The notes under the pieces are model-generated. The model had not been told where the DNA came from, searched no databases, and saw only the letters and a list, made by a program, of their open reading frames with translations. 64,000 nt of DNA, from positions 1 to 64,000 of the forward strand of contig JAJXTO010000008.1 of the NCBI GenBank assembly GCA_021783695.1. Direction: 5' to 3'. The stretch comes from Pseudomonadota bacterium (lineage in GTDB: Bacteria; Pseudomonadota; Gammaproteobacteria; Burkholderiales; Burkholderiaceae_C). How positions within the stretch are numbered: the stretch's first letter is position 1; every line of letters begins with the position of its first letter. Below, in pieces: positions 1-64,000 of this stretch. The position numbers and the translations under genes are program-made.

Positions 1-141
1 CTGCAGGTGGCGGACGACGGCAGCGGCGGCAAGACCCTGCACGAACTGGCCGCCGAATACGGCGTGTCGGCCGAGCGCATCCGCCAAATTGAGGTGGCGG
101 CGATGAAAAAGATGCGCAAGTCGCTGGCCGAATTCGCCTGA
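1..141 (+). CDS. rpoH: RNA polymerase heat-shock sigma factor RpoH, C-terminal fragment (5' truncated by window)
   Basis: Frame 1 translation LQVADDGSGGKTLHELAAEYGVSAERIRQIEVAAMKKMRKSLAEFA* matches the sigma-70 region 4 helix-turn-helix as found in RpoH. Confidence 0.8.
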   Translation: MQVADDGSGGKTLHELAAEYGVSAERIRQIEVAAMKKMRKSLAEFA

Positions 142-161
142 TCACGCTTTCGGTGGAACAC

Positions 162-191
162 AAAAAAGCCCGTCGTTTGACGGGCTTTTTT
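162..191 (+). terminator. Rho-independent terminator after rpoH
   Basis: AAAAAAGCCCGTCGTTTGACGGGCTTTTTT: GC stem followed by T tract. Confidence 0.85.
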
Positions 192-243
192 GATGGATGA
201 AGGCGACGGAACGGTGCGCATCTTCCACCCGGAATTGCAGGCT

Positions 244-453
244 TCAGCCGCCGTGCATGCACTGGTCAACAAAGGCTTGTTCCTTCTCGCCCGTCAGGCC
301 CTGGGCCTTGGCTTCCTTTTCGCACATGGCTTTGGACGGGGCGGCGGGCGCTGCGGATTCGGCGGCGTAAACGCTCGTCATGCCGGCAGCAAAGATCAAC
401 GCGGCGGCCAGGCTTTGGGCGGTGCGCGAAGATTGGGTGGAAGTTGATTTCAT
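244..453 (-). CDS. Small secreted protein with PsiF-like motif
   Basis: 69 aa MKSTSTQSSRTAQSLAAALIFAAGMTSVYAAE... signal peptide, then CEKEAKAQGLTGEKEQAFVDQC resembling PsiF repeat. Confidence 0.55.
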   Translation of the reverse strand: MKSTSTQSSRTAQSLAAALIFAAGMTSVYAAESAAPAAPSKAMCEKEAKAQGLTGEKEQAFVDQCMHGG

Positions 454-809
454 GTGAAGCTCCTTGATTCGGTGACACGGACTCGAGTGCCCGCAGCACT
501 TCCATTGCAAACGCTGTGCCGAGTAGAAAATCTGATGAAAAATCAATGAGTTGAACCAAGAATCCCGGCGCCTTGGATGAAACCGCAGGCGCGTGGCGCG
601 GATTGAGGCAAAAACCTGTCGGGCAGGAGCGACGCATGCGCTGTCGCGGCACAAGGGCCTTGATCGGCAAGGGATTTTTTGTCGCTCATCCAGGACAAAC
701 GGGATTGAATCGGGCCAGATTGCCGCCTGCAACAAGGGGGGATACCGGTTGCGGGCGGGATGTCGCTGCATGACGACAGGGCCAGGGCGATCTGCCGTGC
801 GTGTGCTCG

Positions 810-2891
810 TCACGCCCGCCAGCCGCGCACTGCGCGGCGCAGTTCCAGCCAGCGCGCCTTGCGCTGGTGGGCATCGCGTGCGGGGGCGTAGCGCCAGCGT
901 TCGAGTTGCAGCAAAAGGGTGATGGCGGACCTGGCGGATTGGGGCGTGAGGGGGCTGGCGTCCGGGCGGAGGGCTTGGATGCGAACCGCCAAAGCGCGCG
1001 GTGCGGTGGAGTCGGCGCTGTCGATTCCGGCCTGCTCCAGTTTGCCGCGCAGCAGGGCGTAGGTCTGCGCCCAGGAGTCGGTCCTGCGGCGTTCGAGCGC
1101 CAGCAACGCGCCGAGAATGGTGGTGGCCACCAGCAGCGCGGCAATGGCCAGCGCGGCCAGGGTGGCCATGTCGGGTTGTTGCAGGCCGAGTTTGCGCAGC
1201 AGATCCTGCTGCCGGTTGCTGCCGTAGTTCAGCACCCATTGGTTCCAGGTGTTGTTCAGCGCGTCCCAGCGGTTGCGCAGTTGCAGCAGAAACGCGGCGT
1301 CGCGGGGGCCGAATGCGGCCATGCCGAGCAGAGGTTCGCGCGCGGCGAGGGTGGCGCCGCTGCGGTCGATGCGCGCGGGGTCCACCGCGGCGGTGGGGTC
1401 GGCACGGACCCAGCCGCGCTCGGGCAGCCAGTATTCGGCCCAGGCATGGGCATCGCTCTGCCGCACCACCCAGGTGCCGTCCACCGGGTTGTAGCGCCCG
1501 CCCTGATAGCCGGTGACGATGCGCGCCGGAACGTCGGCCGCGCGCATCACCACAACGAAGGCCTGCGCATAGTGTTCGCAAAACCCTGCGCGGCGGTCGA
1601 ACAGAAATGCGTCAACCCCGTCGCGTTTGCCGTAGGTGCCGGGGTTGAGTGTGTAGCGGAAGGGCTGGCTGCGGAACATCCGCAGCAGGGCCTGCGCGAC
1701 AAAGCTGCCGTCCTGACCCGCGGCCCTGGCCTGCGCGGCAAGCTGCCTGCCCAGCGCGACGCTGCGTGGGTCGAACCCGGCGGGCAGGGCTTCGTCGGCC
1801 CGCAGCGCGGGGGTGAGCTGCTGCGGGCCGTAGCGGAACTGCGGTGACGACTCGACGGTGTAGCGGGAAAGATGGTCGAGCGGCCGGCCTGTGACCAGTT
1901 GCAGGTCGGGCATCCACTGCACCAGATAGCCTTCGATCTTCGGCGCGGCCAGCGGCGCGTCGAGGGCGAAGACGAAGGTCTGCTGCGTGGGCTGCAGGGT
2001 GACGGTGTAGCGCACCGGCTGGCCGCTGAGCTGCAGATCGGCCGGCGGGGTGAGGGTGGCGCGGTCGCGCTGGCGCGGATCGGGCAGCCATACCCCGTTG
2101 TCGAACACACTCAGCACGGGGCCGCGCCAGTACAGTAGCCGGTCGGGCGGGCGCGGGCCGTCGAACACCACCCGAAAGGCCACCGAGTCGTCGCGCGCGA
2201 GTTCGGCAATCTGGCCCGGCGACATGCTGGCCGACAGCCCGGTGATGGCCTGAGCGCTGCTTTGCGGCAGCGCCCAGAGCGGCGCACTGAAACGCGGGAA
2301 TACCAAGAACAAGGCAATCATCGCCGGGGTGCCCAACGCCATCATTTTCAGCGCGGTCATCAGCGATTGCCGCAGTGGCGGGCGTCCGGCTGGCAGATTG
2401 GCGTTGACCAGCGCGGCCAGCATGCCCCAGGTCGCCAGCACCATGACCAGCGCGGTGCCGAGAGACTGCGAGAACAGGAAGTTGGCGGCGATGGTGAAAA
2501 AGCCGAGAAAAAACAGCACATGCGCATCGCGTCGTGAGCGCATCTCCAGGGTCTTGAGACCGAGCAGCACGCATAGCATGGCGACCCCGGCGTCGCGCCC
2601 GAGCACGGTCTGAAATTCCCACAGGGTGAGCGCGGCGGAGGCGAGCAGGATGAGCACCAGCACCCAGCGCCGGGGAAGCGGCGCGCTGCGCCAGGCCAGC
2701 ACCGCGCGCCAGGCCAGCAGTGCCACCACCAGACCGCTGGTCCACGGCGGCAAATGGAGGAAGAGCGGCAGCACCAGCAGCAAGGACACCGCGAGCAGAA
2801 ACAGGGTGTCGCGCGCGTCGCGCGGCAGGGCGCCCGCGGCTTGGCCCAGGCGGGTCAACTGCGCGCTGCCGGGCACGGATGCGGCTTTCAC
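810..2891 (-). CDS. Transglutaminase TgpA-like membrane protein (DUF3488 + transglutaminase domain)
   Basis: Multiple N-terminal TM segments then transglutaminase core RRAGFCEHYAQAFVVVMRAADVPARIVTGYQGG...DAHAWAEYWLPERGWVRADPTAAV; likely GTG start; follows DUF58 and MoxR genes. Confidence 0.85.
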   Translation of the reverse strand: MKAASVPGSAQLTRLGQAAGALPRDARDTLFLLAVSLLLVLPLFLHLPPWTSGLVVALLAWRAVLAWRSAPLPRRWVLVLILLASAALTLWEFQTVLGRDAGVAMLCVLLGLKTLEMRSRRDAHVLFFLGFFTIAANFLFSQSLGTALVMVLATWGMLAALVNANLPAGRPPLRQSLMTALKMMALGTPAMIALFLVFPRFSAPLWALPQSSAQAITGLSASMSPGQIAELARDDSVAFRVVFDGPRPPDRLLYWRGPVLSVFDNGVWLPDPRQRDRATLTPPADLQLSGQPVRYTVTLQPTQQTFVFALDAPLAAPKIEGYLVQWMPDLQLVTGRPLDHLSRYTVESSPQFRYGPQQLTPALRADEALPAGFDPRSVALGRQLAAQARAAGQDGSFVAQALLRMFRSQPFRYTLNPGTYGKRDGVDAFLFDRRAGFCEHYAQAFVVVMRAADVPARIVTGYQGGRYNPVDGTWVVRQSDAHAWAEYWLPERGWVRADPTAAVDPARIDRSGATLAAREPLLGMAAFGPRDAAFLLQLRNRWDALNNTWNQWVLNYGSNRQQDLLRKLGLQQPDMATLAALAIAALLVATTILGALLALERRRTDSWAQTYALLRGKLEQAGIDSADSTAPRALAVRIQALRPDASPLTPQSARSAITLLLQLERWRYAPARDAHQRKARWLELRRAVRGWRA

Positions 2892-2964
2892 TGGACTGCC
2901 CTGCGCGCTGTGCGCGACGCCCCGAAGGCGTTGAGGGCCCCTTCGGAGCGGCCGTGCGGAGCGC

Positions 2965-4059
2965 TCATGATCGACCGCTCGCCCGCAAGGGGCCGGGATG
3001 CAGCGCCAGCAAGCGCAGGCAGTGCATGCGGTGCGCCGCCCCGGTGGCGGGGGCCACGCTTTGTGTGCCGACCTTGAGCCCGTAGGGCAGACCGGCGTGG
3101 TCTGCGGCCATGATCCAGGCGCATAAGCGGGAGAGCCGCGCCTCGGTGTCGAGCGAGGCGGGCAGTGCGGAAAAGTCGAGCCACAGCTCGGCCAGCGCCT
3201 GCGGCTGGGCGGTGTCGCGGCTGACGAGTTCGTCGCTGTGGGCGAACTTTTTCCACAGCACATGGCGGGACGAGTCGCCGCTGCGGTAGGGGCGCACGCC
3301 TTCGGTTTCGCTGCCGCCGCGCGCCAGCGCGGGGCCGCTGCCGGGGGCGGGCCGGGCCGGCGGCAGGGGCGGAGCGGGTTGCTCCACAACAGGCAGCACG
3401 AGCAGATCGCCCTGCGGCTTCCAGCGGCTCCAGGCGGTCCAGACGCCCAGCGGGTAATTGCTCTCGACGGTGAGCAGGGGCCAGGACAGCAGGCCGCGCT
3501 GCGCGGGGGTCCAGCTCAGGGTGAGCGGGGTGTCGCCGCCGCGCGCGCAGTCGGTGTAGAGCCAGGGGTGGGGCGTGAGGGCTGGCTTGCCGCGTTGTTT
3601 GACGCCGGGTGTGGGAGCAAGCGCCATTGCGCCATCGGGTCGCAGCGCAAGTCCCCAGCGTTCGCGTGCGCCGCCATGCAGCACCAGGCCCAGCCGCGCG
3701 CTCTGGCCCTGGTGCACCAGACCTTCTGGCGGCCTGGCGGTGAGGCGCAGGCCGCGCAGATTGTTGTGGGTGACATGCATGGCCATCATGGCGCTGCCCG
3801 CCAGCAAAAAGGTGAGCAGATAGCCGAGGTTGAGCTGGTAGTTGATGCTCAGCACGAGAAGCACCATCAGCAGCAGGGCAAAGAACCAGCCGGTGCGCGT
3901 GGGCAGGATATAGACGTTGCGGTGCGTGAGCCGGGTGCTGCCGCCAGCGGGGTGGCGCGCCGCGGCCCAGGCATCGAAGCGCCGCGCCCATGCGCCGCCG
4001 GGGCCGATAGGCGCTGCGGTGGCCGGTCGGGGCAGGGTGGTGTCGGCAGGGGTGGACAT
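2965..4059 (-). CDS. DUF58 domain-containing protein
   Basis: Two N-terminal TM helices; GVRPYRSGDSSRHVLWKKFAHSDELVSRD is the DUF58 signature; operon with MoxR. Confidence 0.85.
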   Translation of the reverse strand: MSTPADTTLPRPATAAPIGPGGAWARRFDAWAAARHPAGGSTRLTHRNVYILPTRTGWFFALLLMVLLVLSINYQLNLGYLLTFLLAGSAMMAMHVTHNNLRGLRLTARPPEGLVHQGQSARLGLVLHGGARERWGLALRPDGAMALAPTPGVKQRGKPALTPHPWLYTDCARGGDTPLTLSWTPAQRGLLSWPLLTVESNYPLGVWTAWSRWKPQGDLLVLPVVEQPAPPLPPARPAPGSGPALARGGSETEGVRPYRSGDSSRHVLWKKFAHSDELVSRDTAQPQALAELWLDFSALPASLDTEARLSRLCAWIMAADHAGLPYGLKVGTQSVAPATGAAHRMHCLRLLALHPGPLRASGRS

Positions 4060-4086
4060 GACTGGCTGCGCAGGCGGGGCGTGGGC

Positions 4087-5010
4087 TTACACCGGCACTT
4101 GCTGCAGCACGGTCTGCACCGCCTGCAGCGAGGCCACGCGGTTGACCACCGGGCTGTCCAGGGTGCGAAGGCGGTGCCCGGCGACGGCAGGGAAGACCTG
4201 CTGCACATCGTCGGGAATGAGATAGTCGCGGCCTTGCAGCAGCGCCCAGGCGCGGGCGGCGCGCAGCAATCCCAGCCCGGCGCGCGGGCTCAGGCCTTCG
4301 ATGAACCAGCGGCCACTGCGCGTTTGCGTGAGCAATTCCTGCACATAATCGAGCAGGGCGGGGGCGGCATGCACCGCCTGCGCCTGCCGCTGCAGATCCA
4401 TCAGGCCAGCGGGACTGAGGACGGGACGCAGCTCGGCGATCAGCTCGCGCCGGTCACGGCCTTCGAGCAGGGCGCGCTCGGCGGCGCGGCTGGGATAGCC
4501 GAGCGAGATGCACAACAGAAAGCGGTCGAGCTGCGACTCAGGCAGGGCGTAGGTGCCGAGCTGGTCGAACGGGTTCTGCGTGGCGATGACAAAAAACGGT
4601 TCGGGCAGCTTGCGCGTGAGGCCGTCCACACTGACCTGACGCTCCTCCATGGCTTCGAGCAGGGCGCTCTGCACCTTCGGCCCGGCGCGGTTGATCTCGT
4701 CGGCCAGCAGTACCTGCGAAAACACCGGACCGGGATGGAACACGAACTCGCTGCGGTTGCGGTCGAACACCGAGATGCCCAGCAGGTCGCCCGGCATCAG
4801 GTCGGCGGTGAACTGGGCGCGGGCGTACTGCAGGCCCAGCGTGGCGGCCAGCGCGTGCGCCAGCGTGGTCTTGCCCACGCCGGGCAGGTCTTCGATCAGC
4901 AGATGGCCGCTGGCCAGCAGGCAGCACACCGCAAGCTCCACCTGCGGGCGCTTGCCCTTGATGATGGTTTCGAGTTGGTCGATCAGGCTGGACAGGATTG
5001 GGTTTTTCAC
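4087..5010 (-). CDS. MoxR-family AAA+ ATPase
   Basis: Walker A DLPGVGKTTLAHALA, Walker B LLADEINRAGPKVQSALLEAMEE, sensor ATQNPFDQLGTYALPESQLDRF. Confidence 0.93.
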   Translation of the reverse strand: MKNPILSSLIDQLETIIKGKRPQVELAVCCLLASGHLLIEDLPGVGKTTLAHALAATLGLQYARAQFTADLMPGDLLGISVFDRNRSEFVFHPGPVFSQVLLADEINRAGPKVQSALLEAMEERQVSVDGLTRKLPEPFFVIATQNPFDQLGTYALPESQLDRFLLCISLGYPSRAAERALLEGRDRRELIAELRPVLSPAGLMDLQRQAQAVHAAPALLDYVQELLTQTRSGRWFIEGLSPRAGLGLLRAARAWALLQGRDYLIPDDVQQVFPAVAGHRLRTLDSPVVNRVASLQAVQTVLQQVPV

Positions 5011-5103
5011 GAGGGACGGGCGGCGGGTGACATCAGCGCACTATGCTACGAGGGCAGCGTTGATGTTCTCGAATCTGGGGACATGCCGCAGGAGACAGAC
5101 CCC

Positions 5104-6033
5104 ATGACCACCGGCTTCTACACCCACGCCGATTGCAGCCTGCACGAGATGGGCGCAAACCACCCCGAATGCCCGCAGCGCCTGGCCGCCATCGAAGACC
5201 GGCTGATCGCCGCGCAGATCGCGCCCTGGCTGGAGCGCCACGACGCCGCCCCGCCGGCGGCGCTGGAGGCGCTGGAACGCGCCCATTCCGCGCTCTACAT
5301 CAGCGACCTGAAACAGCGCGGCGACTTCGAGCAGGGCCATGAGTGGATCGACGCCGACACCCTGATGAACCCGCACACCTGGCAGGCCGCGCTGCGCGCC
5401 GCGGGCGCGGCCATCAGCGCGACCGACGCCGTGATCGACGGCCACCTGCACAACGCCTTCTGCGCCATCCGCCCGCCCGGCCATCACGCCACCCGCGATC
5501 AGGCCATGGGCTTTTGCTTTCTTGGCAACGTGGCCATCGCTGCGCGTCATGCCCTGGATGTGCGCGGCCTCGAGCGCGTGGCCATCGTCGATTTCGACGT
5601 GCACCACGGCAACGGCACCGAGGACATCCTGCGCAGTGACGAGCGGGTGCTGATGGTGAGTTTTTTCCAGCATCCCTTCTACCCCTACACCCCATTGATC
5701 GAAGCGCCCAACCTGCTCAACGTGCCCGTTCCCGCCTACACCAAGGGCGATGTGGTGCGCCGCATCGTCACCGAGCAGTGGATGCCGAGGCTGCACGCGT
5801 TCGCCCCGCGGATGTTGTTCATCAGCGCCGGTTTCGACGCCCATCGCGAGGACGACCTGGGCCAGATGGGGCTGGTGGAAGCCGATTACGCCTGGATCAC
5901 CCGCCAACTGGTCGACTTTGCCGAGGCCCGGTGCGAGGGGCGCATCGTCTCCTGTCTGGAAGGCGGCTACAACCTGAGCGCGCTCGGCCGCAGCGTGGCC
6001 GAGCATGTGCGGGTGCTGGCCGGGCTGGACTAG
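5104..6033 (+). CDS. Histone deacetylase family protein / acetylpolyamine amidohydrolase-like
   Basis: IRPPGHHATRDQAMGFCFLGNVAIAARHA and VAIVDFDVHHGNGTEDI, HDAC-fold zinc and catalytic motifs; start MTTGFYTHADC. Confidence 0.92.
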   Translation: MTTGFYTHADCSLHEMGANHPECPQRLAAIEDRLIAAQIAPWLERHDAAPPAALEALERAHSALYISDLKQRGDFEQGHEWIDADTLMNPHTWQAALRAAGAAISATDAVIDGHLHNAFCAIRPPGHHATRDQAMGFCFLGNVAIAARHALDVRGLERVAIVDFDVHHGNGTEDILRSDERVLMVSFFQHPFYPYTPLIEAPNLLNVPVPAYTKGDVVRRIVTEQWMPRLHAFAPRMLFISAGFDAHREDDLGQMGLVEADYAWITRQLVDFAEARCEGRIVSCLEGGYNLSALGRSVAEHVRVLAGLD

Positions 6034-7019
6034 AGCCTGTTCACGATGAACCGCGCCCGCAGCTCGCCCACGATGCCGCGCCGAAACAGCAGCACGCAGA
6101 ACACGAAGATCGCGCCGATCACCATGCTCACCGAATCGTTGAGCTGGTGAAACCAGTCGATGCCGGTCGTGTGCACCAGGAAGCGGGAGATGGTGCCCAT
6201 TTTTTCTTCGAGCACGGTGATGAGGATGGCGCCGAGGATGGGGCCCAGTTCAGTGCCCAGGCCGCCCACCAGGGTCATCAGGATGACCAGCCCAGAGGTG
6301 CTCCAGTGCACATCGGTCAGTGTCTCGAAGCCCATGACCACCGCCTTCATCGCGCCCGCCAGACCCGCGAATGCGGCCGAGATCAGGAACACGCCGAGCT
6401 TGTAGCGGTTGACGCGGTAGCCCAGCGAGATGGCCCTCGGCTCGTTGTCGCGCACGGCCTGCAGCACCTGGCCGAAAGGCGAATTCACCACCCGGCGCAG
6501 AAACCACCAGCTCGCGACGAACACCGCCAGCACCAGGTAGTACATCACCCGATCCGACTGCAGCGGCAATCCGAACAGCGTGCCGCGAGGAATGCCCTGC
6601 AAGCCGTCCTCGCCGCCAGTGAAGCTGGCCTGCAGCGCATAGAAATAGACGATCTGCGCCAGCGCCAGGGTGATCATCGAAAAGTAGATGCCCGAACGCC
6701 GCACCGCGAGCAGGCCCATCACCAGGCCGATCAGCAGGGCCGTGACTACGCCGATCACAATACCCAGCGGCGTCGGCCAGCCCCAGCTCGTCAGCGCCAG
6801 GCCGGTGAGATATCCGGCGCCGCCGAACAGCGCGGCATGGCCGAACGAGATCAGGCCGACGTAGCCCGCCAGCAGATTGAAGGCGCAGGCAAAGAGCGCG
6901 AAGCACATCATGCGCATCCCCAGCACCGGGTAAAGCCCGATCCAGGGCGCGATCAGCGCGAGAACCAGCAAGGCCCACAGCAGGCCGGCGTAGAGGCGGG
7001 TGCGTGCGGGCATGCTCAT
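6030..7019 (-). CDS. livM: Branched-chain amino acid ABC transporter permease (LivM-like)
   Basis: Hydrophobic; FGHAALFGGAGYLTG...and VVMGFETLTDVHWSTSGLVILMTLVGGLGTELGPILGA typical LivM. Confidence 0.88.
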   Translation of the reverse strand: MSMPARTRLYAGLLWALLVLALIAPWIGLYPVLGMRMMCFALFACAFNLLAGYVGLISFGHAALFGGAGYLTGLALTSWGWPTPLGIVIGVVTALLIGLVMGLLAVRRSGIYFSMITLALAQIVYFYALQASFTGGEDGLQGIPRGTLFGLPLQSDRVMYYLVLAVFVASWWFLRRVVNSPFGQVLQAVRDNEPRAISLGYRVNRYKLGVFLISAAFAGLAGAMKAVVMGFETLTDVHWSTSGLVILMTLVGGLGTELGPILGAILITVLEEKMGTISRFLVHTTGIDWFHQLNDSVSMVIGAIFVFCVLLFRRGIVGELRARFIVNRL

Positions 7020-7903
7020 TTCTCTTTGCCGAACAGGCCCGCGGGGCGCAGGGTCAGCACGAGCGCCATCAGGATGAAGACCACGGTGCTGGAGACCGGC
7101 GAGTAAAACACCTTGGCCAGCCCCTCGATCAAGCCCAGCGCCAGGCCCGAGACGATGGCGCCCAGCACCGAGCCCATGCCGCCGATGACCACAATGGCGA
7201 ACACCACGATGATGAGGTTGGAACCCATCAGCGGCGACACCTGGATGACGGGCGCCGCCAGCACGCCGGCCAATCCTGCCAGGGCCGATCCGAAACCGAA
7301 GGTCAGCATGACCATGCGCGGGAAGTTCACGCCGAAGGCCTGGATCAGCGCCGGGTTCTCGGTGCCCGCGCGCAGATAGGCGCCCAGCTTGGTGCGGTCG
7401 ATCAGCAGCCAGGTGCCGATGCTCACCAGAAGGCTGGCGGCGACCGCGAAGAGGTAGTACGCGGGCAGGAACATGAAGCCGAGATTGAGCGTGGCGCTGA
7501 GCAGTTCAGGCGGATTGTAGGGGGCTCCGGCCACGCCGAAGAATGACCGGAACACACCTTCGATCAGCAGGGTGAGGCCGAAGGTGAGCAGCAACCCGTA
7601 GATCGGATCGATGCCGCGCAGCCGACGCAGCGCCACGCGCTCCACCCCGATGCCGAACAGGCCGACGAGCAGGGGGGCGAACAGCAGCATCCACCAGAAA
7701 TTCAGATGCAGGTACTGTCCGCCCATCCAGGTGAACATGGCGCCCATCATGAAAAACGCCCCATGGGCGAAATTGACCACATCCATCAGGCCGAAGATCA
7801 CGGCCAGGCCGAGCGAGAGCATGGCGTAGAAGGCGCCATTCACCAGGCCCAGCATGAGTTGTCCGAGCAGCAGCGGCAGGGGGAAACCGAACAATTCAGT
7901 CAA
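7016..7903 (-). CDS. livH: Branched-chain amino acid ABC transporter permease (LivH-like)
   Basis: LVNGAFYAMLSLGLAVIFGLMDVVNFAHGAFFMMGA typical LivH N-terminus. Confidence 0.9.
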   Translation of the reverse strand: MTELFGFPLPLLLGQLMLGLVNGAFYAMLSLGLAVIFGLMDVVNFAHGAFFMMGAMFTWMGGQYLHLNFWWMLLFAPLLVGLFGIGVERVALRRLRGIDPIYGLLLTFGLTLLIEGVFRSFFGVAGAPYNPPELLSATLNLGFMFLPAYYLFAVAASLLVSIGTWLLIDRTKLGAYLRAGTENPALIQAFGVNFPRMVMLTFGFGSALAGLAGVLAAPVIQVSPLMGSNLIIVVFAIVVIGGMGSVLGAIVSGLALGLIEGLAKVFYSPVSSTVVFILMALVLTLRPAGLFGKEK

Positions 7904-7978
7904 GCGACACCTCGAACGTCAGACCACGGGTGAAGCCGTCTGCGTGGCGCCGCGCGCGACGCAGACGACCATCGTCTC

Positions 7979-9175
7979 TTACTTGTCCAGCGGGCAGCCG
8001 TAGGCGGACGCCGGGCCAAACGCGTCGTTGCCGGGAATGGTCTGCACCAGCTTGTAGTAGTCCCAGGGCTCCTTCGATTCCGCCGGGGTCTTGACCTGCT
8101 CCAGATACATGTCGTGAATCATCAGGCCGCTCTGGCGCAGGGTGCCGTCCTTCATGTACATGTCGTTGACCTTGGTCTTGTGCAACTCGGCCATGATCTT
8201 GGCGCCATCGGTCGTGCCCGCGGCCTTCACCGCCTTCAGATAGGTCATCGTCGCGGAATAGTCTCCTGCCTGCAGAAAGGTCGGCATGGCGTGCATTTCC
8301 TTGAAATAGCGCTGGGCCCAGGCACGCGACTGGGCACTCTGGTTCCAGTACCACGGCGTGGTCAGGTACAGACCCTGCGCGGCCGGCAGACCGACACTGT
8401 GGATGTCGGTGATGAAAAGCAGCAGGCCGGCGAGCTTCATGCTCTTGGTCACGCCGAACTGATTGGCCTGCTTGATCGCGTTGTCGGCATCGCCGCCCGC
8501 GTTGGCCAGACCGAGCACCTGGGCCTTGGAGGCCTGGGCCTGCAGCAGGTACGACGAAAAGTCCGACGCGCCCAGCGGGGCGAGCACCTGGCCGACCACC
8601 GTGCCGCCGTTGGCCTTCACGACCTTGGCGCCTTCGTCCTCGAGCGACTTGCCGAAGGCGTAGTCGGCGGTGAGGAAGTACCAGCTCTTGCCACCGTTCT
8701 TGATCACCGCGCTGGCGGTGCCGCGTGCCAGTGCGGTGGTGTTGTAGGCGTACATGACGGTGTAGGGCGTGCATTGCTTGCCGACGATGCTCGAAGCCCC
8801 CGCGCCGACCACGAAGAACGGGGTCTTGTATTGCGCGGCGAGGGGTTCCATGGCCAGCGCGGTGCCGCTGTTGGTGCCGCCGATGAGCATGTTCACACCG
8901 TCCTGCGATAGGTATTCCTTGGCCTTGCCGGCAGCCAGATCAGCCTTGTTCTGGTGATCGAAGCTCACCAGCTCGATCTTGCGGCCCAGCACGCTGCCGC
9001 CGAAATCGGCGATGGCCATCTTGATGGCGGCTACGCCGCCCGGGCCGTCCACGGCGGAGTAAACGCCCGACAGATCGGTGATGAAGCCGATTTTGACAGG
9101 GGGCTCAGCGGCGCTGGCCGAAGCCAGCGTGCCCAGGGCCAGGGTCAGGGCAGAGGCGAGGGTCTTGTGTTTCAT
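7979..9175 (-). CDS. Branched-chain amino-acid-type ABC transporter substrate-binding protein
   Basis: Signal peptide plus VKIGFITDLSGVYSAVDGPGGVAAIKMAI, periplasmic binding protein type 1 (LivK-like); ligand not deducible. Confidence 0.87.
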   Translation of the reverse strand: MKHKTLASALTLALGTLASASAAEPPVKIGFITDLSGVYSAVDGPGGVAAIKMAIADFGGSVLGRKIELVSFDHQNKADLAAGKAKEYLSQDGVNMLIGGTNSGTALAMEPLAAQYKTPFFVVGAGASSIVGKQCTPYTVMYAYNTTALARGTASAVIKNGGKSWYFLTADYAFGKSLEDEGAKVVKANGGTVVGQVLAPLGASDFSSYLLQAQASKAQVLGLANAGGDADNAIKQANQFGVTKSMKLAGLLLFITDIHSVGLPAAQGLYLTTPWYWNQSAQSRAWAQRYFKEMHAMPTFLQAGDYSATMTYLKAVKAAGTTDGAKIMAELHKTKVNDMYMKDGTLRQSGLMIHDMYLEQVKTPAESKEPWDYYKLVQTIPGNDAFGPASAYGCPLDK

Positions 9176-9211
9176 GGGAGTCTCCAGAGGGATTTGCGCT
9201 TTCGAGCGCGT

Positions 9212-9991
9212 TTAGACGCCGAGCAGGTTTTGCAGTGCTGTTCTGTTCTTCTGCAAATCTGCCCGGTTGATTTCCAGAACGATCTGGCCGCGCTCCATCA
9301 CATAAAAGCGGTCGGCGAGATGGGCGGAAAACCGGAAGTTCTGTTCAACCAGCAGAACAGAAAAGCCTTTGTGTTTGAGGGCGGTGATCGCGCGCCCCAG
9401 GGCTTGCACGATGACCGGAGCCAGGCCCTCGGAGATTTCGTCGAGCAGCAGCAAGCGGGCGCCGGTCCGCAGGATGCGCGCCACGGCCAGCATCTGCTGC
9501 TCGCCGCCCGAAAGCCGGGTGCCCGGGCTGTGGGCCCGCTCCTTCAGGTTCGGGAACAGGGCGTAGATCTCGTCGGTGCTCAGACCGGAAAAGCCGGTCT
9601 TCAGATCGGGCGGCAGGAACAGGTTTTCCCGCGTGGACAGACTGGCGAAGATGCCGCGCTCCTCGGGGCAATAGCCCACGCCCAGCGGTGCCACGCGGTG
9701 GCGTGGCAGACCAATGACCTCCGTGCCCGCAACGCGGATGCTGCCGGTGCGTCGGCCCGTGAGTCCCATGATGGCCCGCAGTGTGCTGGTGCGCCCCGCA
9801 CCGTTGCGGCCAAGCAGGCAGACCGTCTCGCCCGGCGCCACCTTGAGATTCACGCCGTGCAGGACATGCGACTCGCCGTACCAGGCATGCAGGTTCTCGA
9901 TGGACAGCGCGGGTGTCGGATTGCCGTGCGCCGCCAGCGGTGCTGCAGCCGCTGCCTGGGCCGCGGCGGGGGTGTCGGCGACCGTACTCAT
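9212..9991 (-). CDS. livF: ABC transporter ATP-binding protein (LivF-like), Walker A Lys replaced by Arg
   Basis: GRNGAGRTSTLRAIMG, signature LSGGEQQMLAVARIL, Walker B LLLLDEISEGLAP. Confidence 0.87.
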   Translation of the reverse strand: MSTVADTPAAAQAAAAAPLAAHGNPTPALSIENLHAWYGESHVLHGVNLKVAPGETVCLLGRNGAGRTSTLRAIMGLTGRRTGSIRVAGTEVIGLPRHRVAPLGVGYCPEERGIFASLSTRENLFLPPDLKTGFSGLSTDEIYALFPNLKERAHSPGTRLSGGEQQMLAVARILRTGARLLLLDEISEGLAPVIVQALGRAITALKHKGFSVLLVEQNFRFSAHLADRFYVMERGQIVLEINRADLQKNRTALQNLLGV

Positions 9992-10755
9992 CCGGCCATT
10001 TCCTCTTCGGCTTCGCCCATATAGGCGGCGATCACCTCGGGATTGCGCGAAATCTCGTCGTAACTGCCTTCTGCCAAGACCTGACCGCGCTGCATGACCG
10101 TCACACGGTCGCAGATGCTGGAGATGACCGACATATTGTGTTCCACCATCAGGACGGTGCGCCCCCGAGCGACGCGGCGGATGAGTTCGGTGACCTGCTG
10201 CACGTCCTCGTGGCCGAGACCCTGGGTCGGTTCGTCGAGCAGCAACAGCTTGGGATCCATGGCCAAGGTGGTGGCGAGTTCCAGTGCCCGCTTGTGCCCA
10301 TAGGGCAGGCTGGCGGCCGCCCGACGGGACTGACTGGCAAGACCGACCAGTTCGAGAAATTGCATCGCCTCGTCATTCAGCCGGTCCAGCGCCCGGGTCG
10401 AGCGCCAGAACTGGGTGGCCAGCCCCGCTTTCCGCTGCAGGCCGACGCGGACATTTTCGAGCAGGGTCATCTGAGAAAACGTGGCACTGATCTGAAAGGA
10501 GCGCACCATACCGAGGCGCGCAATATCCGCCGGCTGCAGATGGGTAATGGGTTGATTCTGGAAATACATTTCTCCAGAAGTGGGGGTAATGAATTTGCTG
10601 AGCAAATTGAAGCAGGTGGTTTTTCCGGCACCGTTGGGGCCGACAAGTGCGTGGATGGCACCCTCGTTCACCTGCAGATTGACATTCTGAACCGCGGCAA
10701 ATCCGGAGAACTGTTTACTCAGTCCCTCTGCGCGCAGTATGGCCGTATTCGGCAT
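9988..10755 (-). CDS. livG: ABC transporter ATP-binding protein (LivG-like)
   Basis: GPNGAGKTTCFNLLSKFITPTSGEMYF, LLLLDEPTQGLGHEDV; likely start MPNTAILRAEGLSKQF. Confidence 0.87.
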   Translation of the reverse strand: MPNTAILRAEGLSKQFSGFAAVQNVNLQVNEGAIHALVGPNGAGKTTCFNLLSKFITPTSGEMYFQNQPITHLQPADIARLGMVRSFQISATFSQMTLLENVRVGLQRKAGLATQFWRSTRALDRLNDEAMQFLELVGLASQSRRAAASLPYGHKRALELATTLAMDPKLLLLDEPTQGLGHEDVQQVTELIRRVARGRTVLMVEHNMSVISSICDRVTVMQRGQVLAEGSYDEISRNPEVIAAYMGEAEEEMAG

Positions 10756-10956
10756 GAGCTTGTTCCTATTGAGTGCATGCATTTTGCTGCAATGCACCCA
10801 GGGTGCTCAAGCGTCAAATCCCGGTGGAAACCCTGATGATCGGCACGACTTGGTAACAATCTGAACGATTCAGTATCGAATTAAACAAATGGTTACACAG
10901 AAATACTGTGGCGAGTAAATCATGCTTTACGCGTCCTTTCCGGGTGCGCAGTGCAA

Positions 10957-10994
10957 GAAAAAAGCCCGCACTGAAAACCATCGGTGCGGGCCCT
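10957..10994 (-). terminator. Rho-independent terminator for the gabD-like gene
   Basis: On minus strand GCCCGCACCGATGGTTTTCAGTGCGGGC followed by TTTTTTC. Confidence 0.75.
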
Positions 10995-11030
10995 TGTCTG
11001 AAAAGCCTGCTGATCGGCAAAACCTCTGGA

Positions 11031-12524
11031 TTATTTGTTCAAATCACCCAGGCAGAGATATTTCATCTCCACGTATTCGTCGATGCCGTGATGCGAACCT
11101 TCGCGGCCCAGTCCGGACTGTTTCACGCCGCCGAAAGGCGCGACTTCGTTGGACATCAGGCCGGTATTGATGCCCACCATGCCGTATTCCAGTTCTTCGG
11201 CCACGCGGAAAATGCGGCCGACGTCGCGGCTGAAGAAATAGGCGGCCAGGCCGAATTCTGTGGCGTTGGCCGCGGCGATGGCTTCGGCCTCGGTCTTGAA
11301 ACGGAACACCGGTGCCACCGGGCCGAAGGTTTCCTCGCGGGCGCAGAGCATGTCGGCGGTGACATCAGCCAGCACCGTGGCCTGGAAGAAGCGACCGGAG
11401 TTGGGGCCGCCCTCGATGCGCTTGCCGCCCACCACCATGCGCGCGCCCTTGGAGGTGGCGTCACTGATGTGTCTTTCGACCTTGGCCAGCGCCTGGTCGT
11501 CGATCAGCGGACCGAGGTTCACGCCTTCCTCGAAACCGTCGCCCACTTTCAGGCTGCCCACGGCCTGTGCCAGACGCTCGACGAAACGGTCGTAGATGCC
11601 GTCCTGCACATACAGGCGGTTGGCGCAGACGCAGGTCTGACCGGCATTGCGGTACTTGCTCGCCATGGCACCGTCGATGGCCGAATCGAGGTCGGCATCG
11701 TCGAACACGATGAAGGGCGCGTTGCCGCCGAGTTCGAGCGACAGCTTCTTGATGGTCGGCGCCGACTGCGCCATGAGGATGCGCCCCACCTCGGTGGAGC
11801 CGGTGAAGGACAGATGCCGCACCACCGGCGAGGCGCACAGCAGCTTGCCGATCGCAATCGATCCTTCGCCGTCGGCGGTGAGCACGTTGAGCACGCCGCG
11901 CGGAATCCCGGCGCGATGCGCCAGTTCGGCCGCGGCCAGCGCGGTAAGCGGCGTCTGCTCGGCCGGCTTGATGACCACGGGGCAGCCCGCGGCCAGCGCC
12001 GGCGCGACCTTGCGGGTGATCATCGCCAGCGGGAAATTCCACGGCGTGATGGCGGCGCACACGCCCACCGGCTGCTTGAGCACCAGCAGGCGTTTGGTGG
12101 CGTCGGGGCTGGGGATGGTTTCGCCGTAGACGCGCTTGGCTTCCTCGGCGAACCATTCCACGAAGCTGGCGCCGTAGAGCACTTCGCCCTTGGCCTCGGC
12201 CAGCGGCTTGCCCTGTTCGGCGGTCATCAGACGCGCCAGATCGTCGGCGTTGGCCACCAGCAGGTCGAACCACTTGCGCAAAATGGCCGCGCGCTGCCTG
12301 GCCGGCAGGGCGCGCCAGGCGGGCCAGGCGGCGTCCGCGGCGTCGATGGCGAGCTGCGCGTGCATCGGCTCCAGCGCAGGCACCTGGGCCAGCTCGGCGT
12401 TGCTGGCCGGGTCGGTCACGGCGAAGCGGCGGGCGGAATCGATCCAGGCGCCGTCGATATAGGCCTGGGTCTTGAACAGTGTGGGGTCTTTGAGCAGGGA
12501 CAGCGGATTGGCGGGATGGGTCAT
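11031..12524 (-). CDS. gabD: NAD(P)-dependent succinate-semialdehyde dehydrogenase family
   Basis: ALDH motifs [76 protein letters not shown]; start [13 protein letters not shown]. Confidence 0.88.
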
Positions 12525-12678
12525 GGCGGTTCTGGTGGGAGTGAACGGGGGGAGAGCGAGCAACACGGCGCAAGACAGAGTCTGCGCTGGCAAGGCGACA
12601 AGCCCTAAAATCTATCCTTTTGCACCGCAGCGCGCCAGAGCCAGTTCCGCCTGCGCGCGCCAGCCACTGACCCGCCCC

Positions 12679-15432
12679 ATGAACGTCTCCGACATCCGCG
12701 AAAAATTTCTGGCCTATTTCGAGTCGCAAGGCTCCACCCGCGTGGCGTCGTCGTCGCTCGTGCCGGGCAACGATCCCACGCTGCTGTTCACCAATTCGGG
12801 CATGGTGCAGTTCAAGGACGTCTTCCTTGGCCAGGATCAGCGGACGTACACCCGCGCCACCACGGCGCAGCGCTGCGTGCGCGCCGGCGGCAAGCACAAC
12901 GATCTGGAGAACGTGGGCTACACCGCGCGGCATCACACCTTCTTCGAGATGCTGGGCAATTTCAGCTTCGGCGACTATTTCAAGCGCGACGCCATCCGCT
13001 ACGCCTGGGAGCTGCTGACCACGGTCTACAAGCTCCCGGCAGACAAACTCTGGGTGACCGTGTACGCCGAGGACGACGAGGCGCACGGCATCTGGGCCAA
13101 GGAAATCGGTGTGCCGGTGGAACGCATCATCCGCATCGGCGACAACAAGGGCGCGCGCTATGCCTCCGACAATTTCTGGCAGATGGCCGATACCGGCCCC
13201 TGCGGCCCCTGCAGCGAAATCTTCTACGACCACGGTCCCGAGGTCTGGGGCGGCCCGCCCGGCTCGCCCGAGGAAGACGGCGACCGCTACATCGAAATCT
13301 GGAATCTCGTGTTCATGCAGTTCGAGCGCTTTCATGCCGGCGACGAACACTTCGACACCGAGGCGCAGGCGCAGGCGCGCAAGAACGCGGTCGAAGCCGA
13401 CGGCGGCATCGGCCTCATCAGCCGCGACGGCGCCCGCTTCAAACTCGCCACCTATCGCCAGAAGCCCCTGCCCAAGCCCTGCGTCGATACCGGCATGGGG
13501 CTGGAGCGCATTGCCGCCGTGCTGCAGCATGTGCACAGCAATTACGAGATCGACCTGTTCCAGGCGCTGGTGAAGGCGGCCGCGCGGGAAACCGCCACCA
13601 GCGACCCCGCGCACAACTCGCTCAAGGTCATTGCCGACCACATCCGGGCCTGCAGCTTTCTCATCGTCGATGGCGTGATTCCGGGAAACGAAGGCCGCGG
13701 CTATGTGCTGCGCCGCATCGTGCGCCGCGCCATCCGTCACGGCTACAAGCTGGGCGTGCGCCAGCCCTTTTTCTACAAGCTCGTGCCCGATCTGGTGGCG
13801 CAGATGGGCGCGGCCTATCCCGAACTGGCGCAGGCGCAAGGCCGCGTGGCCGACGTGCTGCAGGCCGAGGAAACCCGCTTCTTCGAGACCATCGAGCACG
13901 GCATGTCCATTCTTGATGCGGAGCTGGCAACGCTCAAGGCCAGGGGCGGCAAAACGCTGGACGGCGAACTGGCGTTCAAGCTGCACGACACCTTCGGTTT
14001 CCCCCTCGATCTCACGCAGGACGTCTGCCGCGAACATGGCGTGGACGTGGATGAAGCCGCTTTTGACACCGCGATGAACCGCCAGCGCGAGCAGGCACGC
14101 GCAGCAGGCAAATTCAAGATGCAGGCCGCGCTCGATTACGCCGGAGCGAAGACCCGTTTCGAGGGCTACGATCACCTGCTGGTGAAGGAAGCGCATGTGG
14201 TGGCGCTGTATGTCGACGGCACGTCGGTGCCGACCATGCAGGCCGGGCAAAGCGGCGTGGTCGTGCTCGACCGCACCCCGTTCTACGCCGAGTCCGGCGG
14301 CCAGGTGGGCGACAGCGGTGTGCTGTTCGAGGGCGGTTCCTGCGCGCTGCGCTTTGTGGTGCAGGACACGCAGAAGGTGCAGGCCGAGGTGTTCGGCCAT
14401 CACGGCACGCTGGAGTCGGGCACGCTGACGGTCGGTGAAGTGGTGGCCGCCCAGGTGGACGCCGCGCGTCGCGCTGCAACCATGCGCAACCACAGCGTCA
14501 CCCATCTAATGCACACCGCGCTGCGCACCGTGCTGGGCGAGCATGTGCAGCAAAAAGGCTCTTTGGTCGATGCCGACAAGACCCGGTTCGACTTTGCCCA
14601 CGACGCGTCGATGAGCGATGACGAGATTCAGCGCGTGGAGCGGATGGTCAATGAGCAAATCCTGCTCAACCAGTCCACCCAGGCGCGCGTGATGCCCATT
14701 GACGATGCCAAAAACCTCGGCGCCATGATGCTGTTCGGCGAGAAGTACGGCGATACCGTGCGCGTGCTCGACATCGGCAATTCGCGCGAGTTGTGCGGCG
14801 GCACGCATGTGGCGCGCACCGGGGATATCGGTCTGTTCAAGATCACTTTTGAAGGCGGCGTCGCCGCGGGCATCCGCCGGGTCGAAGCCATCACCGGGCT
14901 GAACGCGCTGCATTTTGTGCAGCAGCAAAACATACTGCTGCACAAGCTGGCACGCACCCTCAAGGCCCCGGCGGAGGAGTCGGTCGCCAAGGTTGAACAA
15001 TTGCTGGAGCAGCAGCGCCAGCTCGACAAAGACCTCGCCCAGCTCAAGGCGCAGCAGGCCGCGGCGCAGGGCGACGCCATGCTGTCGCAGGCCATCGACA
15101 TCGGCGGCACCAAGGTCCTGCTCGCGCGCATGGATGGGCTGGATGCCAAGGGGCTGCGCGACGCGGTCGACCGCATCAAGTCCAAGCTCAAGACCGCCGT
15201 GGTGGTGCTCGCCAGTGCCGAGGGCGACAAGGTGCAACTCGCCGCAGGCGTGACTGCCGACCGCGTCGGCAGCATCAAGGCCGGTGATCTGGTGAGCGTC
15301 GCCGCGCAGGCCGTCGGCGGCAAGGGCGGTGGTCGGCCCGACTTCGCCATGGCCGGTGGCAGCCAGCCGGCGCAGATCGACGCCGCGCTGGCGCAGGCAC
15401 GCACCCTGCTGCAGCAACGTCTCGGCGCCTGA
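12679..15432 (+). CDS. alaS: Alanyl-tRNA synthetase
   Basis: [51 protein letters not shown]...; [42 protein letters not shown]. Confidence 0.97.
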
Positions 15433-15451
15433 GCAAGCGCTGACCTCCGCG

Positions 15452-16675
15452 ATGGACCTGCAAGACCGCTCGATACTCCTGGCCGTCACCGGCGGGGTTG
15501 CGGCGTACAAGGCCGCCGAGCTCTGCCGGCTGCTCGTCAAGGCCGGGGCGCAGGTACAGGTGGTGCTGACGGAATCGGCCAGCCGCTTTGTCGGCGCGGC
15601 AACGTTTCAGGCGCTCTCCGGCAAGCCGGTGTTCACCGATTTGTGGGACGCGCGCGTGCCCAACACCATGGCGCACATCGAGCTGGCGCGCGCGGCCGAT
15701 CTCATCGTCGTCGCGCCCGCCACCGCGCACATCCTGGCGCGCGCGGCGCAGGGGCTGGCCGACGATCTCCTGTCCACCCTGCTGCTCGCCGCGGGCAAGC
15801 CGGTGCTCTTCGCCCCGGCGATGAACCGCGAGATGTGGCTGCATCCCGCCACGCAGCGCAATCTCGCCATCCTGCGCGCCGACGGTGCGCGCATCTGCGG
15901 CCCGGCATCGGGCGAGCAGGCTTGCGGTGAAGTGGGCGAGGGCCGTCTGGTCGAGCCCGACGATCTGCTGCAGGACATCATTGCCGCGCTCACGCCCAAC
16001 AGCCTGGAAGGCCGCACCGTGCTGGTGACTGCCGGGCCGACGTTCGAGCCGATCGACCCGGTGCGCGGCCTGACCAACCGCTCCAGCGGCAAGATGGGCT
16101 ACGCCGTGGCGCGCGCCGCGCGCGAGGCGGGGGCGCACGTGCTGCTGGTCAGCGGCCCCACGGCATTAGCCGCGCCCTTCGGCGTCGAGCGCACTGTGGT
16201 GGAAACCGCGCAGCAGATGGCAGACGCCGTCATGGCGCAGATCGCGCAGGCGCAGGTGTTCATCGCCACCGCCGCCGTGGCGGACTGGCGACCGGCGCAG
16301 GTGTTGGCTCAGAAGCAGAAAAAATCGCCGGATGCGCCGCCACCATCCATCGCCTTGCAGACCAACCCAGACATCCTCGCCGCCGTGGCCGCTCTGCCAC
16401 AGCCACCGTATTGCGTGGGCTTTGCCGCAGAGAGCGAGAATCTGATCGCGCACGCCGCCGCCAAGCGTGCGCGCAAGAACGTGCCGCTGCTGGTGGGCAA
16501 TCTCGGCCCCGAAACCTTTGGTCAGGACGACAACCGGCTGGAACTGTTCGATGCCAGCGGCCACCACCCGCTGGGCTCGGGTCGCAAAATCGAGCTGGCA
16601 CGCAAGCTGATCGGCGAGGTTGCGCGGCGTCTGGCGGCTTCCAGCAACCTGATTCAATCCCCCCCGCGCACATGA
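15452..16675 (+). CDS. coaBC: Bifunctional phosphopantothenoylcysteine decarboxylase / phosphopantothenate-cysteine ligase
   Basis: [79 protein letters not shown]. Confidence 0.95.
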
Positions 16676-16715
16676 CGCGCGGCGGCGGTTTTTCCTTGCC
16701 CGAAAGAGTGCAACC

Positions 16716-17165
16716 ATGACGACGATTGCCGTCCGCCTGCTCGATGCGCGTCTGCGCGATCAACTCCCCGCCTACGCCAGCCCCGGCAGCGCTGGCATGG
16801 ATCTGCGTGCCTGCATCGATGCGCCGCTGGTTCTGCAGCCGGGCCAGGCCGAACTCATTCCCACCGGCCTGTCCATGCACATCGCTGACCCCGGACTGTG
16901 CGCCATGCTGCTGCCGCGTTCCGGCCTGGGACACAAGCATGGCGTGGTGCTCGGCAATCTGGTGGGACTGATCGATTCCGACTACCAGGGCCCGCTGATG
17001 GTGAGCTGCTGGAACCGCGGCACCCAGCCCTACACCGTGCAGCCGATGGAGCGCATCGCGCAAATGGTTCTGGTGCCGGTGGTGCAGGCGCGGTGGCAGG
17101 TCGTGGACGACTTCGCGGCGACCGAGCGCGGTACCGGCGGTTTCGGCTCCACCGGCGCGCACTGA
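16716..17165 (+). CDS. dut: dUTP diphosphatase
   Basis: [63 protein letters not shown] motifs of trimeric dUTPase. Confidence 0.96.
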
Positions 17166-17203
17166 ACTTCGTACTGCAAGTCACTCCGCACGGAACCTCA
17201 CGC

Positions 17204-17779
17204 ATGGCGAGACGCTGGGCCAAACTGCTGGTGCGCAAGTTCGAGGCGATGCAGCACAATCGCTGGCTGCGCCCGTTCACCCAGCACATCACCCATCCGT
17301 CGCTGTGGAGCCTGAGCCGCCGCAGCGTGGCGCTGGCCGTTGCCGCGGGGATGATCGGCGGGCTGATTCCCGGCCCGTTCCAGATGCTCACCGCCGGGGC
17401 GCTGGCCATGCTGCTGCGCTGCAACTTTCCCATTGCACTGGTGGTCACGCTCTACAGCAACCCCATCACCATCGTGCCGCTTTATTTGTTGGCCTACAAG
17501 CTCGGCATCCTGGTCAGCCCGGCGCAGACCGTGCAGCCTCTGTCTGCGCCGCCCGGCTTCGACTGGCTGCACCTCTGGGATTCCACCGTGGCGCTGGCGC
17601 AGTGGGCGTGGAATCTGGGCACTCCGCTGTTCGTCGGCGTACCCCTGCTGGCACTGATTCTCGCCTTGCTCGGCTACGCCATCACCCGGCTGGGCTGGAG
17701 CCTGCACCTGCGTCTGGAATGGCGCGCACGCAAGGAAGCCCGCAGGCTGCGCGAGATCTCCAAGACCGACTCGCGCTGA
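17204..17779 (+). CDS. DUF2062 domain-containing membrane protein
   Basis: SLWSLSRRSVALAVAAGMIGGLIPGPFQMLTAGALAMLLRCNFPIALVVTLYSNPIT, DUF2062 signature. Confidence 0.8.
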   Translation: MARRWAKLLVRKFEAMQHNRWLRPFTQHITHPSLWSLSRRSVALAVAAGMIGGLIPGPFQMLTAGALAMLLRCNFPIALVVTLYSNPITIVPLYLLAYKLGILVSPAQTVQPLSAPPGFDWLHLWDSTVALAQWAWNLGTPLFVGVPLLALILALLGYAITRLGWSLHLRLEWRARKEARRLREISKTDSR

Positions 17780-17786
17780 GTTTGGC

Positions 17787-18293
17787 TTATTTCTCGCCGG
17801 GGAGGAACAGACCGGCGTCGGCGTTGTCCAGCAGGGCGCTCTGGGCCTCGATTTCGTCCGGGTCGGCCTCGCGCACGTCCAGTACCGTGTATTCGATCCG
17901 TAGCGCCATTCCGGCAAGGGGATGGTTGCCGTCGAGCAGAACCTTGTCCTCGTGAATCTCGGTCACGGTGTAGAACGCATCGGCATCGCCCGGCGTGCAG
18001 CCTTCCGGCAGCTGCTCGAACATCATGCCTTCCTCCAGTTCGGCAGGAAACAGCTTGCGGTCTTCGACCAGCAGCAAATCGGGCTCATAGTCGCCAAAGG
18101 CATCATCGGGCTGGAGGTAGATGTCTCCGGTATCGCCCGCGCCTTTGCCGATCATCTGCTCGGCCATGCGCGGCAACAGATCGTCGCCGCCTACATAGAA
18201 GTCGTCGCCCGCGGTGTTTTCGTCGATCAACTCGCCTTGCGAGTCCGTCATGCGCCAGGACAGGGTGGCGACAAGGCCTTCGGTGATTTTCAT
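17787..18293 (-). CDS. FKBP-type peptidyl-prolyl cis-trans isomerase (SlyD-like)
   Basis: VGGDDLLPRMAEQMIGKGAGDTGDIYLQPDDAFGDYEPDLL...DGNHPLAGMALRIEYTVLDVREADPDEI. Confidence 0.88.
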   Translation of the reverse strand: MKITEGLVATLSWRMTDSQGELIDENTAGDDFYVGGDDLLPRMAEQMIGKGAGDTGDIYLQPDDAFGDYEPDLLLVEDRKLFPAELEEGMMFEQLPEGCTPGDADAFYTVTEIHEDKVLLDGNHPLAGMALRIEYTVLDVREADPDEIEAQSALLDNADAGLFLPGEK

Positions 18294-18367
18294 GGGTATG
18301 CTCACAGGAGTTTTTGAATGGAAACGGGGGACGATCAAAAGTTCGCCCGCATTGGAACATGACAAGC

Positions 18368-19540
18368 ATGTCAACTGCGACGATTCATTGGGGGCATTTC
18401 AGCGTCCCGCGTTTTTTGCGTGAAGTCTGGCAGCGAAAGCCGCTGCTGCTGCGTCAGGCGTTTCCCGGTTTCACCCCGCTGCTCAGCCGCGCGCAGTTGT
18501 TCGCGCTGGCCGGGGACGAGGACGTGGAATCGCGCCTGCTGCAGCGCAATGGGCGGCGCTGGCAGCTCGACCAGGGGCCGTTTGCGCGCAAGCAGATTCC
18601 GTCGGTGGAGCAGCGCAACTGGACTCTGCTGGTGCAGGGCGTGAACCTGCATGTGGACGCGGCCAGCGAGTTGCTGTCGCTGTTTCGTTTCATCCCCGAT
18701 GCGCGTCTCGACGATCTGATGATCTCCTGGGCTAGTGATGGCGGCGGCGTGGGCCCGCATCAGGATGCCTATGACGTGTTTCTGCTGCAGGCGGCTGGGC
18801 GCAGGCGCTGGCGCATCGGCCCCGTCACCGACCCCGCGCTGCAGCCCGGCAAGCCGGTCAAACTGCTGGCGCATTTCACCCCCGAAGAAGACCTGATCCT
18901 GGAGCCCGGAGACATGCTCTACCTGCCCCCGGGCTGGGGCCATGACGGCATTGCCGTGGGCAGCGATTGCATGACGTACTCCATCGGCTTTCGCGCGCCG
19001 CCGCAGGGCGAGTTGCTCAAGGAAGTGCTGTGGCAACTGGCCGAATCGCAGCACGGCGGGCCGATCTACACCGATCCGCCGCTGCGCGAAGGGGGCGCTC
19101 CCGCCTTGCTGCCGCCAGCGATGGTGAAGTTTGCCGCGCAGGCGTTTGCCCGGCTCAAACCCGACTCCGCCCTGTTCGAGACGGTGCTGGGCACCTACCT
19201 CACCACGCCCAAGCCGCAAGTCTGGTTTGAGGGCGCTCAAGAACGTCCCGCAAGCCTGCGGCGTGCGTGTCAGCAGACCGGCTGCCGCCTGGACCGGCGC
19301 AGCAAGATGCTCTACACCGGACAGGCCGTCTTCCTCAATGGCGAGGCTGTGCCTGCGGAACTGGCGGCATCCCGCCTGCTGCGCACTCTGGCGGATCAGC
19401 ACAGGCTGAGCGCCATGCAGGTGAGGGACGCAACTGTGGACGAACTCGCGGCCCTGGCGCAGTGGTGCGCGCAGGGATGGCTGCTGACCGGCGAAGCGGC
19501 GGCGGTTCCGGTGGCTACAAGCAAAACCCGCCGAGGCTGA
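18368..19540 (+). CDS. roxA: JmjC/cupin ribosomal protein uL16 arginine hydroxylase (RoxA/YcfD-like)
   Basis: WQRKPLLLRQAFPGF; GGGVGPHQDAYDVFLLQAAGRRRWRIG; LEPGDMLYLPPGWGHDGIA (HxD...H). Confidence 0.85.
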   Translation: MSTATIHWGHFSVPRFLREVWQRKPLLLRQAFPGFTPLLSRAQLFALAGDEDVESRLLQRNGRRWQLDQGPFARKQIPSVEQRNWTLLVQGVNLHVDAASELLSLFRFIPDARLDDLMISWASDGGGVGPHQDAYDVFLLQAAGRRRWRIGPVTDPALQPGKPVKLLAHFTPEEDLILEPGDMLYLPPGWGHDGIAVGSDCMTYSIGFRAPPQGELLKEVLWQLAESQHGGPIYTDPPLREGGAPALLPPAMVKFAAQAFARLKPDSALFETVLGTYLTTPKPQVWFEGAQERPASLRRACQQTGCRLDRRSKMLYTGQAVFLNGEAVPAELAASRLLRTLADQHRLSAMQVRDATVDELAALAQWCAQGWLLTGEAAAVPVATSKTRRG

Positions 19541-19541
19541 C

Positions 19542-20063
19542 ATGGACCCTGCGCATCACAATGACGCGGTGCCGCAGCCAGTGCCTTTGCTGGACGTGTC
19601 ATTCGACTCCCGGTCAGATGCACATTCCGCCTTGCTCGCCCTTGTGTCGGATCAAAGCCCGGTGATGTCGTGCTTCAGCGCCGATTTCAGCGGCTGGCCT
19701 TTGCAGCAACCCGGCTTCATCCGGCAACTGCAGCAATGGGCATTGCGCGATCCAAAGCGGCCTGCCGCCCTGCGCATGTTGGCGCTGGATTGGAGCGCCG
19801 TGCGCCAGCGCTTTGCGCGCTTCTCGGCGTTCCGCCGCGACTTCGCGTATCTCGTCGATTGTCGGCAGATTTCCGAGACACAGGCCCGCGGGCTGCACGA
19901 GATGCTCTGGACACCGCACGGCGCCGTCTACGCCCACACGGCCACTTGGATGTCGGGAGAGAGGGTGCGCAGCGCCACGCGCCTGCACGCGCTGCAGCGG
20001 CGTTTTGAAGAGGCGTGGCAGCAGGCAGCACCCGCTTTTCCAGCAACGATGCTTGGATTGTGA
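19542..20063 (+). CDS. Conserved-looking hypothetical protein downstream of roxA
   Basis: 173 aa ORF starting 2 bp after roxA, same strand, likely translationally coupled. Confidence 0.65.
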   Translation: MDPAHHNDAVPQPVPLLDVSFDSRSDAHSALLALVSDQSPVMSCFSADFSGWPLQQPGFIRQLQQWALRDPKRPAALRMLALDWSAVRQRFARFSAFRRDFAYLVDCRQISETQARGLHEMLWTPHGAVYAHTATWMSGERVRSATRLHALQRRFEEAWQQAAPAFPATMLGL

Positions 20064-20243
20064 CAAATAAACGACAGATGGTTTTTCAACCGTAAATTTG
20101 TAACACGGGGAATACCCGAACTCCATCTATACTTATGCGTGAGCTTGATATGCAAACCGGTTCTGGTTGCAGTTAGGTTCAATCAGGACGGTAAAGAATT
20201 TTTTCGGGCCCTGCCCATTTTGACTGACGCTTAGAGGAAAGTA

Positions 20244-20465
20244 ATGAAAAAGTCCATTCTGCTGGCATCGATGATTGCCGCTCTCGCCTTGGCCGCTTGC
20301 GGCAAGAAACAAGAAGCCGCCCCCGCTGCTTCGGCTCCTGCTGCTGCTTCGGCTCCCGCCGCCGCTTCGGCCCCCGCCGCCGCTTCGGCCCCCGCCGCTG
20401 CTTCGGCCCCGGCTGCTGCTTCGGCCCCGGCCGCTGCTGCTTCTGGTGCCAGCGCTGCCAAGTAA
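20244..20465 (+). CDS. Small Ala/Pro/Ser repeat lipoprotein
   Basis: MKKSILLASMIAALALAACGKKQEAAPAA then 6 x SAPAAA; lipobox LAAC; own SD (gaggaaag) and terminator. Confidence 0.8.
   Translation: MKKSILLASMIAALALAACGKKQEAAPAASAPAAASAPAAASAPAAASAPAAASAPAAASAPAAAASGASAAK
20331..20438 (+). repeat. Tandem 18-bp repeat, 6 units (TCGGCYCCNGCNGCNGCN), encoding SAPAAA
   Basis: Direct inspection; third-position variation between units. Confidence 0.9.
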
Positions 20466-20483
20466 TCTGTCTTCTGCAGATGC

Positions 20484-20512
20484 AAAAAAGCCGACGCGAG
20501 TCGGCTTTTTTG
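20484..20512. terminator. Bidirectional-looking terminator between repeat lipoprotein and bamC
   Basis: AAAAAAGCCGACGCGAGTCGGCTTTTTT. Confidence 0.85.
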
Positions 20513-20564
20513 TTGCCCGCAATATTCTTGAGCCGACTGCAGCCGGTCGGCTCAAACGCTGGGC

Positions 20565-21713
20565 TTACTGAATCTGCTGCTGCAGGATCTGCAGGATCTT
20601 GCGTGCGTCGTCCGTCTGCAAGGGCTTGCCATCCAGCGTCTGCACCGACACCACGGTTTGCGTGCCTGATGTCTGTAGTGCGATGCGGTAGTCGGCGGGC
20701 TTGGGCTCGAAGGCCTTCTTGCCGAACAGCTTGCCAAAAAATCCGGTACTGTCCTGAGACGCCTTGAGCGCGGCCTCGGCGCTGATGTAGCGCACGTCAA
20801 ACTGGCCAGCCGAACGGTTGCGGTCGATCACGGTAAAGCCTGCGGTATTGATCGCCAGGCTGACCTTGCGCCAGGCGGTGTCGAATCCGTCCTGCAATTG
20901 CAGGACGAGGCCGTTGTCGATCAGTTGCGATGCCACCGGTTGCGCGATCTGCACCGGCTGCGCCACCTGTTGTTTGGCCGCTTCCTCGCTCATGCCCAAC
21001 GTGACCATGAGCTTGCGCAGAAAAATGGTGTTCAACTCCGGATCGGGCGTGGCCGGCTCCCATGCCGTGGTGGACTTGTCGTTGGAGTTGTACACCTCCT
21101 TCATTTTCTGGTGGGTGATGTAAATCTGTGTGCCCTTGCCATCCGGGGTGCGCTCGAACACGGTGCGGAAACGGTCGCGCGTGCCGGTGTCGTACAGACT
21201 GTCGAACACCTTGCCCAGATACTTGCGGATGAAATCCTGCGGCAGTTTGGCGCGGTTTTCCGCCCAGTCGGTTTCCATCACGCCAGTCGTGGCGTCGGCC
21301 TGGGTCAGGTAAAAGCCGTTTTCCTGCCAGAAGCCCTTGACCTTTTCCCAGAGCTGATCGGGTGTGGCTTCCACCACCAACCAGCGCTGCCCGCCGGCCT
21401 GATCGATGCGCATGCCAGGGTATTGAGGCAACACTGCTTGGGTTTTGGCGACCTGGTCGGCAGTTTGCACGCCGCGGTCATACGCCAGCGCGCTGACTGG
21501 CGCATTGGGACTGCCGGGGACGATGTATCGCTCTTGTCGCGCGAGTTGGGTCAGGTCTGGTGGCACCTCGAGCGGATTGCCTTGTTTGGCGCTTTCGTAG
21601 TCGACGCTTTTGCCTTGGACGACGGTGCTCAACGAGGAGCAGCCGCCCAGCAAGCCCGCAGCGCCCAGTGCAAGGGCCAGGGCGCTCAGTCGCCAGGATA
21701 TGGGAAGATTCAT
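20565..21713 (-). CDS. bamC: Outer membrane protein assembly factor BamC (NlpB/DapX)
   Basis: Lipobox LLGGCSS; NlpB-type fold sequence; immediately downstream of dapA as is common. Confidence 0.88.
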   Translation of the reverse strand: MNLPISWRLSALALALGAAGLLGGCSSLSTVVQGKSVDYESAKQGNPLEVPPDLTQLARQERYIVPGSPNAPVSALAYDRGVQTADQVAKTQAVLPQYPGMRIDQAGGQRWLVVEATPDQLWEKVKGFWQENGFYLTQADATTGVMETDWAENRAKLPQDFIRKYLGKVFDSLYDTGTRDRFRTVFERTPDGKGTQIYITHQKMKEVYNSNDKSTTAWEPATPDPELNTIFLRKLMVTLGMSEEAAKQQVAQPVQIAQPVASQLIDNGLVLQLQDGFDTAWRKVSLAINTAGFTVIDRNRSAGQFDVRYISAEAALKASQDSTGFFGKLFGKKAFEPKPADYRIALQTSGTQTVVSVQTLDGKPLQTDDARKILQILQQQIQ

Positions 21714-21742
21714 ACGCGAATGGGTCTCGAAATGTCAGGAGG

Positions 21743-22645
21743 TCAGTTGACGAGGGGCAGGCCAAGGGCCTGCATCGCCGCGCGCAGTGGCGCGTGATGC
21801 GCTGTCTGCAAAGGGGTCAGGGGCAGACGCAGACCCGGGCCGATTCGGCCCATGAGGCGCAGCGCTTCCTTCACCGGAACGGGGTTGGGGTCGCTGAAGA
21901 GCATCTGGTTGAGTTCGATCAGCGTGAAATGCAGCTTGCTGGCCTGCGCGGCATCGCCCGCCATCGCGGCATCGCACAACTCGTGCATGTGGCGCGGCAC
22001 CACGTTGGCGGTCACGCTGATGTTGCCGTGGCCGCCGAGCAGCATCAGGGCCACTGCGGTTGGGTCGTCGCCAGAGTAGATGGAAAAGCTGGGTGGCGCG
22101 CGTTTGATGAGTTGCGCCGCGCGGTCGATATTGCCCGTGGCCTCCTTGATGCCGATGATGCCGGGCACCTGTGCAAGGCGCAGCGCGGTATCGACACTCA
22201 TATCGGCCACGGTGCGGCCTGGCACGTTGTAGAGCACGACGGGAATGTCGATCGCGGCAGCGATGGCGCTGAAATGCGCCACCATGCCCTCTTGCGTGGG
22301 CTTGTTGTAGTAGGGCACGACGCTGAGCACGCAGTCCGCGCCGACGGCCTGACAGTGCTGCGACAGTTCGATGGCTTCGCGCGTGGAGTTGGCGCCGGCA
22401 CCGGCCATGACCGGCACGCGCCTGGCGGCCTGCTCGACGACCACGCGAACGATTTCGATGTGTTCGGCAACGGGAATGGTGGGCGACTCGCCCGTGGTGC
22501 CAACCGGGCTGATGCAGTCTGTGCCCTGCTCGATGTGCCAGTCGACCAGCTTGCGCAGCGCGGGATAGTCCACGCTGCCATCGGAGTGCATAGGAGTCAC
22601 CAGGGCGACGATGCTGCCGCGAATGACCAGAGGTTGGGAGGACAT
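21743..22645 (-). CDS. dapA: 4-hydroxy-tetrahydrodipicolinate synthase
   Basis: [71 protein letters not shown]. Confidence 0.96.
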
Positions 22646-22665
22646 TGTTCTGCCAGTGCTGCGTG

Positions 22666-23229
22666 TCAAATCGGTAGATTGTATCGGTCTGCCGCGTGGG
22701 CGCTGGCGCGCTCGCGTACCGCGGCGATGCGCTGCACGAAAGCGGGCTGCGGCGCGCTCACATAGCCGTCTTCAAACGCCAGAACACGCAGTGCGGGCCG
22801 CACCGCGTCGAGCAGTTCGCCGGGGCGCAGCAGGAACGCGGGATTGGACGGCTTGCCGAGGCTGGCTTGCCCGAGGGCGAAAGTTTCATACAGCAGCACA
22901 CCGCCCGGCGCCACGGCCTGCACGATGTGCGGCAGCAAGGGGCGCCAGAGGTAGTTGGTCACAATCACGGCGTCGAAGGTTTGGTGCGCGTAAGGCCAGA
23001 GGCCGCATTCCAGATCGGCAACGCGCACCTGCGCGATGTCGCGCAAACCGGCCAGCGCCTCGGCGTTGCGATCCACCGCGAACAGGGAGAAGCCGCGCTG
23101 CTGCAGCCAGCGCACATGGCGGCCCGAGCCGCAGGCCACGTCGAGCACGCTGCCGCCAGCGCGCAATAGTTGGGCGTGGCGCACGATCCAGGGCGAAGGG
23201 GGCAGGGCGTGGGAAGGATCGGGAAGCAT
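22666..23229 (-). CDS. Class I SAM-dependent methyltransferase (start uncertain)
   Basis: [32 protein letters not shown] motif I. Confidence 0.82.
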
Positions 23230-23318
23230 GGAAGCATCGTAGCGGTGGCGCGCGTGCATCATTCTTGCAAGGCAGAATAGGGGAAACCCGCTCTCCACTT
23301 TCACAGAAAAACGACCCC

Positions 23319-24341
23319 ATGACCTCAGCCCCCATCCTTGTCACCGGCGGCGCCGGCTATATCGGCTCGCATACCTGCGTTGCCCTGATCGAAGCGGGTT
23401 ACACCCCACTGGTGTATGACAACCTGTGCAACAGCAGCGCGGAATCGCTGGCGCGGGTGGAGCGCATCACCGGCAAGCGCCCGGCTTTCATCCAGGCCGA
23501 TATTCGCGATGCGGCAAAGCTCGACGCCGTGTTCGCGCAGCACAGCATCGACGCGGTGATCCATTTTGCCGGGCTCAAGGCCGTGGGCGAATCGGTGGAA
23601 AAGCCGCTGATGTATTACGACAACAACGTCGGCGGCACCGTGGTGCTGTTGCAGGCTATGCAGCGCGCGCAGGTCAACAATCTCATTTTTTCGTCCTCCG
23701 CCACGGTGTACGGCGACCCCGCCTCTGTGCCCATCCGCGAAGACTTTCCGCTCAGCGCCACCAATGCCTATGGCCGCAGCAAGCTGATGATCGAGGAAAT
23801 CCTTGGCGACCTGCATCGTGCCGAGCCGCACTGGCGCATTGCCCGGCTACGCTACTTCAATCCGGTGGGCGCGCACGAAAGCGGCCTGATCGGCGAAGAC
23901 CCGCGCGGCATTCCCAACAATCTCATGCCCTACATCACCCAGGTCGCGGTGGGGAGGCTGCAAAAGCTGCGCGTCTTTGGCGGTGACTGGCCCACGGCGG
24001 ATGGCAGCGGCGTGCGCGACTACATCCACGTCATGGATCTGGCCGAAGGGCATGTGGCCGCGCTCAGACACCTGCTGGCGCACGAGGACATGTTCACCGT
24101 CAACCTGGGCACCGGCCAGGGCTATTCGGTGCTGCAGATGGTGCAGGCCTTCGGCAAGAGCATCGGGCGGGAGCTGCCTTATGAAATCGTGGCGCGCCGC
24201 CCGGGCGACATTGCCGAGTGCTGGGCCGACCCGGCGGCGGCCAAGGCGCTGCTGGGCTGGAGCGCCAAGCGCGGCCTCGACACCATCTGTGCCGACGCCT
24301 GGCGCTGGCAGCAGGGCAACCCGGAAGGCTATGGCGCCTGA
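23319..24341 (+). CDS. galE: UDP-glucose 4-epimerase
   Basis: ILVTGGAGYIGSHTCVALIEAGYTPLVYDNLCNSSAESL; SSSATVYGDP; YGRSK; RYFNPVGAHESGLIGEDP. Confidence 0.96.
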   Translation: MTSAPILVTGGAGYIGSHTCVALIEAGYTPLVYDNLCNSSAESLARVERITGKRPAFIQADIRDAAKLDAVFAQHSIDAVIHFAGLKAVGESVEKPLMYYDNNVGGTVVLLQAMQRAQVNNLIFSSSATVYGDPASVPIREDFPLSATNAYGRSKLMIEEILGDLHRAEPHWRIARLRYFNPVGAHESGLIGEDPRGIPNNLMPYITQVAVGRLQKLRVFGGDWPTADGSGVRDYIHVMDLAEGHVAALRHLLAHEDMFTVNLGTGQGYSVLQMVQAFGKSIGRELPYEIVARRPGDIAECWADPAAAKALLGWSAKRGLDTICADAWRWQQGNPEGYGA

Positions 24342-24345
24342 ATTC

Positions 24346-24457
24346 AACCCAGATTGTCCACCAGGCGGCGCTGCGCGCCTGCGCGGGCTCTGGCGGGGAT
24401 TTCGGGGTGTCTTTGCCCCCGCGCCAACATCCCGCGCCCTATTGAACAATCTGGGTT
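24346..24457. repeat. Element bounded by 12-bp perfect inverted repeats (AACCCAGATTGT / ACAATCTGGGTT)
   Basis: 24346-24357 and 24446-24457 are exact reverse complements, enclosing about 88 bp in the galE-dps gap. Confidence 0.7.
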
Positions 24458-24551
24458 CTACGATCTTGCAAGTCGTTGATGCCCCGCTCTTGCGCCCGGT
24501 GCCAGCACGGCGCTATGGTGTCCACAGCATCAATCCAATGAAAGGATCATC

Positions 24552-25055
24552 ATGAACAAAAGCACCCTGCATGCATCTTCGACCCCGATCCACATCGGTA
24601 TTTCAGACGATGATCGCGCCAAGGTTGCCGAGCAGTTGTCGCACCTGCTGGCCGACACCTACACGCTCTATCTCACCACGCACAACTTCCACTGGAACGT
24701 CACCGGGCCGATGTTCAATACCCTGCATCTGATGTTCATGGATCAGTACACCGAGCTGTGGAACGCGGTCGATCCGATTGCCGAGCGCATCCGTGCGCTC
24801 GGGTTTTCCGTGCCGGGTTCCTATCATGGTTTCAGCTCGCGCTCCAGCCTGGCCGACGTGCCGGCGCTGCCGCCCAAGGCGCAGGACATGATCGCGATTC
24901 TGGTCAAGGGCCACGAGGCCGTGGCCAAGACCGCGCGTGCCGTGTTCACCGTGGCCGATGCGGTCAACGACCAGCCCACTGCCGACCTCATGACACAGCG
25001 CCTCGACATCCACGAAAAAACCGCCTGGATGCTGCGCTCGCTCCTCGAGGGCTGA
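24552..25055 (+). CDS. dps: Dps family DNA starvation/stationary phase protection protein
   Basis: Ferritin-like THNFHWNVTGPMFNTLHLMFMDQYTELWNAVDPIAERI. Confidence 0.94.
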   Translation: MNKSTLHASSTPIHIGISDDDRAKVAEQLSHLLADTYTLYLTTHNFHWNVTGPMFNTLHLMFMDQYTELWNAVDPIAERIRALGFSVPGSYHGFSSRSSLADVPALPPKAQDMIAILVKGHEAVAKTARAVFTVADAVNDQPTADLMTQRLDIHEKTAWMLRSLLEG

Positions 25056-25091
25056 TGCAGGCAATGTTTCCTGCGCGGCGATAATCCGCGC

Positions 25092-25949
25092 ATGGAACGT
25101 CTGCGCTTCTGGCTGGCCTTGATCCGTTGGGACAAGCCAGTCGGCTCCCTGCTGTTGTTGTGGCCGAGCCTGTCGGCCTTGTGGATCGCCAGTGATGGCC
25201 GCCCAGGCTGGTGGCTGGTCATCGTGTTCGTCGCGGGCACCTTTCTCATGCGCTCTGCCGGTTGCGCCGTGAACGATGTGGCCGATCAGGATTTCGACCG
25301 CGCGGTGCGTCGCACCGCGCAGCGGCCGGTGACATCCGGCAAGGTGTCCACCCGTGAAGCGCTGCTCGTGGGGGCCGTGTTGGCGCTTGCCGCATTCGGT
25401 CTGGTGCTCACCACCAATGCGCTGACCATCCAGATGTCGGTGGCTGCACTGCTCATCGCCATCGCTTACCCCTATACCAAACGCTGGCTGGCGCTGCCGC
25501 AGGCCTATCTCGGCGTGGCGTTCAGCTTCGGGATTCCCATGGCCTTCGCCGCGGCGCGCGGCGAAGTGCCGCTGCTGGCCTGGGTGCTGCTGCTGGGCAA
25601 TCTGTTCTGGGTGCTGGCCTACGACACCGAATACGCCATGGTCGATCGGGAAGACGATCTCAAGGTGGGCATCAAGACCTCGGCCATCACCTTCGGCCGC
25701 GCTGACGTGGCGGCGGTGATGGCGAGCTATGGCGCCTATCTCCTGCTGTGGGCTGCGGCGGGCTGGGCGCTGCAACTGGCCTGGCCCTACTACCTTGGTA
25801 TTGCGGCGGCGGCGGCGCAGGCCGCGCATCACTACACCCTGATCCGCAACCGCAATCCGGTGCAGTGCTTTCGCGCCTTTCGCCTCAATCACTTTCTGGG
25901 GCTGGCGGTGTTTGTCGGGGTTGTGGCGGCATACGCCGTCAGGACGTGA
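25092..25949 (+). CDS. ubiA: 4-hydroxybenzoate octaprenyltransferase
   Basis: [30 protein letters not shown] and [23 protein letters not shown] prenyltransferase Asp-rich motifs. Confidence 0.95.
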
Positions 25950-26820
25950 GTCGTTCCAGCGCCTCGCGGTAGCGCGCTGTCGTCTGTTCGATGACTTCAG
26001 CAGGCAGCGTCGGCGGCGGTGGCTGTTTGCCCCAGCCGGGCACGCCTTCGAGCCAGTCGCGCAAAAATTGCTTGTCGAAGCTCGGTGGCGAACTGCCCTC
26101 CATCCAGGTATCCGCAGGCCAGAAACGTGAGGAATCCGGGGTGAGCACCTCGTCCATCAGCGTGAGGGTGCCGTTCTCGTCCAGGCCGAATTCGAACTTG
26201 GTGTCGGCGATGAGGATGCCGCGTGTCGCGGCATAGTCGGCAGCGCGCTGATAGAGGGTGATACTCACGTCGCGCACGCGTGCGGCGAGATCTGCGCCGA
26301 TGGCCTGTTCCATTTGGGCGAAGGAAATGTTCTCGTCATGCTCGCCCAGCTCGGCCTTGGTCGCCGGGGTGAAAATGGGACTGGGTAGCTTGCTGGCGAG
26401 TTTCAGCCCGGCGGGCAGGGCAACGCCGCACACAGCGCCGCTGGTCTGATAGTCCTTCCAGCCGGAACCGGCGAGATAGCCGCGTACCACGGCTTCCACC
26501 GGCAGGGGCCTGAGGCGCTTGACCACCATGGCGCGGCCGCGCACTTGATCGCGTTCATCGGGCGCCACCACGGTTTCAGGATCGACTTCGAGCAGATGGT
26601 TGGGCACCACATCGTGCAGCAGGCCGAACCAGAACCGCGCCATGCGGGTGAGGATCTCGCCCTTGCCGGGGATGGGCTCGGCCATGATGACGTCGAAGGC
26701 CGAGATGCGGTCGGTCGCCACCATCAGCATGCGGCCGTCGCCGACGGCGTAGTTTTCGCGCACCTTGCCGCGTGACAGCAGGGGCAGGGAACGCAGGGAG
26801 GATTGCAGCAGGGCGGTCAT
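25939..26820 (-). CDS. purC: Phosphoribosylaminoimidazole-succinocarboxamide synthase
   Basis: [77 protein letters not shown]. Confidence 0.95.
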
Positions 26821-27018
26821 CATGGGCAGGTTCTCATCGCTGAAAAAGAGATTGTAGAAATCTGCGCTGCCGCGCTTGCAGGGTTGAGTGTTGCATCGCG
26901 CCCGTCCCACAATGCGTCTGCCGTGTGTGCGGCGACAACGGAGACCCGACATGGCTGGGGCAGTTTCTCAAGCTGCTGGGCACGCAGATCGTGCTGTGAC
27001 GTTGGCGCAGACGCCATG

Positions 27019-27048
27019 AAAAACGCCGACTTGAAGTCGGCGCTTTTT
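27019..27048. terminator. Bidirectional-looking terminator downstream of cnoX-like gene
   Basis: AAAAACGCCGACTTGAAGTCGGCGCTTTTT. Confidence 0.8.
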
Positions 27049-27050
27049 GT

Positions 27051-27947
27051 TCAGCTCAGCACCGTCATGCTCAGGCGGCGGCGGTAACTTTCCACCGTGG
27101 GGTCGGTGACCGGCGGCTGGCCCGGCGCGGGTTTGGGAGCGTCTGCTGGGGTCATCAGTTCGAGGATGCTGACAAAGGTCTTGCGGGCGCGGTCGTCGTT
27201 CCAGGCCTTGTCGCGCATGAGGATTTCGAGCAGTTCATCGAGCGCAGCGGCCCACTGCTGCGCGGCCATGTGCTGCTGCGCCAGGGCGTAGCGGGCGTCG
27301 AAGTCGCGCTTGTTGGCGGCGATGCTGGCTTGCAGTGCTGCGGCAGCGGGCAGGCCGGGCGCGGCTTGCGCGGCGGTCAGCCAGTCGGCCAGGGCCTGGA
27401 TACGGGCATCGCCCAGCGCCTTGCCGACTAGGGGCTCGAACGCCATCTTGGCATCGGCGGTACGGCCGTCTTTGAGCAGCAGTTCGACATAGGCCTTGCG
27501 CGCGGTGTCGTTCGCCGGGTTGGTGGCCAGGTCTTGCTGCAGTTTTTCCAGCGGCGAGAGTGCCGGGCCCGGTTCGGGCGTGGCATCGGCCGGTGCCTCG
27601 GCCTGGTCCGCCTCGGGCGCGGTTTCAGGGACATGCTTGTCGAGAAACGCGCGGATCTGCCCTTCAGGCAGTGCGCCGACAAAGCCGTCCACCGGCTGGC
27701 CGTCCTTGAGCAGCATCACCATGGGAATGCTGCGCACGCCGAATGCGGCCGCCAGCTCCTGCTCTTCTTCGGTGTTGATTTTCACCAGCTTGAAGCGGCC
27801 CGCGTAGGCGACTTCCAGCTTTTCGAGAATGGGGCCGAGCGCACGGCAGGGGCCGCACCAGGGCGCCCACAGATCCACTAGCACGGGAACGGTGTTCGAG
27901 GCTTCGACGACTTCGGTTTCAAAATTGGCAACGGTGGCATCAATCAT
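27051..27947 (-). CDS. Thioredoxin-TPR protein (CnoX/YbbN-like co-chaperone)
   Basis: Thioredoxin domain [23 protein letters not shown] plus TPR-like C-terminus with VSILELM. Confidence 0.88.
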
Positions 27948-28116
27948 GTTGGGCTCCGGAAAGCAGGGCAGATGGGGGTATTTGGCGCCATACCAAGGGG
28001 TGTATCCCGGCGCACGATCCGTGTTCGGAGTGGAGCATAGCGGCGCGCGATTTCAGAGGCGCGCTGCACTGCTTCTTAAAATCACCTGTTTACTGGCGTT
28101 GCACAGGAGAGCACAG

Positions 28117-28605
28117 ATGGCCGCAATTGGCGTGGTAATGGGGTCGCAAAGCGACTGGGAGGTGATGCGCCACGCGGCCGACATCCTCGCCCGCTTTGGA
28201 GTGGCGCACGACTGTCAGGTGGTCTCGGCGCACCGTATGCCAGACGATCTGTTCGCCTACGCCGAGCAGGCGCAGGCACGCGGCCTGCGGGCCATCATTG
28301 CCGGTGCGGGCGGGGCGGCGCATCTGCCGGGCATGCTGGCCGCCAAGACCACGGTGCCGGTGCTCGGCGTGCCGGTGCCCAGCAAATATCTGCGCGGCGA
28401 GGATTCGCTGCTGTCCATCGTGCAAATGCCCAAGGGCATTCCGGTGGCCACCTTCGCCATCGGCGAGGCCGGTGCGGCGAACGCCGCCTTGTTCGCCGTG
28501 GCCATGCTGGCGGCACATGACGCCGGTCTGCGCGACCGGCTCGACGCTTTTCGCGCGGAGCAGACTGCTGCGGCGCGTGCCATGCGCGTGGGAACTTCGG
28601 CATGA
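28117..28605 (+). CDS. purE: 5-(carboxyamino)imidazole ribonucleotide mutase
   Basis: [63 protein letters not shown]. Confidence 0.96.
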
Positions 28606-29771
28606 GCAAGGCGGCAGGGTTCATTCCGCCCGGCGCCACGCTCGGCGTGCTTGGTGGCGGGCAGTTGGGCCGCATGTTTGCCCAGGCGGCGCAGAGCGCG
28701 GGCTACGGCGTGGCCGTGCTCGAAGCCGACGAGGCCGCGCCCGCGGCGCAAGTCACCGGCATCCATCTGGCGGCGCGATATGACGATCCGCTGGCCCTCG
28801 AACAGCTCGCCCGCGATTGCGCCGCGGTGACCGTGGAGTTCGAGAACATTCCGGCGCAGTCGATGCACTGGCTGGAGTCGCGCGTGCCGCTGGCGCCCTC
28901 GCCGCAGGCCGTGGCCGTGTGCCAGGACCGGGCGCAGGAAAAGGCGCTGTTCCAGCGGCTGGGCGTGCCGTGCGCGCCCTGCGCGGTGCTGACTGCGGGG
29001 AGCGATCCGGACGCAGCCGGTGCCGATCTGTTCCCCGGCATTCTCAAGACCGCCCGGCTGGGCTATGACGGCAAGGGGCAGGTGACGGTGCAGACGGCCG
29101 CCGATCTGCCTGCGGCCTGGGCCGCGCTCGGAGGTGTGGATTGCGTGCTGGAGAAAAAGCTCGATCTCGCCTTTGAACTGTCCTTGGTGATGGCGCGCGG
29201 CCGTGACGGCAGCGCGGTGCAGTTCGCACCGCAGCAGAATTTGCATCGCGACGGCATTCTGTTCGCCAGCTTTTCGCCGGGCCCATCCATCACACCGGAG
29301 ATTGCACAGGCTGCACAGAGCGCAGCGAGCACGGTGGCGCAAGGGTTGGGCTATGTGGGCGTGCTCTGCGTGGAATTCTTCGTGCTGCGAGACGGCAGGC
29401 TGCTGGCCAATGAAATCGCGCCACGACCGCACAACTCCGGCCATCACACCATCGATTCGTGCAACGTATCGCAGTTCGAGCTGCAATGGCGCACCCTGGT
29501 ACAGGCGCCGCTGCTGGTGCCCAGGCAGCACAGCGCCACCGCCATGCTCAACCTGCTGGGCGACCTCTGGTTCGACGCCGCAGGCCGACAACGTGAACCG
29601 GATTGGGCTGCGGTTCTGGCGCAGCCCGGTGCGCATCTGCATCTCTACGGCAAACATGAACCCCGCAAGGGCCGCAAGATGGGCCACCTCACCTGCACGG
29701 CCGCCTCTCCGGTCGAGGCGCGGCAGACTGCGCTGCACGCCTGTGCCGTGCTCGGCATGGAGCCCTTCTGA
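28602..29771 (+). CDS. purK: 5-(carboxyamino)imidazole ribonucleotide synthase
   Basis: [49 protein letters not shown]; overlaps purE by 4 bp. Confidence 0.95.
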
Positions 29772-29772
29772 C

Positions 29773-30786
29773 GTGAGCGCACTGTCCACCGACGCCCAGG
29801 TGCGTCCCAGTGACATCATCACGGCGGTGCAGCGGCTGGAGGCGGGCGAACTTGTCGGCCTGCCGACAGAAACCGTGTACGGACTTGCCGCCGACGCCGA
29901 GAATCCGCAGGCCGTCGCCAAGATTTACGCTGCCAAGGGCCGTCCCGCGGATCATCCGGTCATCGTGCATATCCACCGCCAGGCTGATCTGGCGCATTGG
30001 ACGGACGAGGTGCCGGAAACCGCGCGCCAGCTCGCCGCCGCATTCTGGCCCGGGCCGCTCACATTGATCTTGCCGCGCAGGCCCGGTGTGGCCGACGCCT
30101 GCGCGGGCGGGCAGAACACGATAGGTCTGCGCTGCCCCTCTCATCCCGTCGCGCAGGCCGTACTGGCGATTTTCAAGGGTGGGCAGGGCGGGCTGGCAGC
30201 GCCTTCGGCCAATCGCTTCGGTCGCATCAGCCCCACGACGGCGGCCCATGTGCAGGCCGAACTCGGCGACGGCCTGCTGGTGCTCGATGGCGGCGCCTGC
30301 GCCGTCGGCATCGAGAGCACCATCGTCGATTGCACGGTACAGCCGCCGCGCATCCTGCGCCCGGGGCAGTTGCAGCCGACCGAACTGGCCGCCGTACTGG
30401 GAGTTTCTGCCGAAGTCCTGCTGCGCCCGGCCGGTGGCGCACCCCGAGTTGCCGGCGCGCTGCCCGCGCACTACGCGCCGCGCACGCCCTTGCTGCTGCG
30501 CACGCGCGAACAGATCCATGCCGATCTGCAGCAGGCCGACAACGCCGCGCGGCGCATCGGCGTGCTGGCGCGGCATGCGCGAGCGGCTGAGATCACCGCC
30601 ACCTGGATGCAACTGCCCGACGACCCGGCCGGGTATGCGCAAGGGCTCTACGCGGCGCTGCGCGAGCTCGATCAGGCCGGGCTCGATCAGATCTGGGTCG
30701 AGGCCCTTCCGCCCACGCCGCCTTGGCTGGCGCTGCGCGACCGCCTGAGCCGGGCAGCGCATGGTTCGGGCGCTGGCGGGCCCTGA
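29773..30786 (+). CDS. L-threonylcarbamoyladenylate synthase (Sua5/YrdC)
   Basis: GTG start; LVGLPTETVYGLAADAENPQAVAKIYAAKGRPADHPVIVHI; C-terminal Sua5 domain ALPAHYAPRTPLLL. Confidence 0.93.
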   Translation: MSALSTDAQVRPSDIITAVQRLEAGELVGLPTETVYGLAADAENPQAVAKIYAAKGRPADHPVIVHIHRQADLAHWTDEVPETARQLAAAFWPGPLTLILPRRPGVADACAGGQNTIGLRCPSHPVAQAVLAIFKGGQGGLAAPSANRFGRISPTTAAHVQAELGDGLLVLDGGACAVGIESTIVDCTVQPPRILRPGQLQPTELAAVLGVSAEVLLRPAGGAPRVAGALPAHYAPRTPLLLRTREQIHADLQQADNAARRIGVLARHARAAEITATWMQLPDDPAGYAQGLYAALRELDQAGLDQIWVEALPPTPPWLALRDRLSRAAHGSGAGGP

Positions 30787-31031
30787 CGAACACGACGTCT
30801 GGAGCGCCTCCGGCCTCCTTCGTGCTGAGCCGGGCGCAGGACCGTGGCGCCGATGGGGCTGTCTACCCCCGCATGTTTCGGAATGTTGCGAAAGTGCAAA
30901 CCTGCGCGAAATGCGGAAAACCGCACTTGCGACGCCATTTTCCCTCGGCTATGCTGAACCGAACGGTCGTGCTATTTTGACCCGCCCGCCTGCAGGCCAG
31001 CAGGCATACAACAATGTTTGAGGAGATGTTC

Positions 31032-32390
31032 ATGCGGAATCGCGTCTGGATTGCGCTGGCCTTGGCCAGTGCCCTGGGTTTGGCTGGTTGCGGCGGCGGA
31101 GGCGGCAACCCCACTCCACCCACGCTGGCAACAGTCAGCAGCGTGAATGCGGCCAGCACGGCGCCGACGACGCCGCCAAGCGGGGGGTTCAAGCAGGTGG
31201 TGGCGTTTGGTGACAGTTTGTCGGATGACGGCGCCTACACCCTGGCTGCGTTAAGCGTCTACGGCCCTGGCACGACGGAAAACATTAGCTTCGCTGGCCT
31301 GCCCTATCGCGCTGGCGGTCAATTCACGGTCAATGGCGCGCCATCTGGCAACTGGACCGGGGTGCTTGCCAAGAGCCTGAACCTCGGCTTGACGCCGAAC
31401 CTGATTGGATATGGCACGACAGCCGGCGTGATGTACCTCGGTGCGAGCGGCCCAACGGCCACTCCGGCGTTCTGCGCCTTCAGCGCACCCGTTTCCTCCG
31501 GACAAGCCAACTGCACCAACTTCGCGCAGGGCGGCTCCATGGTGAGCAACGCCAATGGCATCGGCCACAGCACTGGCGCGCTCACCCTGCCGGTGACGGC
31601 GCAGGTGCAGAACTATCTGATGCAGTTTGGCGGCAGTTTCAACAGCAATCAACTGGTCACGGTGCTGGCGGGCAATAATGACATCTTCACGGCCTTGGGC
31701 ACGGTGAGTGCAAGCGTCACACAGGCTGTCACGCAGGCCGTCACGAGCGCATTGCAGCAAAATCCCAACCTGACGCAGGCACAGATCGCAGCCATTCAGG
31801 CGACGGTGCAGCACGATGCCACCTCGCAGGCCGTGGCAGTGGCACAAGCGACCGTGGCGAAAGCTGCGGACGATTTGTCTGCGCAAGTCAGCCTGATCAG
31901 CAGCAAGGGCGCGAAGTATGTGATGGTCTACACCCTGCCAGACTCGTCCCAGACGCCGTTTGGCCGTGGCTTGCCCTATACCGGCGCCACGCCGCCACAG
32001 GCGCCGCCAGCCGGTTATGTGTGCGACAACACGGTGACCACGACACCGTGCTACCTGTTGTCGAACCTGGTGCAGGTGTTCAACCAGCGCCTGCTCAACG
32101 ATCTGCAAGGTCAGCCCGTCAAGGTGCTCGATGGCTACAGCCTGCTCAATCAAGAGATCGCCAATCCGACGCAGTTTGGTTTCACCAACGTGACCACCCC
32201 GTGGTGTAACCCGGCGACCACGAGTTCTTTGCTTTGTAATGTGAATACGCCCTATACCGCAGCCGGTGCGACTACGGCCAACCTCGGTTCCTGGCTGTTT
32301 GCCGATACGGTTCATCCCACTCCCGCTGGCTACCAGATCATCGCCAATACCACCCTGCAGTCCATGAAGGGCTTTGGCTGGGTGCAATAA
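31032..32390 (+). CDS. SGNH/GDSL hydrolase family lipoprotein
   Basis: Lipobox GLAGCGGG; VVAFGDSLSDDGAYT; C-terminal FADTVHPTPAGYQIIA catalytic Asp/His. Confidence 0.87.
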   Translation: MRNRVWIALALASALGLAGCGGGGGNPTPPTLATVSSVNAASTAPTTPPSGGFKQVVAFGDSLSDDGAYTLAALSVYGPGTTENISFAGLPYRAGGQFTVNGAPSGNWTGVLAKSLNLGLTPNLIGYGTTAGVMYLGASGPTATPAFCAFSAPVSSGQANCTNFAQGGSMVSNANGIGHSTGALTLPVTAQVQNYLMQFGGSFNSNQLVTVLAGNNDIFTALGTVSASVTQAVTQAVTSALQQNPNLTQAQIAAIQATVQHDATSQAVAVAQATVAKAADDLSAQVSLISSKGAKYVMVYTLPDSSQTPFGRGLPYTGATPPQAPPAGYVCDNTVTTTPCYLLSNLVQVFNQRLLNDLQGQPVKVLDGYSLLNQEIANPTQFGFTNVTTPWCNPATTSSLLCNVNTPYTAAGATTANLGSWLFADTVHPTPAGYQIIANTTLQSMKGFGWVQ

Positions 32391-32426
32391 ACACCACAGC
32401 ACACATCAAACTTCCAAGGAGAATTC

Positions 32427-33158
32427 ATGATGCGTCATTTGCAATTCAATGCGGTGCGCGGCGCCTTGATGGCTGCGGGCTTGGTGGCTGGTGCGGTGTT
32501 TGCGCCGGCAGCCATGGCTGATGAGTCCGGGCCGCAAAACACCGTGTTCGTCGGTCTGGCCTATTTGCAGAACCATTCCAAATCTGCCGATCTGAGCGGC
32601 TACAACACCCCGCCCAATCTGAATCTGGATGTCGGCAATGCCACGACCCTGGGGCTGGTGTATGTGCGCAACCTCCCCGGGCCCTTCACGTTCGAATTGG
32701 TCCTGGGCTACCCGCCGCGTGTGCGTACCGATGCCGCCGGTTCGGGGTGGGGCGCACTGCGGGGCGTGGGGGTGACCGACGTGGATGTCTACTCCCCGAC
32801 GGCGTTCATCAACTATCACTTCTTCGGTGACCATGCCAAGTGGGATCCCTTCGTCGGCCTGGGGATCAACTACACCAAGTTCACCAACACCAAGGCCTTG
32901 CCGCCGCTGACCGCAGCGCAGGGGCCGACGCAGATCAACCTGTCCGATTCCTGGGGTGCTGCGGCGCACGTCGGCATGATCTACCGCTTCAATTCCAAGT
33001 GGTCGGTCGTGGGGACGGTGGCGATTGCGGATGTGCAGAGCAATCTGACGTCCACCTCGTACTCGCCGATCAACCCGTCGGTCATCACTTCGCAGGCCAA
33101 GACGCACATCAACTTCCACCCGGTGATCTACACCCTGGCGGTGGGCTATAGTTTTTAA
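32427..33158 (+). CDS. OmpW family outer membrane protein
   Basis: Signal peptide; NATTLGLVYVRNLPGPFTFELVLGYPPRV...NYHFFGDHAKWDPFVGLGINYTKF...terminal F. Confidence 0.87.
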   Translation: MMRHLQFNAVRGALMAAGLVAGAVFAPAAMADESGPQNTVFVGLAYLQNHSKSADLSGYNTPPNLNLDVGNATTLGLVYVRNLPGPFTFELVLGYPPRVRTDAAGSGWGALRGVGVTDVDVYSPTAFINYHFFGDHAKWDPFVGLGINYTKFTNTKALPPLTAAQGPTQINLSDSWGAAAHVGMIYRFNSKWSVVGTVAIADVQSNLTSTSYSPINPSVITSQAKTHINFHPVIYTLAVGYSF

Positions 33159-33177
33159 GCTGCATCCGTCACGACAC

Positions 33178-33202
33178 AAGGGAGCTTCGGCTCCCTTTTT
33201 TT
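33178..33202 (+). terminator. Rho-independent terminator after ompW-like gene
   Basis: AAGGGAGCTTCGGCTCCCTTTTTTT. Confidence 0.88.
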
Positions 33203-33224
33203 GGCTCGCAAGGGGGAGTGCAAT

Positions 33225-33240
33225 CTGTCTTTATATACAG
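33225..33240. promoter_or_regulatory. LexA/SOS box upstream of recA
   Basis: CTGTCTTTATATACAG fits CTGT-N8-ACAG exactly, 48 bp before recA start. Confidence 0.9.
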
Positions 33241-33287
33241 CTGTGCTACATTGCGCAGCAGTGCCATTCAGACTCAAGGACCGTGCC

Positions 33288-34349
33288 ATGGAACAGGGAA
33301 AATCCGCAGTGAATCCAGAAAAAGCCAAGGCGCTCGCCGCCGCGTTGTCGCAGATCGAAAAGCAGTTCGGCAAGGGCACCATCATGCGCATGGATGATGC
33401 CGAGGCGCAGCGCGACATCCAGGTCGTCTCCACGGGTTCGCTGGGCTTGGACATCGCGCTGGGCGTGGGTGGCCTGCCGCGCGGCCGGGTGGTGGAAATC
33501 TACGGGCCAGAGTCATCCGGCAAGACCACGCTCACCCTGCAGGTCATCGCTGAAATGCAGAAGCTCGGCGGCACCTGCGCCTTCATCGACGCCGAGCATG
33601 CGCTGGATGTGCAATACGCCTCCAAGCTGGGCGTCAACCTGCCCGATCTGCTGATCTCCCAGCCCGATACCGGCGAACAGGCGCTCGAAATTGTCGATGC
33701 GCTGGTGCGCTCGGGCTCGGTGGACATGATCGTGATCGACTCGGTGGCCGCGCTCACGCCCAAGGCCGAGATCGAGGGCGAAATGGGAGACTCGCTGCCG
33801 GGTCTGCAGGCCCGGCTCATGAGTCAGGCGCTGCGCAAGCTCACCGCCAATATCAAGCGCACCAACTGTCTGGTCATTTTCATCAACCAGATCCGCATGA
33901 AAATTGGCGTCATGTTCGGCAACCCCGAAACCACGACCGGTGGCAATGCGCTCAAGTTCTATTCTTCGGTCCGTCTGGACATCCGCCGCATCGGCGCCAT
34001 CAAGAAGGGCGAAGAAGTCATCGGTTCGGAAACCCGGGTCAAGGTGGTGAAAAACAAGGTGGCGCCGCCTTTCAAGCAGGCGGAATTCGACATCCTGTAT
34101 GGCGAGGGCGTGTCGCGCGAGGGGGAAATCGTCGACCTGGGCGTGCTGGCCAAACTGGTTGAAAAATCGGGTTCCTGGTATGCCTACAACGGCGAAAAAA
34201 TCGGCCAGGGCAAGGACAACGCACGCGAATTTCTCAAGTCCAATCCGGATGTCGCCCGTGAAATCGAAAACAAGATCCGCGCCAATCTCGGCGTGCCCGA
34301 GGCCAACGAAGCCATGGCCGCAAGCATGGCGGACGACGAGCAGGAATAA
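33288..34349 (+). CDS. recA: Recombinase RecA
   Basis: [64 protein letters not shown]. Confidence 0.99.
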
Positions 34350-34387
34350 GTCTCCGCTGGGGAAAAGTCACGCGGCCAAGATGCGCC

Positions 34388-34870
34388 ATGTCCCTGCCGC
34401 GTCCTCAGCCTTCCCTGCGCGCGCGCGCCGTGCGTTATCTGGCGCAGCGCGAGCACAGTCGGCTTGAACTGCGCCGCAAGTTGTCGCGCTACTGCGATGA
34501 GCCGGACGTGATTGACGCCCTGCTCGACGATCTGGAGCGGACCCATCTGCTCAGCGGAGAGCGGTTTGCCCTGTCCCTGATACACCGCCGCCAACAGCGC
34601 TATGGCAATCTGCGCATTGCGCAGGAGCTTGGCACCCACGGATTGGCCGCCGATGCCACGGCGGCGCCGTTGCAGGCTTTGAAGGACAGCGAGCTGGCGC
34701 GTGCGCAGGCCGCTTGGGCGCGTAAATTTCAGTCCTTGCCGCAAGATGCGAGCGAACGCGCGAGGCAGGCGCGGTTTCTTACGCAACGCGGTTTCAGCAG
34801 CGAAACTGTGCGCGCCGTGTTGCGCGGCGCCGGTGTGGATGAAGACGGCTCGGGTGACCCAGCCCCCTGA
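34388..34870 (+). CDS. recX: Regulatory protein RecX
   Basis: RAVRYLAQREHSRLELRRKLSRYCDEPDVIDALLDDLERTHLLSGERFA; immediately downstream of recA. Confidence 0.93.
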   Translation: MSLPRPQPSLRARAVRYLAQREHSRLELRRKLSRYCDEPDVIDALLDDLERTHLLSGERFALSLIHRRQQRYGNLRIAQELGTHGLAADATAAPLQALKDSELARAQAAWARKFQSLPQDASERARQARFLTQRGFSSETVRAVLRGAGVDEDGSGDPAP

Positions 34871-34983
34871 TGTGCTGCGCGGGGGGGGGGCAGTTCACTC
34901 GGAACGGCCGGACGGAATTGACTTGTTGCGGCGCAGCAGGCTGCTAAACTGAATCTTGCGCTCCATCAAAAAAACAGATTCCC

Positions 34984-35607
34984 ATGCGCGACTCTCCAGC
35001 CGATTCCACTTCGCCCGCCCGCCGTCTCGTCCATCGCCGCAGCATCAGCATCGAGTGCTATGCGCGGGAAGATGGTTTGTGGGATTTGCAGGCGGAACTG
35101 CGGGATGTGAAAACCCGCGACATCACCCTGTCCGAGCGCAACCGGCCCGCAGGCATTCCGGTGCACGACATGCTGCTGGTCGTCACCATCGACAACGCGC
35201 TGAACATCGTCGAGGCGCGTTCGCACACACTGTTCAGTCCCTACGCCACCTGCGGCGATCATGAGGACGCCTACCAAAAACTCGTCGGCCTCAACCTGCT
35301 GCGCGGCTTCCGTGCTGCGGTGCGCGAACGTCTGGGCGGCGTGCTCGGCTGCACGCATCTCACCGAGCTGACGCAAGTCCTGCCCACCGCGGCGATTCAG
35401 GGACTGGCCGGTCTGGCGACGATAGCCCTGCCGGTGGCCGAGTCCGAGCGCCCTGCGCAAATGCCGTTTCAACTCAACCGCTGCCATGCCTTGCGGCTCG
35501 ACGGTCCGGCGGTTGCCGAGTTTTATCCCCGTTGGGCGCAGCTTGCTGTGCCGCGACGCACCGAAGGCAAAATGCCGACACCAGAAATCGAGGACGAGAC
35601 ACCATGA
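34984..35607 (+). CDS. DUF2889 domain-containing protein
   Basis: [30 protein letters not shown]...[26 protein letters not shown]...[15 protein letters not shown]. Confidence 0.82.
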
Positions 35608-36770
35608 AAATTCATGAATATCAGGCCAAACAATTGTTGCGCGAGCATGGGGTACCGGTGCCGCGGGGTACACCGGCGTTCACCGTTGACGAGGCGGTTG
35701 CCGCAGCACGGGCGCTTGGCGGGCCGGTGTGGGTGGTCAAGGCGCAGATTCATGCAGGGGGCCGCGGTAAGGGCGGTGGCGTGAAGTTGGCGCGCAGCTT
35801 GGAGGAGGTCAGGGAGCTCGCGGCACAGATTCTGGGCATGCAGCTCATGACGCATCAAACCGGGCCTGCCGGACAGAAAGTGCGCCGCCTGCTGATCGAG
35901 GACGGTGCCGACATCCGCAAGGAGTATTACGTCGCCGTGCTGACCGACCGGGCCACGCAGAAGGTTGCGGTGATGGCGTCCAGCGAAGGCGGCATGGATA
36001 TCGAGGAGGTGGCCGCCAAGACGCCGGAGAAAATCCTCAGGGTCTTCGTCGATCCCCTGATGGGTCTGCAGGACGCGCAGGGACTGGAATTGGCGGCGGG
36101 CATCGGCATCCCGCTGGCTTCGCAGGCCCAGGCGATCGACGTCTTCAAGCAGCTTTACCAGTGCTATATGGACACCGACGCCTCGCTGGTGGAAATCAAC
36201 CCGCTGATTCTGGAAGGAAACGGCGGCATCAAGGCGCTCGACGCCAAGTTCAATATCGACGACAACGCGCTGTTTCGTCACCCGGAGATCGTGGCGCTGC
36301 GCGATCTGGACGAGGAAGACCCAGCCGAAATCGAAGCGAGCAAATTCGATCTCGCCTACATTCAACTCGATGGCAATATCGGCTGCCTGGTCAATGGGGC
36401 CGGACTGGCGATGGCAACCATGGACACCATCAAGCTGTTCGGCGGCTCGCCGGCCAACTTCCTCGACGTGGGCGGCGGCGCCACCACGGAGAAGGTGACC
36501 GAGGCGTTCAAGATCATGCTGCACAACCCGCACGTCAAGGCGATACTGGTCAATATCTTCGGCGGCATCATGCGCTGCGACACCATTGCCGAGGGTGTGA
36601 TCGCCGCGTCGCGCACCGTGGGGCTGAGTGTGCCGCTGGTGGTGCGCATGAAGGGCACCAACGAAGACATCGGCCGCAGGATGCTGGCGGATTCCGGCCT
36701 GCCCATCATCAGCGCCAACACCATGGGCGAGGCGGCTCAGGCTGCGGTGCGCGCGGCGCAACCGGCCTGA
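35604..36770 (+). CDS. sucC: Succinate-CoA ligase (ADP-forming) beta subunit
   Basis: [57 protein letters not shown]. Confidence 0.97.
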
Positions 36771-36811
36771 TCTGCGCACGCCTGCGCCCACAATTCCGAC
36801 GAGGACATCAC

Positions 36812-37708
36812 ATGGCCATCCTGATCAATCAAGACACCAAAGTCATCACCCAGGGCATCACCGGCAAGACGGGGCAATTCCACACCCGCATGTGCCGCGA
36901 CTACGGAAACGGCAAAAACTGCTTTGTCGCCGGAGTCAACCCGAAGAAGGCCGGCGAAGATTTCGAGGGCATTCCCATCTACGGCACCGTGGCCGACGCC
37001 AAGGCGGCCACGGGGGCCACGGTTTCCGTCATCTATGTGCCGCCGGCCGGAGCGGCTGCCGCGATTTGGGAGGCGGTGGAGGCCGATCTCGATCTGGCCG
37101 TCTGCATCACCGAGGGCATTCCGGTCAAGGACATGCTGATGGTGCGCAGCCGCATGAAGGCCAAGGAGGCTGCGGGGGGCAAAAAAACCCTGCTGCTCGG
37201 GCCGAACTGCCCGGGCCTCATCACCCCGGACCAGATCAAGATCGGCATCATGCCGGGCCACATCCACCGCAAGGGGCGCATCGGCATTGTGTCGCGCTCG
37301 GGCACGCTGACCTATGAGGCCGTGGCGCAGGTCACCGAGTTGGGGCTCGGGCAGAGCGGCGCGGTGGGGATTGGCGGCGATCCGATCAACGGCCTGAAAC
37401 ATATCGACATCATGCGGGCCTTCAATGATGATCCCGACACGGATGCGGTCATCATGATCGGTGAAATCGGTGGCTCCGACGAGGCCGAGGCCGCGCTGTG
37501 GTGCAAGGCCCACATGAAAAAGCCGGTGGTGGGCTTCATCGCCGGTGTCACTGCGCCTGCAGGCAAACGCATGGGCCATGCCGGGGCGCTGATTTCCGGC
37601 GGGGCAGATACGGCTGAAGCCAAGCTGGCGGTGATGGAAGCATGCGGTTTCGCCGTCACGCGCAACCCCTCTGAAATGGGAAAATTGCTCATGCAGGTTT
37701 TGCGCTGA
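36812..37708 (+). CDS. sucD: Succinate-CoA ligase alpha subunit
   Basis: MAILINQDTKVITQGITGKTGQFHT; LLGPNCPGLITP; GRIGIVSRSGTLTYEAV; GHAGALISGG. Confidence 0.97.
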   Translation: MAILINQDTKVITQGITGKTGQFHTRMCRDYGNGKNCFVAGVNPKKAGEDFEGIPIYGTVADAKAATGATVSVIYVPPAGAAAAIWEAVEADLDLAVCITEGIPVKDMLMVRSRMKAKEAAGGKKTLLLGPNCPGLITPDQIKIGIMPGHIHRKGRIGIVSRSGTLTYEAVAQVTELGLGQSGAVGIGGDPINGLKHIDIMRAFNDDPDTDAVIMIGEIGGSDEAEAALWCKAHMKKPVVGFIAGVTAPAGKRMGHAGALISGGADTAEAKLAVMEACGFAVTRNPSEMGKLLMQVLR

Positions 37709-37803
37709 TGGGGCACTGCCGGGGCTGCTCCTGGTTACAAAAGATATGATGCGGCACCAGTCCCGATGGGACCGCACACAGAGCTTCCGGGGCAGCCATC
37801 GGT

Positions 37804-38514
37804 ATGGAACACTATCTCACCGTCGAGTTCTTGACGGCACTCGGTCAGATCGTCCTGATCGACATTCTTCTCGGCGGAGACAACGCGGTGGTCATTGCGC
37901 TGGCCACGCGCAAACTCCCCCCGCAGCAGCGCAGACTGGGCATTCTGTGGGGCACTGCGGGCGCCATTGGCCTGCGCGTCGTCCTCATCTTTTTCGCCCT
38001 CACGCTGCTGAAGCTGCCTTTCCTCAAGATTGTTGGCGCCTTGCTGTTGTTCTGGATTGGCATCAAGCTGCTGGCGCCGCAGGATGAAGAAGGCCACGGC
38101 GACGTGCAGGCTGCAGACAAACTCTGGGCGGCGGTCAAGACGGTCATCATTGCCGACTTTGTGATGAGCCTGGACAACGTCATCGCCATTGCCGGGGCGG
38201 CGCAGAATGCGGGCGAGCAACATTCCATGCTGCTGGTGGTGTTCGGTTTGCTGCTTAGCGTTCCCATCATCGTCTGGGGCAGCCAGTTGGTGATTCATCT
38301 GATGCAGCGCTTCCCGGCCATCATCACCCTGGGGGCGATGTTGCTGGGCTGGATCGCCGGTGGCCTGATCGTGACGGACCCCGCTGTGGAGCACTGGGTA
38401 GAGACCCTTCCGCTGGCGCAATATGCAGAAAAGATCGCCGGATTGGTGGGGGCGGTCGTTGTCTGGATTGCGGCGAAGCTGATCTATCGCCGCGTGCAGG
38501 TTTCCGCCACATGA
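37804..38514 (+). CDS. TerC family integral membrane protein
   Basis: LIDILLGGDNAVVIALATRKLPP and IIADFVMSLDNVIAIAGAAQ TerC acidic motifs. Confidence 0.92.
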   Translation: MEHYLTVEFLTALGQIVLIDILLGGDNAVVIALATRKLPPQQRRLGILWGTAGAIGLRVVLIFFALTLLKLPFLKIVGALLLFWIGIKLLAPQDEEGHGDVQAADKLWAAVKTVIIADFVMSLDNVIAIAGAAQNAGEQHSMLLVVFGLLLSVPIIVWGSQLVIHLMQRFPAIITLGAMLLGWIAGGLIVTDPAVEHWVETLPLAQYAEKIAGLVGAVVVWIAAKLIYRRVQVSAT

Positions 38515-38522
38515 GCGCAATC

Positions 38523-39302
38523 ATGGCCAAGTCACCGGGTTCGACGAACCCCCTGCAATACGAGATGCTCAGCCTGACCCACCCGGGCCGGGTGCGTGAG
38601 CACAATGAAGACGCAGTCGCCTTCGATGCGCTGGCGCAGGTGGCGGTACTGGCCGACGGTATGGGGGGCTACGCCGCAGGTGAGGTGGCCAGCGGCATGG
38701 CGACCGCGCAGATCTGCGCCCGCATCGCGCGCCTCAAGGCGGACTATCCCAAGGTGACCGCGCTCGACCTGTCCACGGAACTGCGGTTTGCCATCCGGCA
38801 TGTGAATGTAGAAATTCTGCGGGCTGCACGCGGCAATCCGCAGTTCTCGGGCATGGGGGCCACGCTGGTTGCGGTGGCGTTTACCGGCAACGTCGCGGTC
38901 GTTGCCCATGCGGGGGACTCCCGCATTTATCTGCTGCGGCAAAACCAGTTGCGCCTGCTCACGCACGATCACTCGGCCTTGCAGGAGCAGATCGACATGG
39001 GACTGATCCTGCCGGAAGACGTGGAAAAAATCGGCGGCAAGAATCTGGTCACCCGTGCCCTTGGGGTTGATGCCAAGCTCGAACCGGATGTGGCCATGCA
39101 TCCCATGATGGCGGGGGACATGTTGCTTCTGTGCTCGGATGGCTTGAACGATATGTTGTCTGATGCCAAAATCGAAGCCGTGTTGCGGCAATACACTGGA
39201 CATCCTTCTGCGGCTGCGCGTCAACTGGTGGATGATGCGAATGCGGCAGGTGGTCGCGACAACGTCTCTGTCATTCTTGTGCTGGTGCGCTCGCAAGCCT
39301 GA
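38523..39302 (+). CDS. PP2C-family serine/threonine phosphatase (Stp1-like)
   Basis: GRVREHNEDAV; VLADGMGGYAAGEVAS; VAHAGDSRIYLLR; LLLCSDGLNDML; AAGGRDNVSVILV; start could also be 38511. Confidence 0.92.
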   Translation: MAKSPGSTNPLQYEMLSLTHPGRVREHNEDAVAFDALAQVAVLADGMGGYAAGEVASGMATAQICARIARLKADYPKVTALDLSTELRFAIRHVNVEILRAARGNPQFSGMGATLVAVAFTGNVAVVAHAGDSRIYLLRQNQLRLLTHDHSALQEQIDMGLILPEDVEKIGGKNLVTRALGVDAKLEPDVAMHPMMAGDMLLLCSDGLNDMLSDAKIEAVLRQYTGHPSAAARQLVDDANAAGGRDNVSVILVLVRSQA

Positions 39303-39355
39303 TCTGTGTTCCTCTTTTCTTTGATCTGACTGTTTACTCAAACGGACTCCAAATC

Positions 39356-40027
39356 GTGGCCAAACTCGTGATCACCCTGGATGGCAAGGTTTTGAAAGAG
39401 GTCGTGCTCAGCAAAGACCGCACGACACTGGGGCGGCGTCCGTACAACGATGTGGTCATCGATAATCTTGCAGTCAGCGGAGAACATGCAGTTTTATTGC
39501 GAGATTCCGGGGCAGAGGGCGAGAGTTACACCATTCAGGACCTTGGCAGCACGAACGGCACCTACCTGAACGGTGCTCCCATCAAATCGAGCCCTTTTCG
39601 CGAGGGCGACACCGTCGATATTGGGAAATACAGCGTGCGTTTGTTGTCGGATACGCGGCAGACCACGTTTGGACCGTCGCGTTTTGGAGCGCAGACCGGA
39701 TTTGGAAATTCCCGGTTCGGAAATTCTGGCTTTACCGATTCACGCACCCGCGCCGCCGACGCGGATCGCAGCTACAAAATCAAGGTGCTCAGCGGCGACG
39801 CGGCCGGCCGGGAAATCATGCTCAGCAAGGAGCAGACCACCTTTGGCCAGCGCGGCATCCTGGTGGTGAGCGTGGTGCACAAGCCGCGTGGCTATGAACT
39901 GGTGCAGGTGGAGGGGGAAAAGCGCGCGCAGGTCAACGGCGTGTCCCTGGGGCTCATGCCGGTGGTGTTGCGCTCCGGCGACGTGATCAATCTCACAGGC
40001 ATTCAGCTGCAATTCCTGCAAATCTGA
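39356..40027 (+). CDS. FHA domain protein, apparently two FHA-like modules
   Basis: GTG start; TTLGRRPYNDVVIDNLAVSGEHAVL...DLGSTNGTYLNG; C-terminal ITLSKEQTTFGQRG-like half with VNGVSLG...LRSGDVINLTGIQLQFL. Confidence 0.87.
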   Translation: MAKLVITLDGKVLKEVVLSKDRTTLGRRPYNDVVIDNLAVSGEHAVLLRDSGAEGESYTIQDLGSTNGTYLNGAPIKSSPFREGDTVDIGKYSVRLLSDTRQTTFGPSRFGAQTGFGNSRFGNSGFTDSRTRAADADRSYKIKVLSGDAAGREIMLSKEQTTFGQRGILVVSVVHKPRGYELVQVEGEKRAQVNGVSLGLMPVVLRSGDVINLTGIQLQFLQI

Positions 40028-40047
40028 AGTCTGCTTCACCCAAAGTC

Positions 40048-40073
40048 AAACGCCCGCTTTCGCGGGCGTTTTT
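40048..40073. terminator. Terminator after FHA gene
   Basis: AAACGCCCGCTTTCGCGGGCGTTTTT. Confidence 0.87.
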
Positions 40074-40113
40074 GCCGGTGCGCCCGGGGCAGGGCGCGCG
40101 GCTTGCCGCTTGG

Positions 40114-41547
40114 TCAGCGCGGTACGCGCATCACCTTGAGCATATTGGTGCCGCCGGCCGAGCCGATGGGCTCGCCGCAGGTGATGGCATAGCTGTCACC
40201 TGACGCGACGGCTTTTTTCTCGATGAGCCTGGCTTCAGCCTGGTTGAGCAGGGTATCGCGGTCGGTGGTGCTGAAACTCATCAGCATGGGACGCACATTG
40301 CGGTACAGCGCCATGCGGCGCACCGAGGTCTCGCTGCGCGACAGGGCGTAGATCGGCACATTGACGCGGTGGCGGCTCATCCATAGCGCCGTCGAGCCCG
40401 ATTCGGTGAGTGCGGCAATGGCGCTGCAGCCCAGGTGATGCGCGGTGAACAGCGCGGCCATGGCGATGGACTGGTCGATGCGGGTGAACTGTTTGTTGAT
40501 GAAGTCGTGTTCGAGTTTGACATCCTCGAACTTCTCTGCCGCTTCGCAGATGCTGGCCATCGCTTCCACCGTTTCCACCGGATATTTTCCGGCGGCGGTT
40601 TCGGCCGAGAGCATGACGGCGTCGGTGCCGTCGAGCACGGCGTTGGCCACATCGGACACTTCGGCGCGGGTGGGGACGGCGTTGACGATCATCGACTCCA
40701 TCATCTGCGTGGCGGTGATGACCACCCGGTCCATTTCGCGCGCCATGCGGATCATGCGTTTTTGCAGCGCCGGCACGGCGGCGTTGCCGACTTCCACCGC
40801 GAGGTCCCCGCGCGCCACCATGATGCCGTCGGACGCGCGCAAAATTTCCGCCAGCGCCGGAATCGCCTCCACGCGCTCGATCTTGGCGATCAGCGCCGGC
40901 TTGTGGCCGAACGGCTCGCCGGCCACGTTGGCGAGTTGCCGGGCCAGTTCCATGTCGGTGGCGTTTTTGGGGAAGGACACGGCCAGATAATCTGCCTGGA
41001 AGGCCATCGCGGTGCGGATGTCTTCCATGTCCTTGGCGGTCAGCGCGGGGGCGGAAAGTCCTCCTCCCTGCTTGTTGATGCCCTTGTTGTTGGACAACTC
41101 GCCGCCGATGCTGACGACCGTATGGATTTCCGCGCCGCTGACGCTCTCCACGGTGAGCACGATGAGGCCGTCGTTGAGCAGCAGCCGGTCGCCCGGATGC
41201 ACGTCACGCGGCAGATCCTTGTAATCGAGACCGCAGCGCGTGTCGTCGCCGAGCTCGCATGTGGCGTCGAGGATGAATTTCTGTCCAGGCTGCAGCATTA
41301 CCTTGCCGTCCTTGAAGCGGCCGACACGGATTTTCGGGCCTTGCAGATCGGCCATGATGGCAACGGCCTTGCCGAGGCGGTTGGCCGTATCGCGGATGAG
41401 CTGGGCGCGATCGATGTGGTCTTGCGCCTTGCCGTGGGAAAAATTGAGTCGCACGACATCGACGCCGGCGGAAATCATGCGTTCAAGGATGTCGGGCGAA
41501 GAACTGGCGGGGCCGATGGTGGCAACGATTTTTGTGGCGCGGGACAT
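40114..41547 (-). CDS. pyk: Pyruvate kinase
   Basis: MSRATKIVATIGPASSSPDILERMISAGVDVVRLNFSHG; IMVARGDLAVEVG; TATQMMESMI; DAVMLSAETAAGKYPVE. Confidence 0.97.
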   Translation of the reverse strand: MSRATKIVATIGPASSSPDILERMISAGVDVVRLNFSHGKAQDHIDRAQLIRDTANRLGKAVAIMADLQGPKIRVGRFKDGKVMLQPGQKFILDATCELGDDTRCGLDYKDLPRDVHPGDRLLLNDGLIVLTVESVSGAEIHTVVSIGGELSNNKGINKQGGGLSAPALTAKDMEDIRTAMAFQADYLAVSFPKNATDMELARQLANVAGEPFGHKPALIAKIERVEAIPALAEILRASDGIMVARGDLAVEVGNAAVPALQKRMIRMAREMDRVVITATQMMESMIVNAVPTRAEVSDVANAVLDGTDAVMLSAETAAGKYPVETVEAMASICEAAEKFEDVKLEHDFINKQFTRIDQSIAMAALFTAHHLGCSAIAALTESGSTALWMSRHRVNVPIYALSRSETSVRRMALYRNVRPMLMSFSTTDRDTLLNQAEARLIEKKAVASGDSYAITCGEPIGSAGGTNMLKVMRVPR

Positions 41548-41733
41548 GAGTAGGGGGGTGTCTAGGGATGGGCAGCAGAACGTGTTCAAGAGAAAATGTG
41601 CAATCAGTCACATCAACCGGGTCACAGTGTAGAACGCGCTCTTGACGGTTTTGCGCAAACCGCCAGAATCGCGGCAAGCCGATTGACCCTGAGCAGACCC
41701 GCCCGGCATCCCCTGCAGCCATCCCCGTTTTCC

Positions 41734-43086
41734 ATGAACACGTCGTTTCCACCGGAATCTACTCAGGCCCTGTTGCCTGATGACACGCTGCTGCCCGGTC
41801 TGGCTGCGGTGCCGGAAGTCAGGAGTCTGCTGGAAGCGGTGGATCTGCCCATCGGCCGCTGGGACGCCGAAGGACGGCTGACGTTTTTCAATCCGCCTTA
41901 CCTGACCTGGGCGCGCCGCACGCCACAAGACCTGCGCGGGAAAAGTCTGAAAGAGCTGTATGGCGAAGAGGCCTGGGCTGCGGCGCGGCCCGCCTTCGAG
42001 CGCGGATTCGCAGGCCAACAGGCCGACTATCTGCGGCTCTTGCGCCATCTCGACACGCCCCGTTGGGCGCGCATTCAGGTGTTTCCAGAGCGCGGGCAAG
42101 ATGGGCGGATCGACGCGATCTACACCATCGCACACGATGTCCATGACGATGTCACCGCAACCATGGCCTTGCGGCGCTCGAACTGGTTGCTCGAACAGGC
42201 TCTGGACAATCTGCCCTGGGGCGTGATCGAGAGCAATTCGGAGCTGATCATCACCCGCTGGTCCCGCTCCGCGGAGGCCATTCTGGGGTACACCGAAGCG
42301 GATCGTCTGGGCACGCATCGTCTGGCCATGGGCGTTCCCGAGGAAGAGCGCGCGCGCACCCTGTCTGTTTACGAACGCTTGCTCCGCGGTGAAATCGACA
42401 ACTGGGTGGAACAGGCGCAGTACATCCGCAAGGATCGGCGGCGGATCTGGGTCGAATGGACGTTGTCTGCCCTGCGCGACGAAGAGGGGCGCGTGGTGTC
42501 GCTGCTGACTTTCGTGCGCGACATCACCCATCAGGTCGACACCCACGCCCGCCTGCTGCACCATGCCGAGCGCGACGCACTCACGGGTGTTCTCAGTCGG
42601 CGTGCCATCATGGAGCGGCTGGACACCGCACTGTCGCGCCGCACCCGTGGCGACATGCTGGCGCTGTACTTCATCGACCTCGATGGTTTCAAGCAGATCA
42701 ACGACCGTCTCGGCCATGTGCGCGGTGACCGGCTGCTGGTTCAGGTGGCGCACGCCATCCAGGACGTGCTGCGCCGCGATGATGCCGTTGGCCGACTGGG
42801 CGGCGACGAATTCGTCGTGCTCAGCGCCGTGGCGGACATATCCGCCGCGCAGTCGCTCGCGGCCAAGCTGGTCGAAGTGAGCGCCGCAGCTGGCTACGAC
42901 CTGCTCTCGGGCCTGCGGGTGACGGCAAGCATTGGCGTTGCCGCTGTGCCCACGCATGCCCGCAGTAGCTTTGATTTGCTGCAAAGGGCGGATGACGCGA
43001 TGTACGCGGCGAAAAACGATGGAAAAAACCGCTGGGCGCTCTGCAACCAGTTTCTCAGCGGCAGCCATTCGCCAGACAGGCGCTGA
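41734..43086 (+). CDS. PAS-domain diguanylate cyclase
   Basis: Two PAS-like regions then GGDEF domain with intact RLGGDEFVVLSAV and FIDLDGFKQINDRLGHVRGD; no EAL. Confidence 0.92.
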   Translation: MNTSFPPESTQALLPDDTLLPGLAAVPEVRSLLEAVDLPIGRWDAEGRLTFFNPPYLTWARRTPQDLRGKSLKELYGEEAWAAARPAFERGFAGQQADYLRLLRHLDTPRWARIQVFPERGQDGRIDAIYTIAHDVHDDVTATMALRRSNWLLEQALDNLPWGVIESNSELIITRWSRSAEAILGYTEADRLGTHRLAMGVPEEERARTLSVYERLLRGEIDNWVEQAQYIRKDRRRIWVEWTLSALRDEEGRVVSLLTFVRDITHQVDTHARLLHHAERDALTGVLSRRAIMERLDTALSRRTRGDMLALYFIDLDGFKQINDRLGHVRGDRLLVQVAHAIQDVLRRDDAVGRLGGDEFVVLSAVADISAAQSLAAKLVEVSAAAGYDLLSGLRVTASIGVAAVPTHARSSFDLLQRADDAMYAAKNDGKNRWALCNQFLSGSHSPDRR

Positions 43087-43101
43087 TTGCTCCACGCGGC
43101 A

Positions 43102-43428
43102 TCAAACCCAGTTGCGGCTAATCCACGACAAGGCCCAGTAGGCCATCATGCCGCTGAGGATGGTGCCCAAAATGCCCCGCCGCGCAAAAAAATAGCCTGC
43201 GGCAATGACTGCCGCCCCCAGCTTCACCCACGGCGGCCCCAGGGGAGTGAGCAGCAGCAACTCGGGCGCCACCACGGCGGCCAGCGCTGCGGCGGGGGCA
43301 AAACGCAGGGCGATTTTGACCCGCGCGGGCAAGGGCATGGGTTTGCGTGAGAGCAAAAACATGTTCCGGCTCAGCACGGTCACGGCCGTCAGGCCGACGA
43401 CCAGGACGATTTGTTGCAGCAAGGTCAT
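43102..43428 (-). CDS. azlD: AzlD family branched-chain amino acid exporter small subunit
   Basis: Short hydrophobic protein adjacent to azlC; RVKIALRFAPAAALAAVVAPELLL. Confidence 0.83.
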   Translation of the reverse strand: MTLLQQIVLVVGLTAVTVLSRNMFLLSRKPMPLPARVKIALRFAPAAALAAVVAPELLLLTPLGPPWVKLGAAVIAAGYFFARRGILGTILSGMMAYWALSWISRNWV

Positions 43429-43441
43429 GGCGCGCTCGGAT

Positions 43442-44200
43442 TCAGGATTTGGTGCCGTCAAGCAGGCTGCCATTGGTTGTGGCGAGTTGGCGTTGACTCC
43501 ACGCCTCCCAGATCATGCCGACAACCAGCGCGCCAACAATGGCCACGACCAGATTGAGCCGCAGCGGAAGCCAGAACAGCAGCGCGCTCAGCGCCGAGGC
43601 GACGACGATGACCGCCGCAATGGTGCGATCTGCGAGCAATGACAACACAATGCCCAGCAGCGCCAGCGTGCCCGCGAAAGCCAGCCCCCACGCGCCGGGA
43701 ATGTGCTGCGCCAGCAAAATACCGAGGATGGACGGCACCTGCCAGGCGATCCAGTTGGACAGCGAGACGCCGAGAAAATAATGTGCCTGCTGCGGATCGT
43801 TGTTGGGGTGTGGATGGCGCCGGATCATCAGCACCTGGCTCAGGTCACCGATCAGGTAGCCATACGCCAGGCGGCGTAATCGGGGCAGATGTTCTAAATA
43901 GGGGCGCATTTGCGCGCTGAAGACGACAAAACGCAAATTGACGCAAAACGCCGTGCCGAGAATCAGCCACAGCGGCGCTCCGGCGGCGATCAGCGGCAAA
44001 GCCGCCAGTTGCGCACTGCCGGCAAACACGAACAGGCTGATCGCCAGCGCCAGTTGCACACTCAGACCCGACTTGACCATGGCCACGCCGGTGACCAGCC
44101 CCCACGCGGAGATGCCCAGCGAGACGGCGCGCATATCGCGCATGCCCTCGCGGAGCGCGGGCTGGGCAAACAGGGTTTGAAAGCGGGCGAGGGTTGGCAT
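43442..44200 (-). CDS. azlC: AzlC family branched-chain amino acid exporter
   Basis: FREGMRDMRAVSLGISAWGLVTGVAMVKSGLS...LFVFAGSAQLAALPLIAAGAPLWLILGTAFCVNLRFVVFSAQMRP. Confidence 0.9.
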   Translation of the reverse strand: MPTLARFQTLFAQPALREGMRDMRAVSLGISAWGLVTGVAMVKSGLSVQLALAISLFVFAGSAQLAALPLIAAGAPLWLILGTAFCVNLRFVVFSAQMRPYLEHLPRLRRLAYGYLIGDLSQVLMIRRHPHPNNDPQQAHYFLGVSLSNWIAWQVPSILGILLAQHIPGAWGLAFAGTLALLGIVLSLLADRTIAAVIVVASALSALLFWLPLRLNLVVAIVGALVVGMIWEAWSQRQLATTNGSLLDGTKS

Positions 44201-44259
44201 GGGGACAGTTTTTCAGCATTTTGCGCCGCATCAAAACAACCCGGCAAGCATCGTTTGAC

Positions 44260-44274
44260 GTGTTGTGACAACAC
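44260..44274. promoter_or_regulatory. Perfect 15-bp palindrome upstream of azlC (candidate operator)
   Basis: GTGTTGT-G-ACAACAC, 60 bp upstream of azlC start. Confidence 0.55.
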
Positions 44275-44304
44275 CCGCGCAGGGTCTGATTGTGCGGATC
44301 GGAC

Positions 44305-46224
44305 TCAGTGATTCACGGGAACCGCGACGCGCCGCAGCACGGGGGCGTTTTGCAAAGCGCGCAGCAGCGGCGCAGTCTGCTGCGGCGACAGGCCCGCTTG
44401 CGCCGCCTGCGCCGGAAATTGTGATGCCAGGCCGGGCGCATAGAGCCAGAACGAGTTTGCGGTGTAGCGTGCGAGGGCCAGCGCCTGCGCTTCGTGGCCC
44501 AAGCGGCTGAGCAGCAGGATGCGGCGAATGAGCAGGTTCGGGTCGCCATAGGCGTGGCTGACGCGGTCGACTGCCGCCTGTTCGCGCAGCAGCTCGGCGC
44601 GCGGATCGCTGGCACGCACCTGGATGGCGCTGGCCTGGGCAAAGCCGATCAGCGGGCGGAAAAACAGATCGCTGCGCTGCGCCTGCCGGATGGCTTGCGC
44701 CGCCTGCGTCCGGTCGGCCGAGTAAGCATCGTTCGTGATGCTGTAGTCATACCCGGCCTTGGCAATCAGCAGGATGGCCAGCGCCCCGGCACTCAGTGCG
44801 GCGGCGCGGGGGAGCGTGTGCGCGCGTGCAGGGCGCGCGCCCTGCGCCTGCGCTTTGGCGCGTTGCAGATCAAACCCATCCATCCACCCGGCGAGAAAAG
44901 CGAACACCCAGAGAAAATACAGATACCACAGAGGATACTCGACGAGACTGTGCAGGCCGAGAAACGCCACGCCCATCCAGGCGGTGAGTGGCAGGGGCGG
45001 GGGACCATCCGGCGCGGCACGGCCGCGTTGCATCCAGGCGCGTGCGCCGCGCCAGAGCCAGACCAGCGCCACTGCCGCGACGGGCACGGTTCCCACCAGG
45101 CCGGTTTCGGCGAGCAATTGCAGGATGAGGTCGTGTGCGTTGTCGATGTTGTCCAGCGGCAGCGGGCGCAGCGCGTGGTGAAGGGCGGCATGTTGCAGCC
45201 CCCAGCCCAGTTGCCCCCAGCCGGCACCGAACCAGGGGAGATGTTCGAACACCTGCCAGGCGTTGCGCCAGATCAGCGCGCGGGCGTTGACCGGCTGGTC
45301 GATCTGGCGGGTGACGGCGTCGAGAAAACTGATCCAGCCGAGATGATCCGCCTCGCGCAGCGCCAGCCACCACAGCGCGTACAGCACGGGAACTGCCACC
45401 AGAGCCGACCAACGCGGGCTGCGCCAGGCGCCGCGCACGGCGATCAGCACCAGCACCGCCGCGACCACTGCCTGCACCATGCCGGTGCGCGAGCCACACA
45501 CCACTAACGCCCAGCTCATGCCGATGACCGCAGCCCACACGGCGCTCACCCGCAAGCGTGGCGCCCACCAGGCCAGCCCCGCCAGTCCGAGGGCGACAGC
45601 GGTGGCGTAATGATTGGGCTGCCGCAGATTGCCGAACACCCGTCCCGTGGAGGGATAGCTGATGATGTCGGTATACAGCGGCAGATGCGCCGCCAGCCAG
45701 GTGGCCAGCGCCGGGATTTGCCACAGGGCGAACTGCACCAGTCCGAACGCCACCTGGATCAGTCCCTGCAACAGCAGCCCGGCGGCGGCCACGTCGAGCC
45801 AGGGATGCTCTGCTCCGCATGCGGCCGCAGTCTGGCGCCGTGCCGCCGCATTGCCCAGACCGGCGATCAGCGCCGCGCTCAACAGCACCGCCACGGTAAT
45901 CGCTCCCTGACTGGCGTAGGCCAGTTGTCCGCTGACAGTCTGCAGCGCAACCACCGTGGCAAGCAGCGCAAACCCCAGCGCAGACAGTCCGAGTCGCGGA
46001 GTCAGCCCGCTCCATGCTGCGGCGAAAAACACCACGGCCCACAAGGATGCGGCCACCAGTGTGGTGCCCATTTTGGCGACCACGCCTGGATCGAAGGGCC
46101 AGATCAGTGGCAGCGAGATCGCCAGACCCAGCAGGCCGAGCGCGAATTGTTGCGAAAAAGACGTGCCAGACGGAGCGGGCTGGGTGTGGCGGGAGGCGGG
46201 AGCGGTGAGCGGCATGGCGGGCAT
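44305..46224 (-). CDS. PglL-like O-oligosaccharyltransferase / Wzy ligase family protein
   Basis: About 10-12 TM helices; YPSTGRVFGNLRQPNHYATAVALGLAGL and LPWFGAGWGQLGWGLQHAALHHALRPLPLDNIDNAHDLILQLLAETGLVG motifs. Confidence 0.82.
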   Translation of the reverse strand: MPAMPLTAPASRHTQPAPSGTSFSQQFALGLLGLAISLPLIWPFDPGVVAKMGTTLVAASLWAVVFFAAAWSGLTPRLGLSALGFALLATVVALQTVSGQLAYASQGAITVAVLLSAALIAGLGNAAARRQTAAACGAEHPWLDVAAAGLLLQGLIQVAFGLVQFALWQIPALATWLAAHLPLYTDIISYPSTGRVFGNLRQPNHYATAVALGLAGLAWWAPRLRVSAVWAAVIGMSWALVVCGSRTGMVQAVVAAVLVLIAVRGAWRSPRWSALVAVPVLYALWWLALREADHLGWISFLDAVTRQIDQPVNARALIWRNAWQVFEHLPWFGAGWGQLGWGLQHAALHHALRPLPLDNIDNAHDLILQLLAETGLVGTVPVAAVALVWLWRGARAWMQRGRAAPDGPPPLPLTAWMGVAFLGLHSLVEYPLWYLYFLWVFAFLAGWMDGFDLQRAKAQAQGARPARAHTLPRAAALSAGALAILLIAKAGYDYSITNDAYSADRTQAAQAIRQAQRSDLFFRPLIGFAQASAIQVRASDPRAELLREQAAVDRVSHAYGDPNLLIRRILLLSRLGHEAQALALARYTANSFWLYAPGLASQFPAQAAQAGLSPQQTAPLLRALQNAPVLRRVAVPVNH

Positions 46225-46272
46225 TATCCGTGCGGCGCCAGGTTGATTGTGATGTGATCCGGCGCGACAGGC

Positions 46273-47802
46273 TTACTGCGGCAGGGTCTTGTCGATCAGC
46301 TTGTGTTGCGCATGCTCCTGTTCCAGCGCGCGCAGCCGGGCGTCGATGATGGAGGCCTCGAAATAATCCGCGCCCGGGGTGCGCTGTGCGATGCGCAACT
46401 GCTCGATGGCAGCCTCGGTCTTGCCTTGCAGCGCGTAAGCCTCGGCGGTGGCACGGTGCTGCGCGGCAAACGCGCCTGTTGCCGCATCGGCGCGAGCGAG
46501 GTCTTCCCACAGGGTGATGTCCTGCGGGGACGCCACGGTTTGCTGCCGCAAAAAGTCGCGCGCCGGGGTTTTGTTGGGCTGCGCCAGCAGGCAGCGCGAC
46601 AGCAGATGCAGCGTGGCGGCGGACTGCGGAAACTGCGTGCGCAACGTGCGCGCCGACTCCAGCGCCTGTGTCGGCTGGGTGTCCAGCAGCAACTCCGTGT
46701 GCAGCAGGTCCAGCGGCAGCCGCTCGGCGGCGGAGGCGTGGTTTGCGGCGGCTTGCGCACGGGCGAGGGCGGATGCCGCAGCATCAAACCGCTTGAGGCG
46801 CTGCAGCACCACGGCCTGACCGTAGGCCCAGGCCGCCTGTTGCGCCGGGAAGACGGCTGTGTCGGCTGCGAACTGCCGTTCTTCGCGCAGCATGGCGTCG
46901 TGCGACTGCGGGGTGAGGGCGCGGGCGCGGGCGTTCATCAGCCAGAACAGCAGGTCGTGGTCGGGCGGCAGGGGTTTGTTGCCGCCGCGAGCCTGGGCGT
47001 CGGCGATGCGTTCGCCGGTCAGCGGATGGGTCTGGAGAAAGGCGAAGACGTCGGTATCGTCCAGGCGCGACAGGTTTTGCAGGCGCAGCAGCATGCTGGC
47101 CATGGCCTGCGGCGGGTAGCCTGAGTCGGCCAGAACTTCCTCGCCGGTGCGGTCGGCGTCGCGCTCGTTGCTGCGGGAAAAGCGCAGTGCGTTGTCGATG
47201 GCTGCGGCCTGGCCGCCCAGGGCCAGCCCCTGCGCCGCCTGATCCTGCCCCGCGCTGGCGGCAACGATGGCGAGGATGAGCGAGCCGATGCTCAGCAGCC
47301 GGTCCTTGCCTGCCTGCGCCAGCCGCTGGGCAATGTGGCGCTGAGTGATGTGCGACATTTCATGCGCAAACACCGCGGCCACCTGGTCGTGCGATTGCGC
47401 GTCGATCACCATGCCGGTGTGTACCCCGATCCAGCCACCGGGCAGGGCGAAGGCGTTGAAGCTGCGGTCGCGCAGCAGGAACACATGGAACTGGCGCGGC
47501 GCCTCCATTTCGGCGGTGCGCCGGGCCGCCGGGGTGAGGCGGTCGACGATGGACTGCAAATAGTCGCGCAGCAGGCTGTCGTGCAGATAGGCGGGCTCCT
47601 GGCGCATTTCGCGCATGATGATCTCGCCCAGACGTTTCTCCTGCGCAGCAGAAAAGCTGCCCTGCGCCGGGTCGCCCAGCGTGGGCAGGCTGCTGGCGTA
47701 GCCAGGATCGCGCGCATCGGCGATTTGCGCCCAGGCTGCTGTGGGGAACAACAGCGCAGTGCTCAGCAGACAGCACGAGAAGCGACGTAGCGCACGGGGC
47801 AT
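46273..47802 (-). CDS. M48 family metalloprotease with TPR-like C-terminus (BepA-like)
   Basis: Signal peptide; AVFAHEMSHITQRHIAQRL (HExxH); SNERDADRTGEEVLADSGY; repeat C-terminus. Confidence 0.9.
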   Translation of the reverse strand: MPRALRRFSCCLLSTALLFPTAAWAQIADARDPGYASSLPTLGDPAQGSFSAAQEKRLGEIIMREMRQEPAYLHDSLLRDYLQSIVDRLTPAARRTAEMEAPRQFHVFLLRDRSFNAFALPGGWIGVHTGMVIDAQSHDQVAAVFAHEMSHITQRHIAQRLAQAGKDRLLSIGSLILAIVAASAGQDQAAQGLALGGQAAAIDNALRFSRSNERDADRTGEEVLADSGYPPQAMASMLLRLQNLSRLDDTDVFAFLQTHPLTGERIADAQARGGNKPLPPDHDLLFWLMNARARALTPQSHDAMLREERQFAADTAVFPAQQAAWAYGQAVVLQRLKRFDAAASALARAQAAANHASAAERLPLDLLHTELLLDTQPTQALESARTLRTQFPQSAATLHLLSRCLLAQPNKTPARDFLRQQTVASPQDITLWEDLARADAATGAFAAQHRATAEAYALQGKTEAAIEQLRIAQRTPGADYFEASIIDARLRALEQEHAQHKLIDKTLPQ

Positions 47803-47814
47803 GAGAGCACCTTT

Positions 47815-49566
47815 TCAGCCGAGTGCCGCGAGCGCGGCCTGCTGCTCCTCGGGCTCGTAAGCCTGCAGCACGGCTTGCACCAGCGGCGCGAGCCTGTTGG
47901 TGTCGGCGCGCAGCACTTCCTGCTTGACCGCGAGAATTTGTGCCGGGTGCATGGAAAAACTGCGCAGTCCCATGCCCAGCAGCAGACGGGTGAGGGTGGG
48001 GTCGCCAGCCATTTCACCGCATACGCTGATGTCCACCGGACGATCTTTCCACGCTGCGGCGGCGCGGGTTTGCGCAATGATCTGCGCCAGCAGGTTGAGC
48101 ACGGCGGGGTGCAGCGGGTCATACAGGTTGGAGACGCTTTCGTCCGCCCGGTCGATGGCCAGGGTGTACTGCACCAGATCGTTGGTGCCGACCGACAAAA
48201 AGTCGAAATGCCGCAGGAACAATGGCAGTGCGAGCGCGGCGCCGGGCACTTCGATCATGGCGCCGACTTCCACCGGGCCGAAGGCCACGCCGATGGCGGT
48301 GAGTTCGGCGCGGGCCTTGTCGAGTTCGGCAAAGGTCTGGCGGATTTCACTGGCGTGCGCCACCATGGGAATGAGCACTTTGAGCGGCCCCAGAGCGGCG
48401 GCGCGCAGCAGGGCGCGGAGCTGGATGCGGAACATCGCCGGGTCGGACAGGCTGTAGCGGATGGCGCGCAGCCCCAGCGCGGGGTTGAGGTGGGTGAACT
48501 CGCCATCGCGGTAATCCTCGATGTCCAGCGGCTTGTCCGAGCCGATGTCGATGGTGCGGATGGTGACCGGCTTGCCCTGCATGGCCTGCAGCACGCGGCG
48601 GTAGGCCTCGTACTGCTCGTCCTCATCCGGCAGATTGCCGGCGCGGTTCATGAACAGAAATTCGGTGCGGAACAGCCCCACCCCGGCGGCGCCGGCCTCC
48701 AGCGCAGGTGCACAGTCTTCGGGCTGCTCGATATTGGCCAGCAGTTCCACCGGCTCGGCGTTGAGGGTGCGCGCGGGGGTGTATTTCAGGCGCTTGAGCC
48801 GCTCGCGGGCGAGTTGCGATTCCTGCTGGCGCAGGCGGTAGTCTTCGAGGATGACCGGGGATGGATCGACGATGAGCAGACCGCTGTCGCCGTCGATGAT
48901 GACCAGATCGTCCTGCCGGATCAGGCTGCCGGCCGAGCGCGCACCCACCACGGCAGGAATGTCCAGGCTGCGGGCAACGATGGCTGTATGCGAGGTCTTG
49001 CCGCCGACATCGGTGACAAACCCCTTGAACACTCCGGTCTTGAACTGCAGCATGTCCGCCGGAGCGATGTCGTGGGCGATGAGAACCAGATCGCCATTGC
49101 CGCTGGCCGAGCGCGCCAGCCCGGCGCTGCCGCGCAGGGCGCGCAGCACGCGCTCGACCACTTGTTCGACGTCGGCGATGCGCTCGCGCAGATAAGGGTC
49201 GTCCATCTCCTCGAAGTTGCGCGAGATGACGTCGAGCTGCGCGGTGAGCGCCCACTCGGCGTTGTAGCGGCGCTGCCGGATCCAGGTGATGGTGTCCAGT
49301 GCCATCTGCCGGTCGTCGAGCAGCATTTTGTGCACGTCGATGAACGCGGCCATCTCGGCGGGAGCGTCGGGCGGAAGCTCGGCCTTGAGGGTGTCGAGTT
49401 CGGCACGCACGGCGCGGCGTGCGGCGCGCAGGCGCTCGATTTCCGCCTCTTCCGTGCCCGGATCGACGAAGTAGTGCGCCACGTCCAGCCGGGCCGAGGC
49501 GAGGATGACGGCACGCCCGATGGCCATGCCGCGTGAAACCGGAATACCGAACAGTTGAAGAGCCAT
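47815..49566 (-). CDS. ptsI: Phosphoenolpyruvate-protein phosphotransferase (PTS enzyme I)
   Basis: GGKTSHTAIVARSLDIPAVVG; GVGLFRTEFLFMNR; IRTIDIGSDKPL; NDLVQYTLAIDRADESV; SVCGEMAGDP. Confidence 0.97.
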   Translation of the reverse strand: MALQLFGIPVSRGMAIGRAVILASARLDVAHYFVDPGTEEAEIERLRAARRAVRAELDTLKAELPPDAPAEMAAFIDVHKMLLDDRQMALDTITWIRQRRYNAEWALTAQLDVISRNFEEMDDPYLRERIADVEQVVERVLRALRGSAGLARSASGNGDLVLIAHDIAPADMLQFKTGVFKGFVTDVGGKTSHTAIVARSLDIPAVVGARSAGSLIRQDDLVIIDGDSGLLIVDPSPVILEDYRLRQQESQLARERLKRLKYTPARTLNAEPVELLANIEQPEDCAPALEAGAAGVGLFRTEFLFMNRAGNLPDEDEQYEAYRRVLQAMQGKPVTIRTIDIGSDKPLDIEDYRDGEFTHLNPALGLRAIRYSLSDPAMFRIQLRALLRAAALGPLKVLIPMVAHASEIRQTFAELDKARAELTAIGVAFGPVEVGAMIEVPGAALALPLFLRHFDFLSVGTNDLVQYTLAIDRADESVSNLYDPLHPAVLNLLAQIIAQTRAAAAWKDRPVDISVCGEMAGDPTLTRLLLGMGLRSFSMHPAQILAVKQEVLRADTNRLAPLVQAVLQAYEPEEQQAALAALG

Positions 49567-49730
49567 GCGGCGATGGTAACGGCGGGCACGCCCCGAACAG
49601 AACCGCGATGCCGGGTATCACCATCCAGGATGGCAGGGTTATGCACGCGGCCCTATGCTGCAGCTCGATCTGCGCGCCTCAGAGCGTGCGGTCGCCTCTC
49701 TGTTCCACGTTCTTTTTCTGGAGATGCACC

Positions 49731-50135
49731 ATGCACAAAATCGCACTCGCAGCGGCCCTGCTGGGCTTTGCCGCAGCACCGGCCTTCGCTTCCACCATGC
49801 ACCACGAGATCAAGGTCGAACTCGCGGCGCAGAACAACTCCGGTGAAACCGGCTATGCCCTGATCAAGCCGATGGGCAAGGGCATCGAAGTCATCGTTCA
49901 CCTCAAAGGCGGCCCCAAGGGTGTGGCCCAGCCAGACCACATCCACCCCGGCACCTGTGCCAATCTCAATCCGGTGCCCAAGTACCCATTGGAAAACGTG
50001 GTGGACGGCAAATCGGTGACCAAGCTGCCGAACGTGAGCATGGACGATCTGTTCAAGGAACCCATGGCCATCAACGTGCATGAAAGCGCGCAGGATCTGA
50101 AGAAATACGTGGCCTGCGGCGACATCAAGAAATAA
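49731..50135 (+). CDS. Secreted protein, possible CHRD / Cu-Zn SOD-like fold
   Basis: Signal peptide MHKIALAAALLGFAAAPAFAS; HEIKVELAAQNNSGETGYALI...PDHIHPGTCANLNP...INVHES...VACGDI. Confidence 0.6.
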   Translation: MHKIALAAALLGFAAAPAFASTMHHEIKVELAAQNNSGETGYALIKPMGKGIEVIVHLKGGPKGVAQPDHIHPGTCANLNPVPKYPLENVVDGKSVTKLPNVSMDDLFKEPMAINVHESAQDLKKYVACGDIKK

Positions 50136-50160
50136 GGCTCGCGTTACCATCCATCTCCAT

Positions 50161-50188
50161 GCGGGGCGTCAACGAGGCGCCCCGTTTG
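50161..50188 (+). terminator. Possible terminator of the CHRD-like gene
   Basis: GCGGGGCGTCAACGAGGCGCCCCGTTTG: GGGGCG/CGCCCC stem, weak T tract. Confidence 0.45.
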
Positions 50189-50205
50189 CATTGGAGTTGT
50201 GCCGC

Positions 50206-50685
50206 GTGATCACCCTTGTCGATGTCGATTTGTCACTTCCTGAGCATGCGCTTGCGGTGCCGGAACTGATTTCCCGCTATGCCCGCGACCCCATGGGCGG
50301 CGGCGAAGATCTCGCTCCCGAGGTCAAGGCCGTGCTGGTGCAGCGCCTGCGCGAGCGGGCGGATTATGTCGGCGTCCTCGCCATGGACGGCGCCACACCC
50401 GCCGCGCTGATCAACTGCTTCGAGGGGTTTTCCACTTTCATGGCACGGCCGCTGATGAATGTGCATGACGTCTATGTGGAGCCGGCCTACCGCGGCCAGG
50501 GTCTGTCGCGCCGTCTGTTGCAGCGGGTGGAAGCACTGGCCCGGGCGCGCGGATGCGGCAAGCTCACGCTGGAAGTGCTCGACGGCAACGCCGCGGCGAT
50601 TGCCAGCTACCGGCGCTTTGGCTTCGAGACCTATGTCCTAGACCCGGCATTCGGCCGGGCGCAGTTCTGGCAGAAAGTGCTTTGA
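50206..50685 (+). CDS. GNAT family N-acetyltransferase (start uncertain, GTG 50206 or TTG 50191)
   Basis: VHDVYVEPAYRGQGLSRRLLQRVEALARARGCGKLTLEVLDGNAAAIASYRRFGFETY. Confidence 0.9.
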   Translation: MITLVDVDLSLPEHALAVPELISRYARDPMGGGEDLAPEVKAVLVQRLRERADYVGVLAMDGATPAALINCFEGFSTFMARPLMNVHDVYVEPAYRGQGLSRRLLQRVEALARARGCGKLTLEVLDGNAAAIASYRRFGFETYVLDPAFGRAQFWQKVL

Positions 50686-50689
50686 GCGT

Positions 50690-52774
50690 TCAGGCGACAG
50701 CCGCTGCGGTCTGCCCGCGGGTGCGCAGGCCATGCCACAGCAAGACGAGGGCGGCCAGCGCGAACCCAGCCCCATCCGTCAAGGGCAGTGCGGTGATCAG
50801 CAGCGCGGCGGCGGCAAAGGCCAACAGCCGCTCAGCCACATTCATGTTTGCGCGCAGGTAGCCCACCGCCACAGCGCCCCACAGCACGATGGCGAGGACG
50901 GCCTTGGCCGTGACATAGGCCACGCCCAGCCAGGTCCAGTTGCCCTGCAGCATGAGCTGTGGGTCGTACACGGCGACATACGGCACGACAAAACCGGCCA
51001 GCGCAATCTGCGTGGCCTTGAAGCCGATACGCATTGGCGACGCCTTGGCCACCGACGCCGCGGCGAACGCGGCCAGCGCCACTGGTGGCGTGAGGTCGGC
51101 CATGATGCCGAAATAGAACACGAACATATGGCTGACGATCAGCGGCACTCCGAGTTTGAGCAGCGCGGGCGCGGCGATCGAACTGGTGATGATGTAGTTC
51201 GGGATGGTCGGAATGCCCATGCCCAGCACCAGACACACCAGCATGGTCAGCAGCAGCGACAGCAGCAGGCTGCGCGCGCCGATGTCGACGATGAACCCGG
51301 CGAAGCTCGTGGCCGCACCGGTGAGAGTGAGCACGCCGACGATGACGCCGACAATGGCGCAGGCAATCCCAACGGGCAGCGCCTGCCGCGCGCCGTCGAT
51401 CAGGCTGTCGCGCAGCACCCGCAGGGTTTGCCGTCCGCCCTGAATCACCAGATTCACCGCCACCAACGCGGCGATGACGGCCAGCACCGGCACGATGCCG
51501 TACTGCACGAAGGCCGCCGCGCCCAGGCCGCAGGCAAACCAGAACACCATGCGGAACGCGGTGTGCGACATGCGCACGGCAATTGCGGCGCCGAGCAGCA
51601 GTATGGCGGTCAGCGACAGCCCCATCATGCCGGCGAACATCGGGGTGAAGCCGTGGAACAGCATCCACACCAGCACGGCCAGTGGCAACGCGAGGTGCCA
51701 GTTGTCCTTCAGCGCCCGCCATGGGTTGGGGATTTGCTCGGCAGGCAGGCCGAGCAGCTTTTTCCGCCCGGCCTCCAGATGCACCATCCAGAATACCGTG
51801 AGGTAGTACAGGGCCGCCGGGATGACGGCGGCCTTGACGATGTCGGCATACGGCACGTTGAGCGTTTCGGCCATGATGAAGGCGACCGCGCCCATGACCG
51901 GCGGCATGATCTGTCCACCCATGCTCGCCGTGGCTTCGACCGCTCCGGCGAACACCGGCGAGTAGCCAAAGCGCTTCATCAGCGGAATGGTGAACTGCCC
52001 GACAGTGAGCACATTGGCCACGCCCGAGCCGGAGATGGTCCCCATCAGTCCGGAGGAGATGACCGCGACTTTGGCCGGCCCGCCGCGCGCCTTGCCCACC
52101 AGGCCCAATGCCAGCGCATTGAACAGCCGGATCATCCCGGCATGTTCCAGAAACGCGCCGAACAGGATGAACAAAAAGATGTACGTCGCCGACACCAGGG
52201 TCGGAATGCCGTAGATACCTTCGGTTCCCAGATAAACCTGGCCGATGATCTGATCCAGGCCGTAGCCGCGGTGGCTGATGGCATCTGGCAGGTACTGGCC
52301 GAACAGGCCATAGAGCAGAAACGCGGCGCAGACCAGCGGCAGCGCGAGGCCCAGACTGCGCCGCGCGGCCTCGAACAACAAGATCACGACCGTGGCGCCG
52401 ACGAGCAAATCAACAGTGGTCGGATCGCCGCTGCGCTGGATCAGATCTGCCTCGAAAAACCAGTGGTATAGCCCGAGCCCGAAGGCCGCAGCACCCAGCA
52501 GCCAGTCAAACCACGGAATGCGGTGCAACCAGCTCCTGCGCTTGAGCGCGGGCACCGCCCAGAACACCAGCAGCATCAGAAATCCCACATGCAGCGAGCG
52601 CATCACCAGGCTCGACAGCGGGTGGAATGCCGCCATCACGAGCTGATAGGCGGAAAACGCCAGCGCCGCCGCCATGACCATGCGCTGCGCGACGCCGAAC
52701 AAGGAGCGCTGGTGGCCGCTGTCGGCATGCGGCTCGGAAGAGGTGTGGATCAACTCGTCGGCAGTGGCGCTCAT
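50690..52774 (-). CDS. TRAP transporter permease, fused DctQ-DctM (4TM/12TM) type
   Basis: GKARGGPAKVAVISSGLMGTISGSGVANVLTVGQFTIPLMKRFGYSPVFAGAVEATASMGGQIMPPVMGAVAFIMAE typical fused TRAP permease. Confidence 0.93.
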   Translation of the reverse strand: MSATADELIHTSSEPHADSGHQRSLFGVAQRMVMAAALAFSAYQLVMAAFHPLSSLVMRSLHVGFLMLLVFWAVPALKRRSWLHRIPWFDWLLGAAAFGLGLYHWFFEADLIQRSGDPTTVDLLVGATVVILLFEAARRSLGLALPLVCAAFLLYGLFGQYLPDAISHRGYGLDQIIGQVYLGTEGIYGIPTLVSATYIFLFILFGAFLEHAGMIRLFNALALGLVGKARGGPAKVAVISSGLMGTISGSGVANVLTVGQFTIPLMKRFGYSPVFAGAVEATASMGGQIMPPVMGAVAFIMAETLNVPYADIVKAAVIPAALYYLTVFWMVHLEAGRKKLLGLPAEQIPNPWRALKDNWHLALPLAVLVWMLFHGFTPMFAGMMGLSLTAILLLGAAIAVRMSHTAFRMVFWFACGLGAAAFVQYGIVPVLAVIAALVAVNLVIQGGRQTLRVLRDSLIDGARQALPVGIACAIVGVIVGVLTLTGAATSFAGFIVDIGARSLLLSLLLTMLVCLVLGMGIPTIPNYIITSSIAAPALLKLGVPLIVSHMFVFYFGIMADLTPPVALAAFAAASVAKASPMRIGFKATQIALAGFVVPYVAVYDPQLMLQGNWTWLGVAYVTAKAVLAIVLWGAVAVGYLRANMNVAERLLAFAAAALLITALPLTDGAGFALAALVLLWHGLRTRGQTAAAVA

Positions 52775-52804
52775 GGTTTGCGTCCGGTCGATGCGGCGGG
52801 CGGC

Positions 52805-53785
52805 TTACTTCAGCACTCCGGTTTCGCGGTAGAACTTGGCCGCGCCAGGGTGCAACGGCACGGGAGCGTGGAGCGGCGCGTCTTTCAGGCTGATGCCCTT
52901 GGCCGCTGCGTGCGCTGCCGCCAGCTCGGGCAGGTTGGTGAACATCGCCTTGGTCATTTGATAGACCCGCTCCTCGCTCAAACCCTCGCGGGTGACGAGA
53001 AAGTTCTGGATGCGCGCGGTTGGCACTGCCTCGGTTTGACCTTCATAGGTGCCCGCCGGAATGATGCCGATCTGATAGGCCGGATCGCCGACCTTGGCGA
53101 TGATGTCCGCGGGCACGGGTACGACGACGATTTTTTGCGACGCCGCCAAATCACGCAGCGACGCGACACCCAGTCCGGCAGACTGCAGCGTGGCGTCGAG
53201 CTGGCGGTTTTTCATCAGTTCGACCGATTCGCCAAACGGCAGGTATTCCACCTTGGAAAAATCCTTGTAGCTCAGCCCGGCGGCGTTGAACAGGGCGCGG
53301 GCGTTGAGCTCGGTGCCGCTTTTGGGCGCGCCGACCGAGATGCTTTTACCCTTGAGATCGGCCAGGGTCTTGATGCCTGCATCCGCGCGCGCGACGATCT
53401 GCACATAGTTGGAATAGATTGCCGCCATGGTGCGCAGCCTTTTCAACGGCGCCTTGAAACCGGCGTCGGCCTCTCCCTTCCACGCATCCGACAGCGCGTC
53501 GCCCAGCGAAAAACCCAGTTCGGCACGGCCCGCTTCGAGCAGGTTGAGGTTTTCCACCGAACCCTTGGTCGCCTGCACCGAACTTTTGGCCGATGGAATC
53601 GCCTTGGCATAGATCTGCGACAGCGCCACGCCCAGCGGGTAATACACCCCGCTGGTGCCGCCGGTGACGATGGTGATGTACTCGGCAGCGAAGGCATTGC
53701 GCAGCGAGAAGGGGTAGAGCAGCGCGGCGCCGCCCGTCAGGGCAAGCGCGCGGCGACGCGAGGGGGATGCGGGGTTTTGGGCCAT
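52805..53785 (-). CDS. TAXI family TRAP transporter solute-binding subunit
   Basis: ITIVTGGTSGVYYPLGVALSQIYAK (TAXI signature); adjacent to fused TRAP permease. Confidence 0.93.
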   Translation of the reverse strand: MAQNPASPSRRRALALTGGAALLYPFSLRNAFAAEYITIVTGGTSGVYYPLGVALSQIYAKAIPSAKSSVQATKGSVENLNLLEAGRAELGFSLGDALSDAWKGEADAGFKAPLKRLRTMAAIYSNYVQIVARADAGIKTLADLKGKSISVGAPKSGTELNARALFNAAGLSYKDFSKVEYLPFGESVELMKNRQLDATLQSAGLGVASLRDLAASQKIVVVPVPADIIAKVGDPAYQIGIIPAGTYEGQTEAVPTARIQNFLVTREGLSEERVYQMTKAMFTNLPELAAAHAAAKGISLKDAPLHAPVPLHPGAAKFYRETGVLK

Positions 53786-53915
53786 GAATGGTCTCCGTGC
53801 GAACGTTGTTACAAACGGAAACGATGCTAGCCAGTTTGCGGTCGAATGCAACAGGGAAAGCAGGGAGCGGCGAATTGGGCGGCGCACCAGGAGGGTGCGC
53901 GCATGCAGGTTTGCC

Positions 53916-54680
53916 CTACAGGATCTTGGACAGGAACTGCCGCGTGCGCTCGTGACCGGGGTTGCCGAAGAACTGTTCGGGCGCGGCCGACTCGATGATC
54001 TTGCCCTGATCCATCATCACCACGCGGTCGGCCACTTCGCGGGCGAAGCCCATCTCATGCGTGACGACCACCATGGTCATGCCGTCCCGGGCGAGCGATT
54101 TCATCACATCGAGCACTTCGCCGACCAGCTCGGGGTCGAGCGCGGAAGTCGGCTCGTCGAACAGCATCAGCTTCGGTTCCATGGCCAGCGCGCGGGCGAT
54201 GGCCACCCGCTGCTGCTGCCCGCCGGAGAGCTGGTTGGGATAGGCCCCGGCGCGGTCGGCCAGGCCCACTCGGGCCAGCAAAGCGTGCGCGCGTTGCGCC
54301 GCCTGGGCCTTGGGCATCTTGCGCACAAGCATTGGCGCTTCGATGATGTTCTGTAGTGCCGTCATGTGTCCAAACAGATTGAAGCGCTGAAACACCATGC
54401 CGACATCGGCGCGGTGGCGGCAGATGTCGCGGTCGTGCAGCTCGTGCAGCCGGTCGCCCACCTGCCGGTAGCCCACCAGTTCGCCATCGACCAACAGGCG
54501 GCCGGAGTCGATTTTTTCCAGGTGGTTGATGCAGCGCAGAAAGGTCGATTTTCCCGAGCCGGAGGCGCCCAGCAGGCAGACCACTTCACCGCGTCGCACA
54601 TCGAGCGAAATGCCCTTGAGCACCTCGATCGTGCCGAAGCGCTTGTGCACGCCCTCGGCCCTGACCATGATGTCGCTCAC
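53916..54680 (-). CDS. Polar amino acid ABC transporter ATP-binding protein (GlnQ/HisP-like)
   Basis: [112 protein letters not shown]. Confidence 0.94.
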
Positions 54681-55555
54681 TGCTCGGCCCTCACGCGGGT
54701 GAGCAGCGCGCGCAGGCGCTGCAGTGGCGTCGGAGGCGCCTTGCGCGTGATGCTGCGGCCGAAATGCCGCTCGATATAGAACTGTCCAATGGACAGCACC
54801 GTGGTCACCAGCAGGTACCAGATGCTCGCCACCAGCAGCAGCGGGATGGTGCGATAGTTCACGGCGTAGATGAGCTGTACCGAATACAGCAGATCGCTGA
54901 CGGCGATGACACTGACCAGCGACGTGGTCTTGAGCATCGAGATGGTCTCATTCCCGGTGGGGGGCACGATCACCCGCATGGCCTGCGGCAGCACCACCCG
55001 CCGCATGATCTGCAGCCGGGACATGCCCAGGGCCGCGCCGGCCTCGCTCTGGCCTTCGTCCACCGACAGAATGCCGGCGCGCACGATTTCGGCCATGTAG
55101 GCGCCTTCGTTGAGCCCGAGCGCAAGTATGGCGGCGATGAACGGTGTGATGAGATTGTTGGCGTCGAAGCTCCAGGAGCCGATGCCGATACTGGGATAGA
55201 GCGCGGTGATGTTGAACCAGAACAGAATCTGCACCAGCACCGGCGTGCCGCGAAACAGCCAGATGTAGAACTGGCTCGCGCCGGAGACCAGCGGGTTGAG
55301 CGACAGCCGCATCACCGCCAGCAGCACCCCCAGGGCCACGCCGATGAGCATGGAAATCACCGTGAGTTCGAGGGTCAGCAGCAGACCGTGCAGCACCCGC
55401 ATGGAAAAGAAATACTCGCCCACCACCGACCACTCGAAGCGCGGGTTGGTGGTGAAGGAGTAAACCATGGCCAGCGCTAGCGCAAACACCGCAGCGGCCG
55501 CGATCCAGCGCCCGGGGTGCCGCGCAGGAATGGCCTTGATGTCGTCAGGTCGCAT
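54677..55555 (-). CDS. Polar amino acid ABC transporter permease (HisM/GlnP-like)
   Basis: [90 protein letters not shown]. Confidence 0.93.
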
Positions 55556-55638
55556 CGGTTTGCAGCGTTGGGAAGGACAAAGGTCGGCTCGAGGGCGTCC
55601 CCAGACCCGTTGCATTCGCGTCAGATCTGCCGAGAGGG

Positions 55639-55673
55639 ATGAGAAAACTCGGGGCGGTCCCGCGTTTTCTCAT
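55639..55673. repeat. Hairpin repeat element, copy A
   Basis: ATGAGAAAAC-TCGGGGCGGTCCCGC-GTTTTCTCAT; related to copy B at 60762-60796. Confidence 0.7.
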
Positions 55674-55693
55674 GCGCCGACAGGGACAGAGAC

Positions 55694-56557
55694 TCACTGT
55701 GCGGCGGGGTTGATGGCCGGGTCCTTGATGCCGCCCTGAGTAATGCCCCATTGATGCAGGATCCTGGCGTATTCGCCGCTGGCGATGACTTTTTTCAGTG
55801 CAGCCAGCACGGGCTCGGCCAAGCCGCTGTTCTTGGGAATGGCGATGCCGTAGGGCGCGGAGTTGTAGGGTTCGCCGGTCAGTTTGAACTGCCCGTGCGA
55901 CTTCTCGACGATCCAGGCGGCCACCGGCGAGTCGGCCATGCCTACTTGTGCTCGCCCGCTGGCAATGGCGAGGTTGGCGCCGTTCTGGTCGGGGAATACC
56001 GACACGGTGGCAGCCTTCTTGCCAGCGGCCACGCATTCCTTGCTCTGCTTGGTGGCGTCATCGGCCTGGGTCGTGCCCTTCTCCACGGCGACGGTCATGC
56101 CGCACAGGTCGGTCAGACCATGGATTGACGGCCCCCCCTGCGCCTTGACGTAGAACGAGGTGCCGGCGGTCATGTAACTGACAAAGTCCACCACTTCCTC
56201 GCGCTTCTTGGTGATGGTGAACGACGACATGCTCATGTCGTACTTGCCCGACTGCAGCGCCGGGATGATGCTGTCGAAGCTGGCGTTGACGAAGTCCGCC
56301 TTGACGTCGAGTTCCTTGGCGATGGCCTTGCCCAGATCGACATCGGCGCCGACGACGGTCTTTCCGTCCTTGGCGATGAACTCCATTGGCGCGTACGTGG
56401 CATCGGCTGCGATGGTCAGATGCCCCTGGGCCTGGTACTTTTGCGGCAGGGTGGTCGCCGCTGATGCGATGGGGCTGAAGGCAGCGCCGAGAACGGCCAT
56501 GCCGACTGCGGCGCCGAGCAGGCGCGACGTGGTGGATAAACGGAAACTGCAGGACAT
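55694..56557 (-). CDS. Amino acid ABC transporter substrate-binding protein
   Basis: Signal peptide; LTIAADATYAPMEFIAKDGKTVVGADVDLGKAIAKELDVKADFVNASFDSIIPALQSGKYDMSMSSFTITKKREEVVDFVSY. Confidence 0.93.
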   Translation of the reverse strand: MSCSFRLSTTSRLLGAAVGMAVLGAAFSPIASAATTLPQKYQAQGHLTIAADATYAPMEFIAKDGKTVVGADVDLGKAIAKELDVKADFVNASFDSIIPALQSGKYDMSMSSFTITKKREEVVDFVSYMTAGTSFYVKAQGGPSIHGLTDLCGMTVAVEKGTTQADDATKQSKECVAAGKKAATVSVFPDQNGANLAIASGRAQVGMADSPVAAWIVEKSHGQFKLTGEPYNSAPYGIAIPKNSGLAEPVLAALKKVIASGEYARILHQWGITQGGIKDPAINPAAQ

Positions 56558-56657
56558 GAGGGACTCCAAGGGGTTGTGAACGATGAATTGAGGGCGCAGC
56601 CGCATCGTGCAGCGCATGCCGGTTGATTTTTTTTCCGGGGGCGGTTGGATTGGCTCA

Positions 56658-56696
56658 CCTGTGCCGCAGGGCGCCTCCGTGGCGGTGCGGCACAGG
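56658..56696 (-). promoter_or_regulatory. Long leader hairpin upstream of amino-acid binding protein gene
   Basis: CCTGTGCCGCA ... TGCGGCACAGG, 11-bp perfect stem with inner CGCC/GGCG stem. Confidence 0.6.
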
Positions 56697-56867
56697 CCGA
56701 CATGCTGCCGGAGACAGATCCTCGCTTTCTGTTTTCTGTGTGTATGCGACGGCGCGATGATATGAAAACTCAGCGCAGCACATACAAGATTTGTGCCATG
56801 CGCTGCCCGCGCGCGACCCGCCGGGCGGCGTCGGTCGGTCGGCGCGGGTGGGATGAGCGTGCCGCGG

Positions 56868-57928
56868 TCAGGGCATGCGCCCGAGCCAGATTTCGAAGCA
56901 GGTGCCGCCGCTTTGTGGCAGGCAACGCGCCTCGCCGCCGTGCTGGCGGGCGATGCGCCGCACCAGCGGCAAGCCCAGACCGGTGCCATCGCCCCGTCCG
57001 GGCAAGCGGACGAAGGGCTCGAAAATGCGTTGTGCGTCCGCGGCGGGCACCCCCGGACCCTGATCGCAGACGCGCACGATACCGCCCCCCTCGATCGCCG
57101 TCAGGCTGACCTGCGGCGCCGCGCCGGGGGCATGCCGCCGGGCGTTGTCCAGCAGATTGCGCACCGCGCGGCGCAGCAGACGTTCGTCGCCCTGCAGGGT
57201 GATCCAGTCGCCGTGCACATCCACATCAAAGCGGGCGGCTTCCTCGGCCACCAGTGCGAGCAGATCGACTTCCTCGCGCTGCAGCGACTGCCCCGGTGCG
57301 GCGTCCAGGCGGCTGGCCAGCAGGATGTCGTCGATCAGCGCGTCGAGTTCGGTGAGGTCGTGCTTGGCCGCGCGCACGGCGATGTCACGCGCGGCTGCGG
57401 GCACCGGCGCGGCCAGGGTTTCCAGGCTGAGGCGCAGCCGCGTGAGCGGGGTGCGCAGTTCATGCGAGGTGTAGGCCAGCAGCGATTTGTGGCTTTGCAT
57501 CAGCGATTCGATGCGCGCAGCGGCGGTGTTGAAGCTCTGCGCCAGTTGCGCCACTTCATCGTGGCCCTGCACCGCCACGCGCGCGCCTAGGTCACCTTCG
57601 CCCAGCGCCTGCACGCCTTGCTGCAGATTTTCCAGGCGGCGGGTGAGGCGGCGCATCAGCGGCAAGGTCACGGCGCTGACCACCAGCGCGGTGAGCACCG
57701 TGCCGGTGAAGGGCGACAGCAGCAGATGCCGCCAAGGCGAAGGCTGGATGCCTTGTGCCGCCATCAGGGCGCGGAACATGGCGTGGCGGATTTCCGCCTG
57801 CTGCGGATCGGAAAAGAACAGCCAGTGAAACAGCAGTGCCGACACCACGGCCTGCGCCAGCAGCGCGAGGATGAGCGCAAGCCAGAGGCGCCGCCACAGA
57901 CTGGACTTCGCGCCGGGCGCGGCCATGC

Positions 57929-57932
<4 letters not shown>
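56868..57932 (-). CDS. Sensor histidine kinase with HAMP domain
   Basis: HAMP then LAYTSHELRTPLTRLRLSLETLA; NLLDNARRHAP; DQGPGVPAAD; GTGLGLPLVRRIARQHGG. Confidence 0.94.
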
Positions 57933-58675
<743 letters not shown>

Positions 58676-58742
58676 GGAACAGCCCAGTCTGGAAGGACGC
58701 GCAGACCGCTGCGGCGGCCTGCGATGAACCAATGGCAGGCCG

Positions 58743-59339
58743 TTATTGCATCATGCCGGGGCCGCCCATCGGGCCCATGCCGTGCCCATCCTTGCCCGGG
58801 CCGCGGTGGTGCTGCATCCTTTCCATGCGCTGCTCCATCATGGCGTAGAGCTTGGCGCGCTGCTCGGGGGAGAGGATCTGCGCCATCTCGTATTGCGTCT
58901 GTGTGCGCTCGCGCGAGAGCTGGTTGGCCAGCGCCATCTGCTTGTCGCGCAGGGCTTCGAGCGCGCCGCGGTCGATGGCGGGTGCGGCCAGCAGCTTCAT
59001 GCGCTGCTGCATCAGCGCGTGCATTTGCTCCATTTCAGGGCGAGCCTTATCCCAGGCTTGTTTGCGCAGGGCGCGCATCTGCTCTTGCTGCGCCGGGGTC
59101 ACACCGGCCTTGGACAGCATGTGCTCCATGCCGTGCCTGTGGCGCATGCCGGGGCCGCAGTTGCCCATGCTGCCGTGCATCGCGGGGCCGCCCTGCTGCA
59201 TGGGCGCAGGCGGCGCGGTTTGCGCACTGGCCAGCGCAGCATGGCTGGCGACGGTGACGAACAGGGCGGCGCCGGCAATGCCCAGAGCGCGGCGCAGGCG
59301 TGAACCGGATGGGGTGAATGGGGTGAGTTGCGGATTCAT
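58743..59339 (-). CDS. Spy/CpxP (LTXXQ) family periplasmic protein, Met/His-rich termini
   Basis: ILSPEQRAKLYAMMEQRMERMQHHRGPGKDGHGMGPMGGPGMMQ; signal peptide; N-terminal NCGPGMRHRHGMEHM. Confidence 0.83.
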   Translation of the reverse strand: MNPQLTPFTPSGSRLRRALGIAGAALFVTVASHAALASAQTAPPAPMQQGGPAMHGSMGNCGPGMRHRHGMEHMLSKAGVTPAQQEQMRALRKQAWDKARPEMEQMHALMQQRMKLLAAPAIDRGALEALRDKQMALANQLSRERTQTQYEMAQILSPEQRAKLYAMMEQRMERMQHHRGPGKDGHGMGPMGGPGMMQ

Positions 59340-59409
59340 GGCGTTTCCTTGTGGGAGTTGACGAGGAAACCATTGTGCACGGCGGCATTTGCCCGCAAGT
59401 CTCGCCGGG

Positions 59410-59424
59410 GTGAAGTTATGTAAA
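59410..59424. promoter_or_regulatory. CpxR-like direct repeat upstream of the Spy-like gene
   Basis: GTGAA-GTTAT-GTAAA (consensus GTAAA-N5-GTAAA, one mismatch). Confidence 0.5.
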
Positions 59425-59456
59425 GCTGGGCCAGGCCGTGCAGCGACCCCGGTGGG

Positions 59457-59726
59457 CTACTCGCCTTCGCCGAATTTGTCGTCGAACAGGGCTTGCACCG
59501 CATCGAGGGCGATGTCGGCCTGGTCGCCTTCGGCGTCGAGGGTGACGGTGGAGCCGATGCCAGCAGCCAGCATCATCACGCCCATGATGCTCTTGGCGTT
59601 GACGCGGCGCGCGCCTTTGGTGATGAAGATGTCACAGGGAAACTGCCCCGCGAGTTTGGTGAGCTTGGCCGAGGCGCGGGCGTGCAGGCCAAGCTTATTG
59701 CTGACTTGAATGATGCGTTGCGGCAT
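59457..59726 (-). CDS. ptsH: HPr phosphocarrier protein
   Basis: NKLGLHARASAKLTKLAGQF (His15 motif), RRVNAKSIMGVMMLAAGIG (Ser46 region). Confidence 0.96.
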   Translation of the reverse strand: MPQRIIQVSNKLGLHARASAKLTKLAGQFPCDIFITKGARRVNAKSIMGVMMLAAGIGSTVTLDAEGDQADIALDAVQALFDDKFGEGE

Positions 59727-60156
59727 GAGCAGGGTTGCGGAGGGACTGTTGCTGGGGAACGCTCACCGCGATCTGGATGACGCCCTGAATCGCCCCGGCC
59801 GTGGCGCGTGCGGTCAGGGCGTCCAGGTTTTCGTCCTGATAGCACACCGAGCGCAACAGCATGGGCAGATTGACCCCGGCAACAATTTTGAGCTTGAGGT
59901 CGCCAGCGAGCTCCGCCAGGCGCGTGGCCACATTGCTGGGGGTGGCGCCGAACACATCGACCATGATCAGCACGCTGCCGTCGCTGGCGGCTTCGCGCAG
60001 TGCGGGAAGCGCCGCAGCGGCTGCGGCTTCAACCGAGGCGTCGGGCGCCACATCGACCACCAGCAGTTTTTGCGGACAGCCCGCGTACACATGGCTGGCG
60101 CACTCTTTCAGGGCGCTGGCGAGTGGCGCGTGAGCGATGATGAACAGACCAGGCAT
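59695..60156 (-). CDS. PTS EIIA component, mannose/fructose family
   Basis: MPGLFIIAHAPLASALKECASHVYAG; VLIMVDVFGATPSNVATRLA; ends 32 bp inside ptsH. Confidence 0.9.
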   Translation of the reverse strand: MPGLFIIAHAPLASALKECASHVYAGCPQKLLVVDVAPDASVEAAAAAALPALREAASDGSVLIMVDVFGATPSNVATRLAELAGDLKLKIVAGVNLPMLLRSVCYQDENLDALTARATAGAIQGVIQIAVSVPQQQSLRNPAHAATHHSSQQ

Positions 60157-60206
60157 GCGGGAATCAACTGTGGTGAATAGTGCACTGCATGATAGGTTGA
60201 CCGATT

Positions 60207-60797
60207 TCAGCGCGAAGGGGATAAATTCACGGAATCGGCGAAAGTTTGCGCCGCCTCATCTTTGAACGTGTCCGTGGGGGCGAATGCGGTGACTTGGTAG
60301 ACATCGTTACCTTGGCTGAACAACAGCACCCGCTCGCGAACTGCTTTGCCATCCGGCGCCTGGCCGTCGATTTTCAGGTCGAGACTGTCTGGCAGGCCAG
60401 GCGTCGCGTTTTTCAGCACCGCAGCCGAAGACGCCGTGACCCGGCCGCGCACATTGTCAATTGCCGCCTGATGCAGTTGCGCCAAGGCCCTGGCCGCCAG
60501 CGCCGGGCTGGGCAGCCGGGCATGCGCCAGCGCGAAGGTCATTTTGTCAGCCACGCAGCCGGTCATGCTCATCTTGATTTTCTGGTCTGCCAGCACCACG
60601 TCCTGCGCGATCTGCTCCGGCTTGCACGGATAGGTCAGCAGGATGTTGACATCTTTCGGCCGCACATCGCGCCAGTCGAGCGCCGGAGAACAGGCGCTGA
60701 GCAGCGCGACCGCGACAAGCGCCGCCAAACCTGTCGTTGCGCGCCAGGCCCCACGAGGGGGTGAGAAACACTTGGGGCGGCCCGGCGTGTTTCTCAT
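60207..60797 (-). CDS. Putative lipoprotein, unknown function (start uncertain)
   Basis: ALVAVALLSACSPALDWRDVRPKDVNILLTYPCKPEQ...; lipobox LLSAC. Confidence 0.7.
   Translation of the reverse strand: MRNTPGRPKCFSPPRGAWRATTGLAALVAVALLSACSPALDWRDVRPKDVNILLTYPCKPEQIAQDVVLADQKIKMSMTGCVADKMTFALAHARLPSPALAARALAQLHQAAIDNVRGRVTASSAAVLKNATPGLPDSLDLKIDGQAPDGKAVRERVLLFSQGNDVYQVTAFAPTDTFKDEAAQTFADSVNLSPSR
60762..60796. repeat. Hairpin repeat element, copy B
   Basis: TGAGAAACAC-TTGGGGCGGCCCGGC-GTGTTTCTCA; 15-nt loop matching copy A at 12/15 positions. Confidence 0.7.
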
Positions 60798-60899
60798 GCG
60801 CAGGGAGACGGAAAAATGCAAAGCCGACGTCACCGCCGGGTATCGGTCTGTGAATAACATACAAACATTATCCGGCCAGTCCCGAGTCGAGGTGGGTGT

Positions 60900-61445
60900 A
60901 TGTCAATAACGAAGTTGTTTCACCCTGAGTGCGCGCGATTCCGATTTGTCGCCTCAGGGCAACAGTTCTGGTTTTTCTTGCGCGTTTTGTCGCTGATCGT
61001 TCTCAGTGTTCTGGCCGGTGCGGCCTGGGCAGAAACGCCGTTGCCTCCGGTGCGGAATCTGCAGCAGAGTGTGCGCCAGGCGGTGGCCAAGGATCAGCCG
61101 CTGATCGTCATGTTCAGTCTGCCGAGTTGTCCGTTTTGCGAAAAATTGCGGCGCACCCAATACCAATTTCTCGCCAAGGACGGGTACCTGGTGCAGCAGA
61201 TCGAGATCACCGACCGCACGCCGGTGATCGGTTTTGACGGCAAGCCGACATCGGGCGTACGACTGGCGAAGCAATTCGGCATCAATCTGGCACCGACCGT
61301 ACTGTTTTTTGGCACTGGCGGCAAGGAAATCGGCGAGCGCATCACCGGCGCGCCGACCGCAGATTTCTACGGCGCATTCATCGACCGGGCGCTGAAGGAA
61401 AGTGCGAAGGCGATCAAGGATCAGAAGCCGTCGGGCGCGGCCTGA
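60900..61445 (+). CDS. Thioredoxin-fold periplasmic protein
   Basis: Signal/TM segment; LIVMFSLPSCPFCEKLRRTQYQFL (CPFC); cis-Pro APTVLFFGTGGKE. Confidence 0.85.
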   Translation: MSITKLFHPECARFRFVASGQQFWFFLRVLSLIVLSVLAGAAWAETPLPPVRNLQQSVRQAVAKDQPLIVMFSLPSCPFCEKLRRTQYQFLAKDGYLVQQIEITDRTPVIGFDGKPTSGVRLAKQFGINLAPTVLFFGTGGKEIGERITGAPTADFYGAFIDRALKESAKAIKDQKPSGAA

Positions 61446-61459
61446 GGCGGCTTCGCGCC

Positions 61460-61479
61460 TTGTCGCAACGCGGCGACAA
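61460..61479 (+). terminator. Possible terminator hairpin after thioredoxin-like gene
   Basis: TTGTCGC-AACGCG-GCGACAA, 7-bp stem, no clear T tract. Confidence 0.4.
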
Positions 61480-61507
61480 ATCTGCCTGGGGAAAAGCGGG
61501 AAATCAG

Positions 61508-61523
61508 ATACCCCCAAGGGTAT
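61508..61523. promoter_or_regulatory. Palindrome ATACCC-CCAA-GGGTAT in tolC promoter region (candidate operator)
   Basis: Perfect 6-bp half-sites, next to TTGATA and TATATAT promoter-like sequence. Confidence 0.55.
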
Positions 61524-61617
61524 TGATATACTCCACCCTGTATATATCTCGTGACCTGTCTGGGTCGGGCGGCTATTCTCGGATCGTCGGCTCTGAGTAC
61601 GGTGCTCGTTCTGCGTG

Positions 61618-61641
61618 AAATCTGGTGTTTTGACCAGATTT
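61618..61641 (+). promoter_or_regulatory. Leader hairpin of tolC-like gene
   Basis: AAATCTGGT-GTTTTG-ACCAGATTT, 9-bp perfect stem followed by a T and CG; 47 bp before the 61688 start. Confidence 0.55.
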
Positions 61642-61687
61642 TCGCGGATTCCTTGGTTTGATTTCCTCTTTCTGGCGGAGTTGGATG

Positions 61688-63154
61688 ATGACGGATTCCT
61701 TGCCCCGGCGTGTTCGCATCGGGTTGTTGACCGGGGCGTGTCTTTACGCTCTTGGTGGCATGGCTTTGGCGCAGGCCGAGACCCTGGATTTCCGCCAGGC
61801 GGTGGATGTGGCGCTGCGGCAGAACCCCGATCTGATGGCGGTGCAGGCGCAGATGGCGCAGGCGCGGGCCGGCATCAATCAGGCCGAGGGCGCCAAAATG
61901 CCCAAGATCACGGTGTCGGCGGGGGTGACCCGCACCAACGATGCGCTCAATGCCTTCGGCATCAAGCTGTCGCAGCGGCAGGCGACATTCAACGACTTCG
62001 GTGCCAATCAGTTCCTGGGCCCTCAGTCATTGGGCGTGGCGCCCGACAACCTCAATTACCCCGGCTCGGTCAACAACTTCAACACCCGCATCCAGGCCGA
62101 GCTGCCGCTCTATACCGGCGGCAAGCTGCAGGGTTACATGCAGCAGGCGCGTTCCATGCTGATGGCGGCGCAGGCCGGCGATCAGGCCGCCAGGCAGCAG
62201 ATCATCTACCACGCGCTGCAGGCGTATGACGGCGTGTACACCGCGCGTGCGTTCAAGGGCGTGGCGGGCAAGGCGCTGGAAGCCGCACAGAGCCAGGTGA
62301 AGACGGTGGACAGCCTGTTCAAGCAGGGCGTGGTGATCAAGAGCGATCTGCTGTCCGCGCAGGTGCGGCAAGAGGACGTGAAGCTGCAGCAGGATCAGGC
62401 GGCCAATATGGAAGCGCAGGCGATGGATGCGCTGCATGTGGTGCTGGGCGTGCCGCTCAATCAGCCCATCACCCTGGGGCCGGAGGTCATGGTGACCCTG
62501 CCCGAGGGCGATCCGAATGCGTGGGTCGGGCTGGCCATGGAGCGCAATCCGCAGATCCAGGCGCTGCAGCACCAGATTGCCGCGGCCAACGGCAAGATCG
62601 AGGTGGCGCGCTCAGACCGCTACCCGCAGGTGGGAGCCATGGCGCGTTTCGATACCAACGACCCCAATGTCGGCTTCGAGTCGCGCAGCTACACCGTGGG
62701 CGCGCAGCTCAACTGGACCATTTTTGACGGAGGCGTGACGCGCAGTGCTGTCGATCAGGCCGTGGCCAAGCGCATGGAACTGCAGGCCAAATTACAGAGT
62801 GAGCAGAACCAGCTCGGCATGCAGGTGCAGGACACTTACCGCAAGGCGGTCGACGCCGCCAATCAGGTCAAGACCCGCGAACTGGCGGTGACGCAGGCGG
62901 AAGAAGCCGCGCGCATCGTCAGCAAGCGCTATGCCGACGGTGTGGGTACGCTGGTCGAAGTGCAGGGTGCGCAGGCGCAGCTCGACAAGGCGCGCGCCGA
63001 TCTCATTCTGGCCAAGCAGCAGGTCAATCTGCAGCGCGCCGCGCTGCGGCTGGCCATCGGCGACCTGACGCTCGACGCCACGCAGCCGATCAAGCCGCAG
63101 ACACAAGCCGCCGCGGCGCAGAAAGTTGCTGCCGACGCGTCCTCCAAACCCTGA
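61688..63154 (+). CDS. TolC family outer membrane efflux protein
   Basis: Signal peptide; LDFRQAVDVALRQNPDLMAVQAQMAQARAGINQAEGAKMPKI; OEP repeats; start 61685 also possible. Confidence 0.92.
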   Translation: MTDSLPRRVRIGLLTGACLYALGGMALAQAETLDFRQAVDVALRQNPDLMAVQAQMAQARAGINQAEGAKMPKITVSAGVTRTNDALNAFGIKLSQRQATFNDFGANQFLGPQSLGVAPDNLNYPGSVNNFNTRIQAELPLYTGGKLQGYMQQARSMLMAAQAGDQAARQQIIYHALQAYDGVYTARAFKGVAGKALEAAQSQVKTVDSLFKQGVVIKSDLLSAQVRQEDVKLQQDQAANMEAQAMDALHVVLGVPLNQPITLGPEVMVTLPEGDPNAWVGLAMERNPQIQALQHQIAAANGKIEVARSDRYPQVGAMARFDTNDPNVGFESRSYTVGAQLNWTIFDGGVTRSAVDQAVAKRMELQAKLQSEQNQLGMQVQDTYRKAVDAANQVKTRELAVTQAEEAARIVSKRYADGVGTLVEVQGAQAQLDKARADLILAKQQVNLQRAALRLAIGDLTLDATQPIKPQTQAAAAQKVAADASSKP

Positions 63155-63229
63155 AAACGCGGTGCCGGGCGCATTGCCCGTCTGTCGCGCGTCGTTTCCT
63201 GAAGTGCATTCTCATCTGATCTTTCTCTC

Positions 63230-64000
63230 ATGACCGCCATGAACCATTCTGTCCTGCCTTTGCTGCGTCGCGCACCGCTGGCGCTCGTGCTGTCCACGGC
63301 CTTGTTGTCGGCCTGCGGCCACCAGACCGAGACTGCGCAAAACTCCGCCGCGCCCCGTGTGGTGGCGGCGCAAACCCTCAAGCTCGCATCGAGCGACCAG
63401 CAGAACCTCACCTTGCTGTCGGGCACGGTGATGTCGAGCAATCAGGTGCAGGTCGCCTCGCGGCTGATGGGCTATATCCGCACCCTGTCGGTGAAGGAGG
63501 GGCAGACGGTGAAGGCCGGTCAGTTGCTGTTCCAGGTCGACCCCACCGATATTCAGGGCCAGGTGGCGCAGGCGCGCGCCGGGCTGGCGCAGGCGCAGGC
63601 CAATCTGGCCAACGCCAAGGGCGACTTCGAGCGCTTCGGCAATCTGTACAAGGAGCAGGCGATCCCGAAGCAGCAGTGGGATCAGGTGCAGTTGCGCTAT
63701 CAAGTGGCGCAGGAGCAGGTGGCCGCGGCGCAGGCCGGCTACAACACCGCCTCGGCGCAGATGCGCTATTCCTCCGTCACCTCGCCGATCACCGGCGTCG
63801 TGGTGCAGAAAATGGCCAATCAGGGTGATCTGGCCGCACCTGGCCGCCCGGTGCTGGTGATTGAAGGGCAGGGCCAGCTGCAGGTCACGACCCAGGTGCC
63901 GGGCGAGGTGTTCGGCAACATCAAGATGGGCGACAAGGTCCAGGTGCTCAGCAACGGTAAATCGCTGCAGGGCACCATCGCCCAGGTCGTGCCCGTGGCC
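63230..64000 (+). CDS. Efflux RND/HlyD-type periplasmic adaptor subunit (truncated at window end)
   Basis: Open frame to end: lipobox LLSACGH; VQVASRLMGYIRTLSVKEGQTVKAGQLLFQVDPTDIQGQVAQARAGLAQAQANLA; YSSVTSPITGVVVQKMANQGDLAAPGRPVL. Confidence 0.9.
   Translation, partial: MTAMNHSVLPLLRRAPLALVLSTALLSACGHQTETAQNSAAPRVVAAQTLKLASSDQQNLTLLSGTVMSSNQVQVASRLMGYIRTLSVKEGQTVKAGQLLFQVDPTDIQGQVAQARAGLAQAQANLANAKGDFERFGNLYKEQAIPKQQWDQVQLRYQVAQEQVAAAQAGYNTASAQMRYSSVTSPITGVVVQKMANQGDLAAPGRPVLVIEGQGQLQVTTQVPGEVFGNIKMGDKVQVLSNGKSLQGTIAQVVPVA

Follow-up and report, generated by a model that had tools for sequence, protein, structure and literature searches.

The hairpin at positions 55639–55673 of the window, as the whole analysed stretch of 64,000 nt is called here, raises the question of whether a structure between two transport genes has been kept there for a regulatory function or is one copy of a repeat that moves. 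An earlier note on this DNA had paired it (copy A) with a second hairpin at 60762–60796 (copy B) and proposed a dispersed family with a covarying stem. Both sequences were confirmed letter for letter: the stems are perfect and comprise 10 bp each, the 15-nt loops share 12 nucleotides, and ATGCGC adjoins the hairpin in both copies, just as the note had stated. An inverted-repeat search of the window ranked the two hairpins among the longest. The unit described in the note proved to be too small, these hairpins being only the first half of a ~78-nt double-hairpin element, the parts of which are located as follows.

55596–55673, minus strand: copy A, whole element (~78 nt) with hairpin 1, a degenerate C/G block, hairpin 2 and the terminal CTGGGGACG
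55639–55673, minus strand: copy A, hairpin 1 (the feature first reported), with the stem ATGAGAAAAC/GTTTTCTCAT and the 15-nt core GCGGGACCGCCCCGA
60720–60797, minus strand: copy B, whole element (~78 nt, or 81 nt for the insertion together with its 3-nt junction)
60762–60796, minus strand: copy B, hairpin 1, with the stem TGAGAAACAC/GTGTTTCTCA and the core GCCGGGCCGCCCCAA

Read on the minus strand, the element consists of stem 1, the core GCNGGGCCGYCCCAA, stem 1', a central C5/G5 block (CCCCC..GGGGGG), a variable second hairpin and TGGGGGCG, and its whole size is ~78–81 bp. The stem difference between copies A and B, which had been interpreted as paired change at two loci, is real but reflects two related subfamilies, one with ATGAGAAAAC stems and the other with TGAGAAACAC stems, both of which have intact sisters (L086, L088 and L026). 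The predicted fold of copy A is strong (-37.2 kcal/mol, z -2.9), and that of copy B is no better than its shuffles (z -0.56).

Family, fold and host range

A covariance model built on hairpin 1, of the kind that the earlier note had suggested for a search of the genome, matched copies A and B with E = 4e-8 and E = 5e-10, respectively (both copies are part of the model), and revealed not just two but 38 copies at E ≤ 0.002 in the own draft genome (2.58 Mb, 89% complete), or 48 matches at the looser E ≤ 1. With the same model, 15–141 copies were counted in each of 12 congeneric genomes and 1–12 copies in most of the other genera sampled in the same bacterial family. The order-level sample gave matches at E ≤ 1e-4 in 28 of 300 genomes, a patchy distribution across Burkholderiales, and in the class-level sample the matches were confined to the own genome and a single further member of its family; none of the 183 genomes outside the order matched. 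The hosts among the matches listed were Hydrogenophaga, Rhodoferax, Variovorax, Polaromonas, Ramlibacter, Achromobacter, Delftia, Acidovorax, Burkholderia and some Rhodocyclales, with Bordetella not identified among them; plasmid copies were found in Azoarcus, Acidovorax and Rhodoferax, and phages gave no match to the element.

The family is rich in intergenic copies, a point that the earlier note had singled out for checking, and the copies occur in both orientations. Tandem arrays were observed with a variable number of units and a unit spacing of 61–84 bp (76–87 bp in named Burkholderiales contigs). The GC content averaged 0.766 over 130 named copies, individual copies ranging from 0.63 to 0.90. 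One copy (L095, G004:C1:852804–852840) is chimeric, an ATGAG-type hairpin 1 being followed by a TCAAG-type hairpin 2, which suggests an exchange between subfamilies.

The idea that the fold is maintained was borne out, and the stem covariation is real. For 82 distinct hairpins, 88.7% of the cells were paired, compared with 61.5% after shuffling and 42–53% after sliding, and the covariation score was 0.672 versus 0.184 (sd 0.013) for shuffled and at most 0.216 for slid alignments; the alignment was fitted to the covariance model and is therefore biased toward structure, and kinship among the copies inflates covariation counts. When 99 copies were picked by the core with no pairing rule, 5–9 of the 9 stem positions formed Watson–Crick pairs, the number being 8 or 9 in 72 of the 99. 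The 15-nt loop of copy B, used as the sole query with no structure demanded, detected many copies in the genome at 0–1 mismatches, and nearly all of these loop-only matches were flanked by their own complementary arms, a result far beyond what chance would give. Stem 1 has been rewritten freely among copies yet is still paired, and the core GCNGGGCCGYCCCAA is conserved; nearly every stem position shows several Watson–Crick pair types, and in one other genus a wholly different stem (TTTTTCATC/GATGAAAA) encloses the same core. Unless the helix is maintained, several pair types per stem position are difficult to account for; such pairing fits selection at the DNA level or at the RNA level alike. 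A comparison with Rfam gave no match in the window at the gathering score or at E ≤ 1, and only sub-threshold chance matches elsewhere.

Insertions between and within genes

Copy A sits between a binding-protein gene and a permease gene, as the earlier note had described; copy B lies within a gene and not in an intergenic position. The features concerned are the following.

55694–56788, minus strand: solute-binding protein gene (Pfam SBP_bac_3), upstream of copy A
54677–55615, minus strand: ABC permease gene (Pfam BPD_transp_1; ORF and Pfam), downstream of copy A
55583–55588, plus strand: left arm GTCGGC of a probable native inter-cistronic hairpin split by copy A (sequence)
55676–55681, plus strand: right arm GCCGAC of the same probable native hairpin (sequence)
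60207–60860, minus strand: lipoprotein gene (ORF), lengthened by 27 codons through the in-frame copy B in its signal peptide

The permease start is probably the conserved one near 55558, which would place copy A in the intercistronic gap, and there it was apparently inserted between the arms (GTCGGC/GCCGAC) of a native inter-cistronic hairpin. Copy A was missing in all seven congener sequences aligned. A role in raising the ratio of binding-protein mRNA, which had been suggested for copy A, could not be upheld as a conserved function, since the copy is absent from every congener examined and a different native hairpin is located there; copy A could act on mRNA at its locus today, any such effect being incidental to a recent insertion. 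Short hairpins of unrelated sequences were observed at the equivalent spot in congeners (window 55574–55696; L116, L118–L120, L123 and L124). In two congeners, a second copy of the binding-protein gene, ~75% identical, adjoins the first (G009:C337 and G005:C2:1057565–1059197; L128 and L121).

In each of the 11 congeners aligned, the site of copy B was empty and cleanly flanked, most sharply so in comparison with G009. As translated from the congener alignment, the signal peptide reads MLFTDRSPAASSALRFSVSLLVAATLLSACSP in the congener versus ...SVSL[RMRNTPGRPKCFSPPRGAWRATTG]LAALVAVALLSACSP in the own genome; the lipoprotein gene gave no Pfam match. Five genomes were compared over a syntenic region of ~100 kb: the nine copies there occupied nine different places, none of them seen to be shared, and for eight of the nine an empty site could be aligned in one or more of the other genomes (for two of these, at 70476 of the own genome and at 227796 of G007, only roughly). 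The element is young mobile DNA and not a conserved regulatory structure, because the copy B site is empty in 11 of 11 congeners and the copy A site in seven of seven, and because the syntenic copies are genome-specific.

The sharpest empty site was provided by two congeners, G005 and G006, with flanks that are ~98% identical: the empty site reads TTTT-CTCAG and the filled one TTTT-CTC-[78 nt]-CTC-AG. CTC precedes the element in 29 of 40 TCAAG-type and nine of nine ATGAG-type copies, the base just upstream being random, and most copies have CTCA or CTCT at the right junction; the CTC junction was read in the canonical subfamilies, the GC-rich copies not being resolved to CTC, and it is degenerate in copies A and B themselves (CGC/CCC and GC/GC). 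Inverted ends are lacking (TCAAGAAAAC... versus CGCCCCCAGGG..., the ends being taken from aligned copies). By a simple ORF rule, approximately one-fifth of 54 canonical copies adjoin the TGA stop of a same-orientation gene at the CTCA junction.

In-frame copies were surprisingly frequent. Open coding frames were assigned to 38 listings among 122 copies by a codon-usage rule that is crude at high GC; once orthologues, loci that overlap and a single false match to the core are discounted, no fewer than 30 distinct loci remain. The host genes of the in-frame copies include those for MurD, IspD, a DEAH helicase (HrpA), AcrB-type pumps, a CoA transferase and a nitrilase; a Pfam family was present for all ten host genes tested, and one AcrB-type pump holds two tandem copies. 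The nitrilase carries an in-frame insertion of 72 nt, and the same spot is empty in nine congeners. In phmmer comparisons with solved structures, the alignment splits at the element in the nitrilase and in an aminotransferase, where about 25 residues are extra; the split in MurD is less clean. Annotated plasmid proteins with the element in frame were PGK of Acidovorax temperans and Fic of Rhodoferax antarcticus. A coding design of the element was ruled out, as 4.3 of 6 frames per element are open compared with 5.0 in dinucleotide shuffles; coding is thus tolerated, not designed. We propose that the length of the canonical insertion (81 nt, or 27 codons) and its high GC content allow some coding copies to stay in frame and escape purging. 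Four conserved enzymes, the nitrilase, the aminotransferase, MurD and PGK, represent clean natural experiments with a recent insertion of 24–27 residues, its absence in relatives being shown for the nitrilase. For annotation, this is a warning: where unrelated Burkholderiales proteins have such a peptide in common, it is mobile DNA and not a shared domain.

Relation to known repeats and candidate mechanism

Copies A and B very likely belong to a mobile, non-coding double-hairpin family of ~78–81 bp in Burkholderiales, most probably the betaproteobacterial repeat element (BRE), which would be moved in the manner proposed below. The assignment to the BRE of Hot et al. (2011) by itself appears highly probable, matched as it is by the published description (size, hosts, arrays, GC range and intragenic copies) and not by sequence. 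According to the main text of that report, BREs are 75–91 bp long, form tandem arrays, are mostly intergenic with some copies within coding sequences, have a GC content of 64–79%, occur in hosts that include Polaromonas, Delftia, Acidovorax, Rhodoferax and Azoarcus, and have "features of mobile elements" (PMC3110155). The sizes found here agree with this description (81 nt for copy B and for the G005 copy, a tandem spacing of 76–87 and 72 nt for the nitrilase insertion), as do the tandem arrays, the intergenic and some intragenic copies, the GC range and the genera, of which Polaromonas, Rhodoferax, Delftia and Acidovorax are shared through named contigs and Azoarcus, Acidovorax and Rhodoferax through plasmids. 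Neither a sequence nor a fold is given in the main text of the 2011 report, which is also silent on the insertion site, on empty sites and on reading frames (PMC3110155); structure, target, empty sites and protein insertions would be additions to what is known of the BRE. A repeat that was noticed in 2011, apparently without follow-up in the literature searched, now has defined ends, a fold, a target and recent movement. A literature search with the core string gave no relevant match. The repeat had probably been noticed already in Bordetella; in a search for the Bordetella lexA array, no lexA-like frame was found in the named contigs or in G117 and G157.

Repeats within proteins have been described before: Rickettsia palindromic elements (RPEs) are mobile palindromes that occur in frame within genes for unrelated proteins, and almost half of those first reported were intragenic (PMC10969869); some intragenic REPs encode 20–30 aa (PMC3733652). 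The in-frame behaviour is therefore not new in kind, as it is common to RPEs and intragenic REPs. The present element resembles RPEs in its in-frame insertion into unrelated protein genes and differs from them in size (~78–81 bp against ~150 bp), in being GC-rich, in its hosts (Burkholderiales against Rickettsia only) and in having no coding design. We know of no sequence relation between the two.

As to the mechanism, an HUH-type enzyme that acts on single-stranded DNA, like those serving IS200/IS605 and REP elements, would recognise the folded hairpin via the conserved core and the apical pairs, cut at CTC on either side and transfer the strand to a new CTC. The stem would need only to pair, so that its sequence could drift and subfamilies could arise. 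Evidence against this proposed HUH step is that Y1_Tnp was not found in two complete congeners and that the RAYT-like genes are not systematically flanked by copies. The Y1_Tnp family (PF01797) was absent from the own draft and from the complete congeners G004 and G005, which contain 54–74 copies of the element; six of 13 congeneric genomes had a Y1_Tnp gene, and copies of the element did not flank these genes systematically. RAYT-like Y1 transposase genes (a frame of ~285–297 aa) were observed in five congeners (L110–L114), with no consistent flanking element copies. Non-autonomous IS200/IS605 elements are similar in having no inverted ends, subterminal hairpins and a short fixed target, and the present element differs from them in that neither a Y1 transposase (PF01797; complete G004 and G005) nor a longer parent element was found.

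The possibility, raised by the earlier note, that this is a classical REP/REPIN family moved by a RAYT (TnpA-REP) is unlikely, even though the dispersed hairpins, the recent insertions and the presence of RAYT-like genes in five congeners, of which three are rich in copies of the element, are in line with it, and the junctions contain CT, the dinucleotide at which TnpA-REP cuts 5' or 3' of the REP hairpin (PMC8266576). The GTAG/CGTC tag is missing (left foot GTAG in 1 and CGTC in 13 of 119 copies, right foot 0 of 119 for both), a variable stem surrounds a constant core, the unit is a ~78-bp double hairpin and not a 20–40-bp palindrome, Y1_Tnp is missing in the own draft and in both complete congeners, and the RAYT genes have no consistent flanking copies. 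CTC on both sides could also be a 3-nt target duplication instead of a fixed target, and the element would then be a MITE of a DDE transposon, which is short, non-coding and present in high copy number, with empty sites and a 3-nt direct repeat. This origin is quite unlikely: terminal inverted repeats are lacking, a longer autonomous relative was not found, and the direct repeat is nearly always the identical CTC, unlike the varied repeats that random target duplication produces.

Copies might also have spread with no transposase involved, through recombination or slipped replication between hairpins. This would account for the tandem arrays of variable unit number and spacing, for the swapped halves of the L095 chimera and for the failure to find a dedicated transposase in two complete genomes; it is nevertheless very improbable in view of clean, unit-length single insertions in many unlinked places, where CTC is the constant target and the empty sites are intact. 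Selection at copy A for a functional RNA, an inter-cistronic hairpin that stabilises the binding-protein mRNA, is very improbable too. The strong predicted fold of copy A, its position between the binding-protein and permease genes, and the one-fifth or so of canonical copies that abut a TGA stop in the orientation of the gene agree with such a role, but copy A is absent in all congeners examined, where unrelated native hairpins are found, the copy B fold resembles shuffles, copies occur in both orientations and also within coding genes, and neither the T run of an intrinsic terminator nor an Rfam match is present.

With a mobile BRE-like element as the preferred reading, a missing enzyme is predicted. 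A further proposal, possible but doubtful, is that the core and CTC are fixed while the stem is rewritable, that the enzyme would stand outside both Y1/RAYT and DDE transposases, and that the element would be a steady source of in-frame insertions of ~27 residues in core proteins of Burkholderiales. Three loci with a different right part (L091, L313 and L315) were considered as an autonomous parent element and rejected; no transposase ORF was seen in them, and the difference is due to a nested repeat. This other palindromic repeat, of ~80 bp and containing AAGCTGCCGCAGGGCAGCTT, lies within hairpin 1 of these three loci and is found in degenerate form in L289.
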